Shown one piece after another: positions 1 to 34,827 of a DNA stretch of 34,827 bases. The DNA is taken from NCBI GenBank assembly GCA_012838355.1, contig DUPJ01000120.1:1-34827 (forward strand), written 5' to 3'. This DNA comes from Clostridiaceae bacterium. GTDB lineage: Bacteria; Bacillota; Clostridia; Saccharofermentanales; DTU023. The position numbers were made by a program, and so were the translations under genes. Positions within the stretch are counted from its first letter, which is position 1, and each line of letters begins with the position of its first letter. A model generated the notes under the pieces. It saw only the letters and a program-made list of their open reading frames with translations, had not been told where the DNA came from and searched no databases.

Positions 1-473
1 ACTTCAATGTTCGGCTCATAATCGGCGTCTTTTCTCGATTCGATGAAGGAGACGTCCACGCCGAGCGCTTCGAGCGCTTCCATGCCGTTCCAGGCACTCT
101 GGTTGAACGACTCGTCGTTGATGCCGCCGATATCCGTGATCATGGCGACGCTGCCGGACAGTTCTCCGGCCGGTTCCGCTTCTGTCGGTTCCGGTTCGGT
201 GGCTTCAGCTTCGGTCACTTCCGGTTCAGTTGCCTCAGGTTCCGTGACCTCGGGTTCAGCTTCTGTTTCAGCTTCTGTTTCAGCTTCAGTTTCTTCGGCC
301 TCAGCTTCCGTTTCAGCTTCGGTTTCATCGGCCTCGGGCTCCGTTGCCGGCGCATCCGTTTCTTCCACGGGTGCTTCAGTTGCCGGTGTTGTTGGGGTTG
401 TGCCGACTCCGCAGCCTGCCAGCAGGCCCAGGATCAGGCATAGTATTATTGTGATACTAAGGATTTTTTTCAT
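1..473 (-). CDS. BMP/PnrA-family nucleoside-binding lipoprotein (partial, C-terminus outside window)
   Basis: The visible 157 residues are the N-terminal part of a substrate-binding lipoprotein of the basic membrane protein (BMP, Med/PnrA) family, which captures purine and pyrimidine nucleosides for an ABC importer. Seen: a signal peptide (KK, then a hydrophobic stretch) ending in lipobox LAGC (Cys21), a linker of about 80 residues made almost only of Glu, Thr, Ala and Pro, then the family's N-terminal signature ITDIGGINDESFNQSAWNG. The ATG at 473 follows GGAGG with 5 nt spacing. It lies 81 bp downstream of cytidine deaminase on the same strand, which fits nucleoside uptake. The gene runs off the left edge, so its permease and ATPase partners cannot be seen. 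The family call is firm; the ligand is inferred from the family and from the neighbour. Confidence 0.88.
   Translation of the reverse strand, partial: MKKILSITIILCLILGLLAGCGVGTTPTTPATEAPVEETDAPATEPEADETEAETEAEAEETEAETEAETEAEPEVTEPEATEPEVTEAEATEPEPTEAEPAGELSGSVAMITDIGGINDESFNQSAWNGMEALEALGVDVSFIESRKDADYEPNIE
258..326 (-). repeat. 12-bp tandem repeats encoding Glu-Thr-Glu-Ala in the lipoprotein linker
   Basis: Two identical 12-bp units (258-269 and 270-281), a one-base variant (282-293), a 9-bp interruption and two further variants (303-314 and 315-326) encode the ETEA-rich spacer between lipid anchor and ligand-binding domain. All changes keep the frame. In-frame tandem repeats of this kind can gain or lose units by slippage, so linker length may differ between strains. 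Confidence 0.7.
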
Positions 474-505
474 GAATACCTCCACACGTTACCGTTATCC
501 GCTAC

Positions 506-514
506 ATTTTAACA
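506..514 (-). promoter_or_regulatory. Possible extended -10 promoter for the BMP lipoprotein
   Basis: On the minus strand TGTTAAAAT reads as an extended -10 element (TG, one base, TAAAAT). It lies about 33 bp before the lipoprotein ATG in the 81-bp gap after cdd. No good -35 hexamer is present at 17 bp. The lipoprotein could therefore be made from its own start as well as by readthrough from the upstream operon. Confidence 0.35.
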
Positions 515-554
515 AACATTGGGGCATGAGACGTCGTTCTCTTTGTGATGCCTG

Positions 555-986
555 TTATTTAATCAGGTCATTCGGACCGAATGAGTGAGGCAGCAGATCG
601 TCAAGCGTCGTGCTGTAGTAATCGTCCTCGGCACGGGCAATGTAGACAGGCATGCCGGCGCAGGCAAATTCATTCAGAAACTGCCGGCAAATGCCGCAGG
701 GAAATGCCAGATCGCGTTCCTCATCCGCTGCATTGTTCGGAAAACCGGCAACGGCGATGGCCGCAAATTCAGCATCACCGGATGAGACAGCTTTGACGGC
801 AGCCGTGCGTTCGGCACAGATGCCCGCACCGTATGATGCGTTTTCAATATTGCAGCCGGTATAGATATTGCCCGAGGCAGTCAGGAGGGCAGCACCCACG
901 CGAAAATGCGAGTAGGGTGAATAACTTTGCCCGCGAGCCTCGAGAGCTTTCTTGACGAGTCTTTTTTCTGTGTCCAGATCTGGCAT
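555..986 (-). CDS. cdd: Cytidine deaminase
   Basis: A 143-residue homotetrameric-type cytidine deaminase, which hydrolyses cytidine and deoxycytidine to uridine and deoxyuridine in the cytosol. Seen: the zinc and catalytic motif CAERTA with Cys57 as ligand and Glu59 as proton shuttle, the second zinc motif PCGICRQ with Cys97 and Cys100, and the substrate-binding NIENASYGAGICAE stretch. Length is typical of the small bacterial form. The ATG at 986 has an upstream AAAGGA. It starts 17 bp after the stop of the radical-SAM activase, so the two are probably cotranscribed, and it precedes the nucleoside-binding lipoprotein. The identification is firm. Confidence 0.96.
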   Translation of the reverse strand: MPDLDTEKRLVKKALEARGQSYSPYSHFRVGAALLTASGNIYTGCNIENASYGAGICAERTAAVKAVSSGDAEFAAIAVAGFPNNAADEERDLAFPCGICRQFLNEFACAGMPVYIARAEDDYYSTTLDDLLPHSFGPNDLIK

Positions 987-1003
987 GACATGTATCCTTT
1001 CTT

Positions 1004-1861
1004 CTAGCGGATCACAATCCGCGTAAATCCTATTGATTCGGCGTATGTGCGGTACGTCTCCATTTCGCTCAGGCCTGGCGCGGCGACATCCTTCATCTCG
1101 CCCTTGACGCCGTAGCTGCGAAATGCGATGAGTTTCAAAGGTGTATCGTGAACGGCGTGCGGAATCGTCTTTGCCGCACCGTCAAGCGCTTGCCTGACAT
1201 CAATCCAGTCCGCCTGACAGACAAGGCGGATCTCCGCTAATTTGCCCTGACTCGACAAAAAACGGAGGTTGTTTTCGGCTGCCTGTGTGCGTTCAACGCC
1301 CGTCACACGTCGATATACCTCTGGATCCCAGGCTTTCAGGTCGAGCATGACCCCGTCGGTGACGTTCATCATGTCGGGGAATAAGGAAAGATCGACAGCA
1401 CCGTTTGCGTCAATAAGGGTGGACAGATTATTATCCTTTGCGAGCCGAAAGAGCCCCGTCAAAAATGAAGGGTACAGCGTACACTCACCACCCGATACGG
1501 TCAGGCCGCGGATGAACGGAAGATTCGGTTCGATTTCTGCAAAAACGTCCTGCGGCGACATCCGGCGCACTTTCGGCGAAGAGAAATAGGGACAGACATC
1601 GAGGCATTGGTCGCAGTCAATGCAGAGAACCGGATTCCAGACGACACGCGAGCCGTTTTGGGAAAGCGCACCGCTCGGACAGCCGGGGACACAAAGACCG
1701 CAATGGCGGCACAGCGTCTGTGTCTCCGGATTGTGGCAGTACGCACAGCGCAGATTGCAGCCCTGAACGAATACGGCCGAGCGTGCACCGGGCCCGTCCA
1801 CGGTCGAGATCGGAATGATCTTATTGACCCAGACGGCGTCCGTTTGATCTGCCCGGCTCAA
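1004..1861 (-). CDS. yjjW: YjjW-type radical-SAM glycyl-radical enzyme activase
   Basis: A 285-residue activating enzyme that uses a [4Fe-4S] cluster and S-adenosylmethionine to put a glycyl radical on its partner enzyme. Seen: the radical-SAM motif CNLRCAYC (Cys35, Cys39, Cys42), directly followed by a ferredoxin-like insert with two Cys quartets (Cys51/54/57/61 and Cys80/83/86/90), then VSGGE and the DLKAWDPEVYRRVTG segment typical of this group. The only in-frame start here is TTG at 1861, overlapping the TGA of the upstream glycyl-radical gene (TTGA), so translation is probably coupled. The YjjW assignment rests on the paired YjjI-type gene. It is strict-anaerobe chemistry; both the radical and the clusters are oxygen sensitive. 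Confidence 0.9.
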   Translation of the reverse strand: MSRADQTDAVWVNKIIPISTVDGPGARSAVFVQGCNLRCAYCHNPETQTLCRHCGLCVPGCPSGALSQNGSRVVWNPVLCIDCDQCLDVCPYFSSPKVRRMSPQDVFAEIEPNLPFIRGLTVSGGECTLYPSFLTGLFRLAKDNNLSTLIDANGAVDLSLFPDMMNVTDGVMLDLKAWDPEVYRRVTGVERTQAAENNLRFLSSQGKLAEIRLVCQADWIDVRQALDGAAKTIPHAVHDTPLKLIAFRSYGVKGEMKDVAAPGLSEMETYRTYAESIGFTRIVIR

Positions 1862-3366
1862 TCCGACATGCGGACCTTGCGGTCCTTCAGGCGGTTTACG
1901 TCATAATTGGGAGCGCCAAGCTGCGTTGTGTTTTGCAGCACCACCTCGTTCTGACGATATTTTTCCATTTCGCTTCGCTTGACAAGATAGCCGGTGATCC
2001 GCACCAGATCGGTGTCGGCTGCATAAAATGACATGTAATGCACTCCGACCGAAAAGGCGCCGCGGACAACGTCAAGCAGCGCATCCGTGTTCTGGTCAAC
2101 ATGCGCCGCGATCGGGAAAATATCGCCGACGCCGGCAGGGAAGTATTTGTGAAAACGACCGGAATGTCTCAGATGGTCGATAAAACGGTCAGGTTCCTTG
2201 CCGACGGGAATGCGCACGCCGGATGTGATGCCGATATCGCTGTCCAGACCGACCTGCGCGTGGAGCAGGAATTTGCCGCCTGTCAGCGGAGAATACGGTG
2301 CATCGAGGCTGTTGACGACAGACTCGACCGTATTCAGAATGGCTTCCGCCAGATCGTCCGCTTCGGAATCTCGCCCGTAAACGAACCCCTTGCCTGCCAG
2401 CAGCATGTCGACGGCCTCGGCCAGACCGGTTACACCGAACATCCCGAGGAAACGATCCTTGTCGATAAGTCCTTCACGGACGAGAAAATTGCTCTCAAAG
2501 AAGCCGGACTGCTCGACCAGAAATTTAATGCGTTCGGTCATGTAGTCGCCGATCAGGCGAAGGACTTCCGGCAGCAGATCCTGCAGAAAATGGTCCGCGC
2601 TATCGGCTATTTTAGCCAGTTCTGTCAGCGTTACGCGCGTCAGCGTATAGGCACCGCCCGAGGTCGGCAGGATGTTGTAACAGCTGGAGATGCCGTAGGC
2701 GTCGCCAAACGGCGACGTATTCGCCTGATGGTTGCAGATGGCGGGATTTGAACACTGAAGCGAGCAGTCGATGGCACGCTTCATGAAATCGTCACTGGTG
2801 ATGTCCGGATCGTATTTGATTGTGAAATTCGGGACGGCATTTTGCAGACCGGCTTCCGCTTCAAGAATCAGTTCGCCGGCACGCGTCGCTTTTGGTCCAA
2901 GATTGGCGTGACAGAACGAATCGGTGATGGTGCGGTCCAGATAGGTAAAAAAGAGACGCAGTTTTCTGACCACATCGGCGTCGCTTTCCGCGTTGATGAA
3001 CGGCTCGATCAGGGTATCCAGATTGCCGAGATAAACGGGAAAATTCGTGATTGAGGGCACATGCCGGTAAATGATCATGAGCGCGAAAATGAGCTCATCA
3101 AAATCACGGGGCGGCTGCAGCTGCAAAAACGCGCTGCCCTCTCTGACAAAGCGCTCGTAATCCGGCAGAATGTAGCGCGGCCGGTACGGAGCACCGCCTT
3201 CAAACAGATCATTGATCACGCCTGAGGCAAAGTACTGGCGTGTCTTTTCCGGAATCTCGAGTACATCAAACGCATTTTCCGCAGATTTGGCCAGCGACAT
3301 CAGCTTTTGCTCATGTGTCAGGCGTTTCGACGTCAGAACATCAAAGGCCTGCTTTTTGTCAAACAT
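1858..3366 (-). CDS. yjjI: YjjI-type glycyl-radical enzyme
   Basis: A 502-residue protein of the YjjI family, a short class of glycyl-radical enzyme whose reaction is not established. Seen: near the C-terminus a glycyl-radical motif of the form RITGY with the candidate radical at Gly459, and in the middle a Cys-rich block (Cys201, Cys205, Cys211) followed by GISSCYN, where Cys229 is the candidate thiyl residue. Most known glycyl-radical enzymes are 700-900 residues, so the length itself points to YjjI. The ATG at 3366 follows a strong GAGGAGG. It is the first gene of an operon with its activase, cytidine deaminase and a nucleoside-binding protein. In E. coli yjjI-yjjW is next to the deo nucleoside operon, so the linkage recurs here. 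Function unknown. Confidence 0.88.
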   Translation of the reverse strand: MFDKKQAFDVLTSKRLTHEQKLMSLAKSAENAFDVLEIPEKTRQYFASGVINDLFEGGAPYRPRYILPDYERFVREGSAFLQLQPPRDFDELIFALMIIYRHVPSITNFPVYLGNLDTLIEPFINAESDADVVRKLRLFFTYLDRTITDSFCHANLGPKATRAGELILEAEAGLQNAVPNFTIKYDPDITSDDFMKRAIDCSLQCSNPAICNHQANTSPFGDAYGISSCYNILPTSGGAYTLTRVTLTELAKIADSADHFLQDLLPEVLRLIGDYMTERIKFLVEQSGFFESNFLVREGLIDKDRFLGMFGVTGLAEAVDMLLAGKGFVYGRDSEADDLAEAILNTVESVVNSLDAPYSPLTGGKFLLHAQVGLDSDIGITSGVRIPVGKEPDRFIDHLRHSGRFHKYFPAGVGDIFPIAAHVDQNTDALLDVVRGAFSVGVHYMSFYAADTDLVRITGYLVKRSEMEKYRQNEVVLQNTTQLGAPNYDVNRLKDRKVRMSD

Positions 3367-3416
3367 ATTTCTACCTCCTCGAAAGTGCGTCGGTGTCGCG
3401 CTTTCCGGTCACAAAA

Positions 3417-3450
3417 ATAGTATCACAAATGACGCTTGATTAACTGATCA
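3417..3450 (-). promoter_or_regulatory. Candidate promoter and operator of the yjjI operon
   Basis: Reading on the minus strand there is an extended -10 (TGA then TACTAT, bases 3425 to 3417) with a predicted start about 44 nt before the yjjI ATG. Overlapping the -35 region is an imperfect dyad with arms TGAT and ATCA separated by 6 bp (3437-3450). Its position would suit a redox or CRP/FNR-type regulator, but the spacing does not match the FNR consensus. I see it only as a candidate. Confidence 0.3.
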
Positions 3451-3513
3451 TTTAATACTGTCAGGCCGGTTCCGAAGGTGAGCCCGCATGATTTTGATGA
3501 TAAGATATTCGGC

Positions 3514-4323
3514 ATGAGCGGACGTCACAGAGGTGTGCAGGTTTACAGCGCAGGGAAACGCGCATTTGAACTCGATTTTCTGCGCGGTTTTTCTGTCCTG
3601 CTCATGATCGTGCACCACACCGTCTTCGATCTGCGCTTCATGTTCGGTGTGCCCGGTCTTGATTTCGAAGAATCTTTCTGGATGGACGACGTGCTGCGTC
3701 CGCTCTTTCTCATGGTGTTCCTGGGCGTCTCCGGCATTTCGACCAGCTTTTCGCGCAACAATGCCAGACGCGGGCTGCGCCTGCTCCCGGTTGCTCTGGC
3801 GTTTACATTTGCCACCTGGATCTTGTCGCGCTTTTTTCTGCCCGCATACGGCGTCATTTACTTCAATGTACTCCATGTCATCTCGCTGACCACCATGTTT
3901 TATGCCCTGCTGGTGCGCGGTGAGACGGACGCGTCGCGCGAAAAGTACAATGCGCGGATCATTATCGCGTCCGCACTCATTATTTTCTTTGGCCTGACCT
4001 TGCCGCGCGTTCCCGAATTGCAGGGGCTGCGCTCGTTCTGGCTCCTGCCGTTCGGTTTCCTCCCGGCCGGCATTGCCGTGATGGATTACATGCCGCTTTT
4101 GCCGTGGAGCGGGATCTACCTGCTCGGCACGCTGATCGGCCGGGGGCTTTACCGGGATCGCCAAACGCGTTTTCCGCAGGTTGGCCGCGGGACCTTAAAC
4201 GCGTTGTCTCCGGTCCTGTTTCTCGGCCGGCATGCACTTATCGTCTATCTTGTCCACCAGCCGGTCGTGTATCTGGTGCTAAGCGCGCTGCAGGCCGCCT
4301 TCGGTATATTTCCCGGTGTCTGA
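3514..4323 (+). CDS. DUF1624 / heparan-glucosaminide-acetyltransferase-like membrane protein
   Basis: A 269-residue multi-pass membrane protein. The opening stretch RAFELDFLRGFSVLLMIVHH and a run of about seven hydrophobic helices ending in LFLGRHALIVYLVHQPVVY fit the DUF1624 (HGSNAT catalytic-like) family, thought to be acyltransferases moving acetyl or acyl groups across the membrane. I chose the ATG at 3514. A GTG at 3478 would add 12 residues but lacks a spaced ribosome binding site, while the ATG overlaps the stop of a nine-codon frame that does have one (3488-3517). The gene overlaps the next by 8 bp. The substrate is unknown; a cell-wall or surface glycan is plausible. Confidence 0.75.
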   Translation: MSGRHRGVQVYSAGKRAFELDFLRGFSVLLMIVHHTVFDLRFMFGVPGLDFEESFWMDDVLRPLFLMVFLGVSGISTSFSRNNARRGLRLLPVALAFTFATWILSRFFLPAYGVIYFNVLHVISLTTMFYALLVRGETDASREKYNARIIIASALIIFFGLTLPRVPELQGLRSFWLLPFGFLPAGIAVMDYMPLLPWSGIYLLGTLIGRGLYRDRQTRFPQVGRGTLNALSPVLFLGRHALIVYLVHQPVVYLVLSALQAAFGIFPGV

Positions 4324-5488
4324 ACAGGCGGTCAGAGAGAAACGACGGCTTCGCGGGCGGCTTATCTTTTTCGCCCTGTCCGCTTTCTTTGCCGCGGCGG
4401 CCGCGCTTTTGCGACTGTGGTTTGCCGCGCGGCCGGATCTGGCTGAACGATATGCCCGGGGGCCTTACCGCACGCTGGCCGGAACCGTATCCCGGATCAC
4501 GGGCATCGTTCCCCTGTCCCTGAGCGAACTGCTTTTGCTGCCGCTCATTTTGCTCGGCTGTGTGCTGTTTACCCGTTTCATTCGCCGCCTGATCAAGGGG
4601 CCGGCGCGCGTGCGGCTTGCACTTTCCGGCCTGCTCCTGGCGGGCGGTGTGCTGGCGCTCTCTTACAGCTGGTTCGTGGCTTTTCATGCGCTGAACTACG
4701 AACGCGAGCCGCTGTCCGCTTCATTGCAGCTCGATGTGCGTCCGCGTGAACCGGAAGAACTGGAGCACCTCGTGATCTGGCTGATGCGGGAAGCCGGGCA
4801 GGCACGTTCACTGCTTGTGACGGATGCTGCCGGTGTGGCTTCGAGTGAACTGGATGTCAAGACGATTCTCGCTGAGGCAACGGGTGCCTATGGCCGGCTC
4901 GGCCTTTATTATCCCGCGTTCCAGCATCTGCCGGAAACGACGCCAAAGCCTGTATATCTGTCGCGGTTTTGGTCCTACACAGGGATATCGGGCATGTATA
5001 ATCCGTTTTTTGCCGAAGCCAATATCAATATTGATCAGCCATCGTTCAGCCTGCCGTTCACCGCCTTGCATGAAGCGGCGCATGTCGGCGGCTATCCCAG
5101 AGAAGACGAAGCCAATTTTCTGGCATTTTTCAGCGGCATTCACCATCCGCTTCCGGAGTATCGCTACGCCGCGCTGCAGACAACACTGTCATATGCGGCC
5201 AACCGTCTTCACAGCGTCGATCGGGACCGGTATGCGGCCTGTCTCGACCATCTCGATGCGGGCATAGCGGCGGATATGACGGCCCAGCGCGCTTACTGGC
5301 AGCAGTTCAAAGGTCCCGTCCGGCAGGCGGCCGAAAAAGCGAACGACATTTTCCTGAAAAGCCAGCGCCAGACCGACGGCGTGCAGAGCTATGGCCGCAT
5401 GATCGACCTTGTACTGGCGTTTTGCGAAAGGTACGGTGACATCCATGCTGGCCTCCAGCCGCCCGCCGTTCTGGTGCACACCCCGTGA
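4316..5488 (+). CDS. DUF3810-type membrane protein with HExxH zinc-peptidase motif
   Basis: A 390-residue protein with three probable N-terminal membrane segments (about residues 16-37, 66-86 and 102-124), then a large soluble domain carrying LHEAAHVGGYPREDEANF. His252 and His256 with Glu253 form an HExxH motif and Glu265 could be a third zinc ligand, as in gluzincin-type peptidases. Length, layout and motif match DUF3810 proteins, which are uncharacterised. The GTG start at 4316 overlaps the end of the preceding gene, and the stop overlaps hemZ as GTGA. I see no better start. Whether it cleaves peptides is unknown; it could act on cell-envelope protein at the outer membrane-proximal face. 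Confidence 0.72.
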   Translation: MSEQAVREKRRLRGRLIFFALSAFFAAAAALLRLWFAARPDLAERYARGPYRTLAGTVSRITGIVPLSLSELLLLPLILLGCVLFTRFIRRLIKGPARVRLALSGLLLAGGVLALSYSWFVAFHALNYEREPLSASLQLDVRPREPEELEHLVIWLMREAGQARSLLVTDAAGVASSELDVKTILAEATGAYGRLGLYYPAFQHLPETTPKPVYLSRFWSYTGISGMYNPFFAEANINIDQPSFSLPFTALHEAAHVGGYPREDEANFLAFFSGIHHPLPEYRYAALQTTLSYAANRLHSVDRDRYAACLDHLDAGIAADMTAQRAYWQQFKGPVRQAAEKANDIFLKSQRQTDGVQSYGRMIDLVLAFCERYGDIHAGLQPPAVLVHTP

Positions 5489-6930
5489 TTACCCTATACA
5501 CCAGCGGACATGAGGAACACCAGATACTGGCGGAAGTCTGGCGGCTCTTTTTCGGCCGTGCGGTGCTCTGCGAGACAGGCGACGGCGTGCTCGTGCACGA
5601 GCAGGATGCAAGTCCCGCGATCTCGATCGAGAGTGCACTGGCCGGCAATCGCATCAGCACAACGGTCCGGGCGTCTGGTGCTGAGTCGCGCAGTCTGTCC
5701 GAGCCGTGCGCATATAAAGACAGGCGGCGCGTCCTGAAACGTCAGCTATACCATGCACTGGAGCAGGTTACGGGTATCCGTTTCCCCTGGGGGTCGCTGA
5801 CGGGCGTGCGCCCCACCCAGATGGCCGACAGCATTCTGAAAACGGCCGGTTCCCCGGAGACGGCCATTCACGCCATGGTGCAGGACTGGCGGGTCAGCCC
5901 CGCCAAAGCCCGGCTGGCCATGGAGACAAATGACGCAGAGCAGGCGATTCTGAAGCGTCTGCCGGCCGCTGCCTACGCCGTCTATGTCGGCATTCCGTTT
6001 TGCCCCAGCCGCTGTCTTTACTGCAGTTTCACGAGCCGCGACGCCGGTCGCGATCCGTCCCTGCTTCTGCGGTATGCCGATGCCGTCGCAGAGGAACTCG
6101 CTGCATGCTACTCCGGACCGGATTACGGCACGCCCGTCGCTGTGTATGTCGGAGGCGGGACGCCGACGACGCTGGCAGACGACGCCTTTGACCGGCTGCT
6201 GGGTCGACTTTCAGGCATGGTGGGCGGGCAGCCGGAGGTGACAGTCGAGGCAGGGCGGCCGGAGACGATCACGAACGAAAAACTGCGGATATTGCAGTCG
6301 CACGGCATCTCCAGAATCTGCATCAATCCGCAGACGATGAACCGGGAGACGTTGCCGAAGCTGAACCGCCTGCATGACACGGACGATGTTATTCGCGTGT
6401 TTCATGAAGCCAGGCAACATGGCATGACGGACATCAATATGGACCTCATCGCCGGACTGACCGATGAGACCCCTGCCGACTTCCTGTTCAGCGTTGATGC
6501 CCTGATCCGTCTCAATCCCGAAAAGATCACGCTGCACGCACTGGCCCGAAAGGCCGGTTCTTTTCTCAGCGATCAGGATGGGAAAAACAGCATATACCGG
6601 CCGCTGCCGGCGTGGATCGATGCGTTTCAGACGGCTCAGGATCGGTTGCGCGCGGCAGGGTACTTTCCGTACTATCTCTACCGCCAGAAATATGCGCATG
6701 CCGGACTGGAAAACATCGGATTTGCGCGTCCCGGCCACGAGACGGTCTACAACGTTGCCATGATGTCGGACCGCGTTCATGTACTCGGCTTCGGTGCCGG
6801 CGCCTCCACGAAATTTATCGTCAATACGCGCGCAAACCGCCTGCACAATCCGAAAGATGTGCGCTTGTATCTGGAACAGGCCGGCCAGCTCGGTCAGTCC
6901 AAGGTGTCGGCCGCCTCAAAATTTCTGTAG
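5485..6930 (+). CDS. hemZ: Radical-SAM coproporphyrinogen dehydrogenase HemZ
   Basis: A 481-residue radical-SAM protein of the HemZ branch of the HemN superfamily, which in Bacillus is linked to anaerobic decarboxylation of coproporphyrinogen III. Seen: an N-terminal extension of about 165 residues characteristic of HemZ, containing FPWGSLTGVRPTQ, then GIPFCPSRCLYCSF with cluster ligands Cys173, Cys177 and Cys180, then VYVGGGTPTTL for SAM binding. The length is near the usual 490-500. GTG at 5485 overlaps the stop of the DUF3810 gene. Many HemN-like proteins are not coproporphyrinogen oxidases and no other haem gene is visible here, so the reaction is by family only. The last 37 bp overlap the convergent phosphoesterase gene. 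Confidence 0.87.
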   Translation: MITLYTSGHEEHQILAEVWRLFFGRAVLCETGDGVLVHEQDASPAISIESALAGNRISTTVRASGAESRSLSEPCAYKDRRRVLKRQLYHALEQVTGIRFPWGSLTGVRPTQMADSILKTAGSPETAIHAMVQDWRVSPAKARLAMETNDAEQAILKRLPAAAYAVYVGIPFCPSRCLYCSFTSRDAGRDPSLLLRYADAVAEELAACYSGPDYGTPVAVYVGGGTPTTLADDAFDRLLGRLSGMVGGQPEVTVEAGRPETITNEKLRILQSHGISRICINPQTMNRETLPKLNRLHDTDDVIRVFHEARQHGMTDINMDLIAGLTDETPADFLFSVDALIRLNPEKITLHALARKAGSFLSDQDGKNSIYRPLPAWIDAFQTAQDRLRAAGYFPYYLYRQKYAHAGLENIGFARPGHETVYNVAMMSDRVHVLGFGAGASTKFIVNTRANRLHNPKDVRLYLEQAGQLGQSKVSAASKFL

Positions 6931-7748
6931 GACACGGAAAGGCAGACAATCTCCGGCAGCGCCCAAAAGCGAAAGGGGAGATGGACCATGCCGATGCCGC
7001 CGGTGACGAGGAGTGCCTGAGCTTCATTAAAGATGTACAGGCCGTAAGTGAAGAGACGGCCGAGATTGACTTTGACGAGAGGCAGGCCGGCCAGTGTGAC
7101 CTGTCCGCGGTGCGTATGGCCGGACAGTCCAAGAATGGCCCCGCCGTTTGCTGTCAGGCCGGGAACAAGATCCGGCTGGTGGCAAAGAAGTATGCCTGAA
7201 AACCCTTCCGGTACTTCTTTCGGCCTGCCAAAATAGCCTTCCTCGGTGCCGAAAACGGATAACGGCATCCCCTCCGGATCGAACTGCTCATTGCTGAGCA
7301 GCCGGACCCCGGCCGCCCGGTAGATCTCTTCCGTCAGGCGCCGATTCCTGTCGTCTTCCGCGTCATGATTGCCGAACACGGCGACGACCGGCGCAAGCGC
7401 GGTCAAAGATGCGAAAAACTGAATCAGCTCATCCTTGAAAACCTGGCCTGCCACATCACTTTCCTCGGTGACAAGATCGCCGCCGCAGAGAATGAGATCC
7501 GGCGCGCAGGCGCGGATCCTTCTGACCACGCGCTCGAGGCGTCTTTTGCAAAAAAACGGACCGGCATGAAGATCGGAAAAAAAACAGATTTTCTTACTCC
7601 CTGTTTCATGACCGCCCTTGCGTATCTGAAGACGCCGCTCATCAAACTGGACCCGGTATGTTCTGACAGTCAAAAGCCCCGGTTCCACAAAATGCGCGTA
7701 GACCAGGGCAAGAGCAGCAAGCACAATGAAAACGATCAGATAAGGCAC
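6894..7748 (-). CDS. Membrane-anchored calcineurin-like metallophosphoesterase
   Basis: A 284-residue two-metal phosphoesterase of the YkuE/YaeI type. Seen in order: one N-terminal membrane helix (residues 3-19), SDLHAG (Asp59, His61), GGDLV (Asp91), FGNHD (Asn127, His128), LCHQPD (His190) and SGHTHRGQ (His211, His213), the complete metal-binding set. Related enzymes act on lipids or cell-envelope phosphates, but the substrate here is not known. The start is GTG at 7748, not ATG: GGGAGGG stands 5 nt before it. That site lies in a strong hairpin (7745-7787). The gene overlaps hemZ by 37 bp tail to tail and follows the exporter genes on the same strand after 63 bp. Confidence 0.88.
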   Translation of the reverse strand: MPYLIVFIVLAALALVYAHFVEPGLLTVRTYRVQFDERRLQIRKGGHETGSKKICFFSDLHAGPFFCKRRLERVVRRIRACAPDLILCGGDLVTEESDVAGQVFKDELIQFFASLTALAPVVAVFGNHDAEDDRNRRLTEEIYRAAGVRLLSNEQFDPEGMPLSVFGTEEGYFGRPKEVPEGFSGILLCHQPDLVPGLTANGGAILGLSGHTHRGQVTLAGLPLVKVNLGRLFTYGLYIFNEAQALLVTGGIGMVHLPFRFWALPEIVCLSVSYRNFEAADTLD

Positions 7749-7787
7749 GGCATCCCTCCCGTCACATTTAACATGAGGTTGCCGTGC
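7745..7787 (-). promoter_or_regulatory. Hairpin masking the start codon and SD of the phosphoesterase gene
   Basis: On the minus-strand RNA, GCACGGCA (7787-7780) is exactly complementary to TGCCGTGC (7752-7745), which contains the GTG start codon. Just inside, CCTC (7778-7775) can pair with GAGG of the Shine-Dalgarno (7758-7755). The start site would thus be closed in an 8+4 bp stem. This could lower translation or make it depend on ribosomes arriving from the upstream exporter gene. Confidence 0.5.
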
Positions 7788-7811
7788 TTGTCACGCGCCG
7801 TATCTTTTGTG

Positions 7812-9002
7812 TCACGAATGATAGGCGGCGACAATTTTTCTCCGTTTCTGCCGGTCAAATTCGAGGACAAAATAGGCCGCGAAGAAGACGGCGGCAAAGG
7901 ACAGCTGAATGGCGCCGTTGCGCATGAAGAGCCGGGTCAGTTCAGGCGACAGGGCGACGGACTCTTCCATGGCTATAATCGAATGGTTATACCAGTAGGT
8001 CGGCATGAAGCTTGCGATCCGGCGGACACTTTCCGGGATGAACTGCAGCGGGACGAAGATACCGGAGAAGAAGCACATGATGAGCGGCAGGATCGTCTGC
8101 AGGGCCGAACTCAGATTGCTGTCCTGACGGAACATGGCGGAGGCAAGAAAACCGAGCGAGACCGAGACAAGCGCAAAACAGAACGTGTTCAGAAGGAGCA
8201 GGAGACCGGACGCCTGCAGCATCGTCCGGCCGGTGAGGAGCGCGACCGGCAGGACATTGAAGAAAAATGCGGCAAAACAGACGAACAGCACGCTGAACAG
8301 GAGGCGCCGGTTTATGGTGACGGGCGGCGTGGCTGATACGAAATTTCGCTCCTGAATCTGGCGCTGCCTGAAGGACAGGACGGTCTGCGCGATAATGAGG
8401 AGACTCAGATTCAGCATGGTGTACGCAAGAAAGCGAAACGGCTGCGGCAGATTCTGCATAGCACTGTCAGGCGGTGATTCGAGGATCACCGTTCCGGTTG
8501 TGCCGGCTGCCTGCAGGGCCTTGTCGACGATTGTCCCGGGGGCGGCGTCAGGCTCCAGATCGCGAAACCGCTCCACAAATGTGACAAAACGCCGGATGCG
8601 TCCGTCCAGAGCGGACGGAGCCATCGTGTCGGGGGCCGTCTGACGGCCAAGGACGGGCGGCTCGCCCGCGGGATCGAGAAGTCTGGCTCCGAATCCTGCC
8701 GGTATGTCCAGCACGTAGGCAGTCTGCATATAGAAGAGCGAGTCGCGGATGCTGTCGCGGTCGTCCGGTAGGTCGACCCGGTTGTTGCCGTTCTCGAGGC
8801 ATGCGATGAGCCCTTGTGAAACGACCGACTGATCACGGTCAAACACGGCGAAAACAACTTCGCTGTTCTGGTAGGCATCAAGTCCCTGTGCCGGGCTGAA
8901 ACCGACAAACATGGCTGTCATGAAAACGGGCAGCGCCAGATAGACGAGAAAAGCGGCAAGGTGCGCGCGCACGATGCGAAGCGTCGTTTTAAAGATGTTC
9001 AT
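7812..9002 (-). CDS. ABC-2 type exporter permease (LnrN/LnrM-like)
   Basis: A 396-residue permease of the ABC-2 class with the classical layout: one N-terminal helix (about 13-33), a large external domain of about 170 residues, then five membrane helices from about residue 200 to the end, including MCFFSGIFVPLQFIPESVRRI, a typical ABC-2 signature segment. It is the third gene of an ATPase-permease-permease operon and overlaps the preceding permease by 14 bp, with GGAGG upstream of its ATG. Sizes and order (309, 384, 396 residues) resemble the Bacillus linearmycin exporter LnrLMN. The substrate is inferred only from that resemblance: a membrane-active compound or lipid. Confidence 0.82.
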   Translation of the reverse strand: MNIFKTTLRIVRAHLAAFLVYLALPVFMTAMFVGFSPAQGLDAYQNSEVVFAVFDRDQSVVSQGLIACLENGNNRVDLPDDRDSIRDSLFYMQTAYVLDIPAGFGARLLDPAGEPPVLGRQTAPDTMAPSALDGRIRRFVTFVERFRDLEPDAAPGTIVDKALQAAGTTGTVILESPPDSAMQNLPQPFRFLAYTMLNLSLLIIAQTVLSFRQRQIQERNFVSATPPVTINRRLLFSVLFVCFAAFFFNVLPVALLTGRTMLQASGLLLLLNTFCFALVSVSLGFLASAMFRQDSNLSSALQTILPLIMCFFSGIFVPLQFIPESVRRIASFMPTYWYNHSIIAMEESVALSPELTRLFMRNGAIQLSFAAVFFAAYFVLEFDRQKRRKIVAAYHS

Positions 9003-10143
9003 AACGGGTCCTCCGGATACGCGTGTAGGTCAGGAGCAGGCAGACGGCCGTAAAAACCAGCAGCATCACGATGTTCCTCGCGGCTCGCGCCGTGTCGCCG
9101 TAGTAGAGCAGGCCGTAATAGGCATCGGTGATCATGTCGGCGGGATTCAGATATTTCAGGAACGGTGCGTTTTCACGCACGATCTGCCGCATTTGCAGCA
9201 CCATCATGCCGGCGAGAAAAACCATCACCATGGAAGTGGCGATGACCGCGCTGTGCCGGTTTCGCTTGCCCGGGACCAGGGCGGAGATGAGAAACCCCAT
9301 GGCAATCCCTGCGAATACACCTGAAATGGCGATGGCGGCTGCATATAGCGGATATGCGGTGAGACCGAAATCGAGCCCGAGCAAAAATTGGCCGTAAAGC
9401 AGGTAAACCGCCATATTGAGAAGGCCCATAACGGCGACCGCAGCGAAGGAGCTGAGCACGATGCTGATGTGGTGCTGCGGCATGGTGCGCTGGCGAATGC
9501 CGACCGAATAAACGGTCGGATCGACGGCAGTAGATTCGGTAGCGGACTGAAGCGCGTTGTAAAGGGCCATCATGGCAATCAGGGTAAAAAACATGGCGCC
9601 CCAGGGATTGCTGACATTCTGGGCAGGATCGATCGGTTCAAATGTCAGGCGGCTGGCCTGAATGCCGTCCGCGGCGAGCGCGAGCGCTTTCAGCGGATCT
9701 GTGCGGAACATGTCGGAAATCAGCCGGGCCTGGCTCGTGTAGGAACTCATGAATTCGGAAAGGATGGTCTGGGGAAAGCCGGTTCGAATGACGTGCAGCG
9801 TCAGTCCGTTTTCAGCATCCGGAATAAAGTAGCCGTGGACGTCTCCCGAGGCAAGCATCTGCTCGGCCTCCGCGGCTGTTTCCACGGGACTGAAGACGAA
9901 AAGGCTCTCCTCATCGGCATTCAAGGTGGCGATTACATCCTGCAGCGGTGCTGAGCTGTTCCAGGCCGCGTTTTTGACAATGGCGGCTCTGGCCGGCGAG
10001 ATGCTCATATCTTCATTGATCAGGTTCATCATGACGACGGACATCATCGACGTCAGCAGAATCGGAAAGAGCAGCATCCAGAACATGCCCTGCCGGTCAC
10101 GGATGATGGCCAGAAGACGATATTTGACGACGTGCAAAAACAT
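8989..10143 (-). CDS. ABC-2 type exporter permease (LnrM-like)
   Basis: A 384-residue ABC-2 permease. Residues about 10-30 form the first membrane helix, followed by an external domain of about 160 residues, then helices from about residue 188 (MFFTLIAMMALYNALQ) to the C-terminus, including the segment AALNMAVYLLY-like core and FLAGMMVLQMRQ. It is probably the hetero-partner of the next permease. The ATG at 10143 has AGGAGAG just upstream, 8 bp after the ATPase stop. The two permeases are about as diverged from each other as LnrM from LnrN, so a heterodimer is the likely assembly. Confidence 0.82.
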   Translation of the reverse strand: MFLHVVKYRLLAIIRDRQGMFWMLLFPILLTSMMSVVMMNLINEDMSISPARAAIVKNAAWNSSAPLQDVIATLNADEESLFVFSPVETAAEAEQMLASGDVHGYFIPDAENGLTLHVIRTGFPQTILSEFMSSYTSQARLISDMFRTDPLKALALAADGIQASRLTFEPIDPAQNVSNPWGAMFFTLIAMMALYNALQSATESTAVDPTVYSVGIRQRTMPQHHISIVLSSFAAVAVMGLLNMAVYLLYGQFLLGLDFGLTAYPLYAAAIAISGVFAGIAMGFLISALVPGKRNRHSAVIATSMVMVFLAGMMVLQMRQIVRENAPFLKYLNPADMITDAYYGLLYYGDTARAARNIVMLLVFTAVCLLLTYTRIRRTRYEHL

Positions 10144-10151
10144 AATCTCTC

Positions 10152-11081
10152 CTAATCGCGCAATTCGCGTCCCGTGATCTCCAGAAAAACCGTATTCAAA
10201 GACGGTTTTTCACTGGCGACCGACAGATAGCCGATCTCGCGGTCATGCAGATAGCGGAGCAGGCGGTCAAGCACGTAAGCACCCGGCATGGTCCGGACTG
10301 TCAGCGTATCGGCATCGACGTCCAGACTATGGACACCGTCAATCTTGCGGATTTCCTGGAGCGCCTCCGGCTTATCGGCGATCAGCTGGATCCGGATCGT
10401 ATCGCCTGTATTGATCATGCCTTTCAGTTCGGCCGGCGTGCCTTCGGCCAGCAGCTGGCCCTTGTCGATAATGCCGACCCGGTCGCAGATCTGCTCGGCT
10501 TCCTCCATGTAGTGCGTCGTATAGACGACCGTGACGCCGTTTTTTGCGAGAGCCCGGACGCCTTGCAGAATGTGGTTTCGGCTTTGCGGATCGACGGCGA
10601 CAGTCGGTTCATCGAGAAACAGAATGGATGGCTTATGTGCAATGCCGCAGGCAATATTCAAACGGCGTTTCAGGCCTCCTGACAGTTTTCGAGGGCGAAA
10701 ATTGACAAATTCGGAAAGTCCTGTGAATGAGATCGCGTCATCGACGAGTGACTTGCGGGAAGCTTTGTCGCGGACATACAGCCCGCAGAAATAGTCAATA
10801 TTTTCGCGCACGGTCAGCTCATCGAAAAAGGCGACTTCCTGCGGCACGATCCCGATTTTCTGCTTCAGATCGTAGGCCGTCGGCGACATGTCCTTTTCGT
10901 CGATTCGGATCTCGCCGTTGTCGAAGGACAAAAGCGCGAGCATGCAGTTGATCAATGTGGTCTTGCCGGATCCGTTTGGGCCGAGGAGTCCGTAAATCTC
11001 GTTTTCCCGGATTCTCAGACTGAGGTGGTCGATGGCAACGAGCTTGCCGTACCGTTTCACCAGATCGTGAACTTGTATCAT
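10152..11081 (-). CDS. ABC exporter ATP-binding subunit (LnrL-like)
   Basis: A 309-residue ATPase of the DrrA/NatA/LnrL type. Seen: Walker A GPNGSGKT (34-41), Q-loop VPQEVAF, signature LSGGL (133-137), Walker B ILFLDEP (153-159), the H-loop YTTHYMEEA, and a C-terminal regulatory extension of about 85 residues that is typical of drug and antibiotic exporters. It is first in the operon, with AAGGA 7 nt before the ATG. It starts 113 bp from a divergent sensor kinase, an arrangement common for antibiotic-sensing modules. It energises export by the two permeases downstream. Confidence 0.9.
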   Translation of the reverse strand: MIQVHDLVKRYGKLVAIDHLSLRIRENEIYGLLGPNGSGKTTLINCMLALLSFDNGEIRIDEKDMSPTAYDLKQKIGIVPQEVAFFDELTVRENIDYFCGLYVRDKASRKSLVDDAISFTGLSEFVNFRPRKLSGGLKRRLNIACGIAHKPSILFLDEPTVAVDPQSRNHILQGVRALAKNGVTVVYTTHYMEEAEQICDRVGIIDKGQLLAEGTPAELKGMINTGDTIRIQLIADKPEALQEIRKIDGVHSLDVDADTLTVRTMPGAYVLDRLLRYLHDREIGYLSVASEKPSLNTVFLEITGRELRD

Positions 11082-11116
11082 GTCAGTATCCTTCGCGTTT
11101 TATTGGTTTTGATGCA

Positions 11117-11145
11117 AGCATACAGACAGGAGGAAATCTCTCCAA
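11117..11145 (-). promoter_or_regulatory. Promoter of the ABC exporter operon
   Basis: On the minus strand a -35 TTGGAG (11145-11140) and a -10 TATGCT (11122-11117) are 17 bp apart. The predicted start is near 11110, about 29 nt before the ATPase ATG. A perfect 12-bp palindrome lies about 60-70 bp upstream of this start, a suitable place for an activator. Confidence 0.5.
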
Positions 11146-11168
11146 GTGCCCCCTGTCATGATAGACTG

Positions 11169-11180
11169 TGACATATGTCA
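11169..11180. promoter_or_regulatory. Perfect 12-bp palindrome between exporter and two-component genes
   Basis: TGACATATGTCA reads the same on both strands. It is placed 15 bp before the kinase ATG and about 60 bp upstream of the predicted exporter promoter. It is the best candidate site for the LuxR/NarL-type response regulator encoded alongside. A related half-site TGTCAT lies just upstream (11154-11159). Binding is inferred only. Confidence 0.45.
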
Positions 11181-11194
11181 TCGAAAGGTCCGAC

Positions 11195-12303
11195 ATGCGC
11201 TATCTAGGCCCGCTGGCGGTGTTTGCCGTGTCTGTTGCGGTTGCCTATGAACCGTCGATCGGTGTCATGCCGGTGCTGGCGTTTCTGTTCGGTTTGCTCA
11301 GCGCAATTCTGCCGCCGGCCCTGCCTGAACGGTATGGCAGAACGATCGGTTACAGCACGATTTTTCTCGTGCCCGTTTTTTTCCGCGTGCACTGCCGTAT
11401 CTGCCGGCGGCGGTGTACTGGCTGGAGCATGAAGGCGAAAAGCGCCTGCTTCTTTTCCTGGCTCTGCCAGGTCTCATCGCCGGCTTGGGCCGTGACCTGC
11501 ACACGGCTGCATTGACGGCCAGTCTCAGTCTCCTTGCCGGTCTGTTCGGTTACGTGGCCAGACAGCAAAGTGATACGGAAGCCGACGTGCTCAGCCGCAT
11601 GGACCGGGAGCGTTCGCAGCGCATCAGGGCGGAAACGGAACGCCGCGCCAAAATCGCCGAGGCGGAGCGGGACGTGCGGCTGGCAACGCTGGCGGAGCGA
11701 AACCGCATCGCCCGCGATCTGCATGACACAATCGGGCATGTCCTGTCTTCAGCGCTGCTGCAAACGACCGCACTGCTCGCGGAGCAGGACGAAAACAGCA
11801 GGACGGGTGCCATCCGGGATATTCAGGCAACCTTGAATCTTGGCATGGATCGGGCACGCCAAAGTGTCCATGGCCTTTATGAGGAGTCACTTAGCTTTGA
11901 GTATGAGCTGAAAGAGGTCATGGACCGGTTTACGTTTTGCACCGTTTCAAGTCAGGTCGATTTTCGGCAGGAACCGCCGCACGATTACCGCCAGACGATG
12001 CTCAAAGCAGTTCGCGAAGCTCTGGCCAATGTGGTGCGGCACAGCAATGCCACGGCGGTTCAAATTATGGCGGTGGAGCACCCCGGTTTTTATCAGCTGC
12101 GGGTTAAGGACAACGGTACGAGGATCCTGACAGAGGCGGAGGAAGCGTCACGAAGCGGCGTGCATCTCGGACTCGGCACCATGTCCGAGCGTGCCGGGCG
12201 GCACAACGGCACTCTGCGCATTGAGCGCAAGGGGGGATTCGGTATCATTTTGACGCTGCCGAAGCGCACGGATGACAAGCAAAGCGAGAAGGGAGACACG
12301 TGA
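11195..12303 (+). CDS. NarL-family sensor histidine kinase, interrupted by a -1 frameshift
   Basis: Read with one frame change at the T7 run 11376-11382, this is a 369-residue kinase (LnrJ/DesK-like). Residues 1-63 give two membrane helices in the first frame; after the shift come two more, a coiled linker, the HisKA_3 phosphorylation motif RDLHDTIGH (His177 of the composite), an N-box EALANVVRHSNA and the G-box GLGTMSERAG. The ATG at 11195 follows AAAGG. Without the shift the first frame stops at 11513, giving 107 residues, and the kinase core would need an internal start such as GTG 11413. The cause may be a sequencing error, a real mutation, length variation of the T run, or programmed slippage. 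The catalytic part looks intact. It is probably cotranscribed with the regulator gene. Confidence 0.8.
11376..11383 (+). other. Frameshift site: T7 run reading as in-phase slippery sequence
   Basis: In the upstream frame the codons are GTT TTT TTC, so the last seven bases form T TTT TTC, a known type of -1 slippery heptamer in the correct phase. Moving back one base here joins ...VPVFF to PRALPYLPA..., restoring a continuous transmembrane region. The same result would follow from one extra T, so an indel in the run explains it equally well. Confidence 0.6.
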
Positions 12304-12959
12304 TGACAGCGAACAAAGAAATCACGGTGGTTCTGGTCGACGACGATGTGCTGGCGGCGAAGGCGCTCGTATCCATCATTGAGCATGCGGGAACCTTTCG
12401 CGTACTGGCGTTCGGTCACTCCGAGGATGAGGCCGTTTTGCTTTATGAGCAGCACGTGCCGGATGTGCTGCTGCTTGATATCCGAATGGGTGATGGCTCC
12501 GGTATTGCGGCGGCAACACGGGTGCTGGCCCGTCACGGCGACGCACATATTCTCTTTCTGTCGACGTTTCTTGACCGGGAATACCTGATTGATGCCGTCA
12601 GGATCGGAGCGAAGGGCTACATTCTGAAACAGGATTATGAATCGCTTGTGCCGGCTCTGACTGCCGTCGCCAACGGGCAGACTGTGTTTGCCGAGGCGGT
12701 CGCCGGCGAAATGGCGCAGGTTCTTGACTTGCATGACCATGATGCAGAGCGCCGCCTGAGAGAAGCCGGGCTGACGGCTCGTGAATGCGAGATCGTCGTG
12801 AAAATCGCTGCCGGCATGAATAACAGGGAGATTGCAAACGCCCTCTACTTGAGTGAAGGGACAGTCCGAAATCAGATTTCACAGATTCTTGACAAGCTGC
12901 AGCTGAGGGACAGAACGCAGCTGGCCGTTTATTATTTCAGGCCGGATGGTCAGAGTTAA
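12303..12959 (+). CDS. NarL/LuxR-family response regulator
   Basis: A 218-residue response regulator. Seen: receiver domain with acidic pocket VDDD (residues 12-15), phosphoacceptor Asp59 in LLLDIRMGDG, the conserved LSTF switch residue and KQDYE lysine region, then a C-terminal LuxR-type helix-turn-helix (LTARECEIVVKIAAGMNNREIANALYL is the domain start; key residues E and the NREIA helix). The ATG at 12303 overlaps the kinase stop by one base and has GGGAG 7 nt upstream; GTG at 12300 is an alternative adding one residue. It probably controls the divergent exporter. It ends tail to tail with a small membrane protein gene. Confidence 0.92.
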   Translation: MTANKEITVVLVDDDVLAAKALVSIIEHAGTFRVLAFGHSEDEAVLLYEQHVPDVLLLDIRMGDGSGIAAATRVLARHGDAHILFLSTFLDREYLIDAVRIGAKGYILKQDYESLVPALTAVANGQTVFAEAVAGEMAQVLDLHDHDAERRLREAGLTARECEIVVKIAAGMNNREIANALYLSEGTVRNQISQILDKLQLRDRTQLAVYYFRPDGQS

Positions 12960-13126
12960 CTGCCGATACCGTACCGAATGGCGAAATAGATGACATAGAT
13001 CCAGCCGAGAATGCCGTGGAAAATGGCCCACAGGATGGACTGCCAGTTCACATAGCTGATGACCATGGCAAGCGCTGCACCGAATCCGATGCCACTTTTG
13101 ACGACACCGCCCACTCGATTACGCAT
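12956..13126 (-). CDS. Small 56-residue hydrophobic membrane protein
   Basis: A short gene with clear support: ATG at 13126 preceded by GGAGG with 8 nt spacing, and a protein with a short basic N-terminus (MRNRVGG), a glycine-rich segment SGIGFGAALAMVISY and a second aromatic helix ILGWIYVIYFAIRYG. The pattern looks like small conserved membrane proteins annotated as hypothetical in Firmicutes, but I cannot name a family. The stop codon overlaps the response regulator stop on the other strand. Function unknown. Confidence 0.72.
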   Translation of the reverse strand: MRNRVGGVVKSGIGFGAALAMVISYVNWQSILWAIFHGILGWIYVIYFAIRYGIGS

Positions 13127-13268
13127 GTGATAATCCTCCGTTCGCTCAATCTTTGACCAGCGTAGCGAAAAAGCGGGTCTGGCATCGTAACGGCAAGTCT
13201 CAAATACATGCACTTTACACGTAATGTAGAATGGATGGCAGCCGGACAGGAAGCGCGCTGCTAAGACA

Positions 13269-13309
13269 AGCCGCGTTCTTTCGGCTAAAATGAACCGCGG
13301 CGAGCGCCG
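13269..13309 (+). promoter_or_regulatory. Short hairpins in the ileS leader
   Basis: Two small inverted repeats stand 40-80 nt before ileS: AGCCG (13269-13273) with CGGCT (13282-13286), and CGGCG (13298-13302) with CGCCG (13305-13309). The gap from the divergent small gene to ileS is 225 bp. The T-box core sequence expected for many aminoacyl-tRNA synthetase leaders is not found, so the role, if any, is unclear. Confidence 0.25.
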
Positions 13310-13351
13310 AATGCCGGCAGAGCGCAAAGTGACGGAAATCAGGTAGGTAGC

Positions 13352-16300
13352 ATGTACGACAAGGTTGACAGCAGTTTGGATTTTTTGGCCCGCGAACTCG
13401 AGGTACTGGAGTTCTGGGAAAAACATCGTATTTTTGAAAAGTCAGTGGAACAGCGGCAGGACGCGCCGGTGTTTTCGTTTTACGAGGGGCCGCCGACGGC
13501 GAACGGCAGGCCGCATATCGGGCATGTGCTGACGCGGGCCATTAAAGACCTGATTCCGCGCTATCGCGCCATGAAGGGATATCGGGTCGAACGCAAGGCG
13601 GGCTGGGATACGCACGGCCTTCCGGTTGAACTTGAAGTGGAACGCGCCCTCGGCATCAACGGCAAAGAGCAGATTGAAGCTTACGGCATTGAACCGTTCA
13701 TCAAAGCGTGCAAGGAAAGCGTCTGGAAATACAAGGCCGAGTGGGAAGAAATGAGCCGTCGCGTGGGCTTTTGGGCCGACATGGATAACCCGTACGTGAC
13801 GTACGAAAATGATTATATTGAATCGGTCTGGTGGGCGCTGAAGCAGATCTGGGAAAAGGATCTGCTCTATCACGGGCACAAGGTTGTGCCGTACTGCCCG
13901 CGCTGCGGCACGGCTCTGTCATCGCACGAAGTTGCCCAGGGATACCAGGATGTGGTCGATGAATCGATTACCGTTCGTTTCAGGGTGATCGGCGAAGAAA
14001 ACACATATCTGACTGCCTGGACGACGACACCGTGGACGCTGCCGTCGAACGTGGCACTCGTCGTCAACCCGGATGTCGACTATCAGCTGGTGGAAGCGAC
14101 GGTGGCTGCCGCGGGCGGCCCGTCCCGCTATTATGTGGCGGCTTCGCTGGCATCTGCTGTATTCGGCGACGATGCCTATTCAGTTATTGCGAGCATGAAG
14201 GGATCGGAACTGGTCGGCAAATCGTATGAACCGGTATTTCCGTTTGCGCTTGACCGGATCGAAAAGAGCGGCAAGAAGGCGCATTACGTGGTCAGTGATG
14301 ACTATGTGACAACGGAAGACGGGACCGGCATCGTGCATGCGGCACCGGCATTCGGCGAAGACGACGCGCGCGTGGGAAGGCTTTATGACCTGCCGTTCAT
14401 TCAGCTGGTGAAGGCAGACGGCACGATGACCGAGGAGGTAGAAGGCTTTGCCGGCGTATTTTGCAAAGAGGCCGATGCCGGCCTGACAAAGCGGATCGAG
14501 GATGAAAGAAACCTGATTGCGAGAAAAGCGTACGAGCATAGCTACCCGTTCTGCTGGCGGTGCGATACCCCTCTGATCTACTACGCCCGGGCAACCTGGT
14601 TTATCGCGATGCAGAAACTGCGCGCCGAGCTGCTGGCGAACAACGGCACCATCAACTGGCTGCCGCCTGCGATCGGGGAAGGGCGCTTCGGCAATTTTCT
14701 TGAGAATGTCGTCGACTGGGGGTTGTCGCGCGAGCGCTACTGGGGAACGCCGCTGCCGATCTGGAGCTGCGCGGACTGCGGCCACACGGATATGGTCGGC
14801 AGCATTGAAGAGCTGAAAGCACGAGCGGACAAACCGCTCGGTGACATTGAGCTGCACCGCCCGTATATTGATGAGGTCACGTTCGACTGTGCGTGCGGCG
14901 GCAAAATGCAGCGCGTGCCCGAAGTGATCGACTGCTGGTTCGACTCGGGTTCCATGCCGTTTGCGCAGTATCATTATCCGTTTGACAATGCTGAGGTGTT
15001 CCAGGAACAGTTCCCGGCGGACTTCATTTCTGAAGCCGTCGATCAGACGCGCGGCTGGTTCTATACACTGCTTGCCATTTCGACTCTGCTCTTTGACGAA
15101 AGCCCGTTCAAAAACTGCATCGTGCTGGGCCACGTGCAGGATGCCGACGGGATCAAAATGTCAAAACACAAGGGCAATGTCATCGACCCGATGGAAATCC
15201 TCAATTCCGAAGGTGCCGATGCTGTTCGCTGGTACTTCTTCGTTGCCTCGCAGCCGTGGCTGCCGTCACGATTCTCCTATGAATCGGTCTCGGAAGCGAA
15301 GAGGAAATACATGGGGACGTTCTGGAACGCGTATGCTTTCTACGTGCTGTACGCCAATATCGACCATTTCAACCCGATCGACTACGATTTCAAGCCGGCC
15401 GAACTGGGTGTCATGGACCGCTGGATCCTCTCGCGCCTGCACAGCCTGATCGACAATGTTGACCAGCGACTCGAACGCTACGACATCACGGCATCCGGCA
15501 GAGCGCTGCAGCAGTTTGCGGAAGAACTGTCCAACTGGTACATCAGGCGGGGCAGAGAGCGCTACTGGCAGTCCGATATGAATCAGGACAAGATTCATGC
15601 CTATCTGACGCTGTTCGTTGTCCTGAAGACCCTGGCTGAACTGTCGGCCCCGTTTACACCGTTCATGTCCGAGTCGATTTACCGGAATCTTGCTGCAGGC
15701 AAGCTGGAAGGCGCGAGCGAGAGTGTCCATCTGGCTGATTTTCCGAAGGCTGCCAGGCACTTTATTGATCCGGAACTGGAACAGAGCATGGAAACCGTTC
15801 TCGACATCGTTATCCTGGGCCGGGCGGCCAGAAATACGGCGCAGATCAAGAATCGGCAGCCGCTCCCGAAACTGATTGTGGTTGGCAGAGCAGAGCCCGA
15901 TGACGAATACGTCGAGCTGATCCGTGACGAACTGAACGTCAAGGCGGTTGAATTCCAGTCGGACGACAGCGGTCTTCTCGATTACACGTTCAAGCCGCAG
16001 CTCAAAGTTCTCGGCAAACGGCTTGGCGGTCTGATTCCGAAAGTCAGTGAGAGGCTGAAATCGCTGGACGGACCGGAAACCATGCAGAATCTGAAGAAAA
16101 GCGGCAAAATTGAGCTTATGATTGACGGCAGCCGCCTGGAACTGGCTGAAACGGATCTGATCATCGAGCAAAAGCAAAGAGAGGGCATGATCTCAGAGGC
16201 CACAAACGGCGTTACGGTTTCGCTCATCACAACCCTGACCGATGATCTGATCGAAGAGGGGTTCGTGCGCGAGGTCATCTCCAAAGTTCAAACCATGCGG

Positions 16301-16507
16301 AAAGACAGCGGATTTGAGGTGACTGACCGGATCGTCTGCCGTGTCGGCAGCAACCGGACGCTCTGCTCCCTGATTGAGCGGAATCAGGACTTCATCAAGG
16401 ATGAAGTGCTGGCCGAATTGATCGAGTTTTCGGATGACCTGAACGGCAAACGCTGGAACATCAACGGTGAATCGCTCGACATTGAAGTGGAGCGCATTCC
16501 AAAGTAA
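13352..16507 (+). CDS. ileS: Isoleucyl-tRNA synthetase, long (type II) form
   Basis: A 1051-residue class I synthetase that charges tRNA-Ile with isoleucine in the cytosol. Seen: FYEGPPTANGRPHIGH with the HIGH motif at 55-58, the WDTHGLPVE segment of the editing-proficient enzymes, the CP1 editing domain (WTTTPWTLPSN), KMSKHKGN near residue 600, and a long C-terminal tRNA-binding region. The length and the GRPHIGH form match the type II, eukaryote-like IleRS rather than the 930-residue type of E. coli; type II enzymes are generally little inhibited by mupirocin. The ATG at 13352 follows AGGTAGG. A strong hairpin follows the stop. The identification is firm. Confidence 0.97.
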   Translation: MYDKVDSSLDFLARELEVLEFWEKHRIFEKSVEQRQDAPVFSFYEGPPTANGRPHIGHVLTRAIKDLIPRYRAMKGYRVERKAGWDTHGLPVELEVERALGINGKEQIEAYGIEPFIKACKESVWKYKAEWEEMSRRVGFWADMDNPYVTYENDYIESVWWALKQIWEKDLLYHGHKVVPYCPRCGTALSSHEVAQGYQDVVDESITVRFRVIGEENTYLTAWTTTPWTLPSNVALVVNPDVDYQLVEATVAAAGGPSRYYVAASLASAVFGDDAYSVIASMKGSELVGKSYEPVFPFALDRIEKSGKKAHYVVSDDYVTTEDGTGIVHAAPAFGEDDARVGRLYDLPFIQLVKADGTMTEEVEGFAGVFCKEADAGLTKRIEDERNLIARKAYEHSYPFCWRCDTPLIYYARATWFIAMQKLRAELLANNGTINWLPPAIGEGRFGNFLENVVDWGLSRERYWGTPLPIWSCADCGHTDMVGSIEELKARADKPLGDIELHRPYIDEVTFDCACGGKMQRVPEVIDCWFDSGSMPFAQYHYPFDNAEVFQEQFPADFISEAVDQTRGWFYTLLAISTLLFDESPFKNCIVLGHVQDADGIKMSKHKGNVIDPMEILNSEGADAVRWYFFVASQPWLPSRFSYESVSEAKRKYMGTFWNAYAFYVLYANIDHFNPIDYDFKPAELGVMDRWILSRLHSLIDNVDQRLERYDITASGRALQQFAEELSNWYIRRGRERYWQSDMNQDKIHAYLTLFVVLKTLAELSAPFTPFMSESIYRNLAAGKLEGASESVHLADFPKAARHFIDPELEQSMETVLDIVILGRAARNTAQIKNRQPLPKLIVVGRAEPDDEYVELIRDELNVKAVEFQSDDSGLLDYTFKPQLKVLGKRLGGLIPKVSERLKSLDGPETMQNLKKSGKIELMIDGSRLELAETDLIIEQKQREGMISEATNGVTVSLITTLTDDLIEEGFVREVISKVQTMRKDSGFEVTDRIVCRVGSNRTLCSLIERNQDFIKDEVLAELIEFSDDLNGKRWNINGESLDIEVERIPK

Positions 16508-16519
16508 TTGACGGCATTG

Positions 16520-16548
16520 AAGACGCCTCCCGGTCCGGGAGGCGTCTT
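16520..16548. terminator. Bidirectional hairpin between ileS and the OsmC-like gene
   Basis: A near-continuous palindrome (AAGACGCCTCCCG, a 3-base loop, and its complement) lies 12 bp after the ileS stop and 32 bp after the convergent OsmC-like stop. Both ends read TCTT rather than a long T run. Its place and stability suggest it ends transcription from both sides. Confidence 0.7.
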
Positions 16549-16580
16549 GATTAGCCGAGCTGCATTTTCGCGCGCCGGAG

Positions 16581-16991
16581 CTATTCGTGCACAATCCTGT
16601 AAGCAGCTTCGCCGCGAAACAGCTTGGTGTACGGGCACGTCCTGTCCGCTTCTGCGCTGAAATGCTTTAGTTCTTCCTGACTGAGGTGCGGCGCTTTCGG
16701 TTTTAATGTCATGGAGAGCATATTCTCTTTGTCGCGCTCGTCTTCGACCAGCTCAATTTCAATTTCCACCGAGACACCGTCCGTCGATTTGCCGGCTTCC
16801 TTCAAATGATGGAGCAGGGCACCGTTGTAGCAGCTGACAGCAGCGGCAGCAACCAGCAGCTCAGGATTGAAGGTACCGTCTTTCTGCGCACCGTTCTGCG
16901 GCGGGACTATGGTGAATGTGGTCTTGCCGTCGAGTGTTTTGGTCACACCGTCACGACCGCCTGTATTCGTAAGTTTAGCCTGATATTTCAT
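16581..16991 (-). CDS. OsmC/Ohr-family peroxide-detoxifying protein
   Basis: A 136-residue protein of the OsmC/Ohr family, thiol peroxidases that reduce organic hydroperoxides with lipoyl or other thiol donors in the cytosol. Seen: NPELLVAAAAVSCYNGALL with Cys54, which corresponds to the peroxidatic Cys, and ADRTCPYTKLFRG with Cys119, the resolving Cys. Length is normal. The ATG at 16991 follows AGGAGAG at 7 nt. It stands alone, divergent from queT. Whether it is of the Ohr or OsmC subgroup needs alignment. Confidence 0.9.
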   Translation of the reverse strand: MKYQAKLTNTGGRDGVTKTLDGKTTFTIVPPQNGAQKDGTFNPELLVAAAAVSCYNGALLHHLKEAGKSTDGVSVEIEIELVEDERDKENMLSMTLKPKAPHLSQEELKHFSAEADRTCPYTKLFRGEAAYRIVHE

Positions 16992-17065
16992 GTTTCATCT
17001 CTCCTTATGCAGTGATATGAATGGTTGTTTCCTATTTCATCGTCAGGCACGGTGCCGATTCCCGG

Positions 17066-17101
17066 CGTAACGTATGATGGCGTTTCATCCGGCCGTAACG
17101 T
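17066..17101. repeat. Repeated CGTAACGT motif in the OsmC-queT intergenic region
   Basis: CGTAACGT occurs at 17066-17073 and 17094-17101, 28 bp apart, in the 182-bp gap between divergent genes. Between them GATG and CATC can form a small hairpin. Two equally oriented copies nearly three helical turns apart could be regulator sites, but there is no known consensus to match. Confidence 0.3.
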
Positions 17102-17173
17102 GTGTGCAGGCTGAGTGCGGCAGTATGGAGGGGAGACGCGTTTATTCGGCTGGAAATAAGGTAACATGTAGCC

Positions 17174-17731
17174 ATGAACAGGCGTGTGCGCGATATAACC
17201 TGGGCCGCGATCATTGCGGCGCTTTACGTCATCCTGACGCTGGTGCTGGCTCCGATTTCATTCGGCATTATCCAGCTGCGGCTGTCGGAGGTGCTGACCG
17301 TGCTGCCGGTTTTTACCCCGGCGGCGGTTCCGGGCATCATGCTGGGCTGTCTGCTGGGAAATCTTTTAAATCCTCAGAATCTGGGGCCGATCGATATCAT
17401 ATTCGGGACGGGAGCCAGCGGGTTGGCCGCCTGGCTGACGTATCTTTTAGGAAAACGCTACCGCCGGATAAAGAAAACGGCCGCTGTATATGAGCAGAGG
17501 CAGGTCATGCTGGCGCGGATCGCCGCGCTGCTCCCGCCTGTTATCGTGAATGCGCTGATTGTCGGCGTCTATCTGCCGTTTCTCCTGCTCGAGCAGGTGA
17601 CCGCGGCTGTCGTTCTCCTGAGCGTATTATCCCTTGCACTATCGCAGAGTGTCGTCCTGCTTTTGCTCGGCTACCCGCTGCTCGTCAATATTGAAAGAAG
17701 CCCGCTGGCGCTGATGATGGAGCGAACATGA
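17174..17731 (+). CDS. queT: QueT-family transporter (queuosine-precursor ECF S component)
   Basis: A 185-residue integral membrane protein of the QueT family, substrate-binding S components of ECF transporters thought to import queuosine precursors. Seen: RDITWAAIIAALYVILTLVLAP, the family-type opening, then IQLRLSEVLTVLPVFTPAAVPG and GCLLGNLLNPQNLGPIDIIFGT, and about six helices in all. The AAGG before the ATG at 17174 is weak. No preQ1 riboswitch is apparent upstream. The stop overlaps the next start as ATGA. The shared ECF energising module is not in this window. Confidence 0.86.
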   Translation: MNRRVRDITWAAIIAALYVILTLVLAPISFGIIQLRLSEVLTVLPVFTPAAVPGIMLGCLLGNLLNPQNLGPIDIIFGTGASGLAAWLTYLLGKRYRRIKKTAAVYEQRQVMLARIAALLPPVIVNALIVGVYLPFLLLEQVTAAVVLLSVLSLALSQSVVLLLLGYPLLVNIERSPLALMMERT

Positions 17732-18351
17732 ATCATTATTTTTCGAAATCACCCGAAAGCCGCCACGAAATCCGCGATATTCGCTTCGACTTTGCCGGAC
17801 AGCGTTATGTGTTTGCAACGGATCGACAGGTGTTTTCCAGACAGCATGTCGATGACGGAAGCCGTTATCTGCTGGACACCATGGCTGCGGCAGAACGCAA
17901 CTTGCCGGAACATGAACACATGCGCGGACTCGATCTCGGCACCGGTTACGGACCGGTCGGCATCGTACTGGCCAAACACCTGAATATCCGCATGGTTCTT
18001 TCCGATATCAATGAACGGGCGCTCGCGCTGGCTGCACAGAATGCCGAGAGAAACGGTGTGGCGGATCGGACCGATACCGTACTGTCAGACGGCTTGTCCG
18101 CGATTGACGGCGATTTTGACATCATCGCAACGAATCCGCCCATCCGCATCGGCAAGAAAGCCATCTACCGCATGTGGCAGGATGCAGTCGGGCGTTTGAA
18201 GCCGGCCGGCCGCCTGTATATGGTAATTCGCAAGCAGCAAGGAGCCGAGTCTGCCGTAAAATACCTGAAGACGCTGGCCGATGATGTGGCGGTGCTGGAC
18301 AAGCGCAAAGGGTACTGGATGCTTTGCCTGACCAAAGGCGGCGGTTCTTGA
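17728..18351 (+). CDS. Class I SAM methyltransferase, RsmC/YbxB-like
   Basis: A 207-residue methyltransferase. Seen: an N-terminal strand region ending in FATDRQVFSRQHVDDGSR, motif I LDLGTGYGPVG, an acidic motif LSDINERALALA, and the catalytic TNPPIRIGK. The N-P-P motif marks enzymes that methylate exocyclic amines; the arrangement matches the small RsmC-like proteins (YbxB in Bacillus), predicted to act on guanine in 16S rRNA. It overlaps queT at the start and ispF at the end, so all three are probably translated from one mRNA. RNA target is by family only. Confidence 0.87.
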   Translation: MNHYFSKSPESRHEIRDIRFDFAGQRYVFATDRQVFSRQHVDDGSRYLLDTMAAAERNLPEHEHMRGLDLGTGYGPVGIVLAKHLNIRMVLSDINERALALAAQNAERNGVADRTDTVLSDGLSAIDGDFDIIATNPPIRIGKKAIYRMWQDAVGRLKPAGRLYMVIRKQQGAESAVKYLKTLADDVAVLDKRKGYWMLCLTKGGGS

Positions 18352-18824
18352 TTCGGGTTGCGCTCGGACAAGACAGCCATCGTTTTTGTGACGAGCCATA
18401 TCCTGAGGGCCGGATGCTCATTCTGGGCGGTGTTCTATTCGCGGACGAACCGCCGCTGGATGGGAACAGTGACGCCGATGTCATCTTGCATGCGCTGACC
18501 AATGCGATCTCAGGCATAACCGGCGTACCGGTTCTTGGTGCAGCGGCTGACAGGCTGTGTGCGGCAGGGGTAACGGACAGCCGGGCCTATGTTCATGAAG
18601 CGCTTGCCGATTTGACCGGCACGATTCAGCACGTGTCGATATCGATTGAGGCTGCGAGACCAAAACTGCTGGCACGCATCCCGGAGATAAGGCAGTCCGT
18701 CGCTTCGATCCTGAATATCGACAAGGCGGGTGTCGCTGTGACGGCTACCAGCGGCGAAGGCCTGACCGCCTGCGGCCGGGGAGAAGGCATCGCGTGTCTG
18801 TGTGTGCTTACGGTTACCGACTGA
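18348..18824 (+). CDS. ispF: Divergent 2-C-methyl-D-erythritol 2,4-cyclodiphosphate synthase (IspF)
   Basis: A 158-residue IspF-family protein; IspF makes the cyclic diphosphate intermediate of the MEP isoprenoid pathway. Seen: GQDSHRF with metal ligands Asp9 and His11, LDGNSDADVILHAL with His48, and a C-terminal TATSGEGLTACGRGEGI block. The usual DIGxxFPDxD segment after the second metal ligand, which contacts substrate, is replaced by GVPVLGAAADRLCAAGVTDS. The start is TTG at 18348, overlapping the methyltransferase TGA (TTGA), which gives the usual length. ispD is in this window too, but 14.5 kb away. It may be an IspF with an altered loop, or a relative with another role. Confidence 0.82.
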   Translation: MIRVALGQDSHRFCDEPYPEGRMLILGGVLFADEPPLDGNSDADVILHALTNAISGITGVPVLGAAADRLCAAGVTDSRAYVHEALADLTGTIQHVSISIEAARPKLLARIPEIRQSVASILNIDKAGVAVTATSGEGLTACGRGEGIACLCVLTVTD

Positions 18825-18889
18825 TCGACAGGCGTTTGCGAACGCGACCGCGGTTACAGAGTTAACGGGCAATCTGCCTCAATGAGATG

Positions 18890-18917
18890 GACAGCGGCTG
18901 TCGTAAAATCCTCTTTT
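18890..18917 (+). terminator. Weak candidate terminator after ispF
   Basis: GACAGC and GCTGTC flank a single base (18890-18902), giving a 5-bp stem with a 3-base loop. A CTCTTTTT run follows only after about 8 bases, so this is a weak intrinsic terminator at best. No better one is seen between ispF and the livJ promoter. Confidence 0.3.
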
Positions 18918-19000
18918 TCAAACATGTTGAACCTGAAAACACGGGATATTTGTGCGGCCGGCACTGAGCAAAGATTCATATTATGCACAAATTGGAAGCA

Positions 19001-19029
19001 TTGACCTGAGGAATGTTATGAATTATATT
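19001..19029 (+). promoter_or_regulatory. Sigma-A type promoter of the liv operon
   Basis: TTGACC (19001-19006) and TATATT (19024-19029) are separated by exactly 17 bp. The predicted start is near 19036, leaving about 310 nt of leader before livJ. This is one of the best promoters in the window. Confidence 0.75.
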
Positions 19030-19075
19030 CAAAACGCAGTGTTGAAACTGTGAAAACGCAAAAGGAGGACAATAA

Positions 19076-19096
19076 ATGGGGAGAACAGGTGTCTAG
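19076..19096 (+). CDS. Six-codon leader ORF in the livJ 5' region
   Basis: ATG at 19076 follows AAAAGGAGG with 7 nt spacing, a stronger start signal than that of livJ itself, and runs to TAG after six codons (M-G-R-T-G-V). It sits about 40 nt into the predicted transcript. A leader peptide that places a ribosome near downstream hairpins is one reading. There is no run of Leu, Ile or Val codons, so classical attenuation by these amino acids is not supported. After the TAG the same frame stays open for 48 codons, which could be chance. Confidence 0.4.
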   Translation: MGRTGV

Positions 19097-19120
19097 CCGC
19101 GCCATTTCGTAAAGACAGAG

Positions 19121-19283
19121 GTTCATCAGCCATTGTCACGTTTCGAAGTGGTGAACATCTGGTTCTGTGCGATCGGAGGTCAGTCTTGCGGCTTATCGAT
19201 GGAACCAGATATCACGGGTCCCCGTTTGGCGGACATTGACTGAGATTTGGCTGATACACACGATGCAGCGAACATGCATCAGC
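19121..19283 (+). promoter_or_regulatory. Inverted repeats in the livJ leader, with mutually exclusive pairing
   Basis: Three structures are visible. GTTCA (19121-19125) with TGAAC (19152-19156) plus an inner CAC/GTG; ATCTGGTTC (19157-19165) with GAACCAGAT (19202-19210), a perfect 9-bp match; and near livJ two competing stems, GCTGAT (19250-19255) with ATCAGC (19278-19283) or GATGCA (19262-19267) with TGCATC (19275-19280), which share bases. Competing stems are common in riboregulators. I do not recognise a known riboswitch. Confidence 0.45.
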
Positions 19284-19348
19284 GAAATGGCGAAACATAA
19301 TATTTGCCTCAAAAGCAGTGAAAATTTTCTGACGAATGGAGTTTTAAC

Positions 19349-20560
19349 ATGAAAAAATTTATTTCCGTATTTTTAGCATTAATCATGGTGTTTGGTGTTG
19401 TCGCAATCGGATCGCCGGCAACCGTTGAAGCGGCAGATGAGAAAGTGATCAAAATTGGTGTCTTTGAACCTGTAACCGGTGAAAACGGCGGCGGCGGATT
19501 CCAGGAATTGCTCGGTATTCGCTACGGTCACGAACTGTTTCCGACTGTCGAAATCGACGGTGAAGAGTACCAGATAGAACTTATCGAAGTTGACAACAAG
19601 TCAGACCGTACAGAAGCCGCATCGGCTGTTCAAACCCTGCTTGCGCAGAACGTTTCTGTCGTCATCGGTTCCTACGGTTCCGGCGTGTCGATTGCAGCCG
19701 GCGAACTTTTCAATGATGCACAAGTGCCGGCAATCGCGCCGTCAGCCACGAATCCGCAGGTTACATTCGACAACGACTTCTACTTCCGTGTCTGCTTCCT
19801 CGACCCGTTCCAGGGCTCTGTCATGGCACAATTCGCAAAAGAAGAAGGTGCAACGAAGGCAGCCGTCATCACACAGCTGGGCGATGACTACAGTGCTGGC
19901 CTCGGCAACTTCTTCCTGAGAGCATTCGAAGAAGGCGGCGGGGAAATTGTAGCGAACGAACAGTTCCAGACGAACCAGACCGACTTCAAAGCCATCCTGA
20001 CAAACATCAAGGCAGTTGAACCTGACGTCATTTTTGCTCCGTCATCGATCACAACGGCACCGCTCCTGATCAAGCAGGCACGTGAACTCGGTATCGAAGC
20101 AACCATCATGGCAGGCGATACGTGGGAAAACCAGTCGATTATTGACAATGCCGGTGCAGAGGCTGAAGGCGTGTGTGTCTCCACATTCTTCGATGAGAAC
20201 GACACCGACAACCCGGCCGCTAAAGATTTCGTTGAGGGATTCAAAGAATTCTTGAACGCTGAAGAAGAATATCTCACCAAGAACGGCGGCGACGGTGTTG
20301 CAGCAGTATCTGCTCTGGGTTATGACGCATATTGCGTGGCAGTTGAAGCCATCAAAGCGGCAAACTCCACCGACAGCGTTGCGATCCGTGATGCGCTTGT
20401 AGACCTCGTCTATGAAGACGGTGTCACAGGTTCCATCTCATTCGACGAGAACGGCGATGCCAACAAAGACATGGCCTACATCAAGATCGTTGAAGACGGC
20501 ACATTCAAGTTCCTCAAAACGGTAACAGTCGGCGGCGATGAAGCCGAAGCTGACGACTAA
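19349..20560 (+). CDS. livJ: Branched-chain amino acid ABC transporter substrate-binding protein
   Basis: A 403-residue type I periplasmic-binding-fold protein of the LivJ family. Seen: Sec signal peptide (MKKF, hydrophobic core, cleavage likely after ATVEA near residue 28), then IKIGVFEPVTGENGGGG, the family's first strand and ligand loop, then IGSYGSGVSIAAGELF, VPAIAPSATNPQVT and DPFQGSVMAQFA. There is no lipobox Cys, unlike most Gram-positive binding proteins, so how it stays at the cell surface is unclear. Codon use is more biased than in neighbours, which suits an abundant protein. The start has GGAG 7 nt upstream. First gene of livJHMGF; the ligand may be Leu/Ile/Val, but amides and urea are used by relatives. 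Confidence 0.92.
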   Translation: MKKFISVFLALIMVFGVVAIGSPATVEAADEKVIKIGVFEPVTGENGGGGFQELLGIRYGHELFPTVEIDGEEYQIELIEVDNKSDRTEAASAVQTLLAQNVSVVIGSYGSGVSIAAGELFNDAQVPAIAPSATNPQVTFDNDFYFRVCFLDPFQGSVMAQFAKEEGATKAAVITQLGDDYSAGLGNFFLRAFEEGGGEIVANEQFQTNQTDFKAILTNIKAVEPDVIFAPSSITTAPLLIKQARELGIEATIMAGDTWENQSIIDNAGAEAEGVCVSTFFDENDTDNPAAKDFVEGFKEFLNAEEEYLTKNGGDGVAAVSALGYDAYCVAVEAIKAANSTDSVAIRDALVDLVYEDGVTGSISFDENGDANKDMAYIKIVEDGTFKFLKTVTVGGDEAEADD

Positions 20561-20586
20561 TTTCGCCAACTTAGGTCGAATTTGAG

Positions 20587-20616
20587 GCGACAGGCAGGGT
20601 CTGCCTGTCGCTTTAA
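20587..20616 (+). terminator. Hairpin between livJ and livH
   Basis: GCGACAGGCAG and CTGCCTGTCGC form a perfect 11-bp stem with a GGT loop (20587-20611), followed by TTTAAAT. The T run is short, so it may act as a leaky terminator or as a 3' stabiliser. Either would give more livJ message than permease message, as expected for a binding protein. Confidence 0.72.
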
Positions 20617-20649
20617 ATGTGACCCGCGATGATTGCGTAAGGAGCGGAT

Positions 20650-21531
20650 ATGACGTTTACTACCTTCATTCAGCACTGTTTGACCGGCATTTCGCTGGGC
20701 GGTGCATACGCCTTGATCGCCATCGGCTACACGATGGTTTACGGCATCCTGCTGTTGATCAACTTCGCCCATGCCGATATCTTTATGATGGCCGGCTACT
20801 TCATGATCTTTGCCATGTCGAGTTTGCCCTGGTTCATTTCAATCCCGGTCGTGATTATCGTCACGATTGCACTCGGGCTTGCTGTCGAGGGCGCAGCATA
20901 CAGGCCGTTGCGGATGGCGCCGCGCATGTCGATCATGATATCTGCCATCGGCATGTCCTATTTACTGCAAAACCTGGCCATTTATCTGTTCTCGGCTCTG
21001 CCGAGAGCGTACCCGACGATTGAACCGCTGAAACAAAACTTTAAAATCGGTGAAGTATCGGCCTCTCTCGTGACATTTCTGACACCGGTCCTTACGATTG
21101 TGCTGGTTGTTCTTTTAATGCAGCTTATTAAGCGGACGAAAATTGGTATGGCTATGCGTGCCGTCTCCAGAGACTACGACACGTCGAAGCTGATGGGGAT
21201 CAAAATTAACCGCGTAATACGCTTCACGTTCATTATCGGATCTGCGCTTGCCGCAATCGGCTCAATTCTCTATTTTACAGACCGAATGTCAGTCACCCCG
21301 TTTTCCGGTTTAATGCCAGGTCTGAAATGCTTCGTTGCCGCTGTCCTTGGTGGTATCGGCAGCATACCCGGCGCCGTGATCGGCGGTTTCTTTATCGGCA
21401 TATCAGAAACATTCCTGATTGCCTTCGGGTATTCAACATTCAGTGACGCCTTCACGTTCCTGCTCCTGATCGTCATCCTGGTCATCAGGCCGACGGGACT
21501 GCTTGGCGAAACGATTACGGAAAAGGTGTGA
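20650..21531 (+). CDS. livH: Branched-chain amino acid ABC transporter permease LivH
   Basis: A 293-residue permease with about eight membrane helices. Seen: GISLGGAYALIAIGYTMVYGILLLINFAHAD near the N-terminus, the LivH hallmark, and LGGIGSIPGAVIGGFFIG with the cytoplasmic coupling segment MAMRAVSRDYDTSKLMGI. Length is normal. GGAGCGG precedes the ATG at 20650. It forms a heterodimeric channel with LivM. Confidence 0.94.
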   Translation: MTFTTFIQHCLTGISLGGAYALIAIGYTMVYGILLLINFAHADIFMMAGYFMIFAMSSLPWFISIPVVIIVTIALGLAVEGAAYRPLRMAPRMSIMISAIGMSYLLQNLAIYLFSALPRAYPTIEPLKQNFKIGEVSASLVTFLTPVLTIVLVVLLMQLIKRTKIGMAMRAVSRDYDTSKLMGIKINRVIRFTFIIGSALAAIGSILYFTDRMSVTPFSGLMPGLKCFVAAVLGGIGSIPGAVIGGFFIGISETFLIAFGYSTFSDAFTFLLLIVILVIRPTGLLGETITEKV

Positions 21532-21541
21532 GGAGGTTTTC

Positions 21542-22705
21542 ATGAAAAAAGATTTTTCGAAGGCCACACGCCTTATCCTGTCCCTCATGGCCATGGTTGG
21601 CATCTTTTTCCTACTTTTCTGGCTTGAAGGTCAAAAATCACAGTACGGTATGCTGATATCGGTCATGCAAAAAGGCGTTATTTTGTCGATTGCAGCCGTA
21701 TCAATGAACTTGCTGACCGGCTTCACCGGTCTCTTCTCGCTCGGCCAGGCCGGTTTCATGGCCATCGGTGCCTACGTCACCGGCATCCTGACCATACCGG
21801 TTGACAGAGTCGACAGCGTCTATTACGTCAATGGTATGTCTGAAGGCCTGAAATCGTTCAAGGAGACGTTAGCCGTACTGCCGTCGCCTGTGCTGGTCGC
21901 GCTTGCGCTGATCGCCGGCGGACTCGTTGCGGCCATCTTTGCGGGACTCGTCGGTATACCGGTACTGCGCCTGAAATCTGATTATCTGGCTATCGCCACA
22001 TTAGGTTTCGCAGAAATTATCCGCGCTGTCATCGCATCGCCTCAGCTGGATAAAATCACGAACGGTTCTTACGGTATCAAAGCGATACCCGGTTTCGACC
22101 TCGGAAACGGACGAGGCATGCTCCTGATCCCATTCGGTGTGGCGTTCCTTTGTATCGGGCTCATTGTGCTGCTGATCAAGAGTTCTTACGGACGCGCTTT
22201 CAAAGCCATCCGCGAAGACGATATAGCGGCTGAGGCGATGGGCATTGGCCTGTTCAAGCATAAGCAGCTGTCGTTTATCATCAGCTCATTCTTTACTGCC
22301 ATCTCTGGCGGGCTGCTGGCCATGTTCATGCGTTCCATCGAGTCGCGTGCATTCCAGATTATCTTGACGTATGACATTCTCCTGATCGTTGTGATCGGCG
22401 GTATAGGCAGCATTACCGGCAGTGTCGTCGGTGCATTCCTTGTCACATTTGCGAAGGAATGGTGGCTTCGCTTCTTTGACACGCCGCTCACGATTAACGG
22501 CGTGCAAATACCGTTGCTGCGTCAAGGTTTCCGCATGGTTGTGTTCTCCGTGCTGCTGATGGCCATCGTACTCTTCTACAGAAAGGGGCTGCTGGGCAAT
22601 ACAGAGTTCTCCTGGTATGGGTTTTTGACCTGGCCGTCTCGCTTCTTTAAGCGAAAGAAGCCAGTATCTGCAACACCGGGGGAAGGAGGTGCCGGCGATG
22701 AATAA
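21542..22705 (+). CDS. livM: Branched-chain amino acid ABC transporter permease LivM
   Basis: A 387-residue permease, the larger channel partner. Seen: LLTGFTGLFSLGQAGFMAIGAYV, GIPVLRLKSDYLAIATLGFAEIIR, AFKAIREDDIAAEAMGI as coupling helix, and VIGGIGSITGSVVGAF, all typical of LivM. The ATG at 21542 follows GAGGAGG with 5 nt spacing; an upstream in-frame start would overlap livH and lacks such a site. About 45 residues of loop between helices (near residue 85-120) are longer than in the E. coli protein. The end overlaps livG by 8 bp. Confidence 0.93.
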   Translation: MKKDFSKATRLILSLMAMVGIFFLLFWLEGQKSQYGMLISVMQKGVILSIAAVSMNLLTGFTGLFSLGQAGFMAIGAYVTGILTIPVDRVDSVYYVNGMSEGLKSFKETLAVLPSPVLVALALIAGGLVAAIFAGLVGIPVLRLKSDYLAIATLGFAEIIRAVIASPQLDKITNGSYGIKAIPGFDLGNGRGMLLIPFGVAFLCIGLIVLLIKSSYGRAFKAIREDDIAAEAMGIGLFKHKQLSFIISSFFTAISGGLLAMFMRSIESRAFQIILTYDILLIVVIGGIGSITGSVVGAFLVTFAKEWWLRFFDTPLTINGVQIPLLRQGFRMVVFSVLLMAIVLFYRKGLLGNTEFSWYGFLTWPSRFFKRKKPVSATPGEGGAGDE

Positions 22706-23552
22706 GCAAGAAGCAAATCGAAAGATCGTCTTGCAGACGGAAGATTTGACGATGCAGTTTGGCGGTGTCGTCGCCGTCGACCATCTGACTGCCAGCGTAT
22801 ATGAAGGGGAAATCGTCGCTCTGATCGGTCCGAATGGCGCCGGCAAGACGACTGCCTTTAATGTAATTACCGGTGTGTACACGCCGACAAACGGACGGGT
22901 ACGGTTATTTGGCGACGTGATCGCCGAAAACAAGCCGCGCGGCAAGATGAAGGAACTTTATAAAGGCGAGGATGCCGACGCATATTCGAACAGAATCGTC
23001 CTGAAACCTCATCAGATCACGAAGCTTCGTGTCGCGAGGACGTTTCAGAATATTCGCCTTTTCAAGGCGCTCAGCGTATTCGAAAATGTTCTGATTGCGC
23101 ATCATACGAATTTGAAAGCGGGTGTGCTCAGGGCCGCATTTCATCTGAATGGTCATGAAGAAAAAATGATGGCCGAACGGTCGATGGAACTGCTGCGAAT
23201 CGTCGGTCTCGATCATTTGGCTGATGAGATATCAAATAACCTGCCCTACGGCATGCAGCGGCGTCTCGAGATCGCAAGAGCGCTGGCGACCGAGCCGAAG
23301 CTTTTGCTTCTCGATGAACCTGCGGCCGGTATGAATCCGCAGGAAACCCTGGATCTGATGGACTTCATCGGCGAAATCAAGGATCAGTTCAAACTGACGA
23401 TCTTCATGATTGAGCATCACATGAATCTTGTTATGGGCATTTCTGACCGGATCTATGTGATCGACTTCGGCAAGCAGATCGCCGTCGGTACGCCGGCCGA
23501 GATCCAGAATAATGAAGCCGTCATCAATGCGTATCTGGGGGTAGCTGAATGA
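22698..23552 (+). CDS. livG: Branched-chain amino acid ABC transporter ATPase LivG
   Basis: A 284-residue ABC ATPase. Seen: Walker A GPNGAGKT (44-51), ARTFQNIRLF in the Q-loop region, signature region LPYGMQRRLEIARAL, Walker B LLLLDEP followed by AAGMNP, and IEHHMNLVMGI. It is about 30 residues longer than usual because of an insert between the first strands and the Q-loop (near residues 75-110, with GKMKELYKGEDADAYSN). The ATG at 22698 has AAGGAGG 8 nt upstream, inside the end of livM. It pairs with LivF. Confidence 0.93.
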   Translation: MNKQEANRKIVLQTEDLTMQFGGVVAVDHLTASVYEGEIVALIGPNGAGKTTAFNVITGVYTPTNGRVRLFGDVIAENKPRGKMKELYKGEDADAYSNRIVLKPHQITKLRVARTFQNIRLFKALSVFENVLIAHHTNLKAGVLRAAFHLNGHEEKMMAERSMELLRIVGLDHLADEISNNLPYGMQRRLEIARALATEPKLLLLDEPAAGMNPQETLDLMDFIGEIKDQFKLTIFMIEHHMNLVMGISDRIYVIDFGKQIAVGTPAEIQNNEAVINAYLGVAE

Positions 23553-24268
23553 GCCTTTTGGAAATCAGAGATTTGAAAGTCAATTACGGTGGTATCGAAG
23601 CGCTCAAGGGCATCGATTTCGCCGTTGAAGAAGGCGAAATCGTTACCTTGATCGGGGCCAACGGCGCCGGCAAAAGTACGACGCTGAAGTCCATCTCCGG
23701 ACTCGTCAAAGCAAGTGGAGGGGAAATCTGGTACGACGGCGAAAAAATTTCAGGCATCGATCCGCAGAAAGTCGTGGCCAAAGGCATATCGCTTGTACCG
23801 GAAGGCCGCCGCGTCTTCCCGAACCTGACGGTTCGTGAGAATCTGCGCATCGGCGCCTATCTCTCAAAGGATTCGAGCGCTGTCGAAGCAGATTTTGAAA
23901 AGGTATATGCTTTGTTTCCGCGTCTGAAAGAGCGTCACTGGCAGTCAGCCGGCACGCTGTCCGGCGGCGAGCAGCAAATGCTGGCGGTTGGCCGAGGCTT
24001 GATGGCGCGGCCGAAGATTCTGATGATGGATGAACCGTCGCTTGGCCTTGCCCCCTTGCTCGTGAAAGACATTTTCCGCACGATCAAGGAAATCAATGAG
24101 ACGGGCGTGACGATCCTCCTGATTGAACAGAACGCGAATGCCGCTTTGAAAATTGCCCACCGCGGCTACGTCATGGTTACGGGCAACATCACGCTGTCCG
24201 GAAGCGGCTCTGACCTTCTGAACGATGCCAGCGTGCGCGAGGCGTACCTCGGCACCTCGGCAGGCTGA
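23549..24268 (+). CDS. livF: Branched-chain amino acid ABC transporter ATPase LivF
   Basis: A 239-residue ABC ATPase. Seen: Walker A GANGAGKS (36-43), LVPEGRRVFPNLTVRENL, the LivF-specific segment after the Q-loop, signature LSGGEQQM, Walker B ILMMDEPSLGLAP and LIEQNANAAL. Normal length. The start overlaps the livG stop as ATGA. It is the last gene of the operon and is followed by an intrinsic terminator. Confidence 0.95.
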   Translation: MSLLEIRDLKVNYGGIEALKGIDFAVEEGEIVTLIGANGAGKSTTLKSISGLVKASGGEIWYDGEKISGIDPQKVVAKGISLVPEGRRVFPNLTVRENLRIGAYLSKDSSAVEADFEKVYALFPRLKERHWQSAGTLSGGEQQMLAVGRGLMARPKILMMDEPSLGLAPLLVKDIFRTIKEINETGVTILLIEQNANAALKIAHRGYVMVTGNITLSGSGSDLLNDASVREAYLGTSAG

Positions 24269-24291
24269 GTCCGCCATATTACGATCTCCGG

Positions 24292-24319
24292 CGGGCGGGC
24301 ATATTGTCCGCCCGTTTTT
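24292..24319 (+). terminator. Intrinsic terminator of the liv operon
   Basis: CGGGCGG (24292-24298) and CCGCCCG (24308-24314) form a GC-rich stem, followed directly by TTTTT. It is 23 bp after the livF stop. Confidence 0.88.
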
Positions 24320-24363
24320 AAGTGCGGTAAAAGGAAAATAACGAACCGAAGGAGGGATGGCGA

Positions 24364-24864
24364 ATGGAAACGCTGAGCAAAGCCGAGATCATCCGTCGCA
24401 TCATTGAAGACGTCGAAAGCGAGCTGAAAGACGAAGATCTGCTGCAGCTTGTTCTGGAACGCACAATTTCGCAAGATCACGGCGGTGCTGATGTGAATAC
24501 TGCGGGACAGCGCGCGGCCGACCGTCTGGCAAAACTGGCTGGCAGCTGGACATTCGTCATCAGCTTTGCCGTTTTTATCTTCATCTGGATCGTGATCAAC
24601 GCGGTCATTCTGCTCAGCCGCGCCTTTGATCCGTTCCCATTCATCCTTCTGAACCTGCTCTTGTCGTGTCTGGCCGCGATTCAAGCGCCCCTGATCATGA
24701 TGTCGCAGAACCGTCAGGAGGAAAAAGATCGGCAGCGCGCGCAAAATGACTACAAGGTGAATCTGAAAACGGAAGTGATTATCCGCGATATACATGATCA
24801 GCTCGATGAGGTGCGGCTCATGGTCAAACAGCTTCAGGCCGCCGAGCAGGGAAAAGAACCATAG
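24364..24864 (+). CDS. DUF1003 membrane protein
   Basis: A 166-residue protein of the DUF1003 family. Seen: an acidic N-terminal helix, then AADRLAKLAGSWTFVISF, two membrane helices (about 62-83 and 93-113), the highly conserved FDPFPFILLNLLLSCLAAIQAP and MMSQNRQEEKDRQRAQNDY, then a basic coiled region with NLKTE. The function of the family is not established. AAGGAGGG stands 7 nt before the ATG at 24364. It follows the liv terminator, so it probably has its own promoter, though I see no strong one in the 45-bp gap. Confidence 0.88.
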   Translation: METLSKAEIIRRIIEDVESELKDEDLLQLVLERTISQDHGGADVNTAGQRAADRLAKLAGSWTFVISFAVFIFIWIVINAVILLSRAFDPFPFILLNLLLSCLAAIQAPLIMMSQNRQEEKDRQRAQNDYKVNLKTEVIIRDIHDQLDEVRLMVKQLQAAEQGKEP

Positions 24865-24983
24865 GGAAAGACCCGCCGGCCGGCTGAACATGTCTTGCCG
24901 GATTTCACTGCGTTTCATACAGAACGCCGGCTTCCGGCTGGCAGGGATATCATGAGGTATCCGTAGTGTGAAAGGAGCCTGAC

Positions 24984-25493
24984 ATGCAGTTCAAGTCAAA
25001 TATGCCGCCTTTGTTCCTGATTATTCTGGGGCTCGTTTTTGCTCTGACGCTCGGTGCCCCGCTCGAGCCGCAGCCCCCTGAGTTGCCGTGGTATGTGTCG
25101 CGAGCCGCTGAACAGGTCAGCGAAGATCAGGGTATTGTTTTTGAAGTGGATCCTGAAACGGCGGATCAGGAAGTGGTCCGCAGCGTGATCAGAAATAACC
25201 GCGAGAGCAGTATTTTCTTTGGTGAGCCTTACAAGCTGCAGGTCGATGTGGCCGGCGACTGGTACGACATTGTTGTGCCGGAACCCGTGTTCATCGATAT
25301 TCTGTATTCTCTGGACCCCGGGGAGAGCATGGCGCTTCAGTTTAATCTGCGTCCTGTTTACGGTGTCAACCCGGACGGCCGGCTGATCGATGCGTCTTAC
25401 CGCCTGGTAAAGGCGGTCTGGCTGACAGAGCCGGAAACAGGTGCAGCCACCGAATCGGTCATGGTGACGGCTCCGTTTCAGATTGCACCGTAA
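24984..25493 (+). CDS. Secreted protein with a bacterial Ig-like (Big_14-type) domain
   Basis: A 169-residue protein with a hydrophobic N-terminal segment (PPLFLIILGLVFALTLGAP), which may be a signal peptide or anchor, then one domain of about 115 residues. In it IFFGEPYKLQVDVAGDWYDI, LDPGESMALQFNL and YRLVKAVWL follow the pattern of the small Ig-like domain found in Firmicutes secreted proteins. There is no Cys lipobox. AAAGGAG precedes the ATG at 24984 by 7-8 nt, and a clear terminator follows. The role is unknown; such domains usually serve in surface binding or display. Confidence 0.65.
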   Translation: MQFKSNMPPLFLIILGLVFALTLGAPLEPQPPELPWYVSRAAEQVSEDQGIVFEVDPETADQEVVRSVIRNNRESSIFFGEPYKLQVDVAGDWYDIVVPEPVFIDILYSLDPGESMALQFNLRPVYGVNPDGRLIDASYRLVKAVWLTEPETGAATESVMVTAPFQIAP

Positions 25494-25517
25494 GTTAGTC
25501 AGCAATCACCAGATAGC

Positions 25518-25548
25518 AGCCCGCTTCCCGACGAAAGCGGGCTTTTTT
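25518..25548 (+). terminator. Intrinsic terminator after the Ig-like gene
   Basis: AGCCCGCTT (25518-25526) and AAGCGGGCT (25535-25543) form a perfect 9-bp stem, with six consecutive T from 25543. It closes the preceding unit before a new promoter at 25564. Confidence 0.92.
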
Positions 25549-25563
25549 CTCCTATTCGCTTCC

Positions 25564-25592
25564 TTGACACAGGGCGGCCGCCATCTTAAAAT
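25564..25592 (+). promoter_or_regulatory. Consensus sigma-A promoter of the 85-residue protein gene
   Basis: TTGACA (25564-25569), a perfect -35, and TAAAAT (25587-25592), one mismatch from the -10 consensus, are 17 bp apart. Such a strong promoter normally needs a repressor; a LexA-type operator begins 2 bp after the -10. Confidence 0.85.
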
Positions 25593-25593
25593 A

Positions 25594-25607
25594 CGAACAT
25601 AAGTTCG
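25594..25607. promoter_or_regulatory. LexA (SOS) operator
   Basis: CGAAC, four bases (ATAA), GTTCG: a perfect dyad matching the Gram-positive LexA/DinR box CGAAC-N4-GTTCG. It covers the predicted transcription start. LexA bound here would block the promoter and DNA damage would release it. I see no other full box in the window. Confidence 0.85.
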
Positions 25608-25625
25608 ATTTATTTGGAGGGGAAC

Positions 25626-25883
25626 ATGAGTCGAAAAGTCGTAGTTGATGTCGTCGCATCGTTCCGATCGGGGAAGATTATCCCTATGAAGCTGACCTGG
25701 CCGGATGGCCGTGCCTTTCGCATTGACCGGGTGCTGGACGCCCATATCGGCCCGTCCAAATCGGGTGGCTTCGGCATGCGCTATACGTGCCGCATTCTGG
25801 GAGCAGAAGTGCTGCTCTATTACGATGAAGTTGAGCAAATCTGGTGGTGTGACGGCAAGGAAGAGCAGGCGGGCGGCTTTTAA
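25626..25883 (+). CDS. Small 85-residue protein under SOS-type control
   Basis: I do not recognise a named family. The protein is soluble, without signal peptide or membrane helix: VVVDVVASFRSGKIIPMKL, then WPDGRAFRIDRVLDAHIG, GMRYTCRILGAEVLLYY and EQIWWCDG, which looks like a small all-beta (barrel or SH3-like) fold. I chose ATG 25626, with GGAGGGG at 4-5 nt; a TTG at 25614 would use the ribosome binding site itself. It stands alone between a terminator and a convergent gene whose stop overlaps its own by 3 bp. The consensus promoter and LexA box make it a likely DNA-damage-induced gene. Small beta proteins beside Y-family polymerases are a possible comparison, from memory only. Confidence 0.82.
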   Translation: MSRKVVVDVVASFRSGKIIPMKLTWPDGRAFRIDRVLDAHIGPSKSGGFGMRYTCRILGAEVLLYYDEVEQIWWCDGKEEQAGGF

Positions 25884-27679
25884 CCGAACACCTGGTTCAG
25901 GATGGACAGCGACGTGATCAGGGTTTCTTTCAGGCTGTCCATTTCTCTCAGACAGCGCTCGTATTCCTCGTCCCGGTCATACGTGGACGGCGGTTCCTGG
26001 CTGTCATAGATTTTTAGCAGGACCTGAGCCAGAATGATATAGCGGCGTTTTGAGAACTGTTTTAATCCGTCCATGAAGACATCGGTTTTATTCAGAGCGA
26101 CGGCTCTCGGCAGGGCGATGATGGCGGCTTCGATCTCCGTATAGTGCGACGAACATGATTTGAAAATATGTGACATGGTGTCCAGCTTGTCTCTGTACAT
26201 GCGCGCCTCAGTGCGATGCTTCAGCCCTTCCTCATTCAGATGTTTCAAGCCGCGGCTCGACCAGATGAACAAGAGGCCGGGAAGCAGAAGCAAATATGCG
26301 GCCGCCGTACCGGTTAAAAAGATCATGGTGAGCGCCGTCAGCACGATTGCTATGCCAAAGATCAAGCCCAGCAGGCCGGCATACCATGACTTGCGGCGAT
26401 CGAGCAGACGCATGTTGTCAAAGGATCTCTTGAGTTCAGTTTCCATCTGCCGAACACTATCGGCGAAGCGACTTGCGTTCTTCTTGTTTCGCTTGTAATT
26501 CTTGACCTGAATGGCCGATGCAGCCGGATCGCCGTCCGTGATTTCACCGAGGAACCAGTGCAGCAGGAATACTTCGAACGAAGAGTAGCGGGAGTAGTCA
26601 ACCCGATCGGGATGCCGCCATGTGAACACATAACCTTCCATCTTCAGCGTGCGGCGGTTTGTCAGCCTGAGCAAGGTGGACAAAATCAGCGGTCCCAGTT
26701 TTTTCTTGCCAAGGATCTGTGCCACGGCAAGCGGCGGAACGCGTGACGGCCAGAGCGCATAGTCGGGACCGGGACCGCGCATCATGCCTTCGCGCTCGAA
26801 GCGGAGGTAATAGAGAATCCAAAACAGCAAAGCTGCCAGGAACCAGATTGGCTGGACGGCCGAAAGCCGCGTCGTCATGGTTCCGCGCGCCAGTGCGCGT
26901 TCCGAAGCCAAAACGGCCGCGTCAATCTGTTCGGCGGCCGTTCTTGTATCGGACGAAGCATCCAATTCAGCAAAAACAGAAGCCGGCAAGGTGAGAAACA
27001 GCCGTGCATCGTCACTCTGACTCAGCGCTCCGGCACTGATACGGAATGTTTGAACTTCGTCAAATGTGTACTGAACCGGCGTTTCACTGACAAAAAGCAG
27101 CTGGTACTCGGAATTCTGCAAGGGCTGCGGCAAAGTCAGGCTCATGGTTCCAGTCTGCATGCCGGCTTTTCGGGACGGGAAGAAGCGCAGCCTGAATATC
27201 GCGGTATCCTCCGTTTGCAAAACGGTATTCGCCAGCGTGTAGCTGATCCGGATGATCCAGCGCCCCGGATCAAACTGCCCCGTGATATTCAGCGTCTGCC
27301 GCTCGGCGGATGGAGAAGAAATCTCATATGAATACGGAGCGCGACCCTCATCCGAAGTCGCATCATAGCGCAGGATTTTCGTGAAAAGAGCCGGTGCCAG
27401 ATCGCTTTCTGCTTTGGCGGCATCGATCGTAAAGTCAGTTATCCGACCTTGCAGCGGCGCGACAACATCGAGCTGAAATCGGCGCATGCCTGTTTCGCTT
27501 GTGATCTCGTACTGTTCGACAATTTCCGCCTGTCCGCCGGAGAGCAGATCAATATCGATGTGGACACGCCGAATGTCATGGCGGCGCGCTCCGAAACCGA
27601 AAACCGGCGCACCGAAACATGCCGTCAGGAGCGGCAGGATGAGGAGGCAGGCGGTGATCAGGCGGCGCAATTTCGGCAT
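25880..27679 (-). CDS. DUF2207-like predicted membrane protein
   Basis: A 599-residue protein resembling the DUF2207 family of unknown function. Seen: signal peptide ending LLTAC, which fits a lipobox with Cys21, a beta-rich external domain of about 240 residues starting RRVHIDIDLLSGGQAEIVEQYEI, a membrane helix near 285-303, a cytoplasmic domain with WRHPDRVDYSRYSSFEVFLLHWF, two helices (about 430-480), and a long helical C-terminal part. No GLY/SER-rich tail of the usual DUF2207 type is present. The ribosome site before ATG 27679 is weak (GGAAAG). It has no close partner: the neighbours are convergent and divergent. Confidence 0.68.
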   Translation of the reverse strand: MPKLRRLITACLLILPLLTACFGAPVFGFGARRHDIRRVHIDIDLLSGGQAEIVEQYEITSETGMRRFQLDVVAPLQGRITDFTIDAAKAESDLAPALFTKILRYDATSDEGRAPYSYEISSPSAERQTLNITGQFDPGRWIIRISYTLANTVLQTEDTAIFRLRFFPSRKAGMQTGTMSLTLPQPLQNSEYQLLFVSETPVQYTFDEVQTFRISAGALSQSDDARLFLTLPASVFAELDASSDTRTAAEQIDAAVLASERALARGTMTTRLSAVQPIWFLAALLFWILYYLRFEREGMMRGPGPDYALWPSRVPPLAVAQILGKKKLGPLILSTLLRLTNRRTLKMEGYVFTWRHPDRVDYSRYSSFEVFLLHWFLGEITDGDPAASAIQVKNYKRNKKNASRFADSVRQMETELKRSFDNMRLLDRRKSWYAGLLGLIFGIAIVLTALTMIFLTGTAAAYLLLLPGLLFIWSSRGLKHLNEEGLKHRTEARMYRDKLDTMSHIFKSCSSHYTEIEAAIIALPRAVALNKTDVFMDGLKQFSKRRYIILAQVLLKIYDSQEPPSTYDRDEEYERCLREMDSLKETLITSLSILNQVFG

Positions 27680-27837
27680 ACATCACTTTCCGGGCAGCTA
27701 AGATGGTGTCAGGCACAAGTATATCAATTGTATGCGCGCTTTCCCAAGGACTTCGGCTGTGCCTCTCCGGGACGGCATCGTGATTTCAGCAACGGCGTCG
27801 GCATCATGCCGGCAAAGATGATCGCTGCGATTGCCCG

Positions 27838-27866
27838 TTGGCGCAAATAACAAACACTGTTAAAAT
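27838..27866 (+). promoter_or_regulatory. Promoter of the LCP gene
   Basis: TTGGCG (27838-27843) and TAAAAT (27861-27866) are 17 bp apart, and the -10 is preceded by TGT, an extended -10 feature. The predicted start is about 16 nt before the ATG at 27890. Confidence 0.6.
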
Positions 27867-27889
27867 ATAGAAAACTTCTGAGGTGCGCC

Positions 27890-29065
27890 ATGCGAAACGT
27901 AAAACCACTGAACCTTTCTTCGAAGAAGAAAAGGAAAAAGGCAAAGTCCCGGCTGCCGCTTATTATCGGTGGAACCGCTCTCGGTCTTGTGCTGACGATT
28001 TTGCTCGGTGTCGGTGTTTACTACCTTTTCATGACCAGTAAGATGCAGCCGAAAGAAGCGATATTCACCGGGATTCCGGAAATGAATCTGGAGGATGTGG
28101 CTGAGCTGTTTGACGAAGAAGTCCGTACTGATGTTTCGGATGATGTTGAAATTGCGGCTTCGCATCAGGCGCAGTTTGAGGCCTTGCTGAAGGGGACGGC
28201 GTTTACCGAGAGCACGGCCACGGAAGACAGGGTGACGAGTGCCACAGGCGCACCGGCCGGCACAGCGGCTGCTGCCAAAGCTACGTCCGCGCCGACAACG
28301 CCGACGTTGTCACAGCTGCCCGGCATCCGTCGGGACGGGTCGGTGAAAAACTACCTCGTGATCGGTGTCGATTCGCGTTCCAATGATTTCAGCGGACGCT
28401 CCGACGCCATGATGATTGTCTCAATCAATTACGCACAGGGCCGGATCAATACGGTCTCGCTGTTCCGCGCAGCTTACGTTCAGATCCCGGGCAGGGGCTG
28501 GAGCATGCTGAACCATGCGTACGCCTGGGGCGGCGTGTCGCTCCTGATCCAGACAATCGAGAACAACTTCCGGGTCGGCATCGACGACTACATCGTGTTC
28601 AATTTCAATGCCTTTGCGAACGCAATCAATGCGATCGGCGGCGTCGACATCAATCTGACAGCCGCTGAAGCTGGTGCACTGGGGCTTTCGCCCGGTGTCA
28701 ACCACCTCAATTCGAGTCAGGCTCTGGCTTACTCACGCCTGCGCAGCATCGACTGGGATTTCAACCGCATGGGACGCCAGCGCACTGTTATCGGGGCTGT
28801 CATCGGCAAACTGACGGGTGCCGGCATGGGTACGATCAATGCAGCGGTCGGTTCCGTGCTGTCCAGCACAGCGACAAGCCTCAGCCAGGGCCAGGTCGCA
28901 TCTATGACGGCCAACTTGCCGTCCCTGATGTATTACGGCCGCTCTGAGCAGCAGCTGCCGCTCCCTTATACGCGTTCCATGTTCTATCAGGGAGGCATGG
29001 AGATGTGGTCCTTTGATTTTGCGACGAATATCAGCGCACTGCACACCTTTTTGTACGGCTACTGA
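27890..29065 (+). CDS. LytR-CpsA-Psr (LCP) family cell-wall protein
   Basis: A 391-residue LCP protein; the family moves teichoic acid, capsule or other glycans from lipid carriers onto peptidoglycan. Seen: a basic cytoplasmic tail, one membrane helix (about 22-47), an external Ala/Thr-rich linker (103-140), then the LCP domain: VIGVDSRSNDFSGRSDAMM (Asp161, Arg163, Arg170, Asp172), INTVSLFRAAYVQIPG, LNHAYAWGG, and LNSSQALAYSRLRSIDWDFNRMGRQR. In most LCPs the middle motif is PRD; here Arg193 is kept but Asp is Ala194 and Pro is Phe192. GAGGTG precedes the ATG. It stands alone with its own promoter. Confidence 0.9.
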   Translation: MRNVKPLNLSSKKKRKKAKSRLPLIIGGTALGLVLTILLGVGVYYLFMTSKMQPKEAIFTGIPEMNLEDVAELFDEEVRTDVSDDVEIAASHQAQFEALLKGTAFTESTATEDRVTSATGAPAGTAAAAKATSAPTTPTLSQLPGIRRDGSVKNYLVIGVDSRSNDFSGRSDAMMIVSINYAQGRINTVSLFRAAYVQIPGRGWSMLNHAYAWGGVSLLIQTIENNFRVGIDDYIVFNFNAFANAINAIGGVDINLTAAEAGALGLSPGVNHLNSSQALAYSRLRSIDWDFNRMGRQRTVIGAVIGKLTGAGMGTINAAVGSVLSSTATSLSQGQVASMTANLPSLMYYGRSEQQLPLPYTRSMFYQGGMEMWSFDFATNISALHTFLYGY

Positions 29066-29124
29066 TCCGGCAGGGGTGTCAATGAACGCGTTTCTAAGGC
29101 ATATTTGCGAAGGCTAATTTCGCG

Positions 29125-29152
29125 TAGACAAAACAATGATCTGTGGTATGAT
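29125..29152 (+). promoter_or_regulatory. Promoter of the tRNA-Ala gene
   Basis: TAGACA (29125-29130) and TATGAT (29147-29152) are 16 bp apart, ending 14 bp before the tRNA. A G/C-rich discriminator typical of stringently controlled tRNA promoters is not evident. Confidence 0.6.
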
Positions 29153-29166
29153 GCTAAAAGCAAACC

Positions 29167-29242
29167 GGGCGATTAGCTCAGCTGGGAGAGCGCTGCGTTC
29201 GCATCGCAGAGGTCGAGAGTTCGAATCTCTTATCGTCCACCA
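29167..29242 (+). tRNA. tRNA-Ala, anticodon CGC
   Basis: A 76-nt tRNA with encoded CCA. The acceptor stem GGGCGAU pairs with AUCGUCC and includes G3-U70, the identity pair of tRNA-Ala. The D arm is GCUC/GAGC, the anticodon stem CUGCG/CGCAG closes the loop UUCGCAU with anticodon CGC (reads GCG), and the T arm is GAGAG-UUCGAAU-CUCUU. Own promoter and terminator flank it, so it is a single-gene unit. Confidence 0.96.
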
Positions 29243-29248
29243 CAACTT

Positions 29249-29288
29249 GTCCGAAAACACCTTTCAACAGGGCGTTTTCGGACTTTTT
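29249..29288 (+). terminator. Intrinsic terminator of the tRNA gene
   Basis: GTCCGAAAAC (29249-29258) and GTTTTCGGAC (29274-29283) form a perfect 10-bp stem followed by five T. It starts 6 bp after the tRNA. Confidence 0.85.
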
Positions 29289-29403
29289 ACTTTTCGTAAT
29301 CGCACCTTTTTGAAAGTGCCCCCTTATCTGTGTTTACTATCATTTTTTTACCTGCACGATGTTGATAACGCCATCAAACGAGAAACAAGGGGCGTTTTCG
29401 GAC
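29270..29403 (+). repeat. 14-bp direct repeat GGGCGTTTTCGGAC downstream of the tRNA
   Basis: The right arm of the tRNA terminator recurs exactly 120 bp further on (29270-29283 and 29390-29403). The left arm can pair with either copy, by 10 or 11 bp. The 250-bp stretch from the tRNA to the next gene is AT-rich, has no gene, and otherwise shows only T runs and the gph promoter. Confidence 0.55.
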
Positions 29404-29456
29404 AGTCTGATCACGCGTCAGTCCGAAGTGTCGTCTAAATGAGAATTCAGGTTTTT

Positions 29457-29484
29457 TTGACTCAAGCAATGAATCAGGTAGAAT
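29457..29484 (+). promoter_or_regulatory. Promoter at the start of the HAD gene (leaderless mRNA likely)
   Basis: TTGACT (29457-29462) and TAGAAT (29479-29484) are 16 bp apart. The expected start of transcription is at 29491-29493, on or next to the ATG, and no spaced Shine-Dalgarno is present. The mRNA would begin at, or a base or two before, the start codon. Confidence 0.5.
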
Positions 29485-29492
29485 AGAATGCT

Positions 29493-30167
29493 ATGAAGCA
29501 TATACGACGTTATGATTTTGTCGCTTTTGATCTTGACGGCACACTGACCGATACGCTGACATCGATCGCCATATCCTCAAATGCCGTTTTGCAGGATCTG
29601 GGGCAGCCGCCTCTCGACATTGAGGCGTTCCCCTCCCTGATCGGTCACGGAGCCAGACGTCTGGTGGACGGTTTTTTGCAGCAGTCATACAAAACGGTGC
29701 CGGAATCAGTGGCAGCAGCCGATGTCTTCGACCTGTTCAGCAAGCATTTTGCCGAGCACTGTACTGTGGGTGTGACGCCATACAAAGGCATTCCGGAACT
29801 CCTGCAGGATTTGAAGGCGGCCGGTGTTCGGCTCGCTGTCCTGTCAAACAAACCGCACGCTGAAACGGAAAAGATTGCGAATCTTTTGTTTCCCGGCATC
29901 TTTGACGATGTCTACGGACAACGCGACGGCGTGCCGCGAAAACCGGATCCCGCGGTGCTGCTTGACTTGATGGATCAATATGGCGTTTCTTCCGGACGCA
30001 GCTGCATGGTCGGCGACGGCGACACGGACGTTCTGGCCGGACAAAAGGCCGGTATCGATCAGATTGCCTGCGGCTGGGGCTATCGAGCCCCGGAACAGCT
30101 CCTGGCGCTGAACCCGCTGGCTTACGCGCCCGACGTGCCTACCCTTCGCTCGCTCCTCTTTGACTGA
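29493..30167 (+). CDS. gph: HAD-family hydrolase, phosphoglycolate-phosphatase-like
   Basis: A 224-residue HAD phosphatase. Seen: motif I FDLDGTLTDT with nucleophile Asp at about residue 13 and general acid Asp two on, a helical cap (about 20-90), motif II LAVLSNK, motif III Lys in GVPRKPDP, and motif IV GDGDTDVLAGQKAG. The pattern and length match phosphoglycolate phosphatase and pyrophosphatase PpaX. The substrate cannot be told from sequence. The ATG at 29493 is the only start that keeps motif I in place; see the promoter entry. The 3' end overlaps the convergent ligase gene by 29 bp. Confidence 0.85.
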   Translation: MKHIRRYDFVAFDLDGTLTDTLTSIAISSNAVLQDLGQPPLDIEAFPSLIGHGARRLVDGFLQQSYKTVPESVAAADVFDLFSKHFAEHCTVGVTPYKGIPELLQDLKAAGVRLAVLSNKPHAETEKIANLLFPGIFDDVYGQRDGVPRKPDPAVLLDLMDQYGVSSGRSCMVGDGDTDVLAGQKAGIDQIACGWGYRAPEQLLALNPLAYAPDVPTLRSLLFD

Positions 30168-31869
30168 TGGCTCTGGCCTTTTTTTCCAGTTCGAGCACAT
30201 CGACTTTTCCGACCAGAGTTTCCGGCAGGGCATCCAGATACCGGATGGCCGCCGGCTTCGCGTAGATCAGCATTTCCTTTTCAATGCGTTCCTGAATGGC
30301 GGCAGTGAGCGCATCCGCCTCGGCATCGGCCGTTTTAACGACAAAAAGGCAGACAACTTCCATTTTGTACGGATGAGGCATGGATACCGCCGCCACTGCT
30401 TTTACGCCTGGTATTTGTTCAGCGAGTTTTTCAATTTCGCTTGGGAACACGGGTACACCCGATACCTTGATAATCCGCTTCAGGCGTTGCAAAAAGACAA
30501 GATAGCCTTCATTGTCGAGATAGCCGAGATCACCCGTATGCACCCAGGTCAGACCGTCATCATGCATGCGCAGCGTGTGCTTCGTGGCCTCGCTGTCGTT
30601 CAGATAGCCGAGCATGACGGTTGGTCCCGTCACGCAGATTTCGCCGTGTTCTCCCGCAGGCAGCGGCTCACCATTTTCAAGTGAGCAAATTTTCAGATAC
30701 ATGTCGGACAAGGCCAGTCCCACGGTCCCTTCCTTATTGCCAAGAAACGGGTTGACTGTATTCACGGTGACGGTTTCTGTCAGTCCGTACCCTTCCCGTA
30801 CCCGGATGTCGGCCCCGTGCGCCTGGAGAAATGTTTCAAAACGTCTGCGCAGTTCCGGAGTCAGCAGATCGCCGCCGCAGAATACGTGCCGCAGGTGGGA
30901 CAGATCGGCTTTGCGCAATTTCTTGGCGCGGATCATGCCGGTGAAAAGCGTGGGGACGCCAGCCAGGATTGTTGGCCGGTGTTTCTTGACGACATGGGCG
31001 AAATCGCCGGGCGTAAACTTGGGCACGAGCACAATGCGGATGCCGAGACTGAGCATCATATGGAGGCCGATCGCGAGGCCAAAGCCATGAAAGAAAGGCA
31101 AAATGGCGATGTGAGAATGGCGGCGCATGTCGACCGGCGCATTGCTTTCGCCGACAATGCCGGGACCCTGCACGGCCAAGGCATTGAATTGATAGTCTGA
31201 CAGCACTATTGTTTTCGGTTCGCCCGTCGTGCCTCCGCTGTGCAGATAAACGGCCGGACTGCGAACCGGCCGGCTGTAAACTTGCGGATATCCCTGGCCG
31301 TCGGCTTTGGCCAGCAGGTCAGGGAAGGATAAATATGGCTCTCCCGTCGGTATGCGGCCAATCCTGCGCGCATATTTCAGCTTGAACAAGGTCGCGGTCA
31401 GCCGGTCCATGTAGGTGGCAGCGCTGCATGGCACAATGCGGCGGATGTGGTTATCTTCGAGGTCTATGCCGAGTTTTTTGCGCTGGGCATCGAGAATGAA
31501 CAAAACGCGGCTGTTCGTCCGTTTCATGTTCTTGACGATTTCGGCAGCGGGGGAGAGCGGGTGCATCATGTTGCAGATTCCGCCCATGCGGTTGACGGCG
31601 TAGAACAGTATGACCGCCTGCGGGATATTCGGCAGACAGATGGTGATCACGTCTTTCGGCATAAAGCCGTCGGCTTTCAATGCTTTGGAAGCACGGTCTA
31701 TTTCGGCCATCAGCTCAGCGTAGGTCAGCGTCAGGTTGAAATAGGTGATGGCGTTTTCACTTTCGAAACGCGAGGCGGCGTCGGCAACAGCTTCGTACAT
31801 GGTGTGCTCCGGGTACTGGAGATGTGCCGGGAACCAGGGATCATATGATTCACGCCAGGGATACTGCAT
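30139..31869 (-). CDS. AMP-forming acyl-CoA synthetase-like ligase
   Basis: A 576-residue member of the ANL superfamily (acyl-CoA synthetases, acyl-AMP ligases). Seen: P-loop YLHSGGTTGEPKT, LPFFHGFGLAIG, VREGYGLTETV (A5), the hinge motif WVHTGDLGYLDNEGYLVFLQR with the ribose-binding Asp, RLKRIIKVSGVPVFPSEIE, and a C-terminal LPETLVGKVDVLEL with the catalytic Lys. All are intact, so it should adenylate a carboxylate. Chain length is not readable; medium or long fatty acids are likely. AGGAGG stands 5 nt before ATG 31869. No carrier protein or beta-oxidation gene is nearby. Confidence 0.86.
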   Translation of the reverse strand: MQYPWRESYDPWFPAHLQYPEHTMYEAVADAASRFESENAITYFNLTLTYAELMAEIDRASKALKADGFMPKDVITICLPNIPQAVILFYAVNRMGGICNMMHPLSPAAEIVKNMKRTNSRVLFILDAQRKKLGIDLEDNHIRRIVPCSAATYMDRLTATLFKLKYARRIGRIPTGEPYLSFPDLLAKADGQGYPQVYSRPVRSPAVYLHSGGTTGEPKTIVLSDYQFNALAVQGPGIVGESNAPVDMRRHSHIAILPFFHGFGLAIGLHMMLSLGIRIVLVPKFTPGDFAHVVKKHRPTILAGVPTLFTGMIRAKKLRKADLSHLRHVFCGGDLLTPELRRRFETFLQAHGADIRVREGYGLTETVTVNTVNPFLGNKEGTVGLALSDMYLKICSLENGEPLPAGEHGEICVTGPTVMLGYLNDSEATKHTLRMHDDGLTWVHTGDLGYLDNEGYLVFLQRLKRIIKVSGVPVFPSEIEKLAEQIPGVKAVAAVSMPHPYKMEVVCLFVVKTADAEADALTAAIQERIEKEMLIYAKPAAIRYLDALPETLVGKVDVLELEKKARAISQRGASEG

Positions 31870-31939
31870 AGAAGCCTCCTAGTTAAGGCCGCAGGGCCTC
31901 TGCTTTTCATAAATATACCACGAGCCGGAAGAACTCATC

Positions 31940-31945
31940 TATAAT
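31940..31945 (+). promoter_or_regulatory. -10 element upstream of radA
   Basis: TATAAT, a perfect -10, lies 32 bp before the radA ATG in the divergent gap to the ligase gene. The -35 position holds only ACCACG, a poor match, so the promoter strength is uncertain. Confidence 0.5.
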
Positions 31946-31977
31946 TGTGGATGTGTAACGATATGCCCGGAGGAAAC

Positions 31978-33354
31978 ATGGCGAAAGCAAAAACAAGTTG
32001 GTTCTGCACAGACTGCGGTCACGAATCGAGCGGCTGGCTCGGACGCTGCCCGGCTTGCGGAGAATGGAATACGTTTGCCGAGGCGGATCGGGTTACAAGA
32101 AAAACGCCAGGCAAGGCACCGCGTACCTGGACCGGGGAAGAGCGCGCGGAGGTGAAACCGCTGGCAGAGATCGACGGGATGCAGGCGAGTCGATTCCAGT
32201 GCGGGTTGAGTGAACTGGATACCGTGCTCGGCGGCGGATTCGTGCGCGGTTCGCTTATACTGCTGGGCGGCGAACCGGGTGTCGGCAAATCGACGCTTGT
32301 GCTCCAGGTGCTCGGCGGGCTTGGCGAATCGTCGCTCTACGTCAGCGGTGAAGAATCACCGGCGCAGATTCGTTTGCGCGCCGACCGGCTCGGGATCAGG
32401 GCGGACGACATTAATCTGCTGGCGGCGACTGATCTGTCCCGTATCCTGGATGCGGTACGGGAGCGAAAGCCGGCACTCGTCGTGATCGATTCGATTCAAA
32501 CGCTTTACGATCCGGCGCAATCGTCTGCGCCCGGCTCCGTTACCCAGATCCGCGAGGTCACCGCACAGCTTCTCCAGCTGGCCAAGTCGACACAATCGGC
32601 AGTGCTGCTGGTGGGGCATGTCACGAAGGATGGTCAGCTGGCAGGACCGCGCATCCTGGAACATATGGTGGATACGGTTCTGTACTTTGAAGGCGAAGCA
32701 AACGGCCCTTACCGCATCATTCGGGCGCACAAGAATCGCTTCGGTGCCACAGACGAACTGGGCATCTTCGAGATGACCGGAACGGGGCTTTCGCCGGTTG
32801 CGTCAGCCGCTGACTTGTTCCGGCTCGGACGCGGCACCGGTGTTCACGGGTCGGCCGTTACAGCTGTACTGGAGGGCACCCGGCCGATGCTGCTGGAGAT
32901 TCAGGCGCTGATGGTTCCGTCCGTCTACACCGCGCCGCTGCGCACAACGCAGGGACTCGACCGTTCACGGCTGTCCATGCTGCTGGCCGTTTTGGAAAAG
33001 CAAATCCACATCGGACTTCTAAATCAGGATGCATACGTCAATGTCACGGGCGGTATCCGTATCGGCGAACCGTCTGCCGATCTGGCTGTGCTGGCGGCCG
33101 TGCTGTCATCTGTCAAGGAGCAGCCGCTGTTCGGGCCGGCCGTCATTTTGGGAGAAGTTGGTCTGACGGGCGAAATCAGGCGCATTGGACAACCGGAACG
33201 GCGCCTTGCTGAAGCAGTGCGACACGGTTTTCAGACGGTACTGCTGCCTGCGGAAAACAAGACGGAAGTGAGGCGAGGCATGGCCGACAAAATGGAAAAC
33301 ATCTATTACGTCAATCACCTCAATGAGGCGATCGATCTCATGTTTACGACATGA
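31978..33354 (+). CDS. radA: DNA repair protein RadA
   Basis: A 458-residue RadA/Sms, a RecA-like ATPase that helps branch migration in recombinational repair. Seen: a C4 zinc finger (Cys10, Cys13, Cys24, Cys27), Walker A GEPGVGKS (98-105), Walker B region LVVIDSIQT, the RadA-specific AHKNRFGATDELGIFEM, and a C-terminal Lon-protease-like domain without need of its peptidase dyad. I chose ATG 31978 with GGAGG 4 nt upstream over an upstream in-frame ATG at 31945. The stop overlaps ispD as ATGA. radA is often followed by disA in Bacillota; here ispD follows directly. Confidence 0.96.
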   Translation: MAKAKTSWFCTDCGHESSGWLGRCPACGEWNTFAEADRVTRKTPGKAPRTWTGEERAEVKPLAEIDGMQASRFQCGLSELDTVLGGGFVRGSLILLGGEPGVGKSTLVLQVLGGLGESSLYVSGEESPAQIRLRADRLGIRADDINLLAATDLSRILDAVRERKPALVVIDSIQTLYDPAQSSAPGSVTQIREVTAQLLQLAKSTQSAVLLVGHVTKDGQLAGPRILEHMVDTVLYFEGEANGPYRIIRAHKNRFGATDELGIFEMTGTGLSPVASAADLFRLGRGTGVHGSAVTAVLEGTRPMLLEIQALMVPSVYTAPLRTTQGLDRSRLSMLLAVLEKQIHIGLLNQDAYVNVTGGIRIGEPSADLAVLAAVLSSVKEQPLFGPAVILGEVGLTGEIRRIGQPERRLAEAVRHGFQTVLLPAENKTEVRRGMADKMENIYYVNHLNEAIDLMFTT

Positions 33355-34082
33355 ACCCGACCGTCTGCGCACTGATCCTGGCAGCCGGCAGGAGTGAACG
33401 TTTCGGCGGGGGAGATAATAAATGCTTTGCCCCGGTGGCCGGTCAGACCGTGCTGTGGCATTCGTATGCAGCGTTCCTTGAACTCCCGGCTATCAGCGGC
33501 ATTGTTGTTGCGGTTGCAGAAAATGAAGTCTCAAGGGCTGAGGATGCGCTGTCCGGTTTGCTCGACAGCCGCTTTTTTGGATTCTGCAAAGGCGGAAGCA
33601 CACGTCAGGCGTCCGTTATCGCCGGCCTTTCTTACCTCAGTCGTGCGGCAGACCGGGATTCGGTGGTATTGGTGCACGATGCGGCCAGATGCCTCGTCAC
33701 GCAGGCCGCCATCCAGGCGACACTGGATACCGTGATCCGTGAGCGCGCAGGTGCGGCACCGGCCATTCCGGTTGTCGATACGATTCGGCAGATCGACGCT
33801 GCAGGATATGTGACCGCCTGTCTGGAACGCGATTCGCTGCGGGCGATGCAGACACCGCAGGGAGCCAGACTCGACATTCTGCTTGAGGCATATTCATGCG
33901 CCGCCGACATGGGACTGTCCGTCACAGATGATCTTTCTGCACTGGAAGCAGTCGGCTATCCGGTGCGTCTTGTCTCAGGTGATCTGCAAAACATAAAGCT
34001 GACCGCGGCCGGTGATCTTGATCTGGCTGACAGATGGCTCCAGGCGCGAATCGACAGGCAAAATGGCGGCCTGTACCGCTAA
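33351..34082 (+). CDS. ispD: 2-C-methyl-D-erythritol 4-phosphate cytidylyltransferase (IspD)
   Basis: A 243-residue nucleotidyltransferase of the MEP isoprenoid pathway, joining CTP and MEP. Seen: LILAAGRSERFGGGDNKCF, the N-terminal signature with the catalytic Arg and Lys, VLVHDAARCLVT, PVVDTIRQI, and LRAMQTPQGARLDILLEAY with TDDLSALEA. Normal length. Translation is coupled to radA (ATGA). IspF, which acts two steps later, is encoded far away in this window and is unusual, whereas this IspD looks complete. Confidence 0.93.
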   Translation: MNPTVCALILAAGRSERFGGGDNKCFAPVAGQTVLWHSYAAFLELPAISGIVVAVAENEVSRAEDALSGLLDSRFFGFCKGGSTRQASVIAGLSYLSRAADRDSVVLVHDAARCLVTQAAIQATLDTVIRERAGAAPAIPVVDTIRQIDAAGYVTACLERDSLRAMQTPQGARLDILLEAYSCAADMGLSVTDDLSALEAVGYPVRLVSGDLQNIKLTAAGDLDLADRWLQARIDRQNGGLYR

Positions 34083-34150
34083 TGTTGCGGTATTGCAATC
34101 AAACGGTCACACAGCGTGTACTTTATAACGCAACATGTGCCATTCCCATA

Positions 34151-34159
34151 TGTTACAAT
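34151..34159 (+). promoter_or_regulatory. Extended -10 promoter for the PP2C-like gene
   Basis: TGTTACAAT: an extended -10 (TG, one base, TACAAT) about 78 bp before the ATG at 34238. No good -35 is present. The 155-bp gap after ispD also has an 8-bp inverted repeat (ATGTTGCG at 34082-34089, CGCAACAT at 34129-34136), a possible weak end signal for the radA-ispD unit. Confidence 0.4.
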
Positions 34160-34237
34160 TGTGTCCGAAATAAGAGTTCAAATATCATTCGACACGCCGT
34201 TATTTTGACGTGCCATCGGAGTTGAGGAGCTGCAAAT

Positions 34238-34827
34238 ATGGCCAAAGCATATCGACAGGCGAATACACGAATCGCCACTACCGTAAACGCGCGATATTAT
34301 CCGACCGACGACATCTCGGACGGTTATTTTCTGGACGGTCGCTTTCCTGGAAAACGTGAGGGCCGCGCTGCCGACGTCACGCTCGACCGTGAAGATCGCG
34401 GTGCGGTACTGGCAGTTTACGGCCGGCCGCAGGATGAAGAGACTGCCTGGCAGGATTCGCTTCAGAATCTGACGGCGCAGGTGAAGGCCGGCAACCATGA
34501 GATCGACGACGAGTTAAATCTTCTGGCCGAGGCGTCACTTGAAATAACCGGGCGGCAAACACTGACGACCAGCGGCCGCGAGCCGTACTTTGCAGGTGTC
34601 ATGGTGCAAGACGGAGAGGCGGTGGCCATCACACTGGGTGATGCTGGCGCTTATCTATATCGCAGCGATTTTCTGCACGCGCTGACGAACGACGATTTCC
34701 CGCTCGAAGCCATCGACTTTAACGGAAATCCCGTTGAACTTGGCGATGCTTATGCCGCGGGCAGTGCCGGCACCGTCCGTTACTCGAACATTGTTAGTCT
34801 GGAACAAAATGACGTCCTGATCGTCTG
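34238..34827 (+). CDS. PP2C-like protein, N-terminal part (cut by the window edge)
   Basis: An open frame of 196 codons from ATG 34238 to the end of the window, with GAGGAG about 7-8 nt before the start. Residues 1-120 have KAYRQANTRIATTVNARYYP and GYFLDGRFPGK, which I do not recognise. From about residue 120, YFAGVMVQDGEAVAITLGDAGAYLYRSDFLHALTNDDF closely follows the PP2C phosphatase pattern (VGDSRAYL, LTxDH), with GD at the metal-binding position. Then SNIVSLEQNDVLIV matches the strand before the D-x-L motif. The metal-binding residues upstream are not clearly visible, so it may be a divergent or inactive phosphatase. The C-terminus is unseen. Confidence 0.62.
   Translation, partial: MAKAYRQANTRIATTVNARYYPTDDISDGYFLDGRFPGKREGRAADVTLDREDRGAVLAVYGRPQDEETAWQDSLQNLTAQVKAGNHEIDDELNLLAEASLEITGRQTLTTSGREPYFAGVMVQDGEAVAITLGDAGAYLYRSDFLHALTNDDFPLEAIDFNGNPVELGDAYAAGSAGTVRYSNIVSLEQNDVLIV

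Follow-up and report, generated by a model that had tools for sequence, protein, structure and literature searches.

A LexA-box-preceded 85-residue protein of a Clostridiaceae bacterium as a predicted divergent relative of standalone ImuB-C

Background

What does a gene of 85 codons do when it stands alone behind a strong promoter and a predicted LexA (SOS) operator, and when no model of Pfam or NCBIfam recognises either its product or the family to which the product belongs? Such a gene is found in a stretch of 34,827 nucleotides (hereafter the window) from a draft genome of a Clostridiaceae bacterium. A sequence-only reading of the window had put the gene forward as a possible new member of the SOS response whose function could not be named, and had guessed that the protein might be a polymerase accessory.

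The domain that enters into this question is ImuB-C, which has been tied to SOS mutagenesis and to DinB (PMC3765255, PMC6511836, PMC12926913). The 2013 description reported SRAP, M78 peptidase and Ku/ligase as neighbours of standalone ImuB-C (PMC3765255), and a study of 2026 describes ImuB-C as a beta-barrel unlike SH3 and with no relative in the PDB (PMC12926913).

By examining the promoter region, the predicted fold and profile of the protein, and the distribution and surroundings of its homologues, we hypothesize that the gene encodes a LexA-repressed, divergent standalone ImuB-C-like protein that works with DinB (and RecA) in trans as an accessory subunit; we give this reading a probability of about 0.78.

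Results and discussion

A near-consensus promoter with a predicted LexA operator

The features of the locus are collected in Table 1. The sigma-70 promoter (25564-25592) matches the consensus at 11 of 12 positions, in keeping with the near-perfect promoter of the sequence-only reading, and the operator CGAACATAAGTTCG starts one base after the -10 hexamer (not 2 bp, as had been stated) and overlaps the expected transcription start. The operator is the perfect palindrome that had been described, and it is the only exact match in the window, where shuffling gives an expectation of 0.04. Across the 2.06-Mb draft genome the bare 14-mer palindrome shows no enrichment (8 sites, the reversed control having 10), so the case for operator function rests on position and conservation rather than on the motif alone. 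The open reading frame (25626-25883) begins with ATG and is monocistronic, which with the hairpin to its left bears out the earlier picture of a lone small gene closed off by a terminator; its end overlaps the convergent gene (25880-27679) by 4 nt, in the stop region of the DUF2207 gene. Elsewhere in the window, a low-complexity open reading frame with SVSASVSS-type repeats (43-588) lies near the contig edge, and there is probably no real gene in that frame.

Table 1. Coordinates of the features of the locus within the window
Feature	Position	Strand	Remarks
Small-domain methyltransferase gene	17728..18351	+	methyltransferase-ispF-polY-family gene order contiguous in relatives
ispF	18324..18824	+	directly upstream of polY and family gene in relatives
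Intrinsic terminator-like hairpin with T tail, end of upstream gene	25518..25543	+	9-pair stem, 6 G-C
-35 hexamer TTGACA	25564..25569	+	
-10 hexamer TAAAAT	25587..25592	+	17-nt spacer
Predicted LexA (SOS) operator CGAACATAAGTTCG	25594..25607		perfect 14-bp palindrome
Shine-Dalgarno GGAGG	25616..25620	+	read from the sequence
Gene for 85-aa ImuB-C-like (DUF6504-related) beta-barrel protein, predicted Y-family polymerase accessory subunit	25626..25883	+	
Convergent DUF2207 membrane-protein gene	25880..27679	-	homologue adjoins family member at the same place in relatives

LexA boxes in the genome and before homologues

The absence of a LexA gene had been named beforehand as a finding that would speak against SOS control; lexA is present in the genome (194.8 bits, cut-off 110.95), and shortly ahead of its start lies CGAACTATTGTTTG, a near-box. 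The recA gene is preceded by the LexA-like box AGAACAAATGTTTG, and the box AGAACATAAGTTCT stands 18 bp before a Y-family polymerase (dinB) gene on another contig (C100), sharing the core GAACATAAGTTC with the operator of the window. Another LexA-like box, GAACACATGTTC, precedes an sbcD-like nuclease gene by about 40 bp (L108:1501-1512, contig C42), and the second Y-family gene (contig C61) has no strict box within the stretch fetched. As a separate observation, a perfect CGAACAATTGTTCG (L101:4130-4141, contig C108) and a deoxycytidylate deaminase-like open reading frame, a possible further SOS gene, lie about 30 bp apart.

Of the 49 homologues with no polymerase gene before them, 25 have a strict box in the 200 nt upstream, and 36 have one when a single end letter of the box is relaxed. 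Among control open reading frames from the same loci, the strict box is found in 4 of 347 (Fisher p 4e-22, a value that overstates independence, as the rows are related). Homologues that directly follow a polymerase gene have no box of their own (0/48), and a box is found at the polymerase start in 28 of 47; where two family copies flank a polymerase, the box stands before the first small gene. The predicted box is thus a marker of the head of the transcription unit in family loci. Homologues without the box had also been named beforehand as a finding that would speak against SOS control, and some exist: in five operons of one genus (g3) the 250 nt at the polymerase start contain none, and some other loci likewise lack one. 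Taken together, a lexA gene with its own box, boxed recA and dinB genes, and homologues that are boxed or lie inside boxed polymerase operons make SOS control of the 85-residue gene, as originally proposed, well supported at the level of sequence, from which we infer LexA binding and induction by DNA damage.

A predicted beta-barrel related to DUF6504

With 50 homologues supplied, AlphaFold predicts a beta-barrel of seven strands (pLDDT 91), in line with the small beta fold that had been expected. A PDB fold search with this model gave no significant match, and a PDB sequence search with the single protein gave nothing useful; in a viral library, one phage protein was found by fold (TM 0.71, E 1.3e-3). 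When the family was aligned by hhalign with 26 DUF6504 (ImuB-C) sequences, the match reached 93% (E 2.7e-7, score 40.9), the highest score among 200 column shuffles being 21.0 (12%) and that of the reversed control 13.3. The AlphaFold models of the family and of DUF6504 agree in strand order, in the sense of strand succession only. A search with PF20114 (DUF6504) of the genome itself and of the family members gave none over the cut-off, and the best match of a DUF6504 search in 98 relatives was a member of the 85-residue family, below the cut-off (E 0.034 in one genome).

The 85-residue protein is best read, from these profile and model comparisons, as a divergent standalone relative of ImuB-C, unannotated and ordinary in kind. 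The earlier label of a new SOS gene without a known function is not supported, as the domain to which the protein is related is already tied to SOS mutagenesis and DinB; the guess of a polymerase accessory was right. Like standalone ImuB-C, the protein is a small predicted beta-barrel without a PDB match, carries the W/P/V-L-D pattern in the hhalign alignment, and appears to be under SOS control, its relatives occurring in operons with DinB/Pol IV, SRAP, M78 peptidase and Ku/ligase. Unlike standalone ImuB-C, the family escapes the Pfam model and lacks the WW-GE-EK-FYRV segment of clostridial DUF6504, and the gene in the window is solo and away from any polymerase, while in some relatives two copies flank one. 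The systems in which the domain forms a fusion with a Y-family protein that is catalytically dead have in common with it the related domain and the Y-family tie, but here the protein is separate and an intact-looking DinB is available in trans.

The family is present in 47 of 98 related genomes, and its profile is matched by 29 of 398 genomes sampled across the phylum; an Oscillospiraceae MAG, the single relative that one scan of genome contigs gave, and an Oscillospiraceae plasmid are among the named carriers. Among the 398 genomes the family and DUF6504 occur together in 1, with 6.9 expected, a weak hint of mutual exclusion because phylogeny confounds the comparison. It is conceivable, though we hold it somewhat doubtful, that the family forms an unnamed group of its own, a sister of ImuB-C specialised for clostridial DinB-type polymerases. 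Its members would be third subunits, induced by the SOS response, which read the C-terminal tail of the polymerase and occur single, solo or as flanking pairs; the paired form would then give the polymerase two different small subunits.

Genomic surroundings and positional history

In most loci the family gene lies directly downstream of, and on the same strand as, a gene for a Y-family polymerase of the Pol IV/DinB type, and this adjacency is found in 16 of the 29 family-bearing genomes of the phylum-wide sample. In one genus (g4), two diverged family copies flank one DinB-type polymerase (L062, L063, L067, L069, L073, L078, L081, L091-L094), and in most of these operons the first copy is preceded by one or two LexA boxes. 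On the Oscillospiraceae plasmid (L128, CP141730.1) the gene begins 13 bp after one for 'DNA polymerase IV', with SIR2, DNA ligase and Ku nearby, and in two phage records (L129, L130) and a contig of a relative (L072) it has a divergent Y-family polymerase in its vicinity; a metalloprotease gene stands immediately before it in L129 and L072, that of L072 being of the M78/IrrE type. Apparent fusions of polymerase and family protein in the GC-rich L074, L075 and L077 were rejected, as each consists of two genes in different frames.

Many family copies stand alone with no adjoining polymerase, solo boxed copies being common among relatives, and other neighbours include SRAP, an AddB-like nuclease, Ku with an ATP-dependent ligase, and an M78/IrrE-type peptidase. 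The solo copies, together with the SRAP, Ku/ligase and AddB-like neighbours, would also suit a protein that binds DNA, recognises damage and brings in repair enzymes generally without being a dedicated polymerase subunit, the role proposed for ImuB-C in 2013 (PMC3765255). We regard such a role as unlikely, since the dominant neighbour is the Y-family polymerase and published models have ImuB-C contacting other proteins, namely DnaE2 and ImuA (PMC12926913, PMC11791113).

In same-family relatives, the methyltransferase, ispF, polY and family genes are contiguous and are followed by a convergent DUF2207-type gene. In the window, the methyltransferase-ispF pair (17728-18824) is retained, as is the convergent gene (26-27% identity to the genes of relatives); no polymerase gene is present at the locus, where a branched-chain amino acid transporter operon sits between the ispF pair and the gene. 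Because the flanks are conserved and the polymerase is missing, the gene is best read as a positional orthologue of the second gene of the polymerase operon, served in the window by a LexA promoter of its own.

A probable DinB partner elsewhere in the genome

The DinB encoded on contig C100 ends in AENIIHPVAYGR, and polymerases that adjoin family genes have related tails, for example ENVIHPIGFFGP or DHVIHPVGFF, a strict form of the pattern matching 33 of 48 and missing 15 of 48. Among 36 genomes scanned, a polymerase with the tail pattern was found in 10 of the 12 with the family and in 1 of the 24 without it (p 3e-6, with phylogeny as a confounder). Given this association, the C100 DinB is the likely partner of the 85-residue protein, and the two may make contact through its tail. 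A Pfam model related to RecA-NT, DUF4113, has no match to the polymerase tails, so the RecA-NT-like motif is one recognised by eye only. The one genome with the tail and without the family is of the same genus (G001): it has a boxed dinB with the tail and no detected family member, so that the subunit may be dispensable or its gene may lie in an assembly gap.

The absence of polY directly upstream, where the relatives have it, and the missing family gene of G001 might together suggest that the gene is an orphan remnant of polymerase loss at the locus, still expressed and without a partner. This appears improbable, given an intact open reading frame with conserved residues retained, a near-consensus promoter and a perfect operator, a boxed dinB with a related tail available in trans, and frequent solo boxed copies among relatives. 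Very improbable is membership of, or analogy with, the YolD/UmuD group of small subunits (SH3-like barrels): although the setting, that of a small SOS gene next to one for a Y-family polymerase in Gram-positive organisms, is the same (PMC6511836), and the protein would likewise work as a small SOS-induced polymerase partner as YolD/YqjX (PF08863) and UmuD' do, YolD homology was rejected at an hhalign value of 0.3%, the long N-terminal arm of YolD is absent, and the genome has no PF08863 match.

Proposed mechanism

In the accessory-subunit reading, LexA bound at the operator over the transcription start would repress the gene; upon DNA damage, RecA-stimulated cleavage of LexA would free the operator, and the beta-barrel protein would be made together with the LexA-controlled DinB-type polymerase from the other contig. 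As a small accessory subunit of that polymerase, it would then take part in a translesion complex (DinB-RecA-ImuB-C), docking probably near the C-terminal tail of the polymerase, past the RecA-NT-like region; the binding to DinB, the docking site and an effect on mutagenesis are inferred, as are the regulatory steps. The operator and promoter, the boxed relatives, the linkage to polymerases, the homology to DUF6504 and the beta-barrel model support this reading, and counting against it are the lack of a Pfam or NCBIfam match, a partner that does not adjoin the gene here, the genome G001, and the boxless operons of g3.

Conclusions

Neither Pfam nor NCBIfam contains the family, although it is present in about half of the relatives searched, and naming it would allow an SOS mutagenesis factor to be annotated in clostridial relatives. 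A hypothetical gene of 85 codons thereby becomes a testable component of translesion synthesis. Damage-induced mutagenesis is poorly known in such anaerobes, and the solo copies, of which the gene in the window is one, would offer a clean way to ask whether Pol IV requires the small subunit in order to function.
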